Of a stretch of 64,000 nt of DNA, positions 1 to 64,000 are shown in pieces (position 1 is the stretch's first letter; every line of letters begins with the position of its first letter). The DNA comes from Rhodopseudomonas infernalis (GTDB lineage: Bacteria; Pseudomonadota; Alphaproteobacteria; Rhizobiales; Xanthobacteraceae): the NCBI RefSeq assembly GCF_022271405.1, contig NZ_JAJNAL010000005.1:1-64000 (forward strand), given 5' to 3'. The position numbers and the translations under genes are program-made. The notes below the pieces were generated by a model. The model had not been told where the DNA came from, ran no database searches, and saw only the letters and a list, made by a program, of their open reading frames with translations.

Positions 1-28
1 GCGGTGGTTTTATCAAATGCAGAACAGT

Positions 29-880
29 TCACACCGCGATGTTGTCGATCAGCCGCGTGGTGCCGATCTTGGCGGCGACGAGGAGGCGGATCGGGCCGTC
101 TTTCAGGGAGCGCACCGGGGCCAGCGTTTCAGCGTGGCGGGCTTCGAGATAGTCTAGCGCGAAGCCGGCGCTGGAGATCATCTGGCTGCCGACCTTGACG
201 GCTGCCTCGGCGCTCTTGCCGGCCTTCAGCAGCTTGGCCACTTCCTTCATGGCGCGGTACAGCGTCGGGGCGATCTGGCGCTGCTCGGGCGTCAGGTAGA
301 CGTTGCGTGAGGACATTGCGAGGCCATCGCGCTCGCGCACCGTCGGCGCGCCGATCACTTTGACGCCGGTGTCGAGATCGGCGGCCATCCGCGTCACCAC
401 GCGGAGCTGCTGATAGTCCTTGGAGCCGAAGATCGCGAAGTCCGGCCGGACCTGAATGAACAGCTTGCCGACCACAGTGGCGACGCCGCCGAAGAAATGC
501 GGGCGGAAGCGATCCTCAAGGCCGGCCACGGCCGGGCCGTCGACGCCGATGTGGCTGGCGAAGCCCTCCGGGTACATCGCCTTCACGTCCGGATTCCAGA
601 TCAGGTCGACATTCTCGGCGGCGAGTTTGGAGGCGTCGGCCTTCCAGGTTCGCGGGTACGAACCGAAATCCTCGTTCGGCGCGAACTGCGTCGGGTTCAC
701 GAACACCGACACCACGACCTTGTCGGCGCGGCGTTTGGCGAGGCGCACCAGCGAGACGTGGCCGTCATGCAGCGCCCCCATGGTCGGGACCAGCGCCACC
801 GACGCGTTGCGGCGTCGCAGCTCGCCGAGCGCGCGGCGGAGGGCGGGAAGGGTGCGGGCGACGACAGGCGGACGGGACAT
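29..880 (-). CDS. panC: Pantothenate synthetase (pantoate-beta-alanine ligase)
   Basis: PanC joins pantoate and beta-alanine using ATP, the last step of pantothenate synthesis in the cytoplasm. The protein shows the family's nucleotide-binding start ([15 protein letters not shown]), then [17 protein letters not shown] and the MSSRNVYL signature. About 283 residues is the normal length. I chose the ATG at 880; an in-frame TTG at 892 would add four residues. Its usual partner panB is not adjacent here but starts at the far end of the window, pointing the other way. The gene is divergent from mipZ. Identity is very secure; the exact start is less so. Confidence 0.97.
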
Positions 881-1109
881 GACAACTCGCAAGGGATGAT
901 TGAAGCGACGGCGGGGCCATCAGGACTTCGATCTTATCAAACGATGTGTTCCCGCGCCAAGCCGAACCGGAATTTCGGCCTCCGGAACAACGGCTCACAG
1001 GGTTACGATTCATGATGAAGCGCGAACGGGATTGATCGCGCCGCGCGTCTACGCAATCTGCTTGACCGGCGCAGTCCGCCGCTTCGAAGATGTCCACAAA
1101 GGAAGAGTG

Positions 1110-2033
1110 ATGCTGGTTCAGGCGACCCAGGCACAGTCCGGCTCGGCGCACGTAATCGTCCTCGGCAACGAGAAGGGCGGTTCGGGCAAGTCGACGCTGG
1201 CGCTGCACATCGCAGTGGCGCTGCTGAAGGCCGGGCAACGCGTCGCCAGCATCGACCTCGACTGCCGCCAGCAAAGCTTCACCCGCACTATCGCTAATCG
1301 CCGCAGCTGGGCGCGCCACGTCGGCGCCGATCTCGAACTACCGCGACATTGCTGTATCCGGCTCGGCGAGACCATGCAGGTCGCCGACAATGAGCAGACC
1401 GAGTTCGAGCAATTCGCCGAAGCGGTCGCGGCCGTCGAACAGACCCACGACTTCATCGTGATCGATACGCCCGGCGCGGACAGTTACCTGATGCGGCTCG
1501 CGCATTCGATGGCCGATACGCTGGTGACGCCGATCAACGACAGCTTTCTGGATTTCGACGTGCTCGGGCGCGTCGATCCGGCCACGCTCTCCGTGACCGG
1601 GCCGAGCCACTACGCCGCGATGGTGCAGGACGCGCGGCGCAGCCGGCGCCAGCTCGACGGCGTCGATACCGACTGGATCGTGGTGCGCAACCGGCTGTCG
1701 ACGATGGCGTCGCGTAATACCCAGTTCGTCGGCGCCAGTCTGAAAGATCTCGCGCGGCAGATCGGCTTTCGGCCGCTTGACGGATTTGCCGAACGCTCGG
1801 TGTATCGCGAATTCTTTCCGCGCGGACTGACCGCGCTCGACGATCTGACCGAATCGACACTCGGCACCAGGCCGAGCATGGGCCATGTCACAGCCCGCGA
1901 GGAGGTCAGCGCGCTGCTTCGCCAGCTCAAGCTGCCGCTGGACGAGCGCGGCCGCCGCCGGGCCGCCAATCGCGCCGAATGGTTCGCGCAAGTCGATCAG
2001 CCGCTCGAACTACACGACATCGTCGGCGCGTAG
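1110..2033 (+). CDS. mipZ: MipZ-type ParA/MinD-like ATPase, division-site positioning
   Basis: This is a deviant-Walker ParA-family ATPase of about 307 residues. KGGSGKST lies at residues 22-29 and the Walker B-like FIVIDTPGAD follows mid-protein. Length and C-terminal composition fit MipZ, which in Caulobacter binds ParB near the pole and blocks FtsZ assembly away from midcell. The open frame extends upstream to 900, but those 70 codons look non-coding and a good AGGAAG ribosome-binding site sits just before the ATG at 1110. There is no parA/parB locus beside it, which is normal for MipZ. The role comes from family knowledge; the ATPase fold is directly visible. Confidence 0.93.
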   Translation: MLVQATQAQSGSAHVIVLGNEKGGSGKSTLALHIAVALLKAGQRVASIDLDCRQQSFTRTIANRRSWARHVGADLELPRHCCIRLGETMQVADNEQTEFEQFAEAVAAVEQTHDFIVIDTPGADSYLMRLAHSMADTLVTPINDSFLDFDVLGRVDPATLSVTGPSHYAAMVQDARRSRRQLDGVDTDWIVVRNRLSTMASRNTQFVGASLKDLARQIGFRPLDGFAERSVYREFFPRGLTALDDLTESTLGTRPSMGHVTAREEVSALLRQLKLPLDERGRRRAANRAEWFAQVDQPLELHDIVGA

Positions 2034-2314
2034 CGCGCCGGTTCTGATCCCGGCTATCTCGTGCTTTGGTAGTGATGATCGAGCGGCAGCGAGAAATCGG
2101 TGCTGCGCGTCGGCTGTGCAGTGTGAGCAGATTCTCACCAGTCGCGCTCCGACAGGGGAAACATCCCGCTCTGTCGCGGCATTGTGCAGTTGCACAAGTC
2201 AGGAGCGGTATTCTCCTAATGTTTGATCTTCCTGTCATAGTGCGGTGATTTATAGTTGCTGCATCGGCCTCCGAGACCTCGGGCATGGGGATCGCGCCGA
2301 AACAGGGTGGACCA

Positions 2315-3142
2315 ATGACGCGCGGAATAGTCGTTCTGCTCGCGCTGTGCCTCGTCTCAGCTGCAGCGTATTTCACCGCTTCGAAGTGGGCGATCCGTCA
2401 TCAGACGTTGACCTTCTTCGACACCGTCCGGAATCGCCCGGTAGCGATTGATATCGCGGTCCGCCGCGACAAGGAGCTGCAGGCCGACGCCGGTCTGTTG
2501 GAGCTGCCGGTCGCGATCCTCAACCACGGCAACACAGTCCGCTACACCGAGTACTCGTTCCTCGCCAATCTGTTCGCCGCCCGCGGCTACATGGCGGTGA
2601 GCATCCAGCACGATCTCGACTCCGACGCTCCGCTGGTGACCAAGGTTGGTGAACCCTATGTCGGCCGGCTGCCGGTCTACGAGCGCGGCATTGCCAACAT
2701 CGAATTCGCCGTGAAGCAACTCGAGAAGCTGCAGCCCAACGCCGATTACGACCACCTCACGATGGTCGGGCATTCAAATGGCGGCGACATCTCGATGTAC
2801 TACGCCAAGCTGCATCCCGACCGGATCCGCAAGGTCGTCACGCTCGACAATTTGCGTGTTCCGTTCATGATCGACGGCAAATTCCGCATCCTGTCGTTCC
2901 GATCCCACGACCCGGTGTTCAGGCCCGATCCTGGCGTCGTGCCCGATCAGGCGGTCTGCGACAAAGCGGGCATTACCGTCGTCAACACCGGCTTCCAGCA
3001 CACCGACATGAGCGATCGCGGCCCCGACGACGTCAAGGAATCGATCAGCAGCGCGCTCGACAAGTTCCTGGAGACCGAAGCCGGACGGCCAGTACCGGCG
3101 CGGGTCCGGCAGAATCCTGGCGCGATGGCACAGGTGCGGTGA
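2315..3142 (+). CDS. Alpha/beta hydrolase with N-terminal membrane anchor or signal
   Basis: The protein has about 275 residues from the ATG at 2315. A hydrophobic N-terminal segment (residues 4-20) suggests export or membrane anchoring. NHGN near residue 70 can serve as the oxyanion-hole loop, and GHSNGG at 152-157 is the nucleophile elbow with Ser154. SHDP near 208 and GFQHTD near 228 are plausible sources of the acid and the catalytic His. The substrate cannot be told from sequence. An ATG at 2285 would place ten extra residues before the hydrophobic segment; I prefer 2315 because GGTGG precedes it. It stands alone between mipZ and the VWA/DnaJ-like pair, with no visible functional link to either. 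Confidence 0.8.
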   Translation: MTRGIVVLLALCLVSAAAYFTASKWAIRHQTLTFFDTVRNRPVAIDIAVRRDKELQADAGLLELPVAILNHGNTVRYTEYSFLANLFAARGYMAVSIQHDLDSDAPLVTKVGEPYVGRLPVYERGIANIEFAVKQLEKLQPNADYDHLTMVGHSNGGDISMYYAKLHPDRIRKVVTLDNLRVPFMIDGKFRILSFRSHDPVFRPDPGVVPDQAVCDKAGITVVNTGFQHTDMSDRGPDDVKESISSALDKFLETEAGRPVPARVRQNPGAMAQVR

Positions 3143-3243
3143 CGGCGCTGCTCTCTTCGGCTGCAGCCAGCGGCCGCAGCTGCCGGCATTGACCCTCCCG
3201 CTGCTGAACGCCACATAAGCCGCGTTCCACAACGCGAGCTTCG

Positions 3244-3981
3244 ATGCCTCAGCATCCGACCAAAACCACACAGCAGACTCCCAGCGCGACCGCCGACACC
3301 GCGTTGCGGCCGAGCAATACGCCGGACGAGATCGCCGCGTTTGTCGCCAAGGCACGGGCGATGGCGCCCGGCACGGCGGGACGCGGGCGGCTGCTGTTCG
3401 CGCTTGACGCCACGATGAGCCGCCAGCCGACCTGGGACATGGCCTGCGCGCTGCAGGCCGAAATGTTTCGAGAAGCGGCAGCGCTCGGCAGTCTCGATAT
3501 CCGCCTAGTGTATTTTCGCGGAATGAACGAATGCCGGGCCTCGGGCTGGATCTCGTCGAGCGACGAGCTGGCGCGGCTGATGGGCAAGATCGACTGCCGC
3601 GGCGGCCATACCCAGATCGGCCGGGTGCTGTCGGACGCGCGCAAGGAGGCCGTCGCCTCGGGGGTGCGCGCCATCGTCTTCGTCGGAGACGCCATGGAAG
3701 AATCGGTCGACGAGCTGTGCGCCAAAGCGGGTGAGCTCGGCATGCTGAAGGTGCCGGTCTTCATTTTCCAGGAGGGCGTCGATCCAGTCGCCGAAAGCGC
3801 GTTCCGCGAGATGGCCCGCCTGACCGGCGGCGCGTGGTGCCGATTCGACCCGGGCGCTGCGGCGCAGCTGCGCGAATTGCTGCGCGCGGCGGCGGCGTAT
3901 GCGGCGGGGGGCCGTGAGGCGCTGCTGCGGCTCGCCCGGCAGGGCGGCGGCGCGGCCCTGCTGCTCGGCCAGATGAAATAG
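3244..3981 (+). CDS. VWA-like domain protein (DnaJ-pair partner)
   Basis: This is a 245-residue soluble protein. After a low-complexity, Thr/Gln-rich N terminus of about 35 residues it has a von Willebrand A-like fold: a beta strand ending in LFALDATMS (residues 51-59) resembles the MIDAS DxSxS loop but with Thr in the second position. A second strand, AIVFVGDAMEES, and a third ending in VFIFQEGVDP follow, then an Ala-rich C terminus. The function is unknown. The gene directly precedes a membrane-anchored J-domain gene on the same strand with a gap of about 50 nt. I recall this pair being adjacent in many alphaproteobacteria, so the two may act together. No catalytic motif was seen. Confidence 0.72.
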   Translation: MPQHPTKTTQQTPSATADTALRPSNTPDEIAAFVAKARAMAPGTAGRGRLLFALDATMSRQPTWDMACALQAEMFREAAALGSLDIRLVYFRGMNECRASGWISSSDELARLMGKIDCRGGHTQIGRVLSDARKEAVASGVRAIVFVGDAMEESVDELCAKAGELGMLKVPVFIFQEGVDPVAESAFREMARLTGGAWCRFDPGAAAQLRELLRAAAAYAAGGREALLRLARQGGGAALLLGQMK

Positions 3982-4033
3982 CCGCAGCGTCGCCGGCGGT
4001 GCATTTCGTCCGCTGGCAGCCTATATTGGCCTC

Positions 4034-4756
4034 ATGCCTACGCTGATTGTCGGCGTCATCGCCGTCTTCGTTCTCTACACGCTGCTGCAGATGTTCCGTT
4101 CGGCGAATCCCGCCGTGCTGGCGCGTGCGCTCAAGGTCTCGGGCGGCATCGTGACGCTGGCGACCGCGCTGTTCATGGGCGTGCGCGGCCAGCTCGCGGT
4201 GGCGATCCCGCTTGGGCTGTTCGGTGCGGGTCTGCTCGGCTGGGCCCCCCTGAGCAATGCGGGCTTCGGCAATCTCGGTGGACTTTTCGGCGGACGGCGT
4301 TCGCCCGGACAGTCGTCTCAGGTCCGCTCTGCCAATCTGGAAATGACGCTGGATCACGAGAGCGGCGCGATCAGGGGCCGCATCCTGACCGGGCCGCAGG
4401 CCGGCCGCTCGCTCGACGAATTCGATCTGGCCGAACTCGCCGCGATGATGACCGGCTTCGACGCCGAGAGCTGCGCGCTACTTGAAAGTTATCTGGACCG
4501 CCGGTTTCCCGCCTGGCGTCAGAACGCGCAGAGCGGTGCGGCAGGGCGGCAGGGCAGCCAGTCGTTTGGCGGCAAAATGACGACCGAGGAAGCCTATGAG
4601 GTCCTTGGCCTGAAGCCGGGCGCGGGGCCGGACGAGATCGGGCGTGCTCATCGCACGTTGATGAAGAAACTCCATCCCGATCAAGGGGGGTCGACGTACC
4701 TTGCCGCCCGTGTAAACGCGGCCAAGGATACTTTGCTTCGCACGCATCGCAGCTAA
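4034..4756 (+). CDS. Membrane-anchored J-domain (DnaJ-like) protein
   Basis: This is a 240-residue protein with an N-terminal transmembrane helix (about residues 2-16) and two more hydrophobic segments (about 33-50 and 54-72), then a polar middle. A J domain fills the last 58 residues. It begins at MTTEEAYEVLGL and carries the HPDQGG loop (HPD is the tripeptide that stimulates Hsp70 ATPase). The topology, membrane helices first and J domain last, resembles DjlA/TIM14-type co-chaperones and suggests it recruits DnaK to the inner membrane. It is co-directional with the VWA-like gene. The J domain is certain; the partner and client are inferred. Confidence 0.85.
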   Translation: MPTLIVGVIAVFVLYTLLQMFRSANPAVLARALKVSGGIVTLATALFMGVRGQLAVAIPLGLFGAGLLGWAPLSNAGFGNLGGLFGGRRSPGQSSQVRSANLEMTLDHESGAIRGRILTGPQAGRSLDEFDLAELAAMMTGFDAESCALLESYLDRRFPAWRQNAQSGAAGRQGSQSFGGKMTTEEAYEVLGLKPGAGPDEIGRAHRTLMKKLHPDQGGSTYLAARVNAAKDTLLRTHRS

Positions 4757-4931
4757 CTCCGGCAACGCAACTCTACGCTACAGACTGCGAGGGGCTTTTC
4801 TGTTCTCTGATTTGACGCCGACTGCCCGCCCATTCGGCGTGGCTGTTGTCGATGTTTTTATCGCGCAATGATTGACGAGTGGTTTCAAGCCGGGCGGTTC
4901 TCGGCGGCTCCCAGATGGGGCCCGCACAAAC

Positions 4932-4961
4932 AAAAACGCGGCCGGGAAGCACCCGGCCGCG
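4932..4961 (-). terminator. Intrinsic terminator after the D,D-carboxypeptidase gene
   Basis: A 10-bp perfect GC stem (4937-4946 with 4952-4961, loop of five) is followed on the minus strand by five T residues at 4932-4936. Its orientation fits termination of the minus-strand carboxypeptidase gene ending at 5133; a repeat lies between the gene and the hairpin. Confidence 0.8.
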
Positions 4962-4988
4962 TCGATGGTGAGTTCAGGAGCCCAACTC

Positions 4989-5104
4989 CGTCTTTGCGAG
5001 GAGCACCCGGATCGGCGCTCCGTGCCGTCCGAGCACAGGCTCTGCGACGAAGCAATCCAGCTCAGTGTACGGAGCTGGATTGCTTCGCTGCGCTCGCAAT
5101 GACT
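4989..5104. repeat. Intergenic palindromic repeat, family A, long form (copy 1)
   Basis: This palindromic element has GAAGCAATCCAG on one arm and CTGGATTGCTTC on the other, ending in CTCGCAATGAC. It carries the extra inner module (ACCCGGATCGGCGCTCCG and CCGTCCGAGCACAGGCTC) also seen in copies 4-6. The outer left arm is degenerate (TCTTTGCGAGG for TCATTGCGAG). It lies between convergent genes. The rest of the gap 4757-5132 holds only the terminator just upstream. Confidence 0.85.
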
Positions 5105-5132
5105 GCGAACGGCAACCGTCGCTGGCGACAGG

Positions 5133-6866
5133 TCAGTTTTTAATAGTGAAGCAGGAGATGTCGGAGCGCTTCAGCTTCTTGCAGACCGCTTCGGCTTCGT
5201 CGCGATCGAGGCCGGCGAAGCGGGCGCGGTAGAGCTTGCGGTCGCCCTTTGCCACCACGGTCTCGGTGAACGGGTCGGCCTTGCCGAGCATGCCGCGGGC
5301 TTGATCGCGAGCGGCGTCGAGCCGGGCCTTGGCTTCGCTCTCGCTCTGCAGCGCGCCGACCTGGATGATCCAGCCGCTGTGGGTGACCGGCTTGATCGCG
5401 CCGTTCTGCTGCACGGTCGGCGCGGCAGGCTCGGCCGAGGCCATCGCCTGGGTGGTCGACGGTGCCATCCGGGAAGCCGGCAGCACGCCGAGGATGCCAT
5501 TGCCGGTGCCATGGTTGGCGGGCTGCGGGAGCAACTCGGCCTTGGCGACGGCGGCGTTCGAGGTTTCGGCGATGTCACGGCGCGCCGCGGGGATCGTGTT
5601 GGTGACGGGCGGAGCGGCGACCGCAGAGGCCAGCTTGATCGGAGCGGATTTGACCTGGACGGTTTTGATCCGGACCGGCTTCATCGGCTCGGACGAACCG
5701 GGGTTCGGGACCAGCGCCAGCGGCTTTTCGAGCGACCCACTGTTGAAGGGGCCGGGCTCAGGTTTTTCGATGCGGGCCGCAGCGATCGGGGCGGCGGGGC
5801 GCGGTGTCGGCACGGCAACTCGAGATTCGATCTCGGCCGGCTCGGGCGCCGCCGAGGCGACCTGGATGGCGCCCTGGTTCTGCACCGCCACTGGGGTCGG
5901 CTTCGGCGTCGGCGTATCGTCGGCAACCTCGATGTCGCTCTGCGACGGCGAACGCTCGGTGATCGCCGCGACGGTGCGGCGGGTCGCGCCCTTGTCGAGG
6001 TTTTCGGCCAGCAGGTTGCGCATGATGGCGTCGCGCGAGCTGCCGCTGCGGCCGCCCAGCACCACGCCGACCAGGAAGCGGTTGCCGCGATGCATCGAGG
6101 TGACGAGGTTGAAGCCGGAGGCGCGGGTGTAGCCGGTCTTGATGCCGTCCACGCCTTCCACATTGCCGAGCAGGCGATTGTGGTTGCGGATCGAAGCGCC
6201 ACGATAGTTGAACGAGGCGGTCGCGAAGTAACGATAGTAACGCGGGAACCGGTCCTGAATGGCGCGGCCGAGGATCGACTGATCGCGAGCGGTGGTGACC
6301 TGGTCGTCGTTCGGCAGGCCCGAGGCGTTGCGATAGACCGTACGTGACATCCCAAGCGCGCGGGCCTTGCGGGTCATCAACCGGGCGAAATCGGTTTCGC
6401 TGCCGCCGACGGTTTCGGCGATCACCACGGCGGCGTCATTGGCCGAGCGGGTGACGAGGCCCTTGATCGCGTCCTCGACGCGCAGCGTCTGGCCGGGACG
6501 AAGGCCGAGCTTGGTCGGCGCCTGCGAGGAGGCGTGCTCGGACACTTCCATCTCGCTGTCGAGCGACAGCTTGCCGGCTTCGAGACGCTCGAACAACAGA
6601 TAGAGCGTCATGATCTTGGTGAGGGAGGCCGGGTGGCGCAGCGCGTCCGGATTGGTCGCGGTCAGGGTGGCGCCGGTATTGGCGTCGACGATGATCGACG
6701 CGAATGCGGGGTTGTAGCTGCTGCGCTCGACCTTGTGCCGGTGGTGACGGTGTTTCCGCCGGGCATCAGCCGTGTCGGTGGTGGCGATGACCGCGGCCGA
6801 GATTGTGGCCAGGCCGAGTACGCAAACCCGCAGGAGACGCGAGCTGACATGGATGTTGCGGTGCAT
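5133..6866 (-). CDS. D-alanyl-D-alanine carboxypeptidase with C-terminal SPOR domain
   Basis: This is a periplasmic peptidase S11 family enzyme that trims the terminal D-Ala of peptidoglycan stem peptides. From the ATG at 6866 (577 residues) there is a signal peptide (about 1-35), a His/Arg-rich linker, then SLTK (81-84, nucleophile Ser), SAN (141-143) and KTG (243-245), the three active-site motifs. A long Pro/Ala/Val-rich linker leads to a SPOR-type domain (about 500-577, starting GWIIQVGAL), which binds denuded glycan at division sites. In-frame ATG 6890 and TTG 6893 exist upstream; 6866 is favoured by GGGGA and by the signal peptide. It resembles DacA/DacC-type PBPs of Rhizobiales; the exact symbol is not certain. 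Confidence 0.93.
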   Translation of the reverse strand: MHRNIHVSSRLLRVCVLGLATISAAVIATTDTADARRKHRHHRHKVERSSYNPAFASIIVDANTGATLTATNPDALRHPASLTKIMTLYLLFERLEAGKLSLDSEMEVSEHASSQAPTKLGLRPGQTLRVEDAIKGLVTRSANDAAVVIAETVGGSETDFARLMTRKARALGMSRTVYRNASGLPNDDQVTTARDQSILGRAIQDRFPRYYRYFATASFNYRGASIRNHNRLLGNVEGVDGIKTGYTRASGFNLVTSMHRGNRFLVGVVLGGRSGSSRDAIMRNLLAENLDKGATRRTVAAITERSPSQSDIEVADDTPTPKPTPVAVQNQGAIQVASAAPEPAEIESRVAVPTPRPAAPIAAARIEKPEPGPFNSGSLEKPLALVPNPGSSEPMKPVRIKTVQVKSAPIKLASAVAAPPVTNTIPAARRDIAETSNAAVAKAELLPQPANHGTGNGILGVLPASRMAPSTTQAMASAEPAAPTVQQNGAIKPVTHSGWIIQVGALQSESEAKARLDAARDQARGMLGKADPFTETVVAKGDRKLYRARFAGLDRDEAEAVCKKLKRSDISCFTIKN

Positions 6867-7281
6867 GAACGTCCCCGTCCGATCTTTCATCAATCACCGG
6901 ACCGTGAGGCGAAATTATGCCCAACACGGCGGCAGTGCTGTCCATTCGGCCATTAAGATCAGCCGCGGCAGCTCGACCGACGTTCGTCGAGATGATGGTC
7001 GAGATTAAGCAGCTGAGCTGACGCGGCTTTTCCCCAAGGGCGCGAACGATCAGAGGGAGAGGTTAGGAGAGGTGCGTTTCGAAAACGTTAAGCATCCGTT
7101 GCGGCGATGCCGCAGTTTTTCGATGAATGCAATCTATGCGCGTATTTCATAGAGCTTCCATGCACCGCTGCGGCCGGCTCTGGCGACCTCGGCGGGGGGC
7201 AGGCCGAGCTAGCCTCGATTCGTGACGGATGTCCGCTCGCGTACTGAGGGGGGCGCCCAAGCGCCGACAATCGACCGAAGG
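6867..7281. other. Gene-free stretch with an orphan hairpin
   Basis: No credible coding sequence is present between the two minus-strand genes. The only structure I see is a terminator-like hairpin on the plus strand at 7100-7120 (6-bp stem TGCGGC/GCCGCA, 3-nt loop, then GTTTTT), preceded by purine-rich AGGGAGAGG and AGGAGAGG. No plus-strand gene precedes it. Confidence 0.5.
7100..7120 (+). terminator. Orphan terminator-like hairpin
   Basis: A perfect 6-bp stem with a GAT loop is followed by a run of five T on the plus strand. Both flanking genes are on the minus strand, so it does not terminate either. It could end a small RNA or be fortuitous. Confidence 0.35.
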
Positions 7282-8682
7282 CTATTTGGCGATCCGGAGC
7301 TTGGACAGCGAGCTGCCGATCTGAGCGAAAGCTGAGCTGATGCCCGAAGCGGTTGTGGTGGCAAAGAAGTTGCCGCTGTCAGCGCAGTAGCGCAGGATCG
7401 CCGATTCAGGATCGCCACCTGTATTGACCTGGATGGTGTAGATCACGGTCCGCGAGGTGTTGGTCGCCGAAGCCCGGATGTTGTCGCAGAGCAGTTTCTG
7501 CCGCGCGTCGATCTGGCCGTTGTATTGCACCTGACCGTTTCCGTAAGACGGCCAGCGGTCCATGGTGTTGAGGCCGTCCGACAGCAGGATGATGGCGTCG
7601 GTGTATTTGAAGTTGGAGTCCTTGGCGGGGGTGTTGAGCGGATTGCCGGTCTGCAGCGACAGCCAGGCCCAGGCCATGCCGATCGGCTGGTTGGTGCCGC
7701 CGTTGGCGGTCAGCGCGTCGATCTTGCCCTTCAGCGTGGTCGCATTGTCGGCCGAATAGACCGACGTCATCGGCACGATCTGCGCCGGGCAGACCGTCGA
7801 ATTGAGCAGCGCATAGCGCGCCGGAAACCGCGTGGCGTTGCTGGTCGGCGCATCCTTGGTGGTGTCGGCCGGCTGGTCGCGATCGGTGACGCAGCCACGC
7901 CAGTTGTTGGTGGACATCGGCGTCCAGGTGCGGCCGGCGTTCTGGCAGTCTGTCCGATTGTCGTAGCTTCGGTAGTCGTTCCGATAAGTTGTGCAACTCC
8001 CTTCATTTTCGTTCCAATCGTCCCATTTCAGCCAATCCGCGCCCTTGTTGCTGACGCCGACATTGACCATGTGGGCGAACGGAATGATCGATATGTAGAC
8101 GTCGTCCGCGCTCTGAGCGCTGGCGCGGAGGCTCTCGATGAGGTTCTTGGCGGCGGTCTTCATCGTCGGCAGCTTGTCATCATATGCCATTGATCCGGTG
8201 ACATCGAGCGCCATGGCGACCCGCAGCCGCGTTCCGCCCCAGGTTGCGGTCGAGGTGCTGCCGATGCCGAGAGTTGGAAATCCGAACAGGTTCATAAAGT
8301 CGGTGCCGACGGTGCCGCCGCCCGTCAGCAGAATGGTCGACGAGCCGGTGCTGTCCTTCGCGGTGTAACTGGCCGTGACAGTGACGCCGGTCGCTTCGGT
8401 GTTGGTGTAGAGGCTGGTGAAATAGGTTTGAGCTTTCGCCGTCACCTGGGCGGCGGTGATCGCGCCCGAAGACAGATCTCGCGACACCATCAAGGCCGCC
8501 GAATCGAGCGCCGCCTGCATAGCGGTGCGGGCCTTGCTGGCGCGCGAGTAGTCGATCGCCGCGCCAACGAAGCCGAGGATCGGCAGCAGCGAGATCGCGA
8601 ACAGGACGGCGACATTGCCGCCAGAGGCGCGCCCGAAGCGGCGCGCGATGCTCTCTAATCGGCCAGGAGATCTTAACGACAT
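7282..8682 (-). CDS. TadG-like pilus-assembly protein with VWA domain
   Basis: The protein has about 466 residues from the ATG at 8682. The N terminus carries the TadE/TadG-type segment: GGNVAVLFAISLLPILGF (about 21-40) is a transmembrane helix typical of Flp-pilus pseudopilin-like proteins. A VWA domain follows with a MIDAS loop DVTGSM (160-165). A Trp/Asn/Cys-rich insertion (roughly 228-285) interrupts the VWA domain. Such proteins are usually coded with tad/cpa pilus genes, but none are nearby, so it is an orphan. An in-frame TTG at 8712 could be an earlier start, but its GGAGA is only one base away. The role at the envelope is inferred. Confidence 0.82.
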   Translation of the reverse strand: MSLRSPGRLESIARRFGRASGGNVAVLFAISLLPILGFVGAAIDYSRASKARTAMQAALDSAALMVSRDLSSGAITAAQVTAKAQTYFTSLYTNTEATGVTVTASYTAKDSTGSSTILLTGGGTVGTDFMNLFGFPTLGIGSTSTATWGGTRLRVAMALDVTGSMAYDDKLPTMKTAAKNLIESLRASAQSADDVYISIIPFAHMVNVGVSNKGADWLKWDDWNENEGSCTTYRNDYRSYDNRTDCQNAGRTWTPMSTNNWRGCVTDRDQPADTTKDAPTSNATRFPARYALLNSTVCPAQIVPMTSVYSADNATTLKGKIDALTANGGTNQPIGMAWAWLSLQTGNPLNTPAKDSNFKYTDAIILLSDGLNTMDRWPSYGNGQVQYNGQIDARQKLLCDNIRASATNTSRTVIYTIQVNTGGDPESAILRYCADSGNFFATTTASGISSAFAQIGSSLSKLRIAK

Positions 8683-9160
8683 GCGACACCCGAAGGTAAG
8701 GAATTGCCGCAATCTCCAGTTGAGGCCCTGAACGTCCGGTAAATCCGACCTCAGAAACTCCCTAAATTACGTGACAAATGCACTAGGTCGTCTGCGATAG
8801 TGAATTCCCCGATAACAGCGAAATCGAAATTCGGTGGACCATCGCAAGACGGCCTTAACGCTTGGCGCCTGCTGCGCCGCCGGAAGGTTGGAAGACCTCC
8901 GGAATCTCCACGCTTGCGGCGCACCGCCACTCGACCCATATTTGCGGTACCCGATCATTGTCGGGGATCGGGCCGCCGGGGTGGCGGACAGCCGGAGCTG
9001 AATCGTCGATCACAATTTGTGCGCGTTCCGGTTCCGGTGAAATGAGTTCCGTGGGGATTCGAATACCTGAGCCATGCTGCAATCGAATGTATCGAACGAC
9101 TACGCTGACGCATCCGCATGGCCAACCGCCCGCGGGTCAAAGCCGCGCCGCACGACGGTG
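8683..9160. other. Divergent intergenic region, no gene seen
   Basis: This 480-nt region separates the minus-strand TadG-like gene from plus-strand clpS and must hold both promoters. An open frame from 9074 joins clpS in frame, but its first 29 codons lack resemblance to ClpS. I saw no repeat, hairpin or operator. Confidence 0.5.
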
Positions 9161-9490
9161 ATGGCCGGCGACGGCGGGCGGTCCGGGTCGGGCAACCCGA
9201 CCACCTCGGTCATCACCAAGGTCAAGCCGAAGACGAAGCGGCCCAACCTGTACCGCGTGCTGATCCTCAACGACGACTACACGCCGATGGAATTCGTCGT
9301 GCACGTTCTGGAGAAATTCTTCCAGATGGATATCGAAGCCGCCACCAAAGTGATGTTGCATGTTCACCATCACGGTATCGGTGAGTGCGGTGTGTTTACC
9401 TACGAGATCGCAGAGACGAAAGTGACGCAGGTGATGGACTTCGCCCGCAAGCACCAACATCCTCTGCAATGCGTGATGGAGAAGAAGTAG
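9161..9490 (+). CDS. clpS: ClpS adaptor for N-end rule degradation
   Basis: ClpS delivers proteins with N-degron residues to ClpA. The 109-residue product has a disordered N terminus then the ClpS core: [16 protein letters not shown], where Asn37-Asp38-Asp39 lie at the N-degron pocket; the His cluster HVHHHG (68-72); and EKFF and FARKHQHPL. The usual length is about 105-115 residues, supporting the ATG at 9161 over an upstream in-frame ATG at 9074. It lies 211 nt upstream of clpA on the same strand, the standard clpS-clpA order. Confidence 0.96.
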
Positions 9491-9701
9491 GGGAGTGAAG
9501 TCGCTGAACGAAGAGTGGCGCTCGATCTCGGAACGGCTCTTGCATTGCTCTGAAAGGCGGGTTTTCCCGGACTCGCCTGGTGTCTGCCCGACGAAAAGGA
9601 ACAGGTCTTTCGGCGACGGGTTGTGACACTATATGTCGTAAGGTTGTTGTTGCGTGACGATGCAGCGGCGATCATGATGAGCGGGGGACACAGAGGACGA
9701 G

Positions 9702-12092
9702 ATGCCGACATTTTCGCAAAGCCTTGAACAATCCCTCCATCGCGCGCTCGCCATCGCCAACGAGCGACATCATCAATACGCGACGCTCGAGCATCTTCTG
9801 CTCTCACTCGTCGACGACTCCGACGCCGCCGCCGTGATGCGCGCTTGCAGCGTCGATCTCGACAAGCTGCGCGCCAGCCTCGTCAACTACCTGGAAACCG
9901 AATTCGAGAACCTCGTCACCGACGGGTCCGAAGACGCCAAGCCGACCGCCGGCTTTCAGCGCGTGATCCAGCGTGCGGTGATTCATGTGCAGTCGTCAGG
10001 CCGCGAAGAAGTGACCGGCGCCAACGTGCTGATCGCGATCTTCGCCGAGCGTGAAAGCCACGCCGCGTACTTCCTGCAGGAGCAGGATATGACGCGCTAC
10101 GACGCGGTCAACTACATCAGCCACGGCATCGCCAAGCGTCCGGGCGTCTCCGAGGCGCGACCGGTGCGCGGCGTCGACGAGGAGACCGAAGCCAAGGGCG
10201 GCGAGGACTCCAAGAAGAAGGGCGATGCGCTCGAGACATATTGCGTCAACCTCAACAAGAAGGCGCGTGACGGCAAGATCGACCCGGTGATCGGACGCAA
10301 CTCCGAGATCAACCGAGCGATCCAGGTGCTGTGCCGCCGGCAGAAGAACAACCCGCTGTTCGTCGGCGAAGCCGGCGTCGGCAAGACCGCGATCGCCGAA
10401 GGCCTCGCCAAGCGCATCGTCGACTCGGAAGTGCCGGAAGTGCTCGCGGCCGCCACGGTGTTCTCGCTCGACATGGGCACGCTGCTGGCCGGCACACGCT
10501 ACCGCGGTGACTTCGAAGAGCGTCTCAAGCAAGTGCTGAAGGAGCTCGAGGCGCATCCGAACGCGATCCTGTTTATCGACGAGATCCACACCGTGATCGG
10601 CGCCGGCGCGACCTCCGGAGGCGCGATGGATGCCTCTAATTTGCTCAAGCCTGCTCTGGCTTCGGGCAGCATCCGTTGCATGGGCTCGACCACTTATAAG
10701 GAGTATCGGCAGCACTTCGAGAAGGACCGCGCGCTGGTGCGGCGCTTTCAGAAGATCGACGTCAACGAGCCCACCGTCGAGGACGCGATCGCGATCCTCA
10801 AGGGCCTCAAGCCGTATTTCGAGGACTACCACAAGCTCAAGTACACCAACGAGGCGATCGAGTCGGCCGTCGAGCTGTCGTCGCGCTACATCCACGACCG
10901 CAAGCTGCCGGACAAGGCGATCGACGTGATCGACGAGTCCGGAGCTGCGCAGATGCTGGTGGCGGAGAACAAGCGCAAGAAAACGATCGGCATCAAGGAA
11001 ATCGAAGCCACCGTCGCGACCATGGCGCGGATTCCCCCGAAGAGCGTCTCCAAGGATGACGCCGAGGTGCTCAAGCATCTCGAGACGACCTTGAAGCGCG
11101 TAGTGTTCGGCCAGGACAAGGCGATCGAATCGCTGTCGGCGTCGATCAAGCTGGCGCGTGCCGGCCTGCGCGAACCGGAGAAGCCGATCGGCTGCTATTT
11201 GTTCTCCGGCCCGACCGGCGTCGGCAAAACCGAAGTCGCCAAACAACTGGCGTCGTCGCTCGGTGTCGAGCTGCTGCGCTTCGATATGTCGGAGTACATG
11301 GAGCGGCACACGGTGTCGCGACTGATCGGTGCGCCTCCCGGCTATGTCGGCTTCGATCAGGGCGGCTTGCTGACAGACGGTGTCGATCAGCATCCGCACT
11401 GCGTCGTGCTGCTGGACGAAATCGAGAAGGCGCATCCGGATCTGTACAACGTGCTGCTGCAGATCATGGATCACGGCCGGCTCACCGACCACAACGGCAA
11501 GCAGGTCAACTTCCGCAACGTCATCCTGATCATGACCACCAACGCGGGCGCGGCGGATCTCGCCAAGCAGGCGTTTGGGTTCACCCGTAACAAGCGGGAA
11601 GGCGATGACCATGAGGCGATCAACCGGCAGTTCGCGCCGGAATTCCGCAACCGTCTCGACGCGATCGTGTCGTTCGCTCATCTCAATGCCGACGTCATCG
11701 GCATGGTGGTGGAGAAGTTCGTGCTGCAGCTCGAGGCGCAGCTCGCCGATCGCGACGTCACGATCGAGCTGACCGACGAGGCCAAGGCCTGGCTGGTGCA
11801 GCATGGCTACGACGAGCAGATGGGCGCGCGGCCGATGTCGCGCGTGATCCAGGAACACATCAAGAAGCCGCTGGCCGACGAAGTTCTGTTCGGTCAGCTC
11901 AAGGGCGGCGGCCACGTCAAGGTCGTGCTGGTCAAGGACGAAGCGGTCGCCGGCGTCGAGCTGGAAAAGATCGCCTTCGAATTCCTCGACGGCCCGGTCA
12001 CGCCGAAGCCGGAGGACCTGCCGGGCGCCAAGAAGCGCGGCAGCTCCCGCAAGGCCAAGCCCCGCGCCAAGGATCGGGTCGAAGAAGCCTGA
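9702..12092 (+). CDS. clpA: ATP-dependent Clp protease ATP-binding subunit ClpA
   Basis: ClpA is the hexameric unfoldase that feeds substrates into ClpP. The 796-residue protein has an N domain (1-150, the ClpS docking site), a charged linker, AAA module 1 with Walker A GEAGVGKT (222-229) and Walker B FIDE (291-294), and AAA module 2 with Walker A GPTGVGKT (503-510). An FGFTR segment after TTNAG in module 2 takes the place of the E. coli IGL loop that docks on ClpP; I believe this variant is common in rhizobia. A Lys/Arg-rich tail ends the protein. An AGAGGACGAG stretch precedes the ATG. Identity is certain. Confidence 0.98.
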   Translation: MPTFSQSLEQSLHRALAIANERHHQYATLEHLLLSLVDDSDAAAVMRACSVDLDKLRASLVNYLETEFENLVTDGSEDAKPTAGFQRVIQRAVIHVQSSGREEVTGANVLIAIFAERESHAAYFLQEQDMTRYDAVNYISHGIAKRPGVSEARPVRGVDEETEAKGGEDSKKKGDALETYCVNLNKKARDGKIDPVIGRNSEINRAIQVLCRRQKNNPLFVGEAGVGKTAIAEGLAKRIVDSEVPEVLAAATVFSLDMGTLLAGTRYRGDFEERLKQVLKELEAHPNAILFIDEIHTVIGAGATSGGAMDASNLLKPALASGSIRCMGSTTYKEYRQHFEKDRALVRRFQKIDVNEPTVEDAIAILKGLKPYFEDYHKLKYTNEAIESAVELSSRYIHDRKLPDKAIDVIDESGAAQMLVAENKRKKTIGIKEIEATVATMARIPPKSVSKDDAEVLKHLETTLKRVVFGQDKAIESLSASIKLARAGLREPEKPIGCYLFSGPTGVGKTEVAKQLASSLGVELLRFDMSEYMERHTVSRLIGAPPGYVGFDQGGLLTDGVDQHPHCVVLLDEIEKAHPDLYNVLLQIMDHGRLTDHNGKQVNFRNVILIMTTNAGAADLAKQAFGFTRNKREGDDHEAINRQFAPEFRNRLDAIVSFAHLNADVIGMVVEKFVLQLEAQLADRDVTIELTDEAKAWLVQHGYDEQMGARPMSRVIQEHIKKPLADEVLFGQLKGGGHVKVVLVKDEAVAGVELEKIAFEFLDGPVTPKPEDLPGAKKRGSSRKAKPRAKDRVEEA

Positions 12093-12118
12093 TCGCGGCG
12101 AGCGAGTGGTGAGTTAGC

Positions 12119-12149
12119 AAAGGCCGGCGAGCGATCGCCGGCCTTTTTG
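12119..12149 (+). terminator. Intrinsic terminator of clpA
   Basis: A 12-bp perfect stem AAAGGCCGGCGA/TCGCCGGCCTTT with a GCGA loop (12119-12146) runs into further T residues 27 nt after the clpA stop codon. Confidence 0.9.
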
Positions 12150-12226
12150 TTGCGCCCCAACTACGCGGCGCCGCTGTGCGCCGGGTCAGCGCGCGCCGTT
12201 CAACGGGTTGCATCCGATTGGTGCGC

Positions 12227-12313
12227 CGTCATGCCCGGACGTCCCGGGCATCCACGCAGACCTTCGTTCGGAGGCAAGACGTGGATGGCGGTGGACGAGC
12301 CCGGCCCTGACGG
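12227..12313. repeat. Intergenic repeat, family B (copy 1)
   Basis: The element begins CGTCATGCCCGGACGTC, continues CGGGCATCCACGCAGACC, then GACGTGGATGGCGG and CCCGGCCCTGACGG. Outer and inner arms are inverted relative to each other as in the other two family B copies; this one is degenerate on its right side. Confidence 0.65.
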
Positions 12314-12370
12314 GGGGAAGGCATTTGCTGCGCTCCTCAGCGTAAGGGCTTGGGCGATCACCTCTCCACC

Positions 12371-12450
12371 CGTCATTGCGAGCGAAGCGAAGCAATCCAG
12401 ACTTGTGCACTGAGCTGGATTGCTTCGTCGCTTCGCTCCTCGCAATGACG
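12371..12450. repeat. Intergenic palindromic repeat, family A, short form (copy 2)
   Basis: CGTCATTGCGAGCGAAGCG...GAAGCAATCCAG is mirrored by CTGGATTGCTTCG...CTCGCAATGACG. It lies between the convergent clpA and GT39-like genes, and lacks the extra GC module found in the long copies. Confidence 0.9.
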
Positions 12451-12484
12451 GACGTGACGTTGCGATTGTTGAAGGCGCGCTTTG

Positions 12485-14533
12485 CTAGTTCGCTGCTGGC
12501 GGAGTGGCAGGCGATGAAGGTCCCGCCGGCGCGGGCTTTGCTGATACAGATGGGGGAGCCTGCTGCGCGTCCGCAGGCTCAGAGGGTTGCGCAGATGAGG
12601 GCACTTCTGCCGCGGGCGGGGTCACCGGTGGTGCCACGGCCGCGGGTCCCTGCACCGTCACGCCCTCGGGCGGGATCATCGCCCAGCCGTAGGCTTTGAG
12701 TTTGCCGCGGCCGAGCGGCAGCACCATGGTGCCGAACACCGGCGCAACCTCGCCGAGCGCGGCGCGATAGGGCGGCGGCAGCTCGTCAGTCCGGGCGAAT
12801 TCGTCGGTGGTCCACACCACCAGCGTGCCGGACTGTTTCAGCCGCTGCGGACTGATCCACGGGCTCTTGGCGACATCCGCGTCGATGAACACCGATGGCC
12901 GCGGCGAGGCGTACAGCGCCACGAACCCGGCTTGCCGCGCGCTGCCGGTGACGATGTCGAGCTGCCGCGTGGTGCGGCTCTTCCACACCGCCTGCATGGC
13001 ATTCGACAGCGCGCGCGTCGGATAAAGCTCGGTCGGCAGCGGTCCGCTGCCATAGGCGCGGCTGTAGATCGAGCCGATCGCGACGAACGGCGCGCCGACC
13101 AGCACCAGCAACCATAGAACGACCGCGAGCCGGGGCGCGCGCAGCGCGAACTGCGGCGGCAGCAGCATCAGGAGGGCGAGCCCCGACAACGCCGCCAGCG
13201 CGCTGCCCGTGGTGGCGCCGATGCTGAACCACCCGACCACGCTTCCGAGCGCGACCAGCAGCGACGGCCCGAAGGCGGCGGCGAGGATCAACGAGCGGTC
13301 GAAGCCGCTCGGCGCTTGCAGCGTCAACTGGGCCGGCTCCCCTTGCAGCGGCAGCCGGGGCAGGGCGGCGAGCACGGCGAGCCCGATCAGGCCGAGATGC
13401 AGACCTACCTGCCCCGACAGGAAGCCGAACGCGGCGACGATCCGTGCGCCGACGCCCTCCGCCGTGGCGGCGCCGGGCTGCGCCAGCCACAACAAATGCG
13501 GCGTCAGCACCGCGATGGCGAGTGCTGCCGCAAGCACCGGGCCCGGGGTGAGTACCTGCCGGCGGCCCTCGGGCGTCAGCAGCAGATGCGCGACCAGCAC
13601 CAGAATCAGCGCGAAGCCGGCGTGTTCGGCATTGCCGAGCAGGCCGCAGACAAGGCCCAGCGCAATCCACGGCGCCCGAATCGTGCTCAGCACGGCGCGC
13701 CGATACAACGCGACCGCCGCGACGCTCAGCGGCAGTGCCGCGATGGCCGGATCGTAGCCGAGGATTTCGGCGCCGAAGCAGCCGATCAGAATGGTCAGCG
13801 CGACCGCCAGCGTCGCACCGCTGCGGCCGATCATGCCCGCACCGAGCCGCCACAGCAGCAGCAGCGCCAGCAGCGCCGAGCCGATCGACAGCACGATCTG
13901 CGATCCGGTCCAGCCGCCGGTGATCAGCGCCGCGATCTGCGTCAGCCACGGCGCCAGCGGCGGATCGCTCCACGGGCCGGTCGGCCATTCGTGGCCGCGC
14001 AGCGCCATCTCGTAGCCGACCGCCGGCAGGCTCGGAAAGCTGAACGCCGCGACGAACCAAAGCCCGCCATAGATTCCGAGGATCCACAGCAGCATCCGCC
14101 GCGGCTCGTTGCGCGCAATGTCGAGTACCGCGTCGCAAGCCCGCAGCGCCAGCCCTGGCGTGGCGGCGGGCTTCGGCTCGGACGGCTGCACGGATGCAGG
14201 CAGCGCCGGCCGTTGCACGGATTTGACCGTCGCTTTCCGCGCGGGAGCGGGGCTTGGTTGAGGTGGCGCGGGACGCTTCACAGCCGCCGCGGCAGTGTCG
14301 CGAACAGGTGGCGGCGCAGCGGACGGCGAGACAGCGGACGGCGACGGCGCAGCGGCCGGCTCGGAGTCCACGGTGTCCGTCGCCGCGGGCTTTCCCACCG
14401 GTTGCGGCTTGCCGTGATGCTTCTTCTTCGGCCGCCGGGTCTTGGGCTGCTTGCGCTTGATGGCCGTCGTCCTCTGCAGACCGGCGACGCAGCCGCGGGC
14501 CGGATCGTGGATCAGACCGACGTTGTAGTGCAT
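12485..14533 (-). CDS. Multi-spanning membrane protein, probable GT39-type glycosyltransferase
   Basis: This 682-residue protein has a Lys/Arg- and Pro/Ala-rich cytoplasmic N terminus (1-150), then about ten hydrophobic segments (roughly 155-520), and an extracytoplasmic-looking region followed by a Pro/Ala tail. The first loop after the first helix contains YEMALRGHEWPTGPWSDPPL, close to the acidic first-loop pattern of dolichyl-phosphate-mannose (GT39/ArnT-like) transferases, where the acidic residue and PPL are typical. Such enzymes use polyprenyl-linked sugars at the periplasmic face. The acceptor is unknown. The start is uncertain because the basic N-terminal tail is unusual. Family membership is moderately sure. 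Confidence 0.65.
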   Translation of the reverse strand: MHYNVGLIHDPARGCVAGLQRTTAIKRKQPKTRRPKKKHHGKPQPVGKPAATDTVDSEPAAAPSPSAVSPSAAPPPVRDTAAAAVKRPAPPQPSPAPARKATVKSVQRPALPASVQPSEPKPAATPGLALRACDAVLDIARNEPRRMLLWILGIYGGLWFVAAFSFPSLPAVGYEMALRGHEWPTGPWSDPPLAPWLTQIAALITGGWTGSQIVLSIGSALLALLLLWRLGAGMIGRSGATLAVALTILIGCFGAEILGYDPAIAALPLSVAAVALYRRAVLSTIRAPWIALGLVCGLLGNAEHAGFALILVLVAHLLLTPEGRRQVLTPGPVLAAALAIAVLTPHLLWLAQPGAATAEGVGARIVAAFGFLSGQVGLHLGLIGLAVLAALPRLPLQGEPAQLTLQAPSGFDRSLILAAAFGPSLLVALGSVVGWFSIGATTGSALAALSGLALLMLLPPQFALRAPRLAVVLWLLVLVGAPFVAIGSIYSRAYGSGPLPTELYPTRALSNAMQAVWKSRTTRQLDIVTGSARQAGFVALYASPRPSVFIDADVAKSPWISPQRLKQSGTLVVWTTDEFARTDELPPPYRAALGEVAPVFGTMVLPLGRGKLKAYGWAMIPPEGVTVQGPAAVAPPVTPPAAEVPSSAQPSEPADAQQAPPSVSAKPAPAGPSSPATPPAAN

Positions 14534-14657
14534 CCGGGCGGCGAGGCAATTGCCGGAAAGGCGACATGCCGCGGACAGACACAGGGCGGGGAAACGACCC
14601 TGCGCCGAGCACGAGTTGGATTGTCCCGCCTCGCTCGAAACGACGGGGACGGATTGT

Positions 14658-15587
14658 TTACTCCGCGTTTTCGCGCAGGGTCCGGGCGCGCTGTTTTTGG
14701 GCGTCGAACTCGGCGCGGCGCTTGGCCAATTCCTCGGCGCTGAGATTGGCGACGTTATTGTAGTCGCGCTTCCACGACGGATCGTCGCGCCAGCGCAGCG
14801 GGGATTGCACCGTGGTCTGCGCAGCCGGCGCGGTTTCGAGCACGCGCAGCGCCAGTTCGAGCGTGAACGCCTGCGACGCCGGGTCGTGCGGCTTGCCGGC
14901 GGAATTGCCGAGCGGGAAGTCGCTGAATAGGAATCGCGGCACCGCGGCGTGTTCGACGATGTCCTTGGCGCAGCCCATGATCACGGTGGCGATGCCGTTT
15001 TGTTCGAGATGCCGCGCGACCAAGGACACGGTCTGATGGCACACCGGACAGTTCGGCACCAATACCGCCGCATCGACGTTGTCGGCTTTGCAGCGCGTCA
15101 GGATCTCGGGCGCGTCGGTGTCGAGGGTGACGCGGTGGCTGCGATTGGTCGGGGCGCCGAAGAAGTTGGGCGCCAGCTGCAAGCGGCCTTGGTTCGCCAG
15201 CCGCCGCAGCTCCGGCAGTGGAAACCAGCTGCCGCTGTCGGTGGCGGTGGTGTGGATGCGATCGTAGGCGATATGGGAGATCCGCAGATCGTGATCGGAC
15301 GCGGTGTCGCCGGCATAGACCTGATAGAACTTGGCGCCGCCATTATACGGCGCGCCGGGGCCCTGATCGCCTTTCGCCGGATCGTACGGCGCCGCGGTGG
15401 TGATGAGCGCGACGCGCGACTGGGCCAGCGGCTTCGACAGCGGCTGGAACGGCGCGCCGACATGATGCGCCCAGCGATACGGCGCGTCGTAGCCGATGGC
15501 CTGATAATAGGCCCGTGTCCGCGCCATGTAGGCGATCGGCACGTCGTCGTCGGCAGCAAAGGCGGTCGTGTCGGGCTGGTCGGCCAT
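14658..15587 (-). CDS. GrdB/PrdB-like reductase family protein with CxxC in place of UxxC
   Basis: This 309-residue protein resembles the glycine/sarcosine/betaine/proline reductase selenoprotein B family. Recognisable parts are WFPLPELRRLA (about 121-131) and VPNCPVCHQT (177-186), where Cys180-x-x-Cys183 matches the Sec-x-x-Cys redox motif of GrdB. Both Cys are ordinary codons (TGT, TGC), so no selenocysteine is needed. Classical GrdB partners (GrdA, GrdC/D, thioredoxin genes) are absent here, so a Stickland-type reaction is unlikely; a redox or reductive role is plausible. I chose the ATG at 15587; an in-frame codon at 15623 precedes it. It is divergent from the lytic transglycosylase. Confidence 0.72.
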   Translation of the reverse strand: MADQPDTTAFAADDDVPIAYMARTRAYYQAIGYDAPYRWAHHVGAPFQPLSKPLAQSRVALITTAAPYDPAKGDQGPGAPYNGGAKFYQVYAGDTASDHDLRISHIAYDRIHTTATDSGSWFPLPELRRLANQGRLQLAPNFFGAPTNRSHRVTLDTDAPEILTRCKADNVDAAVLVPNCPVCHQTVSLVARHLEQNGIATVIMGCAKDIVEHAAVPRFLFSDFPLGNSAGKPHDPASQAFTLELALRVLETAPAAQTTVQSPLRWRDDPSWKRDYNNVANLSAEELAKRRAEFDAQKQRARTLRENAE

Positions 15588-15670
15588 GATAGGATCTGCG
15601 TTGAAGGGGATGACCGATTGCACCTCCGGCGACCAGCCTTGTCAACACGCGCGACGATACGGGACGCGGC

Positions 15671-16771
15671 ATGAGACTGCGCGGAGTTCGAAGTTTGCGC
15701 CGGCGCGCGGGGCTTGCGGTGTTGTTCACGGCCGCCGCCATCTCGTTGGTGCGTGCGGAAGATGCGGCGCCTGCCAAGCCCGTTGACGCACCCGCGGCCG
15801 AGAGCACGCCGGCCAAGCAGCCGGAGCCACCGGCTTCCCCATCGCCGAGCCCGGAGGCGGCCAAGCCTGAGGCGAACAAGCCCGAGGCGGCCAAGCCCGA
15901 GGCGACCGATCCGAAGGCGAGCGATAAACCGGCCGAGGCGGCCAAGCAGGAGCCGGAGAAGCCAGCCGATCGCGACACCCGCGAGTCGATCTGCCTGATG
16001 ATCGAATCCGCCGCCAAGGCGCACGATCTGCCGCTGGAGTATTTTGCGCGCGTGATCTGGCAGGAGAGCCGGTTTCAGCCCGACGCGGTCGGGCCGGTGA
16101 CGCGGAACGGCAAGCGCGCGCAGGGCATCGCGCAGTTCATGCCCGGCACCGCCAGCGAGCGCAGTCTGCTCGATCCGTTCGACCCGGTGCAGGCGTTGCC
16201 GAAATCTGCCGAATTCCTCAACGAGCTACGCGGCCAGTTCGGCAATCTTGGTCTTGCTGCGGCCGCTTACAATGCGGGGCCGCGACGCGTGCAGGAGTGG
16301 CTCGCCGGCACCGGCCCGATGCCGCAGCAGACCCGGTCTTATGTCTATGCGATCACCGGCACCACGGTGGACGATTGGGCGGCGGCGGGGCGCAATCCCA
16401 AACAGCCCGACACCAAGGCGAACACCGACTGCAAGACGCTGATGGCGCTGCTGCGCCGCGCGCCAAATCCGTTCGTCGCGCAGCTCGAGCAACGGGTGAA
16501 GCTCGGTGCCGACAAGCCGTGGGGTGTGCAGCTCGCGGCCGGCTTCAACCGCGACCGGGCGCTGGCAATGTACGCGCGGGCGATGTCGCGGCTCAGCGCG
16601 GTGATCGGCGAGCACGATCCCAGCCTGTCGAGCTCGGTGTTCCGCAGCCGCGGCACGCGGCCGTTCTATCAGGTGAGGATCGGCGCCGAGACACGGCCCG
16701 AGGCCAACGAGCTGTGCAGCCGGATCCGCAAGGCCGGCAGCGCCTGTCTGGTGCTGCGCAACCGCGGCTGA
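15671..16771 (+). CDS. SLT-domain lytic transglycosylase
   Basis: This is a peptidoglycan-cleaving enzyme of 366 residues. There is a signal peptide (about 1-29), a Pro/Ala/Glu/Lys linker with repeated KPEA units (31-100), then a Slt/MltE-like catalytic domain: VIWQESRFQPDA contains the catalytic Glu132, followed by AQGIAQFMPGTA and AAAYNAGPRRVQEW. The last 40 residues (FYQVRIGAETRPEANELC onwards) resemble a SPOR-like fold, as in the D,D-carboxypeptidase at 5.1 kb. It is expected to act in the periplasm on septal or growing wall. It is transcribed away from the GrdB-like gene and toward azlC. Confidence 0.9.
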   Translation: MRLRGVRSLRRRAGLAVLFTAAAISLVRAEDAAPAKPVDAPAAESTPAKQPEPPASPSPSPEAAKPEANKPEAAKPEATDPKASDKPAEAAKQEPEKPADRDTRESICLMIESAAKAHDLPLEYFARVIWQESRFQPDAVGPVTRNGKRAQGIAQFMPGTASERSLLDPFDPVQALPKSAEFLNELRGQFGNLGLAAAAYNAGPRRVQEWLAGTGPMPQQTRSYVYAITGTTVDDWAAAGRNPKQPDTKANTDCKTLMALLRRAPNPFVAQLEQRVKLGADKPWGVQLAAGFNRDRALAMYARAMSRLSAVIGEHDPSLSSSVFRSRGTRPFYQVRIGAETRPEANELCSRIRKAGSACLVLRNRG

Positions 16772-16898
16772 TTGCAGCGAGACATGCGATTCGCTCATGC
16801 GCCTCGTCGTTCGACGGCGCGGCGGCCCGTCGATAGAGTGCGCGCGGCGCCGCACGGTGCCGGATTCGCCGACAGGCCTTAAAGGATGCTGCTTTCCA

Positions 16899-17639
16899 AT
16901 GGCGCTCGCTTCGCTCGATTCCGCGCAATGGATGAGTCCGGGCCGTGCCTATCTACAGGGCGTCCGCGCTGTCGGCTCCACCGTGCTGACGCTGGTGCTG
17001 TTTGCGACCTATATCGGCATCGGCGCGCTGGCGCATGACAGCCGCTTCAGCCTCGGCTGGGTGCTGCTGAGCACGCTGCTGGTGTGGGCCGGGCCGGCGC
17101 AGATCATCCTGATTTCCTCGCTCGGCTCCGGCGCGACCGTGCTGCAGGCGGCGATCGCGGTGACGCTCAGCGCGATCCGGCTGTTTCCGATGGTGGTGTC
17201 GGTGCTGCCGCTGATGCGCACGCCGAGCACCAAGCTGCGACAGCTGATCGTGCCGGCGCATTTCGTTGCGGTGACGATGTGGGTCGAGTGCTTCCGGCTG
17301 CTGCCGCAGGTGCCGCGCGAGCGTCGGATCCCTTTCGCCATCGGGCTTGGTAGCGGGCTGGTGTCGGTCTGCCTGATCGCCAATGTGATCGGCTATCTGC
17401 TCGCCGCCAACCTGCCGCAGCTGTTCGGCGCCGCCGTGCTGTTGCTGACGCCGCTCGCGTTCCTGCTGTCGACGGCACGCAACTGCCGCGAGATCGCCGA
17501 CATGGTGGCGCTCGGTCTGGGCGTGCTGCTGTTTCCGGTGGTGGCGTATTTTCAGACCGGCGTTGACGTGCTGATCAGCGGCGTCGCGGCGGGCACGATC
17601 GCCTATGGGGTGCATCGCTGGAAGGCGAGGCGGGCATGA
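16899..17639 (+). CDS. azlC: AzlC-family amino-acid exporter subunit
   Basis: AzlC proteins pair with AzlD to export branched-chain amino acids or analogues. This 246-residue protein has about seven hydrophobic helices and the family's central LSAIRLFPMVVSVLPLMR. The ATG at 16899 is preceded by AAAGGA; an open frame from 16797 adds 34 Arg-rich codons unlike the family. Its stop overlaps the azlD start in an ATGA, so the two are co-translated. Substrate specificity cannot be read from sequence. Confidence 0.88.
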   Translation: MALASLDSAQWMSPGRAYLQGVRAVGSTVLTLVLFATYIGIGALAHDSRFSLGWVLLSTLLVWAGPAQIILISSLGSGATVLQAAIAVTLSAIRLFPMVVSVLPLMRTPSTKLRQLIVPAHFVAVTMWVECFRLLPQVPRERRIPFAIGLGSGLVSVCLIANVIGYLLAANLPQLFGAAVLLLTPLAFLLSTARNCREIADMVALGLGVLLFPVVAYFQTGVDVLISGVAAGTIAYGVHRWKARRA

Positions 17640-17980
17640 GCGGCTTCATCGGCGATTGGCACGCACTGCTCGTGCTGGTGCTGGCGGGTTTTCTGCCCAA
17701 CGAGATCTGGCGGATGGTGGGCCTTTGGCTCGGCGGCGGCATCGACGAAGGCTCGGAACTACTGATTTGGGTCCGCGCGGTGGCGACCGCGATCCTGGCC
17801 GGCGTGATCGCGCAAATTCTGGTGTTTCCGCCCGGCGCGCTGGCGAGCGTGCCGTGGGGCCTGCGCTACGGTTCGGTCGCGATCGGCCTGATTGCCTTCA
17901 TGGCGACCAAACGCTCGATCCTGATCGGCGTCGTGGTTGGCGAGGCGGTGCTGATCGCCGGGCAGTTTGCGCTCGGCTGA
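17636..17980 (+). CDS. azlD: AzlD-family exporter small subunit
   Basis: This 114-residue protein with three to four hydrophobic helices, including a FLPNEIWRMVGLWLGGG segment, is typical in length and context for AzlD, the small partner of AzlC. The start codon overlaps the azlC stop by four bases. Function is inferred mainly from pairing with azlC. Confidence 0.83.
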   Translation: MSGFIGDWHALLVLVLAGFLPNEIWRMVGLWLGGGIDEGSELLIWVRAVATAILAGVIAQILVFPPGALASVPWGLRYGSVAIGLIAFMATKRSILIGVVVGEAVLIAGQFALG

Positions 17981-18043
17981 GTCTTTTGCCGCGGTTGCCG
18001 GGCGCCGCCAGATGGCTACGCTGCGCGATCACTGCGAACGGAT

Positions 18044-18511
18044 ATGCAGATGACCAATTACGACGAACTCCGCGACGGCGAGATCGCCGTCACGCCGCCG
18101 CCGCCGACCGATGCCGGTCTGGTGTTCATCGGCCGCATCCGCACGCCGTGGACCGCGCGCGGCCAGACCCCCCGCCAGGGCAGCTTCGATGGGCCGATCT
18201 GCCGGCTCGAGATTTTCGAACCGTGGACGCAGGCGCTGGCCGGCCTCGATAAATTCGAGCAGGTGCAGGTGGTGTACTGGCTGCATCAGGCGCGGCGCGA
18301 CCTGGTGCTGCAGCGCGGCCACGGTCACGACGGTCCGCGCGGCACGTTTGCCTTGCGTTCGCCGGTGCGGCCCAATCCGATCGGCATCTCGGCCGCCGCG
18401 CTGGTCGGTATCGAAGGCGCAACCGTGCTGGTTCGCGGCCTCGACTGCCTCGACGGCACCCCGCTGATCGACCTCAAGCCGGACAGGTGCGTGCATTCGG
18501 TGGTGAAGTAA
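18044..18511 (+). CDS. trmO: TrmO (TsaA/YaeB) tRNA methyltransferase
   Basis: TrmO N6-methylates threonylcarbamoyladenosine at position 37 of some tRNAs using S-adenosylmethionine. The 155-residue protein shows the TsaA fold: IGRIRTPW near residue 30, then LRSPVRPNPIG (family hallmark) and LDGTPLIDLKP near the end. Bacterial members of about 150-160 residues lack the C-terminal extension of E. coli TrmO. The start is at 18044 or the ATG two codons later. Family is certain; the precise substrate tRNA is inferred. Confidence 0.88.
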   Translation: MQMTNYDELRDGEIAVTPPPPTDAGLVFIGRIRTPWTARGQTPRQGSFDGPICRLEIFEPWTQALAGLDKFEQVQVVYWLHQARRDLVLQRGHGHDGPRGTFALRSPVRPNPIGISAAALVGIEGATVLVRGLDCLDGTPLIDLKPDRCVHSVVK

Positions 18512-18520
18512 CCGATCTGT

Positions 18521-18593
18521 CGTCATTGCGAGCGAAGCAATCCAGCCCGGTGCACTGAGCTCCTGGATTGCTTCGTTCGCTCGCAATGACGGG
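18521..18593. repeat. Intergenic palindromic repeat, family A, short form (copy 3)
   Basis: CGTCATTGCGAGCGAAGCAA/TCCAG and CTGGATTGCTTCGTTCG/CTCGCAATGACG form a nearly complete hairpin. It lies between convergent trmO and the HIT gene, right after the trmO stop. Confidence 0.9.
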
Positions 18594-18613
18594 GAGAGGC
18601 GGGTGCAGTTTAA

Positions 18614-19042
18614 TCAGCTGGTCTGCAGCGCCGTCTTCAGCTTCTCGGCGTTCGCTTCCAGCACCGCCGTCTCTTCTTTCCGACTCGCGGGCGGGAGCAT
18701 CGCGACGCCGTCGTGGCGCGGCATCACGTGCATGTGCAAATGGTACACGACCTGACCGGCGGCCGGCTCGCTGAACTGCTGCACGACGATGCCGTCGGCA
18801 TCGAACGCCTTCATGGCCGCCGCGGCGACCTTGTGCGCGGCGCGGGCGACGTGGGCGAAATCCTCGGCGGTGATGTCGAGGATGTTGCGCGCCGGGGCCT
18901 TCGGGATCACCAGCGTATGGCCGGGCACCCGCGGCATGATGTCGAGGAAGGCGAGCACGTGCTCGTCCTCATAGACCTTGTGGCACGGGAATTCACCGCG
19001 CAGGATCTTGGCGAACGGGTTCTGGGGATCATAGGCGGTCAT
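18614..19042 (-). CDS. HIT-family nucleotide-binding hydrolase
   Basis: The 142-residue protein has the histidine-triad active site HLHMHV (101-106) and the conserved FLDIMPRVPGHTLVIPK segment. HIT enzymes of this Hint/HinT branch hydrolyse nucleoside phosphoramidates or dinucleoside polyphosphates. An in-frame start at 19096 would overlap the end of the upstream FemAB-like gene by four bases; the ATG at 19042 begins where family similarity begins. It is probably co-transcribed with the upstream acyltransferase gene. Confidence 0.9.
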   Translation of the reverse strand: MTAYDPQNPFAKILRGEFPCHKVYEDEHVLAFLDIMPRVPGHTLVIPKAPARNILDITAEDFAHVARAAHKVAAAAMKAFDADGIVVQQFSEPAAGQVVYHLHMHVMPRHDGVAMLPPASRKEETAVLEANAEKLKTALQTS

Positions 19043-19092
19043 GGCGACTCCGGCGATTTTCGGCCGGACTTTCGCCGCGACGCGCGAAGCGG

Positions 19093-20322
19093 TCAAGCCG
19101 GATCGGTGTCCTTGCGGAACGGGCCGGCCTCGGTCAGTTCGCGGCCCATCTCGTCCACGTACATTCGCTCGCGCTTCAGATAATCGGCGATGGCGCGGCG
19201 CAGCGCCGGATCCGCGATGTAGTGCGCCGAGTAGGTGGTCTGTGGCAGGTAGCCGCGGGCGACCTTATGCTCGCCCTGGGCACCGGCCTCGACCACCTTG
19301 AGGCCGCGCGCGATCGCGAAATCGATCGCCTGATAGTAGCAGACCTCGAAATGCAGGAAGGGGTGGTGCTCGACCGCGCCCCAGTGCCGGCCGAACAGTG
19401 TGTCGCCGCCGATGAAGTTGATCGCGCCGGCGACCCAGCGGCCGTCGCGCTTCGCCATCACCAGCAGCACGTCATCGGCCATGCTCTCGCCGATCAGCGA
19501 GTAGAACGCGCGGTTGAGATACGGCCGGCCCCATTTGCGCGAGCCCGTCTCCATGTAGAACTCGAAGAACGCATCCCAGGCATCCTCAGTGATGTCGGCG
19601 CCGGTGAGGTGATGGATGGTGATGCCGTTGGCCAGCGCATCGCGGCGCTCGCGCTTGATCGCCTTGCGGTGGCGTGAGTTCAGCGTGGCGAGGAAATCGT
19701 CGAAGCTGCCGTAGCCGGCGTTGTGCCAGTGAAACTGCTGGTCGGTGCGCTGCAGGAAACCCTGTTCGGCGAGAAAGTGCCATTCCGACTCGCGCGCGAA
19801 GGTGACGTGGGCGGACGACGCCTCGCTCAGCTTGCACAGCGCGATCAGGCCACCCGACAATGCCGCAGCGACTTCGCCGGCGTCCTCGCCGGGGCGGATC
19901 AGCAGACGAGGGCCGGTCGCGGGCGTGAACGGAACCGAGGACTGCAGCTTCGGATAGTAGCTGCCGCCGGCGCGCTCATAGGCGTCGGCCCAGCCGCGGT
20001 CGAACACGTATTCGCCCTGCGAATGCGCCTTCAGGTAGCAAGGCACGATGCCGACGATCCGCTCGCCCTGTTTCGCGAGCAGGTGGCGCGGGCCCCAGCC
20101 GGTCCGTACGCTGGCCGATTTCGAGGTCTCCAGCGCGGAGAAAAACGCGTGCGAGGTGAAAGGATTGTAGGCGGCTGCCGACGTCGTGCAGGAGGCGGTT
20201 GACGCGTCGGATGAAGGCGCGGGCGGTGCGAGCGCGCCGCGGGCACAGGCGTCCCACTCCGCCGCCGGAACGGCGTCGATCGAGGGGACGGCTTCGAGCG
20301 TGATGTCGGACGAACGGGTCAA
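19093..20322 (-). CDS. FemAB/GNAT-like acyltransferase (DUF482 type)
   Basis: The protein has up to 409 residues, with recognisable N-acetyltransferase-like segments. HLLAKQGERIVGIVPCYLK lies near 85 and RHRKAIKRERRDAL near 225. GRWVAGAINFIGGDTLFGRH and FEVCYYQAIDFAIARGL follow in the second half. This matches what I know of the FemAB-like DUF482/peptidogalycan family, suspected to attach aminoacyl groups to envelope polymers. Substrate and acceptor are unknown. The longest frame starts with TTG at 20322; no good ATG is nearby, so the N terminus is uncertain. Its 3' end meets the HIT gene. Confidence 0.78.
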   Translation of the reverse strand: MTRSSDITLEAVPSIDAVPAAEWDACARGALAPPAPSSDASTASCTTSAAAYNPFTSHAFFSALETSKSASVRTGWGPRHLLAKQGERIVGIVPCYLKAHSQGEYVFDRGWADAYERAGGSYYPKLQSSVPFTPATGPRLLIRPGEDAGEVAAALSGGLIALCKLSEASSAHVTFARESEWHFLAEQGFLQRTDQQFHWHNAGYGSFDDFLATLNSRHRKAIKRERRDALANGITIHHLTGADITEDAWDAFFEFYMETGSRKWGRPYLNRAFYSLIGESMADDVLLVMAKRDGRWVAGAINFIGGDTLFGRHWGAVEHHPFLHFEVCYYQAIDFAIARGLKVVEAGAQGEHKVARGYLPQTTYSAHYIADPALRRAIADYLKRERMYVDEMGRELTEAGPFRKDTDPA

Positions 20323-20409
20323 TCAGCCGGACCGGTCACGGGTAATGAGGGCAACAGCGTCATCGCCTGAGATTGGGCAATTCGCGCACGCGGCGCAAGG
20401 GTGTGGCGA

Positions 20410-21162
20410 TCACGGTTCCGGAACGAAGCCTTCGAAGATCATCTGGTCGGCCTGTGCGGCCGCGCGAACGCGTTGCTCCGGTGTGCGAACGGTCCAGGCT
20501 AACAGCGCGCAGCCGAACAGGTTTCGGGCGATCCAAGGCGCGGGGGCGGGGAGGTCGTCGATCCGGTAGGCGACGAAGTGCGGCTGCGTCCGCAGGCCAT
20601 GGCGCAGCGCTTCCATCGGCCTGCGCCGGGCCTCATCGAGCTTGGCCCAGTAGGAATCGTCGTAGCGCCGCTCGGCAGTAATCCCGCGCGGCAGGTCGGG
20701 CGACAGCTGGCGCAGCGCCAGCACCTGGTCGGGATCGAACGACATCGCCGCGACCGGGCCGCGATAGGCGGCGAGCACCTCGATCAAGCGGGACGCGAGT
20801 TTACGGTCGCCATCGAAATGGCTCTTCAGCTCGATCACCAGCGGCACGCGGCCGGCGACGAGATCGCACAGATCTCCGACCGACATCATCCGCTCGGGCG
20901 TATCCTTGAACGCGACCTGGCGCAGCTCGGCGGCGGTGAGCGAGAGCAGCGGCGCATCGCCCTCCGTCAGGCGGCCGAGGTTGTCGTCGTGATGCACCAT
21001 CGCCTCGCCATCGGCGGTGAGCTGGATGTCGACCTCGATGGCGAAATTGCCGGCGATCGCCGCATGGACGGCCGCCGGCATGTTCTCGAGCACGCCGCGG
21101 GCGCGGTCGTGCAATCCGCGATGCGCGACCGGGCGTGCGGTCAGCCAGTCGGGAGCGCGCAT
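20410..21162 (-). CDS. Glycerophosphodiester phosphodiesterase
   Basis: GDPD enzymes hydrolyse glycerophosphodiesters to glycerol-3-phosphate and an alcohol. The 250-residue protein has the TIM-barrel metal-site residues: AHRGLHD (His14 onwards), EVDIQLTADGEAMVHHDD (about residues 43-60) and VIELKSHF (about 114-121). No signal peptide is seen, so it is probably cytoplasmic. It follows the RidA gene by 15 nt on the same strand, suggesting one transcript. Confidence 0.92.
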   Translation of the reverse strand: MRAPDWLTARPVAHRGLHDRARGVLENMPAAVHAAIAGNFAIEVDIQLTADGEAMVHHDDNLGRLTEGDAPLLSLTAAELRQVAFKDTPERMMSVGDLCDLVAGRVPLVIELKSHFDGDRKLASRLIEVLAAYRGPVAAMSFDPDQVLALRQLSPDLPRGITAERRYDDSYWAKLDEARRRPMEALRHGLRTQPHFVAYRIDDLPAPAPWIARNLFGCALLAWTVRTPEQRVRAAAQADQMIFEGFVPEP

Positions 21163-21177
21163 CGCATCAGGTCCGGA

Positions 21178-21645
21178 TCAGGCGACTTCGAACAGGCCTT
21201 CGACCTCGACAGCGGCGTCGGCCGGCAGCGAGGCGACGCCGATCGTGGTGCGGGCGTGGCGGCCCTTGTCGCCGAACGCCGCGACCATCAGGTCGGAGGC
21301 GCCGTTCATCACCTTCGGGCCATCGGTGAAGTCGGGCGTCGAATTGATGAAGCCGCCGAGCCGGACCACGCGCACCACCTTGTCGAGATCGCCGAGTGCG
21401 GCCTTGAGCTGCGCCAGCAGGTTGATCGCGCAGCCGCGCGCCGCGGCGTTGCCGTCTTCGATGCTGACATTGGCGCCGAGCTTGCCCTTGGCGATCAGCT
21501 TGCCTTCGGTGTCGAAGCAGATCTGGCCGGACACCACCAGGAGATTGCCGGTGCGGACGAAGCCGACGTAATTGGCGACCGGGCTGGTAGGTTCAGGCAG
21601 GACGATTCCCTGCGCGGTCAGTTTCTGCTCGATTGCTCCGGCCAT
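21178..21645 (-). CDS. RidA/YjgF-family protein
   Basis: This 155-residue member of the RidA superfamily may deaminate reactive enamine/imine intermediates. It contains GFVRTGNLLVVSGQICFD in the first half and the family's trimer-forming strands. It belongs to the longer YjgF-like subgroup rather than the 128-residue canonical RidA. I prefer the ATG at 21645 because GGGGA precedes it; another ATG lies at 21657. It lies 15 nt upstream of the GDPD gene. Exact substrate unknown. Confidence 0.87.
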   Translation of the reverse strand: MAGAIEQKLTAQGIVLPEPTSPVANYVGFVRTGNLLVVSGQICFDTEGKLIAKGKLGANVSIEDGNAAARGCAINLLAQLKAALGDLDKVVRVVRLGGFINSTPDFTDGPKVMNGASDLMVAAFGDKGRHARTTIGVASLPADAAVEVEGLFEVA

Positions 21646-21897
21646 CGCGGTCCCCATTATGTTTTTCAGACGTCGGTTCGTCGTTTGTTAGTCATGCGTC
21701 CCGGCCGGCGGCGCGACCGGGCGCACCTGTTTGGCCGATTGCGGCAATTCTGGCAAGCAAGCCGCCGCGCGCGCGATCAGCCAGGTTTGATGCGAATTCG
21801 TCCGCGATTTCACCGTAATCGAGTGTTCCTTCGATGGCAGCTGTTGCGGCGGTTCGGGCCGCTGCCTATCCTCAACCGAGGTTCCCACGGAGACGAC

Positions 21898-22767
21898 ATG
21901 CGCAAGCTACCCCAGACGAGCCTCCGCTTCACCACGCTGGCGATGACGATGCTCGGCGTTGCCGCGCTCGGCACCGGATCCGCTGCTGCCGCTGGTCCGA
22001 ACATCAGCTTCCTGCCGCATCAGGCGCTGTACGAACTCAGCCTGATGAAGACGCGCAACAACGCGTCGGTGAGCACGGTGCGCGGCCGCATCCTGTACAA
22101 TTTCTCCGGCAATGCCTGCGAAGGCTACACTTCGGATTTTCGCCAGGTGTCGGAGATCGAGAGCGGCGAGGGCAAGAACACGCTGAGCGATCTGCGCTCG
22201 TCGAGCTGGGAAGACGCGGCCGGCAAGAGCTATCGCTTCAAGATCGATACCAAGATGAACGACAGCGACTCCAGCGACGTCGACGGCGTCGCCGAGCGCA
22301 CCGGCGACGCCATCACGGTGAAATTGAAGCAGCCGGTGCAGAAGACCTTCACGCTCGATGGCAAGACGGTGTTCCCGACCGAACAGATCGAACGCATCAT
22401 CGCCGCGGCGCGCGACCGCAAGTCGCTGCTCGAGCTGCAGGTCTATGACGGCTCCGACGGCGGCGAGAAGGTCTACAACACGCTGACGGTGATCGGTCAG
22501 CCGATTCCGGGCGATCGCTCCGTGACCAATCCCGACCCGTCGACCGGCGAGGCGTCGATGAAATCGCTGACCCGCTGGCCGGTGACCGTGAGCTACTACG
22601 ACCGCAGCGCCAAGTCCGATACCGGCGAGCAGACCCCGGTCTACGCGATGAGCTTCGAGCTCTACGAAAACGGCGTCTCCCGCTCGCTCGTGCTCGACTA
22701 CAACGACTTCGTCCTCGCCGGCGCCATGGGCAAGCTCGACGTCAAGGCGATGAAGCCGTGTAAGTAG
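21898..22767 (+). CDS. eipB: EipB-like periplasmic cell-envelope integrity protein (DUF1849)
   Basis: The protein has 289 residues from the ATG at 21898. A signal peptide (1-32, ending AAA) leads to a beta-rich domain. Features matching EipB of Brucella are HQALYELSL at about 41-49, Cys74 in NACEGY and the penultimate Cys288. In Brucella the equivalent pair forms a disulfide in a spiral beta domain needed for envelope integrity and stress survival. A much longer open frame starts upstream at 20578, but that part overlies the minus-strand GDPD and RidA genes and is not real. The gene is single, divergent from RidA. Confidence 0.88.
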   Translation: MRKLPQTSLRFTTLAMTMLGVAALGTGSAAAAGPNISFLPHQALYELSLMKTRNNASVSTVRGRILYNFSGNACEGYTSDFRQVSEIESGEGKNTLSDLRSSSWEDAAGKSYRFKIDTKMNDSDSSDVDGVAERTGDAITVKLKQPVQKTFTLDGKTVFPTEQIERIIAAARDRKSLLELQVYDGSDGGEKVYNTLTVIGQPIPGDRSVTNPDPSTGEASMKSLTRWPVTVSYYDRSAKSDTGEQTPVYAMSFELYENGVSRSLVLDYNDFVLAGAMGKLDVKAMKPCK

Positions 22768-22806
22768 TGCGGCTGATTCACTTCTCCTCCAAGGCCGTTC
22801 ACCGTG

Positions 22807-22880
22807 TCCCGTACAAGGTGCCGGGCGAAAGCGCTGCGCAGCGTCCGGGGCACGGGCATTGCATCCGGGGCGGCAGCACG
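22807..22880. repeat. Partial copy of intergenic repeat family E
   Basis: GCGCTGCGCAGCGTCCGGGG followed by CACGGGCATTGCATCCGGGG resembles arms of the larger family E element at 43.9 kb. It lies between the convergent eipB and dinB genes. Confidence 0.45.
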
Positions 22881-22881
22881 A

Positions 22882-24168
22882 TTACTCCCGCGGCTTCTCC
22901 GGCCCCGTATAGCTCAATCCCCGGATCACCGCGGCGTTGCCGAACTTCTTCCGCAGGTCATCCATGGCGCGTTCGGCGGTGGCGGCGCGGCGGTCGAGGA
23001 GGTCGGATTCGTCGGCTTGCGTCTGATCAGTCAGCGCGCTGACGCCGGTGCCGATCAGGCGGAAGGCGGTGCCGTCGATCTCCTTGGCCAGCATCTCGCG
23101 CGAGATCGCGAAGATGCGGCCCGCCATCTGCGTCGGCGCGTGGATGGTCTGCGAACGGGTGCGCTGGCGGAAGTCGGCGGTCTTCAGCTTCAGCGTCACC
23201 GTCGAGCCGGCCAGCGTCGCACCCTTCAGCCGCGACGAGACCTTCTCGGACAGCCGCCACAGGATGCGCTCCAGCGTTTCCAGGTCGCGGATATCGGTGT
23301 CGAAGGTCGTCTCGTTGGAGATCGACTTGGCGCCGCGGTCCGGCACCACCTCGCGGGTATCGATGCCGCGCGCGAGCCGCCACAGCCTTCGGCCTTCGTC
23401 GCCGAACTGCCGCATCAGCTCGATCTCATCGGCCTTCTGCAGATCGGCGATGGTGCGGAAACCGCGCTGGCCGAGACGAGCCTCGGTGGCGGGGCCGACG
23501 CCGAAGATGAAGCCGACCGGCCGCGGCGCCAGCATGGCGCGGGCGTCGTCTTGCCCAAGGGCTGCGAAGCCGCGCGGCTTGTCGAGATCGGAGGCGATCT
23601 TGGCGAGGAACTTGTTGTACGACAGCCCGACCGACACGGTGATGCCGATGTCGCGCTCGACGTCGCGCGCGAACCGCGCCAGCACCTTGGCGGCGATGGA
23701 GCCGTGCAGCCGCTCGGTGCCCGACAGATCGAGAAACGCCTCGTCGATCGAAAGCGGCTCGACCAGCGGCGTCAGCTGCAGCATCGCCTGGCGGACCTCG
23801 CGGCCGACACGGACGTATTTGGCCATGTCGGGCCGCACCACGGCCGCCGACGGGCACAGCGCCAGCGCCTTGAACATCGGCATCGCCGAGCGCACGCCGT
23901 AGGTGCGGGCGATGTAGCAGGCCGCCGACACCACGCCGCGCTTGCCGCCGCCGATGATCACCGGCTTGTCGGCGAGGTCCGGATTGTCGCGCTTTTCGAC
24001 GGTGGCATAGAATGCGTCGCAATCGATATGCGCCAATGTCAGGTTCGGCAGCTCCGGATGGCCGACCAGCCGCGGCGACCCGCACACGACGCAGCGCCGC
24101 GCGTCCGCCCCGCTGTCGGCGAAGCAGTCACGGCAGAAGCGCAGCGGTCCGCGCGGCAATTCGCTCAC
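22882..24168 (-). CDS. dinB: DNA polymerase IV (Y-family) with N-terminal zinc-ribbon-like motif
   Basis: This is an error-prone translesion polymerase of 428 residues. After an N-terminal CRDC...CVVC pair (Cys12/15 and Cys26/29), probably zinc-binding and seen in several alphaproteobacterial DinB2-type enzymes, come the catalytic motifs HIDCDAFYATVE (Asp in IDCD), YIARTYGVRSAMP and LSIDEAFLDLSG (Asp-Glu). Helix-hairpin-helix and little-finger regions follow. It starts at a GTG overlapping the stop of the DUF3572 gene by GTGA, so the two are co-translated. No imuA/imuB is nearby. Confidence 0.94.
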   Translation of the reverse strand: MSELPRGPLRFCRDCFADSGADARRCVVCGSPRLVGHPELPNLTLAHIDCDAFYATVEKRDNPDLADKPVIIGGGKRGVVSAACYIARTYGVRSAMPMFKALALCPSAAVVRPDMAKYVRVGREVRQAMLQLTPLVEPLSIDEAFLDLSGTERLHGSIAAKVLARFARDVERDIGITVSVGLSYNKFLAKIASDLDKPRGFAALGQDDARAMLAPRPVGFIFGVGPATEARLGQRGFRTIADLQKADEIELMRQFGDEGRRLWRLARGIDTREVVPDRGAKSISNETTFDTDIRDLETLERILWRLSEKVSSRLKGATLAGSTVTLKLKTADFRQRTRSQTIHAPTQMAGRIFAISREMLAKEIDGTAFRLIGTGVSALTDQTQADESDLLDRRAATAERAMDDLRKKFGNAAVIRGLSYTGPEKPRE

Positions 24169-24464
24169 GGAATATCGCGCTCCCAGGGTTTTTCTTCCAG
24201 CGCCTGCAGTGCCGCCGCCACATTGGTCGGATCAAGATCGACCGAGCTTGCGAACGCCTTCACCGTCGCATCATCGCGCATGATGAACTGAAGCACGTTG
24301 ACCAGGAACTGCGGATCGGCTGCGGATAGCCGCAGCGTCTCCGGGCCGATCCCGGTCTCGGCCAGGAACAAGCCCAGCCGTTCGGGGGCGGAGGCGATGA
24401 AGGATAGCGCCTGAACCGCTACGATTTCAGAAACTTGCCGCAGATTGTGAACGCGCTTTGGCAT
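24165..24464 (-). CDS. DUF3572 family protein
   Basis: This is a 99-residue, mostly helical acidic protein with AVQALSFIASAPERLGLFL and FLVNVLQFIMRDDATVKAF. I recognise it as the alphaproteobacterial DUF3572 family, of unknown function. It overlaps the dinB start by four bases, suggesting co-expression with dinB, and is divergent from divK. No catalytic residues are evident. Confidence 0.8.
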   Translation of the reverse strand: MPKRVHNLRQVSEIVAVQALSFIASAPERLGLFLAETGIGPETLRLSAADPQFLVNVLQFIMRDDATVKAFASSVDLDPTNVAAALQALEEKPWERDIP

Positions 24465-24606
24465 CGGGAATGTTTGCCTTTCCGTAACTTCTGGTCTCTA
24501 TTTTATTCAATCATGCCCGAGTCTTGCATGGGGTAAGTGTGGCGGCCGGTCAAACCGCGCACTTGTCCCAGACCCGGGCATTCTCGTATCAGGATAGGAG
24601 GGCGGG

Positions 24607-24972
24607 ATGGCCAAAACCGTCCTGATCGTGGAGGACAACGAGCTTAACATGAAGCTCTTTCGCGACCTGCTGGAAGCTCATGGCTACCAGACGTCGGGGA
24701 CGAGCAACGGTTATGAAGCGCTCGACCTGGTCCGCAAGCTGCGTCCCGATCTCATCCTGATGGACATTCAGCTGCCGCAGGTGTCCGGTCTGGATGTCAC
24801 GCGCTGGATCAAGGACGATCCAGAGTTGCGCCACATCCCGGTGGTGGCGGTGACGGCATTCGCGATGAAAGGCGACGAAGAGCGTATCCGCGAAGGCGGC
24901 TGCGAAGCCTATCTGTCGAAGCCGATTTCGGTGGGCAAGTTCATCGAGACGGTGCGCCGCTTCATCGGCTAG
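24607..24972 (+). CDS. divK: Single-domain response regulator DivK
   Basis: DivK is the essential cell-fate response regulator that is phosphorylated by DivJ and dephosphorylated by PleC in Caulobacter. The 121-residue receiver has acidic pair Glu9/Asp10, phosphoacceptor Asp53 in LILMDIQLP, and the switch Thr in [11 protein letters not shown], with the conserved Lys in SKPIS. There is no output domain. It sits 24 nt upstream of pleD, as in Caulobacter. AGGAGGG precedes the ATG. Confidence 0.95.
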
Positions 24973-24996
24973 GAGCTTCATCGGTTAGGAGAAGGC

Positions 24997-26370
24997 ATGT
25001 CCGCACGGATCCTGGTGGTCGACGACATTCCCACCAACGTCAAGCTGCTGGAAGCGCGCCTGTCGGCCGAGTATTTCGACGTGGTGACGGCGTCGAACGG
25101 CGCGCAGGCGCTGGAGATCTGCGAGCGCGCTGAATGCGACATGGTGCTGCTCGACGTGATGATGCCGGACATGGACGGTTTCGAAGTCTGCCGCCGGCTC
25201 AAGGCCAATCCGAAGACGCATTTCATCCCGGTGGTGATGGTGACGGCGCTGGACAGTCCGGCCGACCGCGTCCGCGGGCTGGAGGCCGGCGCCGATGACT
25301 TCCTCACAAAGCCGGTGTCCGACGTCGTGCTGATCGCCCGGGTGCGGTCGCTGACGCGGCTGAAGATGATGACCGACGAATTGCGAATGCGGGCGATCAC
25401 CTCGTTCGAAATCGGCGTGCAGGCGCCGGAACGCGAGGCGGTCAATGATCAGGGCCGCGGCGGGCGCATCCTGCTGGTCGACGACCGGCCGTCGTCCTAC
25501 GAGCGGCTGGCGCCGCTGCTGAGCGCCGAGCACGACATCGACGTCGAGCCCAATCCGTCCGAGGCGCTGTTCCACGCCGCGGAAGGCAATTACGACCTGC
25601 TGATCGTGTCGCTTGGCCTCGAGAACTTCGATGGGCTGCGGCTGTGCAGCCAGGCGCGTTCGCTGGAGCGCACGCGGCATGTGCCGATCCTGGCGATTGC
25701 CGATGCGGACAGCAATTCGCGGCTGCTGCGCGGGCTCGAGATCGGCGTCAACGACTATCTGCTGCGCCCGGTCGACAAGAACGAACTGCTGGCGCGGGCG
25801 CGCACCCAGATCCGCCGCCGACGCTACACCGATCATCTGCGCGACAACGTGCAGCATTCGATCGAGATGGCGATCACCGACGGCCTCACCGGGCTGCACA
25901 ATCGTCGCTACATGGAAAGCCATCTCGCCACGCTGGCCGAGCAGGCCGGCACCCGCGGCAAGCCGCTGGCGCTGATGATCCTCGACATCGACTTCTTCAA
26001 GTCGATCAACGACACGTACGGCCACGATGCTGGCGACGACGTGCTGCGCGAGTTCGCGACGCGTATCAGGAAGTCGATCCGCGGCATCGATCTGGCCTGC
26101 CGCTATGGCGGTGAGGAATTCGTGATCGTGATGCCGGAAACCGATCTGCAGGTCGCCCAGATGGTCGCCGAACGGCTGCGCCGCGCGATTGCGGCCGAGC
26201 CGTTTGCGATCGAGAAGGGCGCGCACCGCATCGACGTCACGATTTCGATCGGCCTGTCGACCCTTGAAAGCAAGGCCGAGCCGGTCCGCGACCTCCTGAA
26301 GCGCGCCGACACAGCGCTGTATCGCGCCAAGCACGACGGACGAAATCGGGTCGTGGCGGCGGCGGCGTAG
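24997..26370 (+). CDS. pleD: PleD-type response regulator diguanylate cyclase
   Basis: This 457-residue protein makes cyclic-di-GMP from two GTP to drive the swarmer-to-stalked transition. It has receiver 1 with Asp53 in LLDVMMPD, a second, degenerate adaptor receiver (about 156-275) lacking the phosphoacceptor pattern, and a GGDEF domain with GGEEF at 371-375. RGID at 362-365 is the RxxD inhibitory site five residues upstream, so product feedback is expected. It follows divK by 24 nt. A minus-strand cassette begins 17 nt after its stop, interrupting the usual run to rpmG. Confidence 0.96.
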   Translation: MSARILVVDDIPTNVKLLEARLSAEYFDVVTASNGAQALEICERAECDMVLLDVMMPDMDGFEVCRRLKANPKTHFIPVVMVTALDSPADRVRGLEAGADDFLTKPVSDVVLIARVRSLTRLKMMTDELRMRAITSFEIGVQAPEREAVNDQGRGGRILLVDDRPSSYERLAPLLSAEHDIDVEPNPSEALFHAAEGNYDLLIVSLGLENFDGLRLCSQARSLERTRHVPILAIADADSNSRLLRGLEIGVNDYLLRPVDKNELLARARTQIRRRRYTDHLRDNVQHSIEMAITDGLTGLHNRRYMESHLATLAEQAGTRGKPLALMILDIDFFKSINDTYGHDAGDDVLREFATRIRKSIRGIDLACRYGGEEFVIVMPETDLQVAQMVAERLRRAIAAEPFAIEKGAHRIDVTISIGLSTLESKAEPVRDLLKRADTALYRAKHDGRNRVVAAAA

Positions 26371-26387
26371 GGTTCCGACAGGCGAGC

Positions 26388-26858
26388 TCAGGTCAGCTCG
26401 TCGACCCAGACTTTGGACTTCTCGCAGAACACCTCCACCGCCGAGCCGACGAAGCGCGAGATCACGATGGCGGCGATTATCGGCGCCAGTGCGGCCGGGC
26501 AGCCGATCGCGATCAGCCCCGAAGCCAGCATCACGCCGCCGACGACCTTGCTGGCGCTGAAAGCGTCGATCAGCTTGGCGCGATCGGCGGCGGATGCGGC
26601 ATCGGTGCCGCAGATCAATTGCTGCAGCTCCTTGGCCCAGCGCACCAGCACCGCGCGCCCGAGCGCTTTGACGCCGTCGAGCGGCCCCATCGCTTGCGCG
26701 TCGAAAGTCGGTCGCAGCGCGATGTCCGACTCCAGCGCGGGCTCCTTGGTCACGGCGAATTTCCGGATGCCGAGTTGCTCGATCAGATTGTCCTCGGACG
26801 AGCCGAGCAGGTTGCTGATCTCCGACTGAATCGCTTGCTGGTCCACAGGGGTGGTCAT
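26388..26858 (-). CDS. Small protein with C-terminal hydrophobic hairpin, CHAT-cassette partner
   Basis: I do not recognise this 156-residue protein. Residues 1-60 are polar and acidic, 60-100 helical with basic/hydrophobic faces, and 104-141 strongly hydrophobic with a Gly/Cys/Pro break near 119-121 (AIGCPAALAP). That could make two short membrane helices or one re-entrant hairpin. A short charged tail ends EKSKVWVDELT. AAGGAG is ideally placed before the ATG and overlaps the end of the upstream CHAT gene, only 16 nt away, so the two are co-expressed. It may be a pore- or membrane-acting effector, a substrate or a regulator of the protease; this is inference. Confidence 0.7.
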   Translation of the reverse strand: MTTPVDQQAIQSEISNLLGSSEDNLIEQLGIRKFAVTKEPALESDIALRPTFDAQAMGPLDGVKALGRAVLVRWAKELQQLICGTDAASAADRAKLIDAFSASKVVGGVMLASGLIAIGCPAALAPIIAAIVISRFVGSAVEVFCEKSKVWVDELT

Positions 26859-26874
26859 GGCGCAATCTCCTTCG

Positions 26875-29376
26875 TCAAATGGGAGAGGCTTTCGGAATCA
26901 ATGAACGGGTGGCCTGGCCGTACAAGGTGTAGACGAGGCCGAGCGGGTTGTTCTGGGCAATCAGGGCGTTGCGTGCGTCGAGCAGTGCTTCTCCGACAGT
27001 CGTGCCGTCATGCATCATGGCGGCGATGAAAGATCGACCGAACGCTTCGCCGAGCGCCGGGCTGATCTCGCATTCCGTGCCGATCACCGCGGCCGCCTTC
27101 AGCTTCAGGAACAGCGCCACGAAGCACTCGCTCGCGCCGGGGAACAGCTGCGCCGATTGGCACATGTTCATCAGCAGCACCGGTTGGGAGTGGAATTTGA
27201 GATTGCTGACGAGCGCTGCGAACGGCTGATATTGGATGCTGATGTCGGCGAACTTGATCTCGTGATCGGTCGCGGCGAGGTTCGATCGCAGAAGCTCTCT
27301 CAGGGTGACGATGTAGTCTTTCAGGACTTGCCGCTTCGGCGCCTGCTCGTCACCGAGCAGCGCCAAACTGTTTTCGACGTCCTTGATGATCTGCATCTGT
27401 CGATCGAGGAGGCCCTTGAACACGGGGTCGCCCGGCGCCTGGGTGTGGCCATGACAGAAGAAGCAGTAGAAGTTGATGCGGTCGTCCTGGATCGCGTCGA
27501 TCAACTGGTCGGCACTGGTGATGTCACCAAGGAAGTCGACGCGCGGCTTGGCGATGAATCGGCTCAGGACCGTGCGCAGGTTCTCGGACTCGGCGAACTG
27601 CTTCCACGACAAATAGGTGTAGTCGAGCGCTTGCGATGGCTGCGGCCGTTCGCGATTGGAACGGCGGACCGCTTGTTCGATCTGATAGCGTGCCCCCCAA
27701 AAGCCCGCCCATTGCGCCGGCCGGGCTGCGCCGAGGTCGTCGTCGTAGAGCAGCGCCCACGGAAACACGAAGTCTGAGATCGTTTTGCTCGCGACGATCT
27801 GAATGATGGAGCGGTTCGGCAGCTTCAGTTGCTTCAGATATTTGCCGACGGCGACGAGGGAGTCGTCGGCCGCCGTGTTATTGAACAGCAACCGCCAGGC
27901 GCGGACACCAAGCTTCGCAAGGTCGTCCAGAGCGCTCTGACAGACGCTGCTGTCGCTGGTGGCGGATCCGCCGAAGGATTTCAGGATCAGCCTCGTGTAG
28001 GCGACGCGCACGTCGATCAGCAGTGCGTTGAGATCCTCATGCGAAACGAAGCTGTTTGCCGACAGATAAACGGACAGATCCGTCGTGTCTCCAACGGCGC
28101 GTTTCGCCGGTGAGTCCGGCGTCGAATCCGGTGTCTGGCGGATCGTGAAATCCAGTGTGGTCTGCGTTGCGTCACTGGTGACGGAAATCACCATCGTGCG
28201 GGGAGCGACATCGTCGCCGAGCCAACCGAGCGCGCGCGCGCGATCTTCCTCATCCTCGCGATGGTCGATCATGTGCACGGGCCGCGGCGCGAGCGCCGGC
28301 ATTGGCTCGAGCTCAGTCGGCTGAAATGCCACCACTGTCAGATCGACGTCGATCGAATCGACCAGGTTGAGTCGGTAAAAAATCTGCACCAGCAGCCGGG
28401 CTTTGCAACTCGCACCGGCGCTCTGGAGCTCGCCGTTGATCACCGGCGTGAACGACAGTCGCACCGGGACGCTGGATCCGGACGGCGGCAGTTCCAGCGT
28501 TGCAAACGTCTGATCGACGCGCAGCTCGATGCCGCCAACACTGAGATCCGTCAATTTGATGAGTAGCTCGACCGGTTGCGACATGAGCGGCAAGAAGATG
28601 GGCCGCCGCTGGTGCTCGGCTGGCAGGCCGCCAATCTCCGCAGCTGGCCTGATTGCGATGTCGAGCGACCACTGCTTGTCAAAATAGATCGGACAGTTGG
28701 CATTCCACTCAGTGCCGGAGTCCGGATCGACCAGCCGGATTTCGCTCTGGCGGTCGTCGAATTCGGATCGCTGCTCAACCGGGAAGGCGAGCACGTTGGG
28801 CGGGATCGGGGCTGCGATGAGGTTGCTGCCGAGGTCGGGGATCGGCTCATCGTCGCGTCCGAATTGCACCAAGAGACGATCGCCGTCGAGCGTCAGCGTC
28901 TTGGTCTCGGACGGCCGCCGAAGCCGGGACGGGAGTTTGACAACTTCGCCAGGGCACGCGTCGCGACCGGATCGAACAAGCCGAGTACCTCCGCCAGTTT
29001 CGGACTCGGCCCTCGACGGAATCGTCAATCCAGAGCCGCCTAAATACGGCGATTTTTTTCTGATGGTCCCCGATTTGCGCACGCAGGGATCATGCGCCAG
29101 CTTCGCCTTGGCGGCCGGCTTCGATTTTGCGCGACTGAGCATCAACTCGGCGATCTGCTGGATGGTCGACAGCGGCTCGAGGTCCTTCGCCGAAATGCGA
29201 AGGCCGAGTTGGGAGACCACCGGTAGCCCATTGATGTCGGCGGCGAGATGACGCCAGCCCGTGCGGTTGAAATTGCCGAGGGCTTTGACGTTTGCAGTTG
29301 AGGTGATGCGTTTTTCGGAAAGTCGCGCGAGGAAAAGCGACCGGAGAGCCGAAATCAATGTGCGGAGGTTGCTCAT
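26875..29376 (-). CDS. CHAT-domain caspase-like protease, multidomain
   Basis: This 833-residue protein has a C-terminal CHAT protease (about 440-833). Pieces visible in order are FPWALLYDD (538-546), the catalytic His642 in FYCFFCHGH, the catalytic Cys739 in PVLLMNMCQSAQLF, AAVIGTECEISP (762-773) and GTTVGEALLDARNAL (791-805), then a terminal LVYTLYGQAT. CHAT peptidases are clan CD relatives of caspases and separase. Residues 23-82 form a small helical domain with a DLEPLSTIQQIAELM helix, perhaps an effector-associated adaptor; 150-350 looks like beta-sandwich sensing modules. The gene is followed by a small hydrophobic-protein gene. It interrupts the pleD-rpmG neighbourhood, which suggests acquisition. 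Target and trigger are unknown. Confidence 0.85.
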   Translation of the reverse strand: MSNLRTLISALRSLFLARLSEKRITSTANVKALGNFNRTGWRHLAADINGLPVVSQLGLRISAKDLEPLSTIQQIAELMLSRAKSKPAAKAKLAHDPCVRKSGTIRKKSPYLGGSGLTIPSRAESETGGGTRLVRSGRDACPGEVVKLPSRLRRPSETKTLTLDGDRLLVQFGRDDEPIPDLGSNLIAAPIPPNVLAFPVEQRSEFDDRQSEIRLVDPDSGTEWNANCPIYFDKQWSLDIAIRPAAEIGGLPAEHQRRPIFLPLMSQPVELLIKLTDLSVGGIELRVDQTFATLELPPSGSSVPVRLSFTPVINGELQSAGASCKARLLVQIFYRLNLVDSIDVDLTVVAFQPTELEPMPALAPRPVHMIDHREDEEDRARALGWLGDDVAPRTMVISVTSDATQTTLDFTIRQTPDSTPDSPAKRAVGDTTDLSVYLSANSFVSHEDLNALLIDVRVAYTRLILKSFGGSATSDSSVCQSALDDLAKLGVRAWRLLFNNTAADDSLVAVGKYLKQLKLPNRSIIQIVASKTISDFVFPWALLYDDDLGAARPAQWAGFWGARYQIEQAVRRSNRERPQPSQALDYTYLSWKQFAESENLRTVLSRFIAKPRVDFLGDITSADQLIDAIQDDRINFYCFFCHGHTQAPGDPVFKGLLDRQMQIIKDVENSLALLGDEQAPKRQVLKDYIVTLRELLRSNLAATDHEIKFADISIQYQPFAALVSNLKFHSQPVLLMNMCQSAQLFPGASECFVALFLKLKAAAVIGTECEISPALGEAFGRSFIAAMMHDGTTVGEALLDARNALIAQNNPLGLVYTLYGQATRSLIPKASPI

Positions 29377-29800
29377 GTGAGCGCTCTTGGTACCAAACAG
29401 GTGGGGTAATTGAATCGTTTAAAGGTATGTGAGTATTTGATGTCGCGGGCGACTCTGGTGCCGATCTGAAAAACTATAAAGTACAAAGTCGTCGATTAGT
29501 AATCCTACGATGTAGCACGTCAGCCCGCACTGTTGGGCAACAGGTTCGCAAAGCGAGTGGTGGTGTGTTGGCGAAGGCAAATTTCGCGATCGCTGCACGT
29601 TGAACAGTCCGCTGAGCGGGTTGCTCGTCATTGCGGGCTCAGTTGCGATCGGTGAGTCCGGCGGACGATTTGTCTGATAAAATCAGTTATTGAGTCCGCT
29701 CATATCGTGCCCGGCATCAAAAGCTGACCCGGCGCGGCGCCGGAGCGGTTCTGACCGGATCTCGAGGGGATCGCTGGGCCGCGCTTTGGCGCGGCGCTGC

Positions 29801-29889
29801 GGGCCTCGAAGGATGAGCCGCAAGCACCTTTGGATATGTACCTTGGCCGCATCCTTCGAGGCGCGCTATGCGCGCGGCTCAGGATGACG
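29801..29889. repeat. Intergenic repeat, family C (copy 1)
   Basis: GGGCCTCGAAGGATGAGCCG is inverted against CGCATCCTTCGAGGCGCG, and the element ends GGCTCAGGATGACG. The same sequence pieces occur at 55.0 kb. It lies on the CHAT side of rpmG, near the possible junction of the accessory cassette. Confidence 0.75.
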
Positions 29890-30081
29890 ACTCTGCGCGT
29901 GAGGAGACGGCGCTGCTTGGAGCAGGCAACCAGTCTCAAGCCGCCGGCGTTTGCGGGCTCGGCTTCTGATCTTGCTTTGAAGCAAGGAGGGTTGACTGCG
30001 ATGATGCCCGTTCTTCGCGCTCCGTGACGAACCTGGGCGCGAGACCGGCGGTGTCGATGCTGTTCGATGGCATGATCGCAA

Positions 30082-30103
30082 CAGAAAGGGCCCCGAAGGG
30101 CCC
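30082..30103 (-). terminator. Intrinsic terminator of rpmG
   Basis: GGGCCC-CGAA-GGGCCC (30088-30103) forms a hairpin with a tetraloop; on the minus strand it is followed by TTTCTGTT. It lies 42 nt past the rpmG stop. Confidence 0.75.
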
Positions 30104-30144
30104 CATCTCAAGTTCAGTAAGCTGAAGGCGCAGGTGACGCCGGC

Positions 30145-30312
30145 TTACTTGATCTTGGCTTCCTTGAACTCGACGTGCTTGCGCGCGACCGGGTCGTACT
30201 TCTTCTTGGTCATCTTGTCGGTCATCGTGCGCGAATTCTTCTTCGCCACGTAATAAAAGCCGGTGTCGGCAGTCGAGACGAGCTTGATCTTGATGGTGAC
30301 CGCTTTGGCCAT
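30145..30312 (-). CDS. rpmG: 50S ribosomal protein L33
   Basis: This 55-residue ribosomal protein starts [19 protein letters not shown] and continues [22 protein letters not shown]. It is the cysteine-free (zinc-independent) form of L33. The gene is too short for many gene finders but every feature matches. In related genomes I recall it directly following pleD; here the CHAT cassette lies between. Confidence 0.97.
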
Positions 30313-30601
30313 GTCGGAACCTCGGATGTCGGGAATCAGTGCGAGGTCGAACGTCAGGACCCGCGTTTGGCGCGCAAACTAGCCGCGAATGCCCGAAAGT
30401 CAAGGTTCAGGCCAGCAATCCAGTGCCGGATCAGACGCAATTTTCGTGGCGTGCTCCGCTTTTTGCGCGCTTGGCGGGGATTTACGTGCAAATCCAACAA
30501 GACGCACGCCGGTGCATCGCAGATCCTCGTTCGGCCGGCCTCGAAAACGGTCAGCCGCGGCCCATCTTGGGACGGTTCCGAACTCAGACGAAAGGCGAAC
30601 G

Positions 30602-31846
30602 ATGAGCGTCAGTGAGCCCGCCCTGCGCGCGGCGGAAGAGCCGAGACCCGAGCCGCCACGCAAGCGGGACCCGGCCGACGGCGTGGCGCAACCCGGGCTC
30701 GGCAATGGCCTGACCCTGGCGATGGCGATGGCGTCCGGCATTGCGGTCGCCAACATCTATTACAACCAGCCGATGCTCGGCATCATCGAGCGCGACTTCG
30801 GTGCGTCGCCGCTGACCGGGATGATCCCGACCGCCACTCAGCTCGGCTATGCGCTCGGGCTGTTCCTGCTGGTGCCGATCGGCGATCTCACCGATCGGCG
30901 TCGGCTGATCGCCGGACAGTTCGTGCTGCTGGCGCTGGCGCTTGTCGCGGTGGCCGTAGCGCCGACGGCGGGACTGATCATTGTCGCCTCGCTGGTGCTC
31001 GGCGCTTGTGCCACCGTGGCGCAACAGATCTTGCCGTTTGCGGCCGCTTTGGCCGAGCCGGCCCGGCGTGGCAAGGTCATCGGGCTGGTGATGTCGGGGC
31101 TGCTGTGCGGCATCCTGCTCAGCCGAACCGTCGCGGGATTTGTCGCCAGCCATGCGGGCTGGCGCGAGATGTTCTGGCTGGCGGCGCCGTTGGCGCTCGC
31201 TGCGGCGGCGCTGATGGCCTGGCTGCTGCCGCGCCACGTGCCGCATCGGCCGATCAGCTACGGCGCTGCGCTGGCCTCGCTGCTGTCGCTGTGGCGCGAA
31301 CAGCCGCAGCTCCGCCGCGCCACGCTGGTGCAGGCGGCGCTGTTCGCCTCGTTCAGCGTGTTCTGGACCGTGCTGGCGCTGCATCTGCAGGAGCCGCGCT
31401 TTGGACTCGGCGCCGATGCGGCCGGCCTGTTTGGCCTGGTCGGCGTCGTCGGCGTGCTGGCGGCGCCGATCGCCGGGCGCATCGCCGATCGCAGCGGACC
31501 CGAGCCGGTGATCGCGATCGGCGCCGCGCTCGTTCTGGCGTCGTGGGCGCTGTTCGGCGTCTGGGGCAGCGTGCTCGCGCTGGTGCTGGGCGTGGTCGTG
31601 TTCGACTTCGGCGTGCAGGCGGCGCTGATCTCCAACCAGCACATCGTCTTCGCGCTGGTGCCCGAAGCGCGCAGCCGGCTCAACACCGTGTTCGTGACGG
31701 TGATGTTTCTCGGCGGCGCCATCGGATCGGCCGGCGCGGCCTTCGCATGGTCGCACGGTGGCTGGGCCGCCGTGTGCGGCTATGGCGCTGCGCTGGCCGC
31801 GCTTGCTCTGGTGCTCGAACTAGCGGCGCGCTGGTCGCGCCGCTAG
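30602..31846 (+). CDS. MFS transporter, 12-helix drug/solute efflux type
   Basis: This 414-residue protein has twelve hydrophobic segments. The first helix reads [17 protein letters not shown], a signature of one efflux-like MFS group. The loop 2-3 motif appears as [12 protein letters not shown], the MFS GxxxDRxGRR pattern. ATG 30602 starts the protein; a longer open frame begins at 30389, but its 71 extra codons are unlike the family. Substrate cannot be told. It faces the nudix gene tail-to-tail with a 25-nt gap. Confidence 0.88.
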
Positions 31847-31871
31847 CCGATCGAGCAACACTGCCGGACGC

Positions 31872-32630
31872 TCAACCGCCCGGCAGAATGTCCTTCTGCA
31901 TCTTCCCGCCGTAGAAATGGAAGAACGGAACCGGTGCGTCGTGTCGCAGCGGGCCGGTGGCGAGGCGGCGGTCGAGTTCGCCGAGCACGTTCTTGGTCAT
32001 CGCGTGCAAATCGGCGAGCGGGCTGGAGCCGAGCTCGACCCACACCAGTTCCACAAGTTCGGCATCGGCATGCACCACGCCTTCAACGCGGTGAGCGATG
32101 GCGGATGCGTCGGCGGTGAAGAAGCGGGTGTCGAACCGGCGTACGCGGCCCGGCGGCGTGATGGCGCGGGCGATCAGGAACAGGCCGGACGGATCTGGCA
32201 GCAGGCCCTCCTGGGCGAATGGCTGCCAGGGGCCCTCGAGGCTCGACGGCGTCGCGCCGGTCTTGCAGCCGAGGCAGAGCCCGGTTTCTTCGCAGGCTTC
32301 GCGGATTGCCGCGATGGCGAGCGCGCGGGCGCGGGCAGGGGTGATCTTGGGGCTGCCCTTGAGCAGATTGGCCTCGAGCTCGGGCGGAATGTTCGCCGCA
32401 ACCGGCACGCGGTGATCGAGCTTGTCGACGCGGCCGCCGGGAAACACGAATTTGCCCGGCATGAACACCACCTTGTCGTGGCGTCGGCCGACCAGCACCT
32501 TCGGCACCGGGCCGCTGCGATCCACCAGGATCAGCGTCGCGGCATCCTTCGGCCGGAAATACGGGTGGTGATCGGCTTCCTTCTCTCCCTGTTCGACGAC
32601 GGTCGCTTGTTGCGTCGCTGTCTCGCTCAT
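31872..32630 (-). CDS. NUDIX hydrolase (NUDT19-like)
   Basis: This 252-residue NUDIX protein cleaves a nucleoside diphosphate linked to some moiety. The Nudix box is partly visible: GG in VFPGGRVDK, then AAIREACEETGL (catalytic Glu residues), separated by an insert typical of the NUDT7/8/19 CoA-pyrophosphatase-like group. I chose ATG 32630; a GTG two codons earlier is possible. It is the last gene of the minus-strand run topA-rnr-DUF983-nudix. The substrate, possibly CoA or an acyl-CoA, is only a guess. Confidence 0.86.
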   Translation of the reverse strand: MSETATQQATVVEQGEKEADHHPYFRPKDAATLILVDRSGPVPKVLVGRRHDKVVFMPGKFVFPGGRVDKLDHRVPVAANIPPELEANLLKGSPKITPARARALAIAAIREACEETGLCLGCKTGATPSSLEGPWQPFAQEGLLPDPSGLFLIARAITPPGRVRRFDTRFFTADASAIAHRVEGVVHADAELVELVWVELGSSPLADLHAMTKNVLGELDRRLATGPLRHDAPVPFFHFYGGKMQKDILPGG

Positions 32631-32703
32631 GTCCACCCCTGTTCTCGTTTCTTATCGTTGCGTTTTTTGCGCGTCGGCGAGGGTGCCGTCGTCGTTCGGA
32701 TCG

Positions 32704-33138
32704 TCAGGTCTTCTCCGGATGGGCGTCGTCGAAGCCGTGCATCCGGAATGCCCATTGCAGGCCGACCACTGATCCCTTCACGGGTTGCAGCAGCAGCAGC
32801 GAGGACACCAATGTGATAGGCAGATAAATCGCGAGCTGCAATGCCACCGCCGGCGCGAAATTGGTTTCGATCGACAGCGCAATCGGCACCACGATGTGGC
32901 CGACGATGACGATCACCAGGTAAGCGGGCAGGTCGTCGGCGCGGTGGCCGGTGAAATCCTGGCCGCAATGCGTGCAGTGATCCGCGGTCTTCAGGAAGGC
33001 GCGGAACATCTTGCCTTCGCCGCAGCGCGGACAGCGTCCACGCAAGCCGCGCCCCATTGCCAGCCAGACATTGCGTTGTTCCGCCGGCGCCTGTTCGGCG
33101 GTCCAGACCACTGGCTGCTCCGTCGCGATATTTTTCAT
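32704..33138 (-). CDS. DUF983 zinc-ribbon membrane protein
   Basis: The protein has 144 residues: an N-terminal zinc ribbon (GRCPRCGEGKMF and HCTHCGQDF, four Cys, about 34-62) followed by two transmembrane helices (about 73-90 and 95-115). The family is widespread in alphaproteobacteria with unknown function. Its ATG overlaps the rnr stop by four bases, so it is co-translated with rnr. Confidence 0.88.
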   Translation of the reverse strand: MKNIATEQPVVWTAEQAPAEQRNVWLAMGRGLRGRCPRCGEGKMFRAFLKTADHCTHCGQDFTGHRADDLPAYLVIVIVGHIVVPIALSIETNFAPAVALQLAIYLPITLVSSLLLLQPVKGSVVGLQWAFRMHGFDDAHPEKT

Positions 33139-35507
33139 CGCTTTTCCTTCCCTGGTTTGTTTTTCTTCGGTTTCGGCGGTTTGCTGCCTTTCGCCTTGTG
33201 ACCCTTCGGTTTCGAACTCTTTGCGCGTGGACCGGATCCGCCTTCGTTGGCGCCCCTGGTCTTCCCCGTCTTGGCACGGCCGATCGCGTTGCCCTTCGGG
33301 CCCTTGCGATGCTGGCGTTCCGCGATTGCGCCGCCGCTGATCAGCTCGAACCGCAGCGCGCCGGCGACTGGTGCAGCTTCTACCAAACGGACGTCGACCA
33401 CATCCCCTAATCGATGCATGACGCCGCTGCGCGTTCCAATCAGCGCATGGCGGGTTTCGTCGTAATTGTAGTACTCGCCGCCGAGCGTGCGGATCGGGAT
33501 CAGCCCGTCTGCGCCGGTGTCGGCGAGCTTGACGAAAAGCCCGGCCTTGGTGACGCCGGAGACCCGCCCCTGGAACGTCGCGCCGATCCGGTCGGCGAGG
33601 TGATGCGCGATCAGTCGGTCGACGGTTTCGCGCTCGGCCTTCATGGCGCGGCGTTCGGTCAGCGAGATCTGCGCCGCGACCTCCGCCAGCGTTTCGACGG
33701 TCTCGGTCTGCGGCAGCGCACCGTCGCCGAGGTTCAGTGCGCGGATCAGGGCGCGGTGCACCACGAGATCGGCATAGCGCCGGATCGGCGAGGTGAAATG
33801 CGCGTAGCGGCGCAGATTGAGGCCGAAATGGCCGTAGTTCTCGGAGCTGTATTCGGCCTGCGCCTGTGACCGCAGCACGACTTCGTTGACAAGCGGCTCG
33901 GCGTCTTCGCCTTTGACCATCGCCAGAATGCGGTTGAACTGCGCCGGCTTCAGCGCGCCGCCCTTGGCGAAAGACAGATCCAGCGTTTTCAGGAAGTCGA
34001 CGAGGTTGTGGACCTTCTCCACGCTCGGCTCGTCGTGCACGCGATAGATCAGCGGGAGTGCCTTCTTCTCCAGCATCTCGGCGGCGGCGACGTTGGCGAG
34101 GATCATGAACTCCTCGATCAGCCGGTGCGCGTCGAGCCGCTCCGGCACGATGACGCGGTCGACGGTGCCGTCCGGCTTCAGCACGATCTTGCGTTCTGGC
34201 AGATCGAGATCGAGCGGATCGCGCTCATCGCGGCCGCGCTTGACGATCGTATAGGCGTCGTAGAGCGGCTTCAAGATCGTGTCGAGTAGCGGGCCGGTGG
34301 TGTCGTCGGGGTGGCCGTCGATCGCCGCCTGGGCCTGCGCGTAGTTGAGCTTGGCGGCCGAGCGCATCAGCACGCGATGGAACGTGTGCGAGCGCTTGCG
34401 GCCGTCGGCGCCGATCACCATGCGGACGGCGAGGGCGCCGCGCGGCTCGCCTGGTTTCAGCGAGCAAAGATCGTTGGAGATCCGCTCCGGCAGCATCGGC
34501 ACGACGCGGTCCGGGAAGTACACCGAATTGCCACGCCGCAGCGCATCGCGATCCAGCGCCGACTCCGGGCGCACGTAGTAGGCGACGTCGGCGATTGCCA
34601 CAGTGACGATGACGCCGCCTTTGTTCTGCGGATCCTCGTCCGGCTCGGCATAGACGGCGTCGTCGTGGTCCTTGGCGTCGGGCGGATCGATCGTGACCAG
34701 CGGCAGCTCGCGCCAGTCCTCGCGTCCCTTCAGCGTCGCGGGCTCGGCGGCCTCGGACTCGCGCAGCGCCGCCGAGGAGAACTCCTGCGGGATGTCGTGG
34801 CTGTGAATCGCGATCAGGCTGACCGCCTTCTCGGTCGCCAGCGAACCGAGCCGTTCCTTGACGCGGCCGGAGCCCAGCCCGAAGGCGCGGGTGCGTATCA
34901 GCTCGGCGCTGACGAGATCGCCGTCCTGCGCACCGCCGGCATCATGCGCGGCGATGTTGAGTTCGCGGCCTGCCTGTTTCTTGTCGACCGGCACCAGTCG
35001 TCCGCCACCATCGGGCAGAGCGCGGAAAATGCCGAGCAGCCGGGCGCGGCCGCGGTCGAGCACACGAATGACGCGGCCGACATAGGCGGGGCCTTCGTCG
35101 CGGTTTTCGGACGGCTCGACGTGGAGCAGCGCGCGGTCGCCGAGGCCAGCGGCGGTGCCGGGCTTCGGCCGGCGCGGCGTGTGGATACGGATCTTCGGCG
35201 CGTCGCCGTCCTGCTCGTCCCATTCGGACGGCACCGCGATCAATTCGCCGTCGGCGTCGCGCGACGTGATATCAGCGAGCAGCGTCGGCGGCAGCGCGGC
35301 CGGCTCGGCAACCTTGCGACGTCCGGTCTTGCGGATGGTGCCGGCGTCGGACAGTTCGCGCAGCATCCGCTTCAGCTCGGCGCGATCGGCGTTTTTCAGG
35401 CCGTATTCGCGCGCGATCTCCCGGGTGCCGATCTTGCCGGGATGGGCGCGGATGAAGGCGAGCAGGGTGGCCTTGTCCGGAAACTTCGCGTCGCGCGTCT
35501 TGCTCAC
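33135..35507 (-). CDS. rnr: Ribonuclease R (RNB-family 3'-5' exoribonuclease)
   Basis: RNase R degrades structured RNA. The product has about 790 residues from a GTG at 35507: an N-terminal winged-helix region (KIGTREIAREYGLKNADR), cold-shock/OB domains, the RNB catalytic core with DPPDAKDHDDAVY (metal-binding Asp residues) and a FTSPIRRYADLVVHRAL segment, a C-terminal S1 domain, and a Lys/Arg/Pro-rich tail. The open frame continues upstream across topA in another frame, but family similarity begins here and the GTG lies two bases after the topA stop. The end overlaps the DUF983 gene by four bases. Strong operon with topA. Confidence 0.94.
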   Translation of the reverse strand: MSKTRDAKFPDKATLLAFIRAHPGKIGTREIAREYGLKNADRAELKRMLRELSDAGTIRKTGRRKVAEPAALPPTLLADITSRDADGELIAVPSEWDEQDGDAPKIRIHTPRRPKPGTAAGLGDRALLHVEPSENRDEGPAYVGRVIRVLDRGRARLLGIFRALPDGGGRLVPVDKKQAGRELNIAAHDAGGAQDGDLVSAELIRTRAFGLGSGRVKERLGSLATEKAVSLIAIHSHDIPQEFSSAALRESEAAEPATLKGREDWRELPLVTIDPPDAKDHDDAVYAEPDEDPQNKGGVIVTVAIADVAYYVRPESALDRDALRRGNSVYFPDRVVPMLPERISNDLCSLKPGEPRGALAVRMVIGADGRKRSHTFHRVLMRSAAKLNYAQAQAAIDGHPDDTTGPLLDTILKPLYDAYTIVKRGRDERDPLDLDLPERKIVLKPDGTVDRVIVPERLDAHRLIEEFMILANVAAAEMLEKKALPLIYRVHDEPSVEKVHNLVDFLKTLDLSFAKGGALKPAQFNRILAMVKGEDAEPLVNEVVLRSQAQAEYSSENYGHFGLNLRRYAHFTSPIRRYADLVVHRALIRALNLGDGALPQTETVETLAEVAAQISLTERRAMKAERETVDRLIAHHLADRIGATFQGRVSGVTKAGLFVKLADTGADGLIPIRTLGGEYYNYDETRHALIGTRSGVMHRLGDVVDVRLVEAAPVAGALRFELISGGAIAERQHRKGPKGNAIGRAKTGKTRGANEGGSGPRAKSSKPKGHKAKGSKPPKPKKNKPGKEKR

Positions 35508-35509
35508 AA

Positions 35510-38245
35510 CTATCCGTTCTTGGCGGCGCTGCTTTTGGCCGCGGATTTGGGCTTCGCAGCCTTTTTGGCCGCCGTCTTGGCCGTCACCGGCGCGCGCGCC
35601 TTGCTGGCGGCTGCGCTCTCGGCTTTCGGCTTGGCCTTCTTGACCGCAGCCTTCTTGGCCGGCTTTGCGTCGCCATCGGCCTTTTTCGGCGCCGCCTTTT
35701 TGGCGGGCGCCTTCTTCTTGGCCTTGGCACCGCCGCCCTTGGCGGCGCGCTCGTCGAGCAGCACGATCGCCTCGGGCAACGTGATGGTCTCGTCGGTCTT
35801 GTCGTTCGGGATCGTGGCGTTGACGCCGCCGGCGGTGACATAGGCGCCGTAGCGGCCCTTCTTGACCGCGACCGCGCCGAGCGTCGGGTGATCGCCCAGC
35901 GCCTTGCCGGGATCGGCGCCAAACCGGCCCTTGCTCGGACCCTTGGCGACCTTCTCGGCGATCAGCGTCACCGCGCGGTTGAGACCGATGGCGTGCACGT
36001 CGTCGCCGGCCTCGAGGCTGGCGTAGGTCTTCTCGTGCTGCACGTAAGGCCCGAACCGGCCGATGCCGGCTTTGATTGGCTGGCCGCTCTCCGGATGCTT
36101 GCCGACTTCGCGCGGCAGCGCCAGCAGCTTCAGCGCGACGTCGAGTTCGACATCGGACGGCGAGGTGCCCTTCGGGATGCCGGCGCGCTTGGGCTTTTCG
36201 CCCTCGCCATAGTCCTTGGCCTCGCCGAGCTGGATGTAGGGGCCGAACCGGCCGGACTTCACCGCGACCTCGAGGCCGGTGTCCGGATCGGTGCCGAGCA
36301 CGCGATCGGCATCGGCGCCGCCATCGGCAGCGAGCGGCCTTGTGTAGCGGCATTCCGGATAGTTGGTGCAGCCGACGAAGGCGCCGAACTTGCCGGCCTT
36401 CAGATTGAGCCGGCCGTTGCCGCAGCTCGGGCACTGCCGCGGATCGCCGCCGTCCTCGCGGGCCGGATAGATGTGCGGCCCGAGCATCTCGTCGAGCACG
36501 TCCAGCACCTGCGCGACGCGCAGCTCCTTGATCTCGTCCACCGCGCCGATGAAGCCGCGCCAGAACTCGCTGAGCACCTGTTTCCACGACACCTCGTTGT
36601 TGGAGATGCGGTCGAGATCTTCCTCCAGCGAGGCGGTGAAGTCGTATTCGACGTAGCGGGCGAAGAAATTCTCGAGGAACGCCACGACGACGCGGCCCTT
36701 GTCCTCGCCGTACAGCCGCTTCTTCTCCAGCCGGACGTAGCCGCGATCCTTCAGCACCTGCAGGATCGACGCGTAGGTCGAGGGCCGGCCAATGCCGAGC
36801 TCTTCCATCCGCTTGACCAGCGAGGCTTCGGAAAAACGCGGCGGCGGTTCGGTGAAATGCTGCGTCACCGCCAGCGCTTGGCGCTTCAGCGCCTCGTTCT
36901 CGCTCATCGCCGGCAGCCGGCGGGAGTCTTCATCTTCGCTGTCGTCGTCGCGGCCTTCCTGATAGGCGGCGAGGAAGCCGTCGAACTTCACCACCTGGCC
37001 GGTGGCGCGCAGCTCAAGCACGCGCGAGCCGGCTTTCGCCTCGATGTCGACGGTGGTGCGTTCGAGCTCGGCCGACTCCATCTGGCTGGCGATGGTGCGG
37101 ATCCAGATCAGCTCGTACAGCCGGGCCTGATCCTGGTCGAGCCGGCGGCCGACCTCGGACGGACGGCGCGACAAGTCGGTCGGGCGAATCGCCTCGTGCG
37201 CCTCCTGGGCGTTCTTGGCTTTGGTCTGATACTGCCGCGGCGAGCCCGGCACATAGGCGCTGCCGTAATCCTCGCCGATCACGTTCCGCGCCTGCGTGAT
37301 GGCGGAGGAATCGATCTGCACGCCGTCGGTTCGCATATAAGTAATGAGACCCGCGACTTCGCCGCCGATGTCGACGCCTTCATACAGCCGCTGCGCCACC
37401 CGCATGGTATGGGCCGGCGCGAAGCCGAGCTTGCGGCTGGCTTCCTGCTGCAGCGTCGATGTGGTGAAGGGGGCGCTGGGGTTGCGGCGGGCCGGCTTGG
37501 CCTCGACCGACGCGACCCGGAAATTCGCGGCCTCGATCGCCTTTTTAAAGTCCTCGGCCTCGGCGCCGGTGCCGATGTCGAGCCGCGCAATCTTCTTGCC
37601 GTCGGCGCCGACCAGCCGCGCCTCGAACGTGTCGCCGCGCGGCGTCGTCAGCGTGGCGATCAGCGACCAGTATTCGCGCGGGACGAATTTCTCGATTTCG
37701 GTCTCGCGGTCGCAGACCAGGCGCAGTGCCACCGATTGCACGCGGCCAGCCGAGCGGGCGCCGGGCAGCTTGCGCCACAGCACCGGAGAAAGCGTGAAGC
37801 CGACCAGGTAGTCGAGCGCGCGGCGCGCCATATAGGCGTCCACCAGCGCACCATCGATCTGGCGCGGATGCTTCATCGCGTCGGTAACGGACTGCTTGGT
37901 GATGGCGTTGAACACGACGCGCTCGACCTTCTGGTCCTTCAGCGCACGCTTCTGCTTCATCACCTCCAGCACATGCCAGGAGATCGCCTCGCCCTCACGA
38001 TCAGGGTCGGTGGCGAGGATCAGCTTGTCGGCTTCCTTCAGCGCCTTGGCGATGTCGTTGAGACGCCCCGCCGCCTTGGGGTCGATCTCCCAGATCATCT
38101 GAAAATCGGCGTCGGGATCGACCGACCCGTTCTTGGCCGGCAGGTCGCGCACATGGCCGAACGATGCCAGGACCTCGTAGGACGGGCCCAGATATTTGTT
38201 GATCGTCTTGGCCTTAGCGGGCGACTCGACAATGACGAGATTCAT
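35510..38245 (-). CDS. topA: DNA topoisomerase I (type IA)
   Basis: TopA relaxes negative supercoils. The protein has 911 residues from the ATG at 38245. The N-terminal Toprim domain starts MNLVIVESPAKAKTI and contains DPDREGEAISWH. The active-site Tyr lies in ITYMRTDGV. A Cys4 zinc finger (CPSCGNGRLNLKAGKFGAFV...C) and three or more Topo-C repeats (KSGRFGPYIQLG, KKGRYGAYV) follow, then an Ala/Lys-rich tail of about 90 residues. An in-frame start at 38305 is less likely. It is immediately followed by rnr. Confidence 0.97.
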   Translation of the reverse strand: MNLVIVESPAKAKTINKYLGPSYEVLASFGHVRDLPAKNGSVDPDADFQMIWEIDPKAAGRLNDIAKALKEADKLILATDPDREGEAISWHVLEVMKQKRALKDQKVERVVFNAITKQSVTDAMKHPRQIDGALVDAYMARRALDYLVGFTLSPVLWRKLPGARSAGRVQSVALRLVCDRETEIEKFVPREYWSLIATLTTPRGDTFEARLVGADGKKIARLDIGTGAEAEDFKKAIEAANFRVASVEAKPARRNPSAPFTTSTLQQEASRKLGFAPAHTMRVAQRLYEGVDIGGEVAGLITYMRTDGVQIDSSAITQARNVIGEDYGSAYVPGSPRQYQTKAKNAQEAHEAIRPTDLSRRPSEVGRRLDQDQARLYELIWIRTIASQMESAELERTTVDIEAKAGSRVLELRATGQVVKFDGFLAAYQEGRDDDSEDEDSRRLPAMSENEALKRQALAVTQHFTEPPPRFSEASLVKRMEELGIGRPSTYASILQVLKDRGYVRLEKKRLYGEDKGRVVVAFLENFFARYVEYDFTASLEEDLDRISNNEVSWKQVLSEFWRGFIGAVDEIKELRVAQVLDVLDEMLGPHIYPAREDGGDPRQCPSCGNGRLNLKAGKFGAFVGCTNYPECRYTRPLAADGGADADRVLGTDPDTGLEVAVKSGRFGPYIQLGEAKDYGEGEKPKRAGIPKGTSPSDVELDVALKLLALPREVGKHPESGQPIKAGIGRFGPYVQHEKTYASLEAGDDVHAIGLNRAVTLIAEKVAKGPSKGRFGADPGKALGDHPTLGAVAVKKGRYGAYVTAGGVNATIPNDKTDETITLPEAIVLLDERAAKGGGAKAKKKAPAKKAAPKKADGDAKPAKKAAVKKAKPKAESAAASKARAPVTAKTAAKKAAKPKSAAKSSAAKNG

Positions 38246-38493
38246 CGGAATCCAATGACTTGGCTGGAAGAATTGGGCCTGTTTCGCGAGACTCGCGCCG
38301 GCCACATGGGCCGGAACATGGGTTGTGAGACGGTCGCTGTCAAATCGACCCTCCGTTGCAGTCGTGCTTGAACAACACGTAATTCGAATGAAGGAAACGA
38401 AAACTAAACCTAGAGTTGTGCAACCTAGAGTAGTATCACGGGTCTATTCCGCGGTTTAGGCAACTCGATTCAGCGGCGAAAGGACTTCAGCCC

Positions 38494-38700
38494 ATGCCAC
38501 GACAGGGGAGCCACGGCTCCATATATCGCGACGGCGGCCCGGTGGAGGCTGCCGGCTATGTTGCCGAAGTGGTCGCCGATCTGATCCAGATCGCACACCT
38601 GCACCGGCTGGATGTCCTATGTTACCTGCTCGACATGGCGCGGATGGAAGCCACCGAACTTGGCCGTGCCCAACGCCGGAGCCGTTCTTCACAAGAGTGA
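38494..38700 (+). CDS. Small conserved-looking protein, unknown function
   Basis: This is a 68-residue protein with AAGYVAEVVADLIQIAHLHR and LDVLCYLLDMARMEATELG, forming one or two amphipathic helices. I believe similar 60-70 residue proteins occur in Bradyrhizobium. AAAGGA sits nine bases before the ATG, which supports a real gene. It is the only plus-strand gene in the minus-strand run from pyrB to nudix. Function unknown. Confidence 0.62.
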   Translation: MPRQGSHGSIYRDGGPVEAAGYVAEVVADLIQIAHLHRLDVLCYLLDMARMEATELGRAQRRSRSSQE

Positions 38701-39106
38701 GGCGGTTGATCCGCAAATTTGGCTTTTCGGCTTAAGCCATTTCCAAATCATCATTTCTCTCGATTCCGATCATGCGATGATTGAACGGGCGAAGTCCTGA
38801 CTCCCGAGATCTGCGCCGCACCGGATCGCGAGGCACTGCCGACCCCTTCGGTGCGGCGCTGGCCGTCCACGCCTTCGATGCGTTTCCGTCAGCAAGCCGT
38901 GGATGCCCGGCACAAGGCGGGGCATGACGGGCGCGTGGGTCCCGTGGGGGAACCAAAAGCGCGTTTACGTGTTGTTAACCCAACTCATTCAGAGTTCTAT
39001 CTAAGCGGGAGACGGGCCGGATGTACGTCCGTCTCCGAGATGGCTCGAAGTGGACCCCACTTCGGGCCGTTGCTTTTTTGAGGGGCCGTTCGCGGCTGGA
39101 CTTTGC
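38701..39106. other. Gap with a family B repeat, no gene
   Basis: This 406-nt gap holds repeat family B copy 2 (38863-38930). I see no other gene, hairpin or operator in it. Confidence 0.5.
38863..38930. repeat. Intergenic repeat, family B (copy 2)
   Basis: GGCCGTCCACGCCTTCGATGC and GCCGTGGATGCCCGGCACAAG...GGGCATGACGGG are inverted arms shared with the copies at 12.2 kb and 48.3 kb. It lies after the 68-codon gene. Confidence 0.65.
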
Positions 39107-39310
39107 TCAGGCAGCCCGAAGGCCGGCCGCGGCGGATAGGGCCGAGGCGACTGCCTTCTCGCGATGTTCCGGACCGACCTGGATGCCGTCCGCCGAGATG
39201 ATCTCCGGATCGGTGATGCCGATGAAGCCGAACACGAAGCGCAGATAGCTTTCCAGATGCTCGCCGACCGCCATCGGCGTATCGGCGCCATAGAAGCCGC
39301 CGCGCGACAT
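39107..39310 (-). pseudogene. C-terminal remnant of an FMN-dependent NADH-azoreductase
   Basis: The 67 codons match the last third of AzoR-type azoreductases: [20 protein letters not shown] and [15 protein letters not shown] are characteristic of the region around the second half of the flavodoxin fold. The complete family is about 200 residues, and an in-frame TGA (the dprA stop) lies just upstream of the ATG, so the first two thirds, including the FMN-binding start, are missing. It is most likely a decayed gene; a small expressed fragment is unlikely to bind FMN. Confidence 0.72.
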
Positions 39311-39323
39311 CCGACCTGACGCC

Positions 39324-40466
39324 TCAGCTCAGCGATACCAGGCCGCCGCCGTGGCGCTCCAGCCTGCCGGCGAGTTCGAGCTCCAGCAACACCGTCCGCA
39401 CCACCGCGGGGCTGATCCCGGCCAGCCGGATCAGATCGTCGATGCCGATCGGTGAGGGGCCGAGCAAGGAGACGATGCGGCAGCGATCGCTGGCATCCGG
39501 CTCGCTCGCCGGCGGCTGATGTTCCGGCTCACGGCCGGGCAGGTCGATCGGCCGCTCCAAGATCGCTGCGACCGCCTGCACGATATCTGCCGCACTGGTG
39601 ATCAGCGTCGCGCCCTGCTTGATCAGATCGTTGGTGCCGGCGGCGCGCGGGTCGAGCGGCGAGCCGGGGACGGCGAACACCTCGCGGCCCTGATCGGCGG
39701 CGCGCCGCGCCGTGATCAGCGAGCCGGAGCGGAACGCCGCTTCGATGATCGCGACGCCGACTGCGGCGCCGGAGATCAGCCGGTTGCGACGGGGAAAGTC
39801 CTTGCCGCGCGGCACATGGCCGAGCGGCATTTCCGAGATCGCCGCGCCGCGCGCCTGGATGATGTCGAGCAGCAGGTCCTCGTGCTCGGCCGGGTAGATT
39901 TTGTCATGGCCGCCGGCCAGCACCGCGACGGTGCCACTGTCGAGACTCGCGCGATGCGCCGCCTGGTCGATGCCGCGCGCCAGCCCGGAGATCACCACGA
40001 AGCCGCTCGCGCCGAGATCGGCGGCGAGCTGCGTGGCGAATTTCAGTCCGGCGCCGGAGGCGTTGCGCGAGCCGACGATCGCGATCATCGGCCGCGCTAA
40101 CAGCCCCAGCGCGTCGGGCAGGGCATGCACGCCGAGCAGCGGCGGCGCGTCGTCGATCGTCGCCAGCCGCGGCGGGTAGCCGGCTTCGCCGGGCGCCACC
40201 AACGCGACGCCGAGCCGCCGCCCGCCCTCGATCTCGCGCCGCGCTTCGTCCTCGGACGGGATGCGTCCAGCCCGCGCCGCGCCGCCGCGCCGGGCGAGTT
40301 CAGGAAGCCGCTCCAGCGCCGCGCGCGCCGAGCCGAAGTGATTGACCAGCGACCGGAAGGTCCGCGGCCCGACATTGTCAGCGCGGATCAGTCGCAACCA
40401 GTCGATACGCTGGGCGTCGGTGAGAAGCGTCGTTGACTGTTCGCTGGTACTTCCGGCCACGCACAC
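39324..40466 (-). CDS. dprA: DNA-processing protein DprA
   Basis: DprA loads RecA on incoming single-stranded DNA in natural transformation. The 380-residue protein has an N-terminal SAM-like region (about 20-60), the Rossmann-like core with [21 protein letters not shown] and [15 protein letters not shown], and a C-terminal winged-helix (DML1-like) domain. The longest start is a GTG at 40466; alternatives nearby cannot be excluded. It lies between plsY and topA, as in other Rhizobiales. No competence genes are visible here. Confidence 0.93.
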
Positions 40467-40555
40467 CCCCGCAGGAGAGTGTTGCGCAACTTATGCGGGT
40501 GGACAAGCTCGACGAAGGCCGGAGGACGTAATGGTACTTGGAGCTATTTGACCGC

Positions 40556-40668
40556 CGTCATTGCGAGCGAAGCGAAGCAATCCAGCGCCGAGCACTGCGC
40601 TTCTGGATTGCTTCGCGGAGCCTGTGCCCGGACGGCGCGAAGCGCCGATCCGGGTATTCGCAATGATG
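40556..40668. repeat. Intergenic palindromic repeat, family A, long form (copy 4)
   Basis: CGTCATTGCGAGCGAAGCG...CAATCCAG faces CTGGATTGCTTCGCGGAGCC. The extra module CCTGTGCCCGGACGGCGCG and AGCGCCGATCCGGGTATTCG sits in the right arm and is the reverse complement of the module in copies 1 and 6. It lies between dprA and plsY, both minus strand. Confidence 0.9.
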
Positions 40669-40694
40669 CGGAGATGAGCGACGAACGAAGCCGC

Positions 40695-41303
40695 TTACTT
40701 CTTCTCGCCGATCCGGCCTTCCGTTCCCGCCTGCAGGCGCTTGATGTTCTCGCGGTGCATCCAGAACAGCAACAGCGTCAGCACGGCGAACAGCGAGGCG
40801 AGGGCAGAGTGGCCGAACCACCACAGGAAGATCGGGGTGATGAAGGCGGCGACCAGCGCGGATAGCGACGAGTAGCGCGACGTGAAGGCGGTGGCGAGCC
40901 ACAGCAGACAGAAGACCAGCGCGCCGGGCCAGAACAGGCCGAGCAGCACGCCGATATAGACGGCGACGCCCTTGCCGCCCTTGAACTTCAGCCACACCGG
41001 AAACAAATGGCCGAGGAACGCGCCGAGCCCCGCCAGCATCGCCGCGTTGGCGGCAACGGCGTCGGTGCCGTTGGCGAGCATGGCGGCGATGATCACCGCT
41101 GCGGTGCCCTTCAGCGCGTCGAGCAGCAGCGTCGCGGCGGCGAGGCCCTTGCGGCCGGTGCGCAGCACGTTGGTGGCGCCGATATTGCCGGAGCCGATCG
41201 AACGTAGATCCTGAGTGCCGGCGAGTTTGGTGAGGATCAGGCCGAACGGGATCGAGCCGAGCAAATAGCCGATCACCAAGGCGACGATATAAATCCCGAT
41301 CAT
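40695..41303 (-). CDS. plsY: Glycerol-3-phosphate acyltransferase PlsY
   Basis: PlsY acylates glycerol-3-phosphate with acyl-phosphate in the first step of phospholipid synthesis. The 202-residue protein has five to seven hydrophobic helices and the three motifs: [33 protein letters not shown] and the MHRENIKRL box near the end. ATG 41303 has GGAGAG before it; a GTG precedes it by one codon. It lies in the pyrB-pyrC-plsY-dprA run. Confidence 0.94.
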
Positions 41304-41352
41304 CACAACTCTCCAAACAATCTAGCGCGGCAACAGTCTCAGACTATCAGCT

Positions 41353-41473
41353 CGTCATTGCGAGCAGCGAAGCGACGAAGCAATCCAGCGCAGTGCACGC
41401 CGCTTCTGGATTGCTTCGCGGAGCCTGTGCCCGGACGGCGCGAAGCGCCGATCCGGGTGCTCGCAATGACGGG
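41353..41473. repeat. Intergenic palindromic repeat, family A, long form (copy 5)
   Basis: CGTCATTGCGAGCAGCGAAGC...CAATCCAG pairs with TTGCTTCGCGGAGCC and ends TGCTCGCAATGACGG. The extra module (TGTGCCCGGACGGCGCGAAG, CGCCGATCCGGG) is in the right arm as in copy 4. It lies between plsY and the pyrC-like gene. Confidence 0.9.
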
Positions 41474-41516
41474 GCGACGCTTTGCTCGTCGGCTTCCGTC
41501 AGCCCTTCAAACTCAC

Positions 41517-42818
41517 TCACACATGCTCATAAACGGTCCGGCCGCCGACGATGGTCCGCGCCACCCGGCCGGAGAATCTCGCTTCGTCGAACGGCGTGTT
41601 CTTGCACTTCGATTTCAATTCGTTCGGATCGACGATCCACGGCGTGTCGATGTCGATCACGATCAGGTCCGCTGGGCTGCCGGCGCGCAGCGTGCCGCCG
41701 GGCAGGCCGAGCAATTCGGCCGGGCGCGTCGACATCGCGCGGATCATCGACAACAGATCCAGCTCGCCGCTGTGCACCAGCCGCAAGCCGGCGGGCAGCA
41801 TCGTCTCCAGCCCGATCGCGCCGGCCTCGGCTTCGGCGAAGGGTAGGCGCTTGACCTCGACGTCCTGCGGATTGTGGTCCGACATCACCACGTCGATCAG
41901 GCCGGACGAGATCGCGGCAATCAGCGCCTTGCGGTCGTCCTCGGTGCGCAGCGGCGGCGACAGCTTGAGGAAGGTGCGGTACGGGCCGATGTCGTTTTCG
42001 TTCAGCGAGATGTGGTTGATCGATGCCGACGCCGAAACGTTGAGGCCGGCGTCGCGCGCGCGCTGCAGGATTTCCAGCGACTCGATGCAGGTCAGCGACG
42101 CGGCGTGGTAGCGGCCGCCGGTCAGCGCGGCGAGGCGGACGTCGCGCTCGAGCACCACGGCCTCGGCCGCATTCGGCACACCGGACAGACCGAGCCGCGT
42201 GGCGAATTCGCCCTCGTTCATCACGCCTTCGCCGACGAGATCCGGATCCTCGGTGTGATGCACGATCAGCGCATCGAAATCGCGCGCATAGGTGAGGGCC
42301 CGGCGCATCACCTGTGCGTTCATCACGCTGCGGTCGCCGTCGCTGAACGCCACCGCGCCGGCGGCCTTCAACAGGCCGATCTCGGTCATTTCGAGGCCGG
42401 CTAGCCCCTTGGTGAGCGCCGCCATCGGATGGATGTTGACGATCGCGGTGTCGCGCGCGCGGCGCATCACGAAGTCGACCGTCGCCGAATTGTCGATCAC
42501 CGGTGAGGTGTTCGGCTGGCAGATGATCGTTGTGATGCCGCCGGCCGCGGCGGCTTGGCTGGCGGAGGCGAAGGTCTCGCGGTGGCTGGCGCCGGGCTCG
42601 CCGACGAAGGCACGCATGTCGACCAGGCCGGGCGCCACCACCATGCCGTTGCAATTGATGATGTCGGTGCCTTCCGGCACGCCGGCGGCGCCGATGCCGC
42701 GGCGGGCGTCGCGGATCACGCCATCGGCGATCAGCACGTCGCCGACGCCGTCGAAGTCGCGGCCGGGATCGATCAGGCGGGCATTGGCGAGCAGGATCGG
42801 GCGGCGGTCGGTCAGCAT
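41517..42818 (-). CDS. pyrC: Dihydroorotase-like protein (PyrC/PyrX type), metal site altered
   Basis: The 433-residue amidohydrolase-fold protein follows pyrB and has the overall dihydroorotase layout: IICQPNTSPVID, HHTEDPDLVG, ASASINHISLNE and DVVMSDHNPQD. In place of the catalytic DxHVHxREPG it has DMRAFVGEPG (67-76), with Arg69 and Phe71 at the two metal-binding His positions, and ASINH rather than TPHH. These changes match the inactive PyrC-prime/PyrX subunits that form the ATCase complex in some proteobacteria. A true dihydroorotase must then be elsewhere in the genome. Structural partner of PyrB is the likely role. Confidence 0.86.
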   Translation of the reverse strand: MLTDRRPILLANARLIDPGRDFDGVGDVLIADGVIRDARRGIGAAGVPEGTDIINCNGMVVAPGLVDMRAFVGEPGASHRETFASASQAAAAGGITTIICQPNTSPVIDNSATVDFVMRRARDTAIVNIHPMAALTKGLAGLEMTEIGLLKAAGAVAFSDGDRSVMNAQVMRRALTYARDFDALIVHHTEDPDLVGEGVMNEGEFATRLGLSGVPNAAEAVVLERDVRLAALTGGRYHAASLTCIESLEILQRARDAGLNVSASASINHISLNENDIGPYRTFLKLSPPLRTEDDRKALIAAISSGLIDVVMSDHNPQDVEVKRLPFAEAEAGAIGLETMLPAGLRLVHSGELDLLSMIRAMSTRPAELLGLPGGTLRAGSPADLIVIDIDTPWIVDPNELKSKCKNTPFDEARFSGRVARTIVGGRTVYEHV

Positions 42819-42837
42819 GTCGGGTCCCGTTCCAGCT

Positions 42838-43791
<954 letters not shown>

Positions 43792-44130
43792 TAAAGCAAG
43801 AGCTATAGGCAGACTTGCCAGAGCGGGCAAGCGCGAACGGGTCAGGGTGCGGAATAATCCCCCGCGCTGTGAAGGCTCTACCTCGTTCAATGTGGGCCGT
43901 GCCCCGGACGCAGCGCAGGGCGCTGCGCAAGCAGCGTCGTGCGCTGCAGATCCGGGGCCCCGGTTGAGCGGAAGACACGCACGAGTGGTTGAATGTCCAA
44001 GAAACCGGGGTCCCGGATCGCGCAGCGGCATCAGAGATGCCGCAGCGCGTCCGGGACACGGGGGTGAGTTGGTCGAAAGTCGCTGCTCTGATAAAGCGGA
44101 CGGGCCCTCGTGCGATGCCCAGGAGTCTTC
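43792..44130. other. Divergent intergenic region, mostly repeat E
   Basis: The 339-nt gap between divergent pyrB and the decarboxylase gene holds a large imperfect palindromic element (43901-44065). No coding region was seen. Both promoters must lie in the flanks of the element. Confidence 0.5.
43901..44065. repeat. Intergenic repeat, family E
   Basis: The element runs from GCCCCGGACGCAGCGCAGGG to GCGCGTCCGGGACACGGG. Inner arms are GATCCGGGGCCCCGGTTGAG and AACCGGGGTCCCGGATCGC, with short inverted GCAGCG pieces. It is an unusually long bipartite palindrome. A partial copy lies at 22.8 kb. Confidence 0.7.
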
Positions 44131-45762
44131 ATGCCGACGCTTGCGACCGCTCTGCTCGACGCGCTCAAGGATCACGGCGCAAAGGAGATCTTCGGCATCC
44201 CCGGCGATTTCGTGCTGCCATTCTTCAAGGTGATCGAGGAGAGCGGCACGCTGCCGTATTTCACGCTGAGCCATGAGCCGGCGGTCGGCTTTGCGGCGGA
44301 TGCTGCCTCGCGCTATCGCGGCGGCATCGGTGTCGCGGTGGTGACCTACGGGGCGGGCGCGTTCAATCTGGTCAATTCGATCGCCGGTGCTTATGCGGAG
44401 CGTTCGCCGGTGGTGGTGATCGCCGGCGCACCGGGCATGCGCGAACGCAGCAGCGGTTATCTGCTGCATCACCAGGTCCGCACCGTCGACTCGCAACTCG
44501 CGGTGTTCAAGGAAGTCACCTGCGCGCAGGCGGTGCTGAATGATCCCGCGACCGCGCCGGCCGAGATCGCCCGCGTGCTGCGCAGCGCGCTGGAACTGTC
44601 GCTGCCGGTCTACATCGAGTTTCCGCGCGACCTGGTCGATGCCAAAGTCGAGGCGGTGGCGAAGTTGCCGCAACGCGCCGCCGATCCAGGAGCGCGCGAC
44701 GAGTGCGCGCAGGAAATCCTGGGGCGCGTCGCCAAGGCGAAATCGCCGGTGGTGGTGGTCGACGTCGAAATCCGCCGCTACGGCGTCGAGAAGCAGGTCG
44801 CGGCGCTGGCCCGCAAGCTCGGGCTGCCGGTGGTGACCACCTTCATGGGACGCGGGCTGCTCGAAGGCGAGGACGATGTCGTCGCCGGCACCTATATGGG
44901 CGCCGCCGGCGATGCCGGGCTGTCGGCGCTGGTCGAGGAGGCCGACCTGGTGCTGATGTTCGGCGTGATCCTGTCCGACACCAACTTCGCGCTGTCGACC
45001 AACATGACCGACCCGCGCCGCACCGTGCTGGCGAGCGGCCGCGAAGTGCAGATCGGCCATCACGTCTATCGCGACCTGCCGCTGGCCGACCTGATCGCCG
45101 GTCTCGACGCCCATGCCGCGCAGCATCCGCCGCGGCCGCGCAACGCCGGCAACGGCATGGCGTATCCGCGCAAGCTGGTCGCCGACGGAGGCGCGATCGC
45201 GCCGTCCGATATCGCCACCGCGATCAACGATCTGTTCGACAAACATGGCAAGATGCCGATGACCGCCGATATCGGCGACTGCCTGTTCACCGCGATGGAG
45301 ATCGACAACACCCAGCTCGCCGCGCCCGGTTACTACGCCGGCATGGGGTTCGGCGTGCCAGCCGGCATCGGCGTCGCTGCGACGGGGCTGCGGCCACTGG
45401 TACTGGTCGGCGACGGCGCGTTCCAGATGACCGGCTGGGAGCTCGGTAACTGCGAGCGCTACGGGCTCGATCCGATCGTGGTGCTGTTCAACAATTGCAG
45501 CTGGGAAATGCTGCGGGTGTTTCAGCCGGAGTCGAAGTTCAACGATCTCGATGACTGGCACTTCGCCGCCATCGCCAAATCGATCGGCGGCCACGGCGAG
45601 CGCGTCACTACGCGCGCCGAACTCGCCGCCGCACTCGATGCCGCGGCGACGCGGCGCGGGCAGTTCTCGCTGATCGAAGTAATGCTGCCGCGCGGCGCCA
45701 CCTCGCATACGCTGGCGCGCTTCGTCACCGGCTTCAAGGCCGCGCGCGAGCGGATGAAGTGA
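44131..45762 (+). CDS. Indolepyruvate/phenylpyruvate decarboxylase (ThDP enzyme)
   Basis: The 543-residue thiamine-diphosphate enzyme decarboxylates aromatic 2-oxo acids (as IpdC/PpdC) and can lead to indole- or phenyl-acetaldehyde. Catalytic Glu49 lies in [19 protein letters not shown]; the ThDP/Mg binding motif is [20 protein letters not shown], ending in FNN. Acetolactate synthase-type FAD motifs are absent. ATG 44131 has a GGAG upstream; an earlier in-frame ATG is at 44110. The family is close to Azospirillum IpdC; the precise oxo-acid preference is not determined. Confidence 0.85.
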
Positions 45763-45772
45763 GCAGGGCACA

Positions 45773-46531
45773 ATGGTGTTGAGACGCGGAGCTGCGCTGC
45801 TCGCCGCAATGATCCTCGCGGCGGGTGCGGCGCAGGCGCAGCAATTGCCCGATGACTTCGTCTATCTGCGCGATCTCGATCCGAGCATTCGGCAGGACAT
45901 CCGCTATACGGGCGCGAACAATTTCGTCGGGCGGCGGCTCGCGGGCTATGATGCGAACGAGTGCATCGTGAAGCGCGCTGTCGGACTGGCGCTGGTCAAC
46001 GTGCAGCGCGAGTTGGCACCCCAGCAGTTGTCCCTGAAGATGCTCGACTGCTACCGCCCGGCGCGGGCTTCGCGCGACATGGTGGCGTGGGCGCAGGACG
46101 GCAACGAGACGCCTGCGCAACGGCGCTACAATCCGACCTTCAGCAAGAGCGAGCTGTTCCGGCTCGGTTACATCGCCGCGAATTCCGGCCACTCGACCGG
46201 CGCGGCGGTCGATCTGACGCTGGTCGATCTGCGGGCGCCGAAAGGCCCGCCGTTCGATCCGAACCGCGCCTATGCGGATTGCACCGCACCGGAAGCCATG
46301 CGCGCGCCGGAAGACAGCGTCGACATGGGCACGAGCTACGACTGCTCCGACGCGAAGGCCTACACCGCCGCCAAGTCGATCAGCCCGGCGCAGCGGCGCT
46401 GGCGGCGCATCCTGCTCGGCGCGATGACGCGCCAGGGCTTCGTCAACTTCTCCAAGGAATGGTGGCACTTCTCGCTGCCCGGCACGCCGCGGGTGGCGCA
46501 TGATTTCCCGATCAGGCCGCGACCCCGATAG
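45773..46531 (+). CDS. Exported D-alanyl-D-alanine dipeptidase (VanX/DdpX-like, M15)
   Basis: The 252-residue zinc peptidase has a signal peptide (1-22, ending AQA). [11 protein letters not shown] carries His140 and Asp147; EWWH (229-232) provides the catalytic Glu229 and His232. Four further Cys may form disulfides in the periplasm. VanX-type enzymes cleave D-Ala-D-Ala; outside vancomycin clusters they recycle wall dipeptide. No vanHA or ddp transport genes are present. It starts ten bases after the decarboxylase gene and may share its transcript. Confidence 0.9.
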
Positions 46532-46652
46532 CTGCCTTGCGGTGGCGAACACCATCGGGGATTTGCCGAGGTCACGCCCGATCCGGCGTGATCTGGCCGA
46601 TGTTTCTGCATAAGATGCCCGCGAATCCATTCGCCGCCCGCCGGGAACACTC

Positions 46653-48302
46653 ATGACGCAGCCGTCTTTCGCGACCCACGAGGTCTTCAATCAGTCGCCG
46701 GCGTTCGAGGACGTCGATCTGTTCGGCGCCGATCGGCCGCTGGTCGAGGCGGTGACGTTCAACAATGCCGGCCATGCGCATGTCGAACTCGAAGCCTTCG
46801 GCCGGACCTGGGGCTCGGCGCATATGGCCGAGCGCGGCCGGCTCGCCAACGAGCACACGCCGCGGCTGAAGACCTTCGACGCCAAGGGTGTTCGCCTCGA
46901 TCGGGTCGAATTTCATCCCGCCTATCACGAGCTGATGCAGGAGAGCTTTCACGCCGGCATCCACAACTCGACGTGGGACGCCAATGGCCAATCCGCCGGT
47001 GGCTCGTCCGAAGTGTCGCGGGCCGCGAAGTTCTACATGGCGGCGCAGGTCGAGACCGGGCATCTGTGCCCCGTGACGATGACTCGCGCGTCGGTCGCAG
47101 CGCTCGCCGCGCAGCCGGATCTGCTGGCGCAGGTGATGCCGGTGCTGAGCAGCAAGCGCTACGACACCGCCTTCGCGCCGTGGTCCGAGAAGCGCGGCAT
47201 GAGCATCGGCATGGGCATGACCGAGAAGCAGGGCGGCACCGACGTGCGCAGCAACGCCACGCGTGCGGTCCGCGACGGCGACGCCTACCGCATCATCGGC
47301 CACAAATGGTTCATGTCGGCGCCGATGTGCGACGCGTTTCTGGTGTTGGCGCAGGCTGAGGAGGGGCTGAGCTGTTTCTTCATGCCGCGCTTCAAGCCCG
47401 ATGGCTCGGTCAACGACATCCACTTCCAGCGGCTGAAGGACAAGCTCGGCAATCGCTCCAACGCGTCGTCCGAGGTCGAGTTCACCGGCGCCTATGCGGT
47501 GCCGGTCGGCGAACCGGGGCGCGGCATCCGCACCATCATCCAGATGGTGCAACTGACCCGGCAGGATTGCGCGATCGCCTCCGCCGGGCTGATGCGCTCG
47601 GGCCTCGCGCATGCGCTGCATCACGCGCGTCATCGCAGCGTGTTCCAGAAACACCTCGTCGATCACTCGCTGATGCAGGCGGTGCTCGCCGACATGGCGC
47701 TGCAGGTCGAGGCTTCGGTCGCGCTGGTGATGCGGCTGTGCCGGGCCTTCGACCAGGCGCCGCACGATCACCTCGAAGCCGCCTACATGCGGCTGATGAC
47801 TCCGGCCGTGAAGTACTGGATCTGCAAATCGGCGCCGCCATTCGTCTATGAGGCGATGGAGTGCATGGGCGGCAACGGCTATGTCGAGGACGGCATTCTG
47901 GCGCGTCATTACCGCGAGGCGCCGGTGAATGCGATCTGGGAGGGCTCCGGCAACGTGATGTGCCTCGACGTGCTGCGCGCGATGTCGCGCGAGAGCGACG
48001 CCGGCACGGAAGTCCTGCAAAGCCTGATCCAGGACACCGCCGGCCTGACCGGCGGACCCGCCGCCGCGAGCCTCGTCGCCCGCGCGTTCCTGCAGGCCGA
48101 CAATGAACGCACCGCGCGGCTCGCCGTCGAGACCCTGGCCAAGCTCGCCGCCGCCGCCGCGCTCAGCGAGATCCACCCGCCGCACGCCGAACTGTTCGCG
48201 CGGACGCGGCTGACCCCGGAGCCCGCCACCATGTACGGCGCCGCAAATCTCAGCGCCGAGCAGGCGCGTGGCTTGCTGGCGCGGGCGCTGCCGGAGATGT
48301 GA
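46653..48302 (+). CDS. aidB: AidB-like acyl-CoA dehydrogenase family protein
   Basis: The 549-residue flavoprotein has the acyl-CoA dehydrogenase fold with the long AidB C terminus. GMGMTEKQGGTDVRSNAT (FAD/substrate loop), HKWFMSAPMCDAFLV and GGNGYVEDGILARHYREA fit AidB. AidB of E. coli binds DNA and FAD and protects against alkylation. The gene follows the VanX-like gene by about 120 nt. An ada/alkB neighbour is absent, so a DNA-protection role is inferred. Confidence 0.87.
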   Translation: MTQPSFATHEVFNQSPAFEDVDLFGADRPLVEAVTFNNAGHAHVELEAFGRTWGSAHMAERGRLANEHTPRLKTFDAKGVRLDRVEFHPAYHELMQESFHAGIHNSTWDANGQSAGGSSEVSRAAKFYMAAQVETGHLCPVTMTRASVAALAAQPDLLAQVMPVLSSKRYDTAFAPWSEKRGMSIGMGMTEKQGGTDVRSNATRAVRDGDAYRIIGHKWFMSAPMCDAFLVLAQAEEGLSCFFMPRFKPDGSVNDIHFQRLKDKLGNRSNASSEVEFTGAYAVPVGEPGRGIRTIIQMVQLTRQDCAIASAGLMRSGLAHALHHARHRSVFQKHLVDHSLMQAVLADMALQVEASVALVMRLCRAFDQAPHDHLEAAYMRLMTPAVKYWICKSAPPFVYEAMECMGGNGYVEDGILARHYREAPVNAIWEGSGNVMCLDVLRAMSRESDAGTEVLQSLIQDTAGLTGGPAAASLVARAFLQADNERTARLAVETLAKLAAAAALSEIHPPHAELFARTRLTPEPATMYGAANLSAEQARGLLARALPEM

Positions 48303-48333
48303 AGCGCATCAGCCCCATTGCCACACCCATCCC

Positions 48334-48423
48334 CGTCATGCCCGCGCTCGTCGCGGGCATCCACGCCTTTCGGCCGTACCTCGCGCCAAGGCTTGGATGG
48401 CCGGGACAAGCCCGGCCATGACG
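48334..48423. repeat. Intergenic repeat, family B (copy 3)
   Basis: CGTCATGCCCGCGCTCGTCG and GCGGGCATCCACGCC face GGATGGCCGGGACAAGCCC and GGCCATGACG. This is the most complete of the three family B copies. It lies beside family A copy 6 in the same gap. Confidence 0.8.
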
Positions 48424-48445
48424 AGTCACTGCCACAACCTCTCCC

Positions 48446-48555
48446 CGTCATTGCGAGCACCCGGATCGGCGCTTCGCGCCGTCCGGGCACAGGCTCCGCG
48501 AAGCAATGCAGCTGAGTGCACCGCGCTGGATTGCTTCGCTGCGCTCGCAATGACG
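48446..48555. repeat. Intergenic palindromic repeat, family A, long form (copy 6)
   Basis: CGTCATTGCGAGCACCCGGA carries the extra module in the left arm; the centre GCAATGCAGCTGAGTGC is followed by TGGATTGCTTCGCTGCGCTCGCAATGACGG. It lies between convergent aidB and ychJ. Confidence 0.9.
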
Positions 48556-48562
48556 GACCGGG

Positions 48563-48958
48563 CTAGCCGGCCGTCTCGCCGCCGGAGAAGTACCAGCGGC
48601 CTTTGTGCTTGCGGAATTGCGAGTGCTCGTGGTGGGTCTGGTCGGTGCCGTTGCGGCTGAAGCGGGCGACGAATTCGACGTTGCCGCGGCTGCCTTTCTC
48701 GCTGCTGGCGAGCACCAGCAGATCGACGAAGGTCGATTGCTCCATCCAGGCGCGGTTGGCGTCGTGGTCGAACAGGGCGGTCGTGTCGGGATCGGTGGTC
48801 TCGACGATGTAGTCGAAGTCTTTCAGCACATAGGCGGCGTAGCGAGAGCGCATCAGCGCTTCCGGGCTCTGGGCCTGCCGGGCGCGGGCGAGCAGCGGGC
48901 CGCAGCAGTCGTCGTAGGATTTGCCGGAGCCGCAGACGCAGGTCATGGCATGCATCAT
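48563..48958 (-). CDS. YchJ-family SEC-C domain protein (UPF0225)
   Basis: The 131-residue protein has an N-terminal SEC-C zinc motif CVCGSGKSYDDCC (Cys7, Cys9, Cys18, Cys19), then an NTF2-like beta region with SRYAAYVLKDFDYIVETT and RWYFSGGE. Function of YchJ is unknown. The start could be the ATG at 48946. It ends convergent with aidB. Confidence 0.87.
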   Translation of the reverse strand: MMHAMTCVCGSGKSYDDCCGPLLARARQAQSPEALMRSRYAAYVLKDFDYIVETTDPDTTALFDHDANRAWMEQSTFVDLLVLASSEKGSRGNVEFVARFSRNGTDQTHHEHSQFRKHKGRWYFSGGETAG

Positions 48959-48978
48959 CGTTGGCTATCAGAGGGCGA

Positions 48979-49461
48979 TCAGCCGGCGCGGCGGAGCGCG
49001 GCGAGCCGATCGAGCGCACCCTGGAGAATATAGATCGCGGCGTGTTCGTCGATCACCTTGGCCCGCTTGGCACGGCTGACATCGTTGGCGATCAGCTCGC
49101 GCTCGACCGCCGCCGTCGACAGCCGCTCGTCCCACAGCCCGATCGGCAGCTCGGTCAGCCGCGAAAAATTGCGCGCGAAGGCGCGGGTCGACTGCGCGCG
49201 CGGGCCTTCGCTGCCGTCCATGTTGAGCGGCAGACCGAGCACGAAGCCGCAGGCCGCGCGCTCGGCGCCGAGTGCCAGCAGCCGCCGCGCGTCGGCCGTG
49301 AACGCCTTGCGGGCAACGGTTTCGATGCCGGTGGCGAGTTTGCGATCCGGATCCGAGCCGGCGACGCCGATCGTCTTGGTGCCGAGGTCGAGGCCGAGCA
49401 AGGTGCCGCGCGCCGGCCAATGCGCGGCGGCTTCGATCAGCGGAAGGATGAGAGCTGGCAT
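48979..49461 (-). CDS. ruvX: RuvX/YqgF pre-16S rRNA nuclease
   Basis: The 160-residue RNase H-like protein has DLGTKTIGVA (catalytic Asp25), FVLGLPLNMDGSEG, LWDERLSTAAVE and DEHAAIYILQ (second acidic site). YqgF matures the 5' end of 16S rRNA. Frames extend to 49536 but similarity starts at the ATG at 49461. It is upstream of ychJ on the same strand. Confidence 0.92.
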   Translation of the reverse strand: MPALILPLIEAAAHWPARGTLLGLDLGTKTIGVAGSDPDRKLATGIETVARKAFTADARRLLALGAERAACGFVLGLPLNMDGSEGPRAQSTRAFARNFSRLTELPIGLWDERLSTAAVERELIANDVSRAKRAKVIDEHAAIYILQGALDRLAALRRAG

Positions 49462-49633
49462 GGCCGCCGCATAGCACGCGACGGCGGCCGCGCATAGGCA
49501 AGGCCGGACGGCTCCGGTCGAACGGCGATCCGGCATGCGCCGATGGACAATCCCGAGGCGCTACATCGCGCTTGCGCGTGCCCCGCGATCGCTGCGAGAT
49601 AGCATCCGGATTTGGGTTGCTGGCAGGTTGAAG

Positions 49634-49870
49634 ATGGACGCGCTTGGCTGGTTCGGGTTGGCTGCAGTCGCCGTCATGGTGCTCAGCTACGCGCTGGAGG
49701 ATCACAGCTTTTGGTTCATTCTGGTGTTCGCGATCGCCTGCGGGCTGGGAGCGATCTCGAGCTTCCTGCACGGGGTCTGGCCGCTCGGCGTCCTGACCGC
49801 CGTCTGGGCCGGGATCGCGCTGCGCCGGTTTTTACTGAAGCTGCGTCCGGCGCCGTCCGGCGCAGGATAG
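49634..49870 (+). CDS. Small membrane protein, unknown
   Basis: The 78-residue protein has three hydrophobic helices (residues about 5-20, 26-46, 48-64) and a short basic tail. It begins MDALGWFGLAAVAVMVLSYA. No known domain is apparent; it has an N-terminal similarity to small YgjV-like integral proteins. It lies between divergent ruvX and the nitronate monooxygenase. Function unknown. Confidence 0.6.
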   Translation: MDALGWFGLAAVAVMVLSYALEDHSFWFILVFAIACGLGAISSFLHGVWPLGVLTAVWAGIALRRFLLKLRPAPSGAG

Positions 49871-49960
49871 CGGGGCGCCGTGCCGCCGTGCTAAACCGGC
49901 GCAGGCGCGCAGCGGCGCGCGCCACACCCTTCATTCTTCCCGTCATTGTGAGTGTCGACC

Positions 49961-51037
49961 ATGTGGCCCGACCGCCGTATCCTTGATCTGTTCGCCATCG
50001 AGTTTCCGTTCCTGCTGGCGCCGATGGCCGGCGCGATGGACGCCGAACTCGCGGTCGCGGCCGCGCGCGGCGGAGCACTGGGCTCGCTGCCTTGCGCGAT
50101 GCTGAGCGCCGACAAGGCGCGCGAGCAGGTCGGCATCTTCCGCCAGCAGATCGCGGCGCCGATCAATCTGAATTTCTTCTGCCACACGCCGGTCGACGCC
50201 GATCCGGCGCAGGAGGCGGCGTGGAAGCAGCGGCTCGGCGCTTACTATCAGGAACACGGCCTCGACCCGGCCGCGCCGGTGCCGGCCGCCAGCCGCGCGC
50301 CGTTCGACGCGGCGATGTGCGCGCTGGTCGAAGAGCTGAAGCCCGAAGTGGTGAGCTTCCATTTCGGTCTGCCCGAGGCGTCGCTGCTGGCGCGCGTCAA
50401 GGCGACCGGCGCCAAGTTGATCGCCTCGGCGACGATCGTGCGCGAGGCGATCTGGCTGGAGGAGCACGGCGTCGACGCGATCATCGCGCAGGGCGCCGAG
50501 GCGGGCGGGCATCGCGGCATGTTCCTGACCCAATCGATCGCGCAGCAGCCGGGCCTGTTCGCGCTGCTGCCGCAGGTGGTCGATGCGGTTCATGTCCCGG
50601 TGATCGCCGCCGGCGGCATCGCCGATGGCCGGGCGATAGCAGCCGCGTTCGCGCTCGGCGCGGCCGGCGTGCAGATCGGCACCGCCTATCTGCGCTGCCC
50701 GGAATCGCGGACCAGCGAACTGGTGCGCGCGGCGCTGGCGCGCGGCACCGACGAAGCGACGGTGATGACCAATGTGATGACCGGGCGTCCGGCGCGCGGC
50801 ATCGCCAACCGGGTGATGCGCGAGGTCGGCCCGGTGTCGGCCGACGCGCCGGCGTTCCCGCACGCCGCCGCTGCGCTCGGGCCGCTGAAGGCCGTCGCCG
50901 AGAAGCAGGGCAAGGTCGACTTCACCAATCTGTGGGCCGGGCAGGCGGTGCGGCTCGGCCGCGATATGCCGGCGGCGGAACTGACGCGGGCGCTGGCCGG
51001 CGCCGCGCTGGCGCGGCTGAGCCGGCTTGCCGGCTGA
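49961..51037 (+). CDS. Nitronate monooxygenase family NAD(P)H-dependent flavin oxidoreductase
   Basis: The 358-residue FMN TIM-barrel protein shows FLLAPMAGAMDAELAVAAARGGALGSL near the start, IIAQGAEAGGHRG (FMN phosphate loop) and VIAAGGIADGRAI. These are the hallmarks of 2-nitropropane dioxygenase/nitronate monooxygenase enzymes that detoxify nitronates. A GTG at 49952 could be the start. The true substrate is not determined. It lies upstream of gatC with a 75-nt gap. Confidence 0.88.
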   Translation: MWPDRRILDLFAIEFPFLLAPMAGAMDAELAVAAARGGALGSLPCAMLSADKAREQVGIFRQQIAAPINLNFFCHTPVDADPAQEAAWKQRLGAYYQEHGLDPAAPVPAASRAPFDAAMCALVEELKPEVVSFHFGLPEASLLARVKATGAKLIASATIVREAIWLEEHGVDAIIAQGAEAGGHRGMFLTQSIAQQPGLFALLPQVVDAVHVPVIAAGGIADGRAIAAAFALGAAGVQIGTAYLRCPESRTSELVRAALARGTDEATVMTNVMTGRPARGIANRVMREVGPVSADAPAFPHAAAALGPLKAVAEKQGKVDFTNLWAGQAVRLGRDMPAAELTRALAGAALARLSRLAG

Positions 51038-51400
<363 letters not shown>

Positions 51401-51410
51401 GAACCGCGCG

Positions 51411-51617
51411 ATGTGCCTGCTGTGCGACGACGAGAAGGCCTATCAGGCCTATATGGACTACCTCGATGCGATGGAGCGCAAGGGCAAGGTCGTCGATCAG
51501 GACACCGCGATGAACGCCGTCCTCGACGGCCTGCAGGCCGCCGCCAAGGCCAATCGCGACGCCCCTGAAAACGACAAGACGCTGTCGCCGTTCTTCTGCA
51601 GCCCGGTCAACAAATAG
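51411..51617 (+). CDS. Small conserved-looking protein between gatC and gatA
   Basis: The 68-residue protein begins MCLLCDDEKAYQAYMDYLDA and ends LSPFFCSPVNK; a CxxC near the start and a distal Cys suggest a metal or redox role, unproven. TAGGAAC overlapping the gatC stop serves as ribosome-binding site, so it is co-transcribed with gatC. I believe similar proteins exist in Bradyrhizobiaceae. Function unknown. Confidence 0.7.
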   Translation: MCLLCDDEKAYQAYMDYLDAMERKGKVVDQDTAMNAVLDGLQAAAKANRDAPENDKTLSPFFCSPVNK

Positions 51618-51620
51618 CCC

Positions 51621-51905
51621 TCAGGCCTTCTTCAGCTTCCGCACGCGGCGCAGGTCGGCGTTGATCTGCGACTGCCAGCCGCGTCCGAGCGCGCGATAGG
51701 CTTCCAGCACGTCGGCATCGAGCCGCAGCGTCACCGAACTCTTCGGCTGCTCCCCGAGCGGCGGCCGCCCGCGGCGGACGATCTTGCCGTCGATGCGAAT
51801 CTCCCCGGTGCGGAAGAACTCGTCGAGCAGTTCAGGAGCATCGTCAGGATCGTCAGTCAAAGCCTTGCCGAAAGAGGGCGGCCCAGCGGACTTCTTCCTT
51901 GGCAT
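51621..51905 (-). CDS. brnA: BrnA-type antitoxin
   Basis: The 94-residue protein ends with the BrnA ribbon-helix-helix-like part: RPPLGEQPKSSVTLRLDADVLEAYRALG then GWQSQINADLRR. BrnA binds and neutralises BrnT and autorepresses the operon. It overlaps the brnT end by 53 bases and is translated downstream of it, as in known brnTA operons. It lies antisense to the direction of the gat genes. Confidence 0.88.
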   Translation of the reverse strand: MPRKKSAGPPSFGKALTDDPDDAPELLDEFFRTGEIRIDGKIVRRGRPPLGEQPKSSVTLRLDADVLEAYRALGRGWQSQINADLRRVRKLKKA

Positions 51906-52140
51906 GGCAGTACCTCATCGAAATCACATGATGGTCGCCGTCACGTGGCGTCCAGACGATCACGACCATGCGCGGACCGACGTATCCTGCAGTGATGTAG
52001 CGGTCCTCGCCGTAGTCGAAGCGATCGTCGAGCTTCGTCACGATACGTCCGGCAAACGCCGATGCGGCATCGGTGGCAAAGTCGAGGCCACGATGTCGCC
52101 GGGTCCAATCCCGCTTTGCCGGATCGAATGTGATCGACAT
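51853..52140 (-). CDS. brnT: BrnT-type ribonuclease toxin
   Basis: The 95-residue protein has FDPAKRDWTRRHRGLDF near the start, RFDYGEDRYITAGYVGPRM and HVISMRYCHAKEEVRW at the end, matching BrnT (DUF497) toxins, RelE-like ribonucleases induced by stress in Brucella. It is the first gene of brnTA. On the minus strand, upstream of its ATG, ATTGTAGTTACATAAT is an AT-rich candidate operator. Confidence 0.88.
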   Translation of the reverse strand: MSITFDPAKRDWTRRHRGLDFATDAASAFAGRIVTKLDDRFDYGEDRYITAGYVGPRMVVIVWTPRDGDHHVISMRYCHAKEEVRWAALFRQGFD

Positions 52141-52318
52141 GCAATTATGTAACTACAATATTCAGGTCGTCAATGCCCGACTCTAGCCGCGCCGGCCGAA
52201 GCGGCACAATCGCTTCAATTGTCGAAGGCGCTGTGCTAGCCAGCGCTGCAATGCAGCCGCACGATCCGCGGCGCCTCGACCGGCCTGCGCCGGCTCCACT
52301 TCCAGGCGTGCCTGAACC

Positions 52319-53797
52319 ATGACCGATCTGACATCGCTGACGCTCGCCGAGGCCCGTGAGGGGCTCGCCACCAAGTCCTTCACCGCGGTCGAATTGACCG
52401 ATGCGCATCTGAACGCCATCGAGGCGGCGCGCGTGCTCAACGCCTACGTGGTCGAGACGCCTGACGAGGCGCGCAAGATGGCGCAGGCGGCGGATGCGCA
52501 GATCGCCAAGGGCGAGGGCGGTCCGCTGGCCGGCATCCCGCTCGGCATCAAGGACCTGTTCGCCACCAAGGGCACGCGGACCACGGCGTGCTCGAAGATC
52601 CTCGGCGACTTCAAGCCGACCTACGAGTCGACCGTGACGACGCAGCTGTGGCGCGACGGCGCGGTGCTGCTCGGCAAGCTCAACAACGACGAATTTGCGA
52701 TGGGCTCGTCGAACGAGACCTCGTGCTTCGGCCCGGTGGTCAATCCCTGGCGCCGCGCCGGCTCTGACGCGCAGCTGGTGCCGGGCGGCTCGTCGGGCGG
52801 CTCGGCCGCCGCCGTCGCAGCCGGCCTGTGCCTCGGCGCCACGGCGACCGACACCGGCGGCTCAATCCGCCAGCCGGCAGCGTTCACCGGCACGGTCGGT
52901 ATCAAGCCGACCTACGGCCGCTGCTCGCGCTGGGGCATCGTGGCGTTCGCCTCGTCGCTCGATCAGGCCGGTCCGATCGCCCGCACGGTGCGCGACTCCG
53001 CGATCCTGCTGCGCTCGATGGCCGGCTTTGACCCGAAGGACACCACCTCGGTCGATCGCCCGGTGCCGAACTACGAAGCCGCGATCGGCGGCTCGGTGAA
53101 AGGCATGAAGATCGGCATCCCGAAGGAGTATCGGCTGGACGGCATGCCGGCCGAGATCGAGAAGCTGTGGTCGCAGGGCGCCGAGTGGCTCAAGGCCGCA
53201 GGCGCGGAACTCGTCGAGGTGTCGCTGCCGCACACCAAATACGCGCTGCCGGCCTATTACATCGTGGCGCCGGCGGAAGCCTCGTCCAATCTCGCGCGCT
53301 ATGACGGCGTCCGCTACGGCGCGCGCGTGGGCGGCCGTAACATCGTCGAGATGTACGAGGCGACCCGCGCCGCCGGCTTCGGCGCCGAGGTCAAGCGCCG
53401 CATCATGATCGGCACCTACGTGCTGTCGGCGGGCTACTACGACGCCTATTACCTACGCGCGCAAAAAGTCCGCACGCTGATCAAGCGCGACTTCGAACAG
53501 TGTTTCGAGCAGGGCGTGTCCGCGATCCTGACGCCGGCGACGCCGTCTGCGGCGTTCGGCATCGGCGAGAAGGGCGGCGCCGATCCGGTCGAGATGTATC
53601 TCAACGACATCTTCACCGTGACGGTGAACATGGCCGGGCTTCCCGGCATCGCGGTTCCCGCCGGCAGCGACTCGCAGGGCCTGCCGCTTGGCCTGCAACT
53701 GATAGGTCGGCCGTTCGACGAGGAGACGTTGTTCTCGCTCGGCGATGTGATCGAGCAATCCGCCGGGCGATTCACGCCGCGGAAATGGTGGGCCTGA
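52319..53797 (+). CDS. gatA: Glutamyl-tRNA(Gln) amidotransferase subunit A
   Basis: GatA is the amidase subunit that releases ammonia from glutamine. The 492-residue protein has the amidase signature: catalytic Lys in [14 protein letters not shown], and the Ser-rich [14 protein letters not shown] with [11 protein letters not shown] holding the cis-Ser and nucleophile Ser. The length is normal. It is separated from gatC by the small gene and the antisense BrnT/BrnA pair and from gatB by about 3.9 kb of unrelated genes. Confidence 0.96.
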
Positions 53798-53873
53798 GGG
53801 GCGACCCGCGCGCCGCTTTTGCGTTGCGTTTGTTTCGCGCTGCAGCCATGCTGACAGCGGGCAGGAAGGTTGA

Positions 53874-54974
53874 ATGAGCACTGACGAAGGGGTGCCGTCT
53901 CCGCAAAGCGTCGACGGAATTTTGGGCTCGTCGGAGATCGCGGTCGCGATCGAAAACGACCGCTACAAGCATCTGCTCGACAATGTCCCGGTCGCCGTCG
54001 CGGTGTCGCGCGGCAATGGCGACGCGCAACGCATCGCCTATATCAACCGAGCCTTCGAGCTGCTGCTCGGCCTGTCGCAGGCCGACATCGAAGGCCAGGG
54101 CTGGACCTGTCTCGACACGCTGGTCAACGAGGACGATCCCGCCAAGACGCTCGGTGCCGCGATCCGGGTCGGCGAGGATTTTCTCGGCGTGTTCCGGCCG
54201 CTGACGCCGACCGAGCACGTGCTGATCGTGCAGGCCTACGCCTCGGTGATCGAGAGCGAAGACGGCCCCGAGAGCTTCCGGATCGCCGCGCTGGTCGATG
54301 TCGGCGGCCGCGAGCGCGCCCAGATCGAGCGCTTCGAAATCCAGATCCGCGAACGCGATACGCTGATGCGCGAACTGCAGCATCGAGTGAAGAACAATCT
54401 GCAGCTCGTCACCGCGCTGGTGCGGCTCGAGGCGCGCTCCGCCGCCGAAGGCGAGACCGTCGCGTTGGCGCGGCTCGCCAGCCGGATCGACGCGCTGACG
54501 GCTTTGTACCGGATCTTGTCCGCGGAGAGCGCCGGCAGCCAGGACATCGACCTCGGGCAGTATCTGTCCGACGTCACCGAAGCGGTGATGCAGGCCAACG
54601 GCCGCGACGGCGTCGCCTACGAGGTCAGCACGACCTATTGCCCGTTGTCGGTGAACATCGCGATGCCGGCCGGCTTGCTGGTCAACGAGATGCTGACCAA
54701 TGCGCTGAAATACGCTTTCGTCGGGCGCAGCGGCGGACGCGTCAAGGTGATCTGCAGCGTCGAGGCCGGCCGTGTCTCGGTGGTGGTGTCGGATGACGGC
54801 GTCGGCCTGCCGGAAGGGCAGGAATGGCCGTCGCCGCGCAAGCTCGGCGCGCTGATCCTGCAGACCCTGAAAGAGAACGCTCGCAACGTCGCGTTCAACG
54901 CCAGGACCATTCGCGGGCAGGGCACCTGGTTCACGCTCACCTTCGACGCTGCCCCGACGCCCGCACCGCATTAG
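53874..54974 (+). CDS. PAS-domain sensor histidine kinase of the HisKA_2/HWE type
   Basis: The 366-residue soluble kinase has a PAS domain (about 25-145), then the phosphorylatable His170 in MRELQHRVKNNLQLV (HisKA_2 type), followed by a HATPase with NEMLTNALKYAF and DDGVGLPEG. There is no membrane helix and no response-regulator gene beside it, so it is an orphan cytoplasmic sensor. The PAS domain shows no GXNCRFLQ LOV cysteine motif. GGAAGG precedes the ATG. The signal is unknown. Confidence 0.85.
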   Translation: MSTDEGVPSPQSVDGILGSSEIAVAIENDRYKHLLDNVPVAVAVSRGNGDAQRIAYINRAFELLLGLSQADIEGQGWTCLDTLVNEDDPAKTLGAAIRVGEDFLGVFRPLTPTEHVLIVQAYASVIESEDGPESFRIAALVDVGGRERAQIERFEIQIRERDTLMRELQHRVKNNLQLVTALVRLEARSAAEGETVALARLASRIDALTALYRILSAESAGSQDIDLGQYLSDVTEAVMQANGRDGVAYEVSTTYCPLSVNIAMPAGLLVNEMLTNALKYAFVGRSGGRVKVICSVEAGRVSVVVSDDGVGLPEGQEWPSPRKLGALILQTLKENARNVAFNARTIRGQGTWFTLTFDAAPTPAPH

Positions 54975-55020
54975 GCGCGTGATCGATTGATCGGTGATGA
55001 CGTCTGCGCATCCACCGACT

Positions 55021-55120
55021 CGTCATCCTGAGGAGCCAGGCAAAGCAGGGCGTCTCGAAGGATGCGGCCACTGGTGCGAGTGCTGCATGGTTCGAGACGG
55101 CGCTTCGCCTCACCATGATG
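55021..55120. repeat. Intergenic repeat, family C (copy 2)
   Basis: CGTCATCCTGAGGAGCCAGG is followed by GTCTCGAAGGATGCGGCCAC and GGTTCGAGACGGCGCTTCGC, ending TCACCATGATG. It shares the CTCGAAGGATG core with the copy near 29.8 kb. It lies between convergent genes. Confidence 0.7.
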
Positions 55121-55151
55121 TTGTGACTGATGCAACAGCCCAAGCGTCGCG

Positions 55152-56087
55152 CTAATCCATCCGTTGCCGCGCCAGCCATTGCCGCGGCGTCAGGCCGAAT
55201 TCGATGCGGAACGCCGTCCGCAATGCGGCGGCATCCGGAAAGCCGCAGCGAGTGGCGAGATCTTCCAGTCCTCGCGCGCCGCCGGCGAGCAGATCCTGCG
55301 CGCGCGCCAGCCTGACGCGGCGCAACCAGTCGCCGAGATTGCCGCCGGTCCGCGCCCGGATGTAACGGGTGAGGCTGCGGCGGCTCATGCCGGCGCGCTC
55401 GGCCAACTCGTCCAGCGACGGCGTCGCAACCGGATCGGCCCGGAGCGCCTCCAGCAGTTCGGAGATCCTGAGATCGGCAGTGGAGCCGATCGCAGGGCGT
55501 TCGATCAGTTGCGGCTGTTCTCCCGCGCGCTGCGGGGCGACGACGAGATGCCGGGCGACACGGTTGGCTTCGGCCGTGCCGGCGATCCGGCCGAGCAGAT
55601 GCAGGCAGCAATCCAGCCCCGACGCGATTCCTGCCGAAGTCAGAATGCGTCCCTCGTCGACGAACAGGGCGCCGCGATCGACCACGACCTCGGGAAAGCG
55701 TGCAGCGAAATTCTCTACGCACGCCCAATGCGTCGTCGCACGTCGCCCGTCGAGTAGTCCCGCTTCGGCAAGGCCGAACGCGCCGAGGCAGAGGCCGACG
55801 ACGATGGCACCGCGCGCCTCCGCGGCGCGGAGTTCGGAGGTGATCTCCGGCGGCACCGTTTCATGCGCATCGCGCCAGCCTGGCAGGATGACGACATCGG
55901 CCTCGCTGGCGGCGTGCAGTGGCAAGGGAGCCTCGATGGTCAGTCCGCCCGTCGCCGAAAATCGAGACTGAGCCGCGCATACATCGACCCGATGACCGCT
56001 GGCGAGAAACGGTTCGCCGAACACCGCCAGCGGTGTCGACAGCATGAACGGGCTGATCTGATCGTAGGCGAGGATGGCGATCTGCAT
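55152..56087 (-). CDS. GlxA-type AraC-family transcriptional regulator
   Basis: The 311-residue protein has an N-terminal DJ-1/PfpI-like sensor (ILAYDQISPFMLSTPLAVFG; GLCLGAFGLAEAGLLDGR with the Cys-containing elbow) and a C-terminal AraC helix-turn-helix (LAERAGMSRRSLTRYIRARTG). Such regulators often control neighbouring catabolic or detoxification genes. It is divergent from the isochorismatase-like gene, which it probably regulates. The effector is unknown. Confidence 0.9.
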   Translation of the reverse strand: MQIAILAYDQISPFMLSTPLAVFGEPFLASGHRVDVCAAQSRFSATGGLTIEAPLPLHAASEADVVILPGWRDAHETVPPEITSELRAAEARGAIVVGLCLGAFGLAEAGLLDGRRATTHWACVENFAARFPEVVVDRGALFVDEGRILTSAGIASGLDCCLHLLGRIAGTAEANRVARHLVVAPQRAGEQPQLIERPAIGSTADLRISELLEALRADPVATPSLDELAERAGMSRRSLTRYIRARTGGNLGDWLRRVRLARAQDLLAGGARGLEDLATRCGFPDAAALRTAFRIEFGLTPRQWLARQRMD

Positions 56088-56188
56088 TGGCCCAATATGC
56101 CCTAATAATGTCTATCAGGCCACTGATCCGGAGCAGCGCGTCGGCCTACAGGGAAAGGACTTTTCGACGGGCAGCAAAGGAGAACCCG

Positions 56189-56692
56189 ATGGCGCGCGCT
56201 TTTCTCGTAATCGATATCCAGAACGACTACTTCGCGGGCGGCGCGTTACTGCTGTGGCAGGCGGAGGAAACCGAGGCCCGTCTCATCGCAGCGATTGGCC
56301 GTGCCCGGGCGGCTGGGGATCGGATCATTCTCGTGCGCCACGTATCGACTGCAGCGGCTGGCCCGTTTGCGGCGGGCAGCGCCGGCGTCGAGATCCGTCC
56401 GGGCATTCTTGACGCAGCAGGAGATGCCCCGGTCGTCACCAAGCAAGTTCCCGACGCGTTTCAGGACACCGACCTCGCATCTCACCTGCGGGGTGTCGAT
56501 GAGCTGCTGGTCGGCGGGATGATGACCCAGAACTGCGTCGTCTTCACCGCGCTGTCGCGGGCGGCGGACCAGTTCCGCGTGCAGGTCGTCAGCGATCTGT
56601 GCACCGCGCCCACCGAGATCGTGCATCAAGTTGCGCTGAATGCCCTAGGCTCGAAGATCGACGTCGCGACGGCTGCGGAAGTCTGGGGGTAG
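56189..56692 (+). CDS. Isochorismatase-like cysteine hydrolase
   Basis: The 167-residue protein has the catalytic triad Asp9 (VIDIQNDYF), Lys85 (VVTKQVPDAF) and Cys116 (GGMMTQNCVVFTA). The family includes nicotinamidases and amidases of small compounds. The ATG at 56189 has AAAGGAG upstream; a longer frame from 56087 overlaps the regulator gene start. Divergent from the GlxA-type regulator, whose target it may be. Substrate unknown. Confidence 0.9.
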   Translation: MARAFLVIDIQNDYFAGGALLLWQAEETEARLIAAIGRARAAGDRIILVRHVSTAAAGPFAAGSAGVEIRPGILDAAGDAPVVTKQVPDAFQDTDLASHLRGVDELLVGGMMTQNCVVFTALSRAADQFRVQVVSDLCTAPTEIVHQVALNALGSKIDVATAAEVWG

Positions 56693-56763
56693 CAACCTGG
56701 GGAGACGGCTGCAGCGATCGGGACGCGGCAAGGCATCGCGCGCACGTCAGATTTGACATCCCC

Positions 56764-56796
56764 TGCAACAATAGTTAGTGTGTAACTATTATTGCA
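56764..56796. promoter_or_regulatory. Operator palindrome upstream of the PIN toxin module
   Basis: TGCAACAATAGTTA (56764-56777), spacer GTGTG, then TAACTATTATTGCA (56783-56796): the arms match at 13 of 14 positions. It lies 13 bases before the antitoxin-like start codon, an expected position for an autoregulatory antitoxin site. Confidence 0.8.
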
Positions 56797-56809
56797 GTGG
56801 AGATTGCAC

Positions 56810-57220
56810 ATGGGAAAGTACACCCCCCTCACGGAGTTTCTTAAGAAGCAGGCTGTTGGCGAAGTGCGGATGAGCTTTGCGCAGATCGAGCGTGTGATCG
56901 GAAGCAAGCTGCCGCCGGTCTCGCGCTATCGCGCGTGGTGGAGCAATTCGCCGACCAACAATGTAATGACCAAAGCTTGGCTTGAGGCAGGCTTCCGCAG
57001 CGAGCAGGTCGATATGGCAAGTGGCCGGTTAGTGTTTCGCCGCGACGAGCAGGCTGGACGACTTCGTGCAGCAGCCGGCGCAAAGCCCGGCCCGCATCCG
57101 TTGTTCGGATGCATGAAGGGTACCGTTCACATTCCGGCAGGTGTCGAGCTGACGGCACCGGCTGATCCGGAGTGGGGCGAGCTTGCCTATGGAAACGATC
57201 TGCCCGAGCGGGTGCTATAA
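56810..57220 (+). CDS. Antitoxin-like protein with DUF7662-like N domain
   Basis: The 136-residue protein has an N-terminal half (1-65) with SRYRAWWSNSPTNNVMTKAW, reminiscent of DUF7662, and a C-terminal peptide GCMKGTVHIPAGVELTAPAD resembling the toxin-wrapping tail of VapB/Phd antitoxins. It precedes and overlaps the PIN gene by 32 nt. The upstream palindrome suggests it represses its own operon. Assignment as antitoxin is inferred from position and tail. Confidence 0.72.
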   Translation: MGKYTPLTEFLKKQAVGEVRMSFAQIERVIGSKLPPVSRYRAWWSNSPTNNVMTKAWLEAGFRSEQVDMASGRLVFRRDEQAGRLRAAAGAKPGPHPLFGCMKGTVHIPAGVELTAPADPEWGELAYGNDLPERVL

Positions 57221-57635
57221 CTTGTCGCCGCTTTTGCTGGATACCTGCGCGCTGATATTTTTCGCGACGAGCGAGGACGAGACGGGTGAGGCGCGCGCCG
57301 CCGTGCAACAGACCCACGAGACTGGCCAAGCGGTTGTAGTCTCGCCAATCTCAGCCTGGGAAATCGGCGTGCTGGTTGCGCGCGGCCGGCTTAATTTGTT
57401 GATGCCGCCGTTGCGTTGGTTCGAGCAGGTGATGGAACGCTCCGGCCTATCGCTGGCAGCGCTGACTCCGGACGTGCTGGTCGCCTCGTCATTCCTGCCG
57501 GGTTTTCCCCATCGTGACCCGGCCGATCGGATCATCGCCGCGACCGCCCGGGAATACGGCTATCGGCTGATCACGCGCGACCGGTCGTTGTTGGCATACG
57601 CGCGGGAAGGGCATATTCAGGCGATTGCTTGCTGA
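57189..57635 (+). CDS. PIN-domain toxin (VapC-like ribonuclease)
   Basis: The 148-residue protein has the PIN acidic residues: Asp18 ([11 protein letters not shown]), Glu58 (ISAWEIGVL), Asp110/Asp113 ([14 protein letters not shown]) and Asp131 (ITRDRSLL). VapC toxins cleave tRNA or rRNA. Starts at ATG 57183, ATG 57189 or TTG 57222 are possible; 57222 would place the PIN fold at the very N terminus. It overlaps the antitoxin-like gene and ends 25 nt before gatB. Confidence 0.88.
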
Positions 57636-57660
57636 CCACGCGCCGCTCGAAGGACTTGCC

Positions 57661-59145
57661 ATGAACGCACCCGTCAAACCGTCCCAGCTCATCAAGGGCG
57701 CCACCGGCGATTGGGAGATTGTGATCGGGCTGGAGATCCACGCCCAGGTCTCGTCCAACGCCAAGCTGTTCTCCGGTGCGGCGACCGAATTTGGCGGCGT
57801 GCCGAACAGTCACGTCTCGCTGGTCGACGCAGCGATGCCCGGCATGCTGCCGGTGATCAACGAGGAGTGCGTTCGTCAGGCGATCCGTTCAGGATTGGGA
57901 CTGAACGCGCAGATCAATCTGCGCTCGGTGTTCGACCGCAAGAACTATTTCTATCCCGATCTGCCGCAGGGCTACCAGATCAGCCAGTACAAATCGCCGA
58001 TCGTCGGCGAGGGCATCGTCGTGGTCGATCTGCCGACCGGCGAAAGCGTCAGCGTCGGCATCGAGCGGCTGCACCTCGAGCAGGACGCCGGCAAGTTGCT
58101 GCACGACCAGCACCCAACGATGACGTTCGTCGACCTCAACCGCTCCGGCGTCGCGCTGATGGAGATCGTTTCCAAGCCGGACCTGCGTTCATCCGAACAG
58201 GCCAAGGCCTACGTCTCCAAGCTGCGCACCATCCTGCGCTATCTCGGGACCTGCGATGGCGACATGGAGAAGGGTAGCCTGCGCGCCGACGTCAACGTCT
58301 CGGTGCGCCGTCCCGGCGAGCCGTTCGGCACACGATGCGAGATCAAGAACGTCAACTCGATCCGCTTCATCGGTCAGGCGATCGAATACGAAGCGCGTCG
58401 GCAGATCGGCATCCTCGAAGACGGCGGCAAGATCGACCAGGAGACCCGCTTGTTCGATGCGACCAAAGGCGAAACGCGCTCGATGCGCTCGAAGGAAGAG
58501 GCGCACGACTATCGCTACTTCCCCGATCCGGATCTGCTGCCGCTGGAGTTCTCGCAAGCCTATGTGGACGAGCTGAAGTCGAAGCTGCCCGAGCTGCCCG
58601 ATGCCAAAAAGGCCCGTTTCATGGGCATTTTTGGGCTGTCGGCCGACGATGCTGGCGTGCTGGTGAGCGAGCGCGAGAGCGCTGAATTCTACGAGGCGGT
58701 GCTCGCTGGTCTCGCCGACAAAACGCGCGACGGCAAGCTCGCCGCCAACTGGGTGATCAACGAGTTGTTCGGCCGGCTCAACAAGGAGGGTCAGAGCATC
58801 GACGCTTCGCCGGTCTCCACCGCTCAGCTCGCAGCCATCGTCGATCTGATCGGCGAGGGCACCATCTCAGGCAAGATCGCCAAGGAACTGTTCGACATCG
58901 TCTGGGTTGAAGGCGGCGACCCGCGCGTTCTCGTCGAACAGCGCGGCTTGAAGCAGGTCACAGATCTCTCGGCGATCGAGAAGGTCGTCGACGAGATCGT
59001 GGCGGGCAATCCGGACAAGGTCGCACAAGTCGTCGCCAAGCCGGCGATGCTCGGTTGGTTCGTCGGACAGGTGATGAAGTCCTCCGGCGGCAAGGCCAAT
59101 CCACAGGTCGTCAACGATCTCCTGAAGCGCAAACTCGGTCTCTGA
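57661..59145 (+). CDS. gatB: Aspartyl/glutamyl-tRNA amidotransferase subunit B
   Basis: GatB is the kinase/transfer subunit of GatCAB. The 494-residue protein has [33 protein letters not shown] and FEASLCGR-region equivalents ([14 protein letters not shown]), and the C-terminal YqeY-like domain. The ATG at 57661 is preceded by GGACTTGCC; a frame upstream to 57625 is not similar. A perfect hairpin follows the stop. Confidence 0.97.
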
Positions 59146-59154
59146 CCGCGCTGC

Positions 59155-59189
59155 GCGCATCGTCGTCGCGCCGCGCGACGACGATGCGC
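59155..59189 (+). terminator. Hairpin after gatB
   Basis: A 16-bp perfect stem (59155-59170 with 59174-59189) with a 3-nt loop begins nine bases after the gatB stop. It lacks a T tract, so it may protect the 3' end or work with Rho; termination is inferred. Confidence 0.6.
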
Positions 59190-59653
59190 CGCGACGCGCC
59201 CGCTCGAATCATCGCTCGCGATTCGTCCCGAAACGCCTCTCTGGCGCGCCTTTCCGCCGCCCAGGCGGGGGTGTGGATGAAAATATTTTCGTTGCCAAAA
59301 ATTCCGACTCAGACTCCGCCGACGGCTTTTACGCGCCGACTCGGACGGGCGCCGGTGTCGCCGAAACGCGTAGTTAGCTTACTAATCGGATTTGCAAAAC
59401 GACTGGCACGCGCGGGTTTCTCTCGATCTTGACAAATGCGGACGTAGATTTTTCGGGGCTAAATGCGATCGCGCGGCAAACTCCGCGGCCGGCCGATTTG
59501 AAAGACGACGACGCGGCGCGGCAAACAGCCATCAACACTTCCTTAAGCGGGACACTGTTTTTTTCGATGTGTTGGTGTATTCGGGAAGTAGTGCATCTCG
59601 ATTCCCGAGTGCACGCAGCAGCAATCAGCCATCTCACTTTATCGGAGGGCAAC
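59190..59653. other. Gene-free stretch before the H1-like gene
   Basis: No gene or repeat was found. The sequence is AT-richer from about 59280 on. A TTGACA at 59429 is a possible -35 box, but no matching -10 box at the usual distance is clear. An open frame from 59429 enters the H1-like gene; the true start is the ATG at 59654. Confidence 0.4.
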
Positions 59654-59797
59654 ATGGCCAAGAAAGCGAAGAAGGCGGCGACGAAGAAAGCGGCGCCGAA
59701 GAAAGCCAAGACCGCGAAGACCGCGAAGAGCGCCGTGAAGAAGACGGCGAAGAAGACCACCAAGAAGGTTGCCAAGAAGGCCGCCAAGAAGAAGTAA
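59654..59797 (+). CDS. Histone H1-like Lys/Ala-rich protein
   Basis: The 47-residue protein is almost entirely Lys, Ala and Thr (KKAKKAATKKAAPKKAKTAK and similar), with KKxAKK-type repeats. This resembles the C-terminal tail of histone H1 and small bacterial nucleoid proteins that bind DNA through charge. CGGAGGG precedes the ATG. Longer upstream frames do not fit. Role in nucleoid organisation is inferred. Confidence 0.8.
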   Translation: MAKKAKKAATKKAAPKKAKTAKTAKSAVKKTAKKTTKKVAKKAAKKK

Positions 59798-60445
59798 GCT
59801 CGCTTACGAGCGAGTGCCGGCGGCACGACCGTCGGCAGCGTCAAAGGACATCGACGAATTTCCGCGCTCAGCGGCTTCGACGACAGTCCGCTCGACGAGA
59901 GGGTGTCGGCGAGACATCAGGCCAAACGGCCGGATTAGTGCGGCGGAAATTCCGAACGCGGATCCGGCAGAAGAAGCGGTTCTTCTTCGTACGGTGCGGA
60001 TACTGGATCCGCAGTTTCACGGCGGTCTTCGCTTGTGGGATTTGGTCCTGGCGTGTTCGCCGACGCCCTCGTTCTTTTTTGCGCAGCCTGCTGGCGCGCC
60101 ATCCCCGGTGTTTCCGCAACCGGCTTGACCCAACTCCCTCCGCATCTCGATTGCTCGTTCCGCGCCCCGGTCGCTGCCGGGGGGAGCGTTGCGGCTTGGC
60201 GCAATGGTTATCGGTTCGCCAAACTGCAGGGTAAACCGACCGTCAAGCGATTCAGAAAACCGTTGTCACACAGGCATTTTTGCGATTGCGCGTAGCGCGC
60301 CGGCTTGCGCCGTTCAGAATCCGTTCATCGCGATGCTTAAACTGCTCTTCAAATTTGAATGGTCAGATCTCCCTACACAAACACGCCGGGTCACGGCGGT
60401 GGAGACGACAGGACAGACGACAGGAGCCGCCTCCGGGGCGGCCAG
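59798..60445. other. Gene-free stretch, nothing convincing
   Basis: About 650 nt between the H1-like gene and the Sel1-like gene. A weak hairpin (GCTCG-CTTA-CGAGC) lies just after the H1-like stop. Open frames on both strands here are Arg/Pro-rich with no domain features, typical of non-coding high-GC DNA. No tRNA or repeat was found. Confidence 0.45.
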
Positions 60446-60724
60446 ATGGAGAGACAGATGCTGCAGGGATTTCTGAACACCGAGACTGCGCTGCCGATCG
60501 AAGCCGGCGAGAACCCGGATGTATTGTTCGACCTCGGCCTTCTGTTCGCGTCGGGACGCGGCGCTTCGATCGACCTCGTCGCGGCACACAAATGGTTCAA
60601 CCTCGCCGCGCTGAAGGGCCGGGCTGACGCGATTGAGTTCCGCCGCGAAGTCGCCGCGCAGATGTCGGCCGAGCAGATTGCCGCAGCGCAGCGTGAAGCC
60701 CGCGCCTGGATCACCTCGCACTAA
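60446..60724 (+). CDS. Small Sel1-repeat-like protein
   Basis: The 92-residue protein includes DVLFDLGLLFASGRGASIDLV and AAHKWFNLAALKGRADAIEF, one and a half Sel1/TPR-like repeats, followed by a helix QMSAEQIAAAQREARAW. Starts at 60446 or 60458 are plausible; an earlier ATG lies at 60359. Sel1 repeats mediate protein contacts. Partner unknown. Confidence 0.75.
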   Translation: MERQMLQGFLNTETALPIEAGENPDVLFDLGLLFASGRGASIDLVAAHKWFNLAALKGRADAIEFRREVAAQMSAEQIAAAQREARAWITSH

Positions 60725-60855
60725 CACGTCGACCTCTTGCGTGTAGCGGCGCCCGGTATCGACTTATGGTTAGTCCTAAGTCGCTCTGACCGCCGCCACA
60801 GCACCCGGCTATCCTTCCGGCATGCTCCACCAAGGGAGCCGAACCGGAGGAAACC

Positions 60856-61296
60856 ATGCATCTCAAGTCATTGTTCTGTGTCGTCGCCAGCGCGGGCGTG
60901 CTCGTGAGCTCCGTCGCGCTCGCCGGTGAGTTCGGCACGGCCGACGAAGCCAAGACGATGCTCACCAAGGCCGCGGTGAAGGCCGATAAGACGACGGCGC
61001 TCGCGCAGTTCGCCAAGGGCGAGAGTGGCTTCAAGGACCGCGACCTCTACCCGTTCTGCGGCGGGCCGGACGGCCTGTTCACCGCGCACCCGACGCTGAC
61101 CGGCAAGAGCCTGAAGGATCTCAAGGACAAGACCGGCAAGCCGCTGGGCGAAGAGATCTACGCCACCGCGAAGGAAGGCGAGGTCAAGGAAGTCAGCTAC
61201 ATGTGGCCGCGCCCCGGCCAGACCGATCCGGTCCAGAAGGTGAGCTACGTCACCAAGGTCGGCGACCAGACCTGCGCGGTCGGCTACTACAAGTAA
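60856..61296 (+). CDS. Exported single-Cache-domain protein
   Basis: The 146-residue protein has a signal peptide (1-23, ending ALA). The remainder is a single-Cache fold: DLYPFCGGPDGLFTAHPTL, GKSLKDLKDKTGKPL and VSYMWPRPGQTDPVQKVSYV are typical of sCache_2 domains. Without a kinase or chemoreceptor part it may be a periplasmic binding protein for a small ligand. AGGAAACC precedes the ATG. Confidence 0.87.
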   Translation: MHLKSLFCVVASAGVLVSSVALAGEFGTADEAKTMLTKAAVKADKTTALAQFAKGESGFKDRDLYPFCGGPDGLFTAHPTLTGKSLKDLKDKTGKPLGEEIYATAKEGEVKEVSYMWPRPGQTDPVQKVSYVTKVGDQTCAVGYYK

Positions 61297-61338
61297 CCCA
61301 CCGCGAGCAGTGCCTGAGCGCGTTGCATCCCCCAACTT

Positions 61339-61461
61339 CGTCATTCCGGGGCGCTCACGCAGTGAGCGAACCCGGAGTCCCGAACTTGTGGAAACGTTGG
61401 TCGGCTGCTCCACCGATCGAGATTCCGGGTTCGCGAGCTACGCTCGCGCCCCGGAATGACG
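61339..61461. repeat. Intergenic palindromic repeat, family D
   Basis: CGTCATTCCGGGGCGCTCAC and GAGCGAACCCGGAGTCCCG are mirrored by GAGATTCCGGGTTCGCGAGC and GCTCGCGCCCCGGAATGACGG. The outer arms are CATTCCGGGGCGC and GCGCCCCGGAATG. It lies between the convergent Cache and Bug-type genes. Confidence 0.85.
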
Positions 61462-61510
61462 GTGGTGGTGGGGCAAAGTCATTGCCTCTCCGACGATCGA
61501 AGTCGCGGAC

Positions 61511-62515
61511 TCACTCGATGCGGATGCCGGCGGCGCGGATCACGTCGGTCCACACCTGCTTCTCCTCGGCTAGCGTCTTGCGCAACTCATCTGGCGAGGA
61601 GAGCGCGGGCGTGATCATCTGGACTTTCAACTTCGCGACCACGCCCGGCTCGGCGAGTGACTGCCGCACCTCGGCGTTGATCGCCGCGACCAGCGCCGGC
61701 GGCGTGCCGCGCGGCGCGATCAGCGCGTTCCAGGCGTCGGACTGAACGGCGATGCCGCTCTCTTTCAGCGTCGGCACGTCGGGAAGAAACGGCGAGCGCT
61801 CCGGCGTCGACACCGCGAGGATCTTCATCGTGCCGGACGCGAGCTGCGGCGCGACCGAGATCGCCGGCAGGCACGCCGCCTGCACATCGCCGCGGATCAG
61901 TGCCGTCACCGCGTTGGGCGATCCGGCGTAAGGAATATGCACGAGCTTGGCGCCAGCCTGCTGCGCGATCGCCTCCATGCACAGCTGCGACAGCGAACCG
62001 GCGCCGATCGAGGCGTAAGCGAGGCTGCTGCCCGGCGCCTTCAGCCGCGCGACGAACTCCGCAACGCTGCCGACACCAAGGCTCGACGGCACGACGAGCA
62101 CGTTCGGCAGACGCGTCAGCATCGTCACCGGCGTGATGTCGTGGTCCGGATCGTAAGGCAGCTTGGCGAACAGCATCCGGTTGATCACCAGCGGGCCGGG
62201 GATCGAGATGCCGAGCGTCGCGCCGTCAGGGGCGGCCTTGGCGACCGTATCGGTGCCGATATTGCCGGCGGCGCCCGGCTTGTTCTCGACCACGAAGCTC
62301 GAGCCCGGATGCCGCGCCTGCAGACTGTCGGCGAGCACGCGGCCGACGATATCCGGCGTCGAGCCGGCGCCGAACGGCACGACGATCCGCACCAGCTTCG
62401 GCGGCCACGCGGCCGGTTCGGCAGCGGCCGCACTGCTGATCGTGCCTGCGGCGATGCCAAGCAGGGCCAGCAGCGGCGGCAGCACGCGGCGAACGAGGTC
62501 TCCCAGCATTTGCAT
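61511..62515 (-). CDS. Bug-family tripartite tricarboxylate transporter substrate-binding protein
   Basis: The 334-residue periplasmic protein has a signal peptide (1-32) and Bug motifs: WPPKLVRIVVPFGAGSTPDIVGR, VENKPGAAGNIGTDTVAKA and DVQAACLPAI. Bug proteins bind organic acids for TctAB transporters or act as sensors; no tctAB is adjacent. An in-frame upstream start at 62626 is less likely. Substrate unknown. Confidence 0.9.
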   Translation of the reverse strand: MQMLGDLVRRVLPPLLALLGIAAGTISSAAAAEPAAWPPKLVRIVVPFGAGSTPDIVGRVLADSLQARHPGSSFVVENKPGAAGNIGTDTVAKAAPDGATLGISIPGPLVINRMLFAKLPYDPDHDITPVTMLTRLPNVLVVPSSLGVGSVAEFVARLKAPGSSLAYASIGAGSLSQLCMEAIAQQAGAKLVHIPYAGSPNAVTALIRGDVQAACLPAISVAPQLASGTMKILAVSTPERSPFLPDVPTLKESGIAVQSDAWNALIAPRGTPPALVAAINAEVRQSLAEPGVVAKLKVQMITPALSSPDELRKTLAEEKQVWTDVIRAAGIRIE

Positions 62516-62652
62516 CGGTCCTGTAAAGAGTGATACCCGGATTTCGCCCCGCACGGTGCCGTGCTGCGGCAGGTCGCCCGATGGCGCGGACCATAGGGCG
62601 AAATGGCCGGCGCGCAACCGCCGCATCCGCCGGCCGAGACAGGAGTGTCGTG

Positions 62653-63237
62653 ATGGGACTTGCGGTGATGATCCTCGGCCTGGTGCTGTTCATCGGCACT
62701 CACGTCGTGACGACGCGGCGCGATCTGCGCGGCAAGCTGATCGGCATCGGCGGCGAGGCGGTCTACAAGATCGGCTATGCGGTGCTGGCGATCGGCGGCC
62801 TCGCGCTGATCGCCTATGGCTTCGGCGCCTATCGTGCCCACGGCTGGATCGACGTCTGGTATCCGCCGCGCTGGACCAGACATCTCACCGCACTGCTGAT
62901 GCTGCCGATGGCGATCCTGCTGGCTGCGGCCTATTCGCGCGGGCGGATCTACGCGGCGGTCAAGCATCCGATGATCACTGCGGTGAAGCTGTGGGCGCTC
63001 GGCCATCTGATCGCCAACGGCGATCTCGGCTCGATCATCCTGTTCGGCTCGTTGCTCGCCTGGGCGGTGTATGACCGCATCTCGCTGAAGCGGCGCAACG
63101 ACGCCGGCGGTCCGCCGATCCCGGTCGGCGGCGCCCGGAACGACGTCATCGCCATCGTCGCCGGCGTCGTGCTGTATCTGGTTCTCGCCTTCGTCTTCCA
63201 TCCCTACGTCATCGGCGTATCCGTGTTCGGAGCCTAA
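62653..63237 (+). CDS. NnrU-family membrane protein
   Basis: The 194-residue protein has about six hydrophobic helices and [21 protein letters not shown], the hallmark of the NnrU/MAPEG-like methyltransferase-related family. NnrU is linked to denitrification in some bacteria, but no nitrogen-oxide genes are near. The gene ends two bases before the panB start. Confidence 0.86.
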
Positions 63238-63239
63238 GC

Positions 63240-64000
63240 ATGTCTGTTCAATCGACCATCCGGCGCAAGACCGCTCCGGACATCCGCGCGCGCAAGGGCG
63301 GCGATCCGATCGTGATGCTGACCTCGTATCATGCCCACACCGCGTCGCTGGTCGACCGTTATTGCGATGCCATCCTGGTCGGTGACTCGCTCGGCAACGT
63401 CATGCACGGCTTCGAGACCACCGTGCCGGTGACGCTCGACATGATGATCCTGCAGGGCCACGCGGTGATGCGCGGTTCGCAGCATGCGCTGGTCGTGGTC
63501 GACATGCCGTTCGGCTCGTACGAAGCTTCGAAGGAGCAGGCCTTCCATTCGGCCGCCCGCATTCTCAAAGAGACGCATTGCGGCGCGGTGAAGCTCGAGG
63601 GCGGCGTGCGCATGGCCGACACCATCGCGTTCCTCACCCAGCGCGGCATTCCGGTGATGGGCCACATCGGTCTGACGCCGCAGTCGATCAACACGCTGGG
63701 CTCGTTCCGCGCGCAGGGCCGCGAGGAGGGGAGCTGGGAGCCGATCGAAGCCGACGCCAAGGCAGTCGCCGAGGCCGGCGCGTTCTCGGTCGTGGTCGAA
63801 GCGGTCGCCGAACCGCTCGGCCGCAAGATCACCGAGACGATTGCGATCCCGACGATCGGCATCGGCGCGAGCGCCGCCTGCGATGGTCAGGTGCTGGTGC
63901 TCGAGGACATGCTCGGGCTATCGCCGAAGCCGCCGAAATTCGTCAAGCGCTATGGCGAGCTCGGCCCCGGCATCGAAGCGGCGATCAAGGGCTACGCCGA
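63240..64000 (+). CDS. panB: 3-methyl-2-oxobutanoate hydroxymethyltransferase, cut by window end
   Basis: PanB makes ketopantoate from 2-ketoisovalerate and methylene-tetrahydrofolate, the first step of pantothenate synthesis. The first 253 residues are present: [40 protein letters not shown] and [17 protein letters not shown] are diagnostic. The reading frame runs off the right edge. panC is at the opposite end of the window. Confidence 0.97.

Follow-up and report, generated by a model that had tools for sequence, protein, structure and literature searches.

The question raised by this locus is whether two neighbouring genes of the window (the whole stretch of 64,000 nucleotides of Rhodopseudomonas infernalis DNA that was analysed) form one functional unit, and what a protease and a small hydrophobic protein might do together. 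A reading made from the sequence alone had described a CHAT protease gene followed 16 nt later by a small gene, and had regarded the two as a candidate undescribed defence or cell-death module. The open reading frames confirm both genes and the spacing on the minus strand, with GAAGGAG within the gap. The features discussed below are as follows.

26875..29376, minus strand: CHAT-type protease gene, 833 aa (833 codons); open reading frame, relatives passing Pfam CHAT, Foldseek PDB matches
29122..29376, minus strand: N-terminal domain, residues 1-85, helical, possibly adaptor-like; common to other proteins, pLDDT about 63-85
28327..28764, minus strand: strand-rich region, residues about 205-350, probably a beta-sandwich; predicted strands only, low confidence
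26902..28041, minus strand: predicted CHAT domain, residues about 446-825; Pfam on relatives, model, Foldseek, profile and alignment A3
27451..27453, minus strand: codon of the predicted catalytic His642; invariant in 8/8 CHAT rows
27160..27162, minus strand: codon of the predicted catalytic Cys739; invariant in 8/8 CHAT rows, pairs with the Cys of the solved CHAT protein DdvA
26388..26858, minus strand: small partner gene, 156 aa (156 codons), predicted all-helical; open reading frame, downstream homologue beside 4/4 close CHAT relatives, model
26673..26690, minus strand: MGPLDG, residues 57-62, candidate cleavage or docking segment; invariant in five CHAT-linked small proteins, role putative
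26451..26549, minus strand: predicted hydrophobic helical hairpin, residues 104-136; model and hydropathy

The flanking genes, judged by eye, are housekeeping-like, with divK/pleD-like response regulators to one side and, to the other, a transporter and a frame like that of ribosomal protein L33 (rpmG); no known defence neighbour was seen among them. The GC content is 0.60-0.63 in both 2-kb bins holding the cassette; most other bins have 0.63-0.70, and a few are equally low. Between the upstream side of the CHAT gene and rpmG, a GC-rich inverted-repeat-like element was noticed by eye at 29780-29900.

The protease and its predicted catalytic dyad

The window protease itself gave no Pfam CHAT match, only a sub-threshold match to Peptidase_C25 (20 bits against a cut-off of 23). 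Among the three close relatives scanned, the two from Xanthobacter (L021 and L024) passed the Pfam CHAT cut-off, and the Pfam scan of the Ancylobacter protein (L022) returned no match of any kind; the more distant relatives L025, L028 and L029 were likewise above the cut-off. The profile search that had been proposed for the protease thus succeeded on some of its relatives but not on the protein itself. Alignment A3 comprises nine rows, five of which match Pfam CHAT at E <= 0.01; eight are CHAT rows, and the ninth (L027) spans the N-terminal domain only. H642 and C739, which had been named as lying in the expected catalytic contexts, are invariant in all eight CHAT rows, where only 15 of the 247 C-terminal columns without gaps are invariant. 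In the low-confidence AlphaFold model, built from nine sequences and having a mean pLDDT of 50, the predicted strands E636-640 and E733-737 precede the two residues, so that the dyad fits the catalytic positions both in the alignment and at the strand ends.

The structure prediction agreed with this assignment: all 19 PDB matches of the model at E <= 0.001 were separase or Csx29/TPR-CHAT entries, at low TM-scores (0.22-0.28 by query). As was found by comparing the A3 profile with solved chains, there was one match, the CHAT protein DdvA (E 0.0064), aligned Cys on Cys, while a single-sequence search of the window protease against solved structures gave noise only. No PADLOC model matched the protease at E <= 1. 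The alignment and the model thus identify the product of the 833-aa gene as a predicted CHAT-type protease with a conserved dyad.

The N-terminal residues 1-85 of the protease form a separate domain that other proteins share. It also opens a DUF900 alpha/beta hydrolase of genome G216 and a 454-aa protein of G247, which by eye resembles the G216 protein. A further CHAT protein, in G179, is matched weakly (E 0.0026) close to its N-terminal end. When the 296 family genomes were searched with the A5 profile of this domain, five matched, namely the window's own, these three and G043; the G043 match (E 0.007) was taken as chance after its frames were read by eye. Its recurrence on DUF900 alpha/beta hydrolases suggests a separate domain acting as an adaptor. 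According to Kaur et al. 2020 (PMC7159879), small common 'effector-associated' domains bridge the components of systems, and the caspase-superfamily domains of VMAP systems always adjoin an alpha/beta-hydrolase gene. Bridging by the N-terminal domain is only an idea here, because the A5 profile search found no second copy in the window's genome. One Xanthobacter relative carries a HEAT match at its N-terminus instead, weak and below the cut-off (E 0.009), and the N-terminus therefore differs between relatives while the CHAT domain and the partner stay.

Distribution of the pair and its insertion site

A search with the CHAT protein reached 11 of the 296 family genomes at E <= 0.001, its own included; four of the others are close (E <= 2.8e-32), and six matches are short or partial. 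The small protein was detected at E <= 0.01 in seven of the same genomes, which are its own, the four with a close CHAT relative and two set aside as chance. In all four close relatives (Ancylobacter crimeensis, Xanthobacter autotrophicus AM5, X. oligotrophicus 29k and one further member of the genus Xanthobacter) the small-gene homologue lies directly downstream of the CHAT gene, and CHAT homologues lacking the small gene, which would have spoken against the pairing, were not encountered among them. With the start codons chosen by the analyst, the two genes overlap in all four by 4 nt (ATGA in three, GTGA in one). Identity between groups is about 30% for both proteins, and the pairing is kept across three genera, counting that of the window. 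The flanks of the three Xanthobacter loci are common pairwise, and these loci may go back to a single ancestral site. The loci of Ancylobacter and the window are sited elsewhere, and there are therefore three clearly distinct contexts, not five.

Across the three Xanthobacter loci, the small gene has dN/dS values of 0.08-0.13 and the protease gene 0.24-0.31; against the window or Ancylobacter, divergence is too great for an informative comparison. Both genes are under purifying selection in Xanthobacter. The CHAT/small-gene pairing is real, and a chance adjacency of two unrelated genes, in favour of which nothing was found, is rejected as highly improbable in view of the four paired homologues out of four, the three genera, the identity of about 30% between groups and the differing flanks of the window, Ancylobacter and Xanthobacter loci.

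Five more distant CHAT proteins were examined (L025, L026, L028 and L029, by BLAST of their open reading frames, and plasmid ones), and none is accompanied by a small-gene homologue; the pairing is therefore specific to the close clade. Class-wide, 337 genomes gave three with a match to the small family, of which one was the window's own and the other two were set aside. A scan of genome contigs with the CHAT protein gave no relative among 33 pattern matches, and that with the small family gave three loci, all from genomes already found. Viral contigs contained no match for the small family, and plasmids none for either of the two small proteins tried, although CHAT relatives do occur on plasmids. 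The small-protein matches in G200 and G044 and a second one in G130 were rejected as chance, since by eye they run antisense to asd-like and TrpF-like genes, as were those in G581 and G320, which lie inside dehydrogenase- and NADH-dehydrogenase-like frames by eye.

The loci of several CHAT relatives showed further genes. In Ancylobacter the small gene is followed after 21 nt by another CHAT gene (L022:10963-14322; CpXC-CHAT, Pfam CHAT E 1.7e-38), which gives a CHAT-small-CHAT operon. In Xanthobacter AM5 (L024:1486-6522) the genes that come after the pair on its strand encode a DUF559 nuclease-like product, a 213-aa protein and a 1075-aa ATPase, the last matching PADLOC Mad8 (E 2.2e-18) and HerA models. 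On a Microvirga plasmid (L040:200-6859) an alpha/beta hydrolase follows the CHAT relative after 20 nt, and a thiol-activated cytolysin gene (Pfam E 2.5e-28) lies about 1.4 kb upstream. On a Streptomyces plasmid (L042:2297-4671) a CHAT gene is followed after 2 nt by the gene of a hydrophobic protein of 118 aa; the layout is similar, but this partner is not homologous to the small family. A distant CHAT-like protein (L026:9206-11980) has a sub-threshold patatin match (E 7e-5) at its N-terminus and is a possible lipase-protease fusion.

Within the genus, none of the 15 other members matched the CHAT or the small protein, while the pleD end is kept in all 15. The distance from pleD to rpmG is about 177-237 nt in five members and 484-967 nt in six; in the remaining four, rpmG is not found within 1.5 kb. 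Two of these four hold about 4.1-4.2 kb of oxidoreductase-like genes, and in the other two, where contig ends were reached, an oxidoreductase-like gene is present too. Comparison of positions 26371-30140 of the window with L081, L082 and L085 likewise pictures the pleD-rpmG interval as variable in the genus, with oxidoreductase-like genes in some relatives and a HigB-like frame recognised by eye. The absence of the cassette from all 15 other members and the variability of this interval indicate that the cassette is an acquired insert at a variable site.

The small protein and its probable relation to PDC-M35B

The small protein had been described as carrying a hydrophobic hairpin, and hydropathy and structure prediction agree with this. 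Its model is all-helical (mean pLDDT 84), with hydrophobic stretches at residues 99-117 and 115-133 (19-residue Kyte-Doolittle means 1.53 and 2.55) preceded by an amphipathic helix. C83 and C145 flank the hydrophobic stretch and are invariant also in L087, a PDC-M35B-type protein. The longest invariant run of the family is MGPLDG, matched by 196 of 100000 column shuffles; this conservation is only suggestive, because three of the five sequences are close relatives. Pfam gave no match to the small protein, and the structure search with its model returned only globin-like noise (best E 0.2, TM about 0.2), with no credible relative.

A link to a listed candidate system emerged from the PADLOC models. 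PDC-M35B matched the small protein of the window at E 0.0014, and three of its models matched that of Ancylobacter (best 4.8e-5); neither of the two Xanthobacter small proteins scanned was matched. The only PDC-M35B-type gene found, L087 in G105, is matched by two models (1.6e-13 and 1e-12), and no protease frame was seen in the 1.7 kb upstream of it when six frames were read by eye. Its protein is without MGPLDG and has a basic segment ahead of the region common with the small family. Direct comparison of the small family with this protein was weakly positive: hhalign gave E 1.4e-4 and a probability of 53%, and a score of 12.5 bits compared with 10.4 for the best of 2000 shuffles. PDLC04594 matched in none of 61 family genomes, not even the window's own, and is hence too insensitive for the small family; PDLC04595 matched in 1 of 199 genomes and PDLC04596 in none of 398 phylum genomes. 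On these profile comparisons, the small protein is likely to be a distant relative of PDC-M35B.

The protease component of PDC-M35 appears to be of another class. In G252 there were five matches to its PDC-M35A model PDLC04593 at E <= 10; the two strongest fall, over His and Ser motifs, in proteins that look DegP/HtrA-type by eye. The model also matched in 11 of 14 control genomes; since the DegP/HtrA assignment was made by eye, 'trypsin-like' is the analyst's reading and not a PADLOC label. PDC-M35 is thus like the cassette in combining a protease and a small protein, the small partners being probably homologous, and unlike it in that PDC-M35A matches trypsin-fold proteins while the protease here is of the predicted CHAT type. 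Thus a single small family may have partners from two unrelated protease classes, as is the case for gasdermins and gated nucleases. In bacterial gasdermin systems, bGSDM is activated by caspase-like or trypsin-like proteases, both known (PMC9079055); for Canu and the Hachiman/AVAST protease-nuclease pairs, Tuck et al. 2025 (PMC12799240) describe one partner family activated by trypsin- or caspase-type proteases.

The claim that the pairing is undescribed stands in part. No literature match was found for the pair: it is not described, by titles and abstract openings, among the matches listed for CHAT with defence, pores or membrane partners, and 'PDC-M35' occurs in no paper of the library searched. 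The protease matches no PADLOC model, but the small family is probably related to a candidate already listed there.

Possible function of the pair

In outline, a protease adjoining a possibly membrane-active partner resembles the bacterial gasdermin systems. The 156-aa partner, however, is all-helical, with neither a Pfam nor a significant structure match, and no gasdermin fold was recognised, as the sequence-only reading had anticipated. The gated nucleases of the Canu type have an MBL-type pro-nuclease as partner, whereas a small hydrophobic helical protein without Pfam match stands here. Craspase (Csx29/TPR-CHAT, Cas7-11 and Csx30), in which Csx29 cuts Csx30 (PMC10028731), shares the CHAT/separase-like protease fold with a His-Cys dyad; the cassette protease lacks a Pfam TPR match, and the two-gene cassette has no Csx30-like or Cas gene, its neighbours being housekeeping-like by eye. 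The EACC1 two-gene systems (PMC7159879) likewise combine a caspase-superfamily protein with a small conserved membrane component and variable domains. There the EACC1 gene is 5', encoding a single TM with alpha+beta ends, and the caspase domain is N-terminal with a variable C-terminus; in the cassette the small gene lies 3' and has an all-helical product, and CHAT is C-terminal with a variable N-terminus.

Against this background, the reading that we tentatively favour, while giving it somewhat less than even weight, is a two-gene proteolytic conflict module, in which cleavage of the small partner by the protease releases a fragment active on membranes. A signal, probably of infection, received by its variable N-terminal region would switch on the otherwise inactive CHAT protease. 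The protease would then act on the small helical protein encoded beside it, most likely through a single cut within or close to MGPLDG. The freed C-terminal fragment, consisting of the amphipathic helix and the hydrophobic hairpin, would insert into the membrane and arrest or kill the cell. Of this scheme, the cleavage and its site, the membrane insertion, the trigger and the defence role are what we infer. The module is proposed because of the CHAT assignment, the 4/4 pairing, the dN/dS values, the hairpin with its amphipathic helix, the PDC-M35B link and the precedents of gated effectors. Against it speak L087 without a visible protease upstream, the non-matches of the two Xanthobacter small proteins scanned, the hhalign probability of 53%, the lack, by eye, of a known defence neighbour in the window and the lack of a credible structural relative. 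The earlier suggestion of a role in conflict is borne out indirectly, by the probable PDC-M35B link, by Mad8/HerA-like and nuclease-like neighbours in one of four relatives and by sporadic occurrence at a variable site. A more specific form, which we regard as doubtful, is a non-gasdermin protease-gated executioner, a helical bundle cut by whichever protease class is paired with it (CHAT at the invariant LD-G, or a trypsin-type protease in the basic PDC-M35B-type linker), the freed amphipathic helix and hairpin permeabilising the membrane and the cleavage motif changing with the protease.

A serious rival, though on balance a less likely one, casts the small protein as a regulator anchored in the membrane or as an activating subunit, anchoring as EACC1 or activating as CanB might, while the protease cuts other cellular or phage proteins. 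Kaur et al. (PMC7159879) propose that EACC1, the small membrane protein of a caspase two-gene system, serves as a sensor, and Tuck et al. 2025 (PMC12799240) report that CanB complexes with the caspase CanA; the small gene is also better conserved than the protease in Xanthobacter, as would suit a constant regulatory component. The analogy with EACC1, a 5' gene whose product has one TM helix in that account, is weakened by the 3' position and all-helical product of the small gene here, and a partner shared with a trypsin-type class is less expected of a fold-specific subunit. The apparent CHAT/trypsin-type exchange, seen in weak profile matches, therefore favours a substrate over a fold-specific activator.

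Proteolysis might instead serve signalling and not death, the cut small protein freeing a regulator, as the cutting of Csx30 by Csx29 frees an ECF sigma factor (PMC10028731). That precedent, and the best sequence match among solved structures, DdvA, described as a CHAT-bearing transmembrane anti-sigma factor, point this way, but the pair includes no regulator gene and the downstream genes vary among relatives, which leaves signalling improbable. The reverse logic, resembling a toxin-antitoxin pair, is about as improbable: the small protein would be a constitutive membrane toxin degraded by the protease and released when infection blocks expression or the protease. Tight two-gene coupling and a sporadic insert would suit it, but a multidomain protease of 830-1230 aa with variable N-termini is unlike a labile antitoxin.

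Returning to the proteolytic conflict module, the pair is rare, and the protease with its small hydrophobic helical protein probably serves as a switch for cell death or phage defence, with the small partner as either the target of the protease or the means by which it acts. If the small protein is the substrate, it would represent a further family of protease-gated executioners beside gasdermins and gated nucleases, one whose partner protease is exchangeable between catalytic classes. If this is true, the swapping of proteases in immunity modules, and a possible change of the cleavage motif with the protease, would become directly testable.
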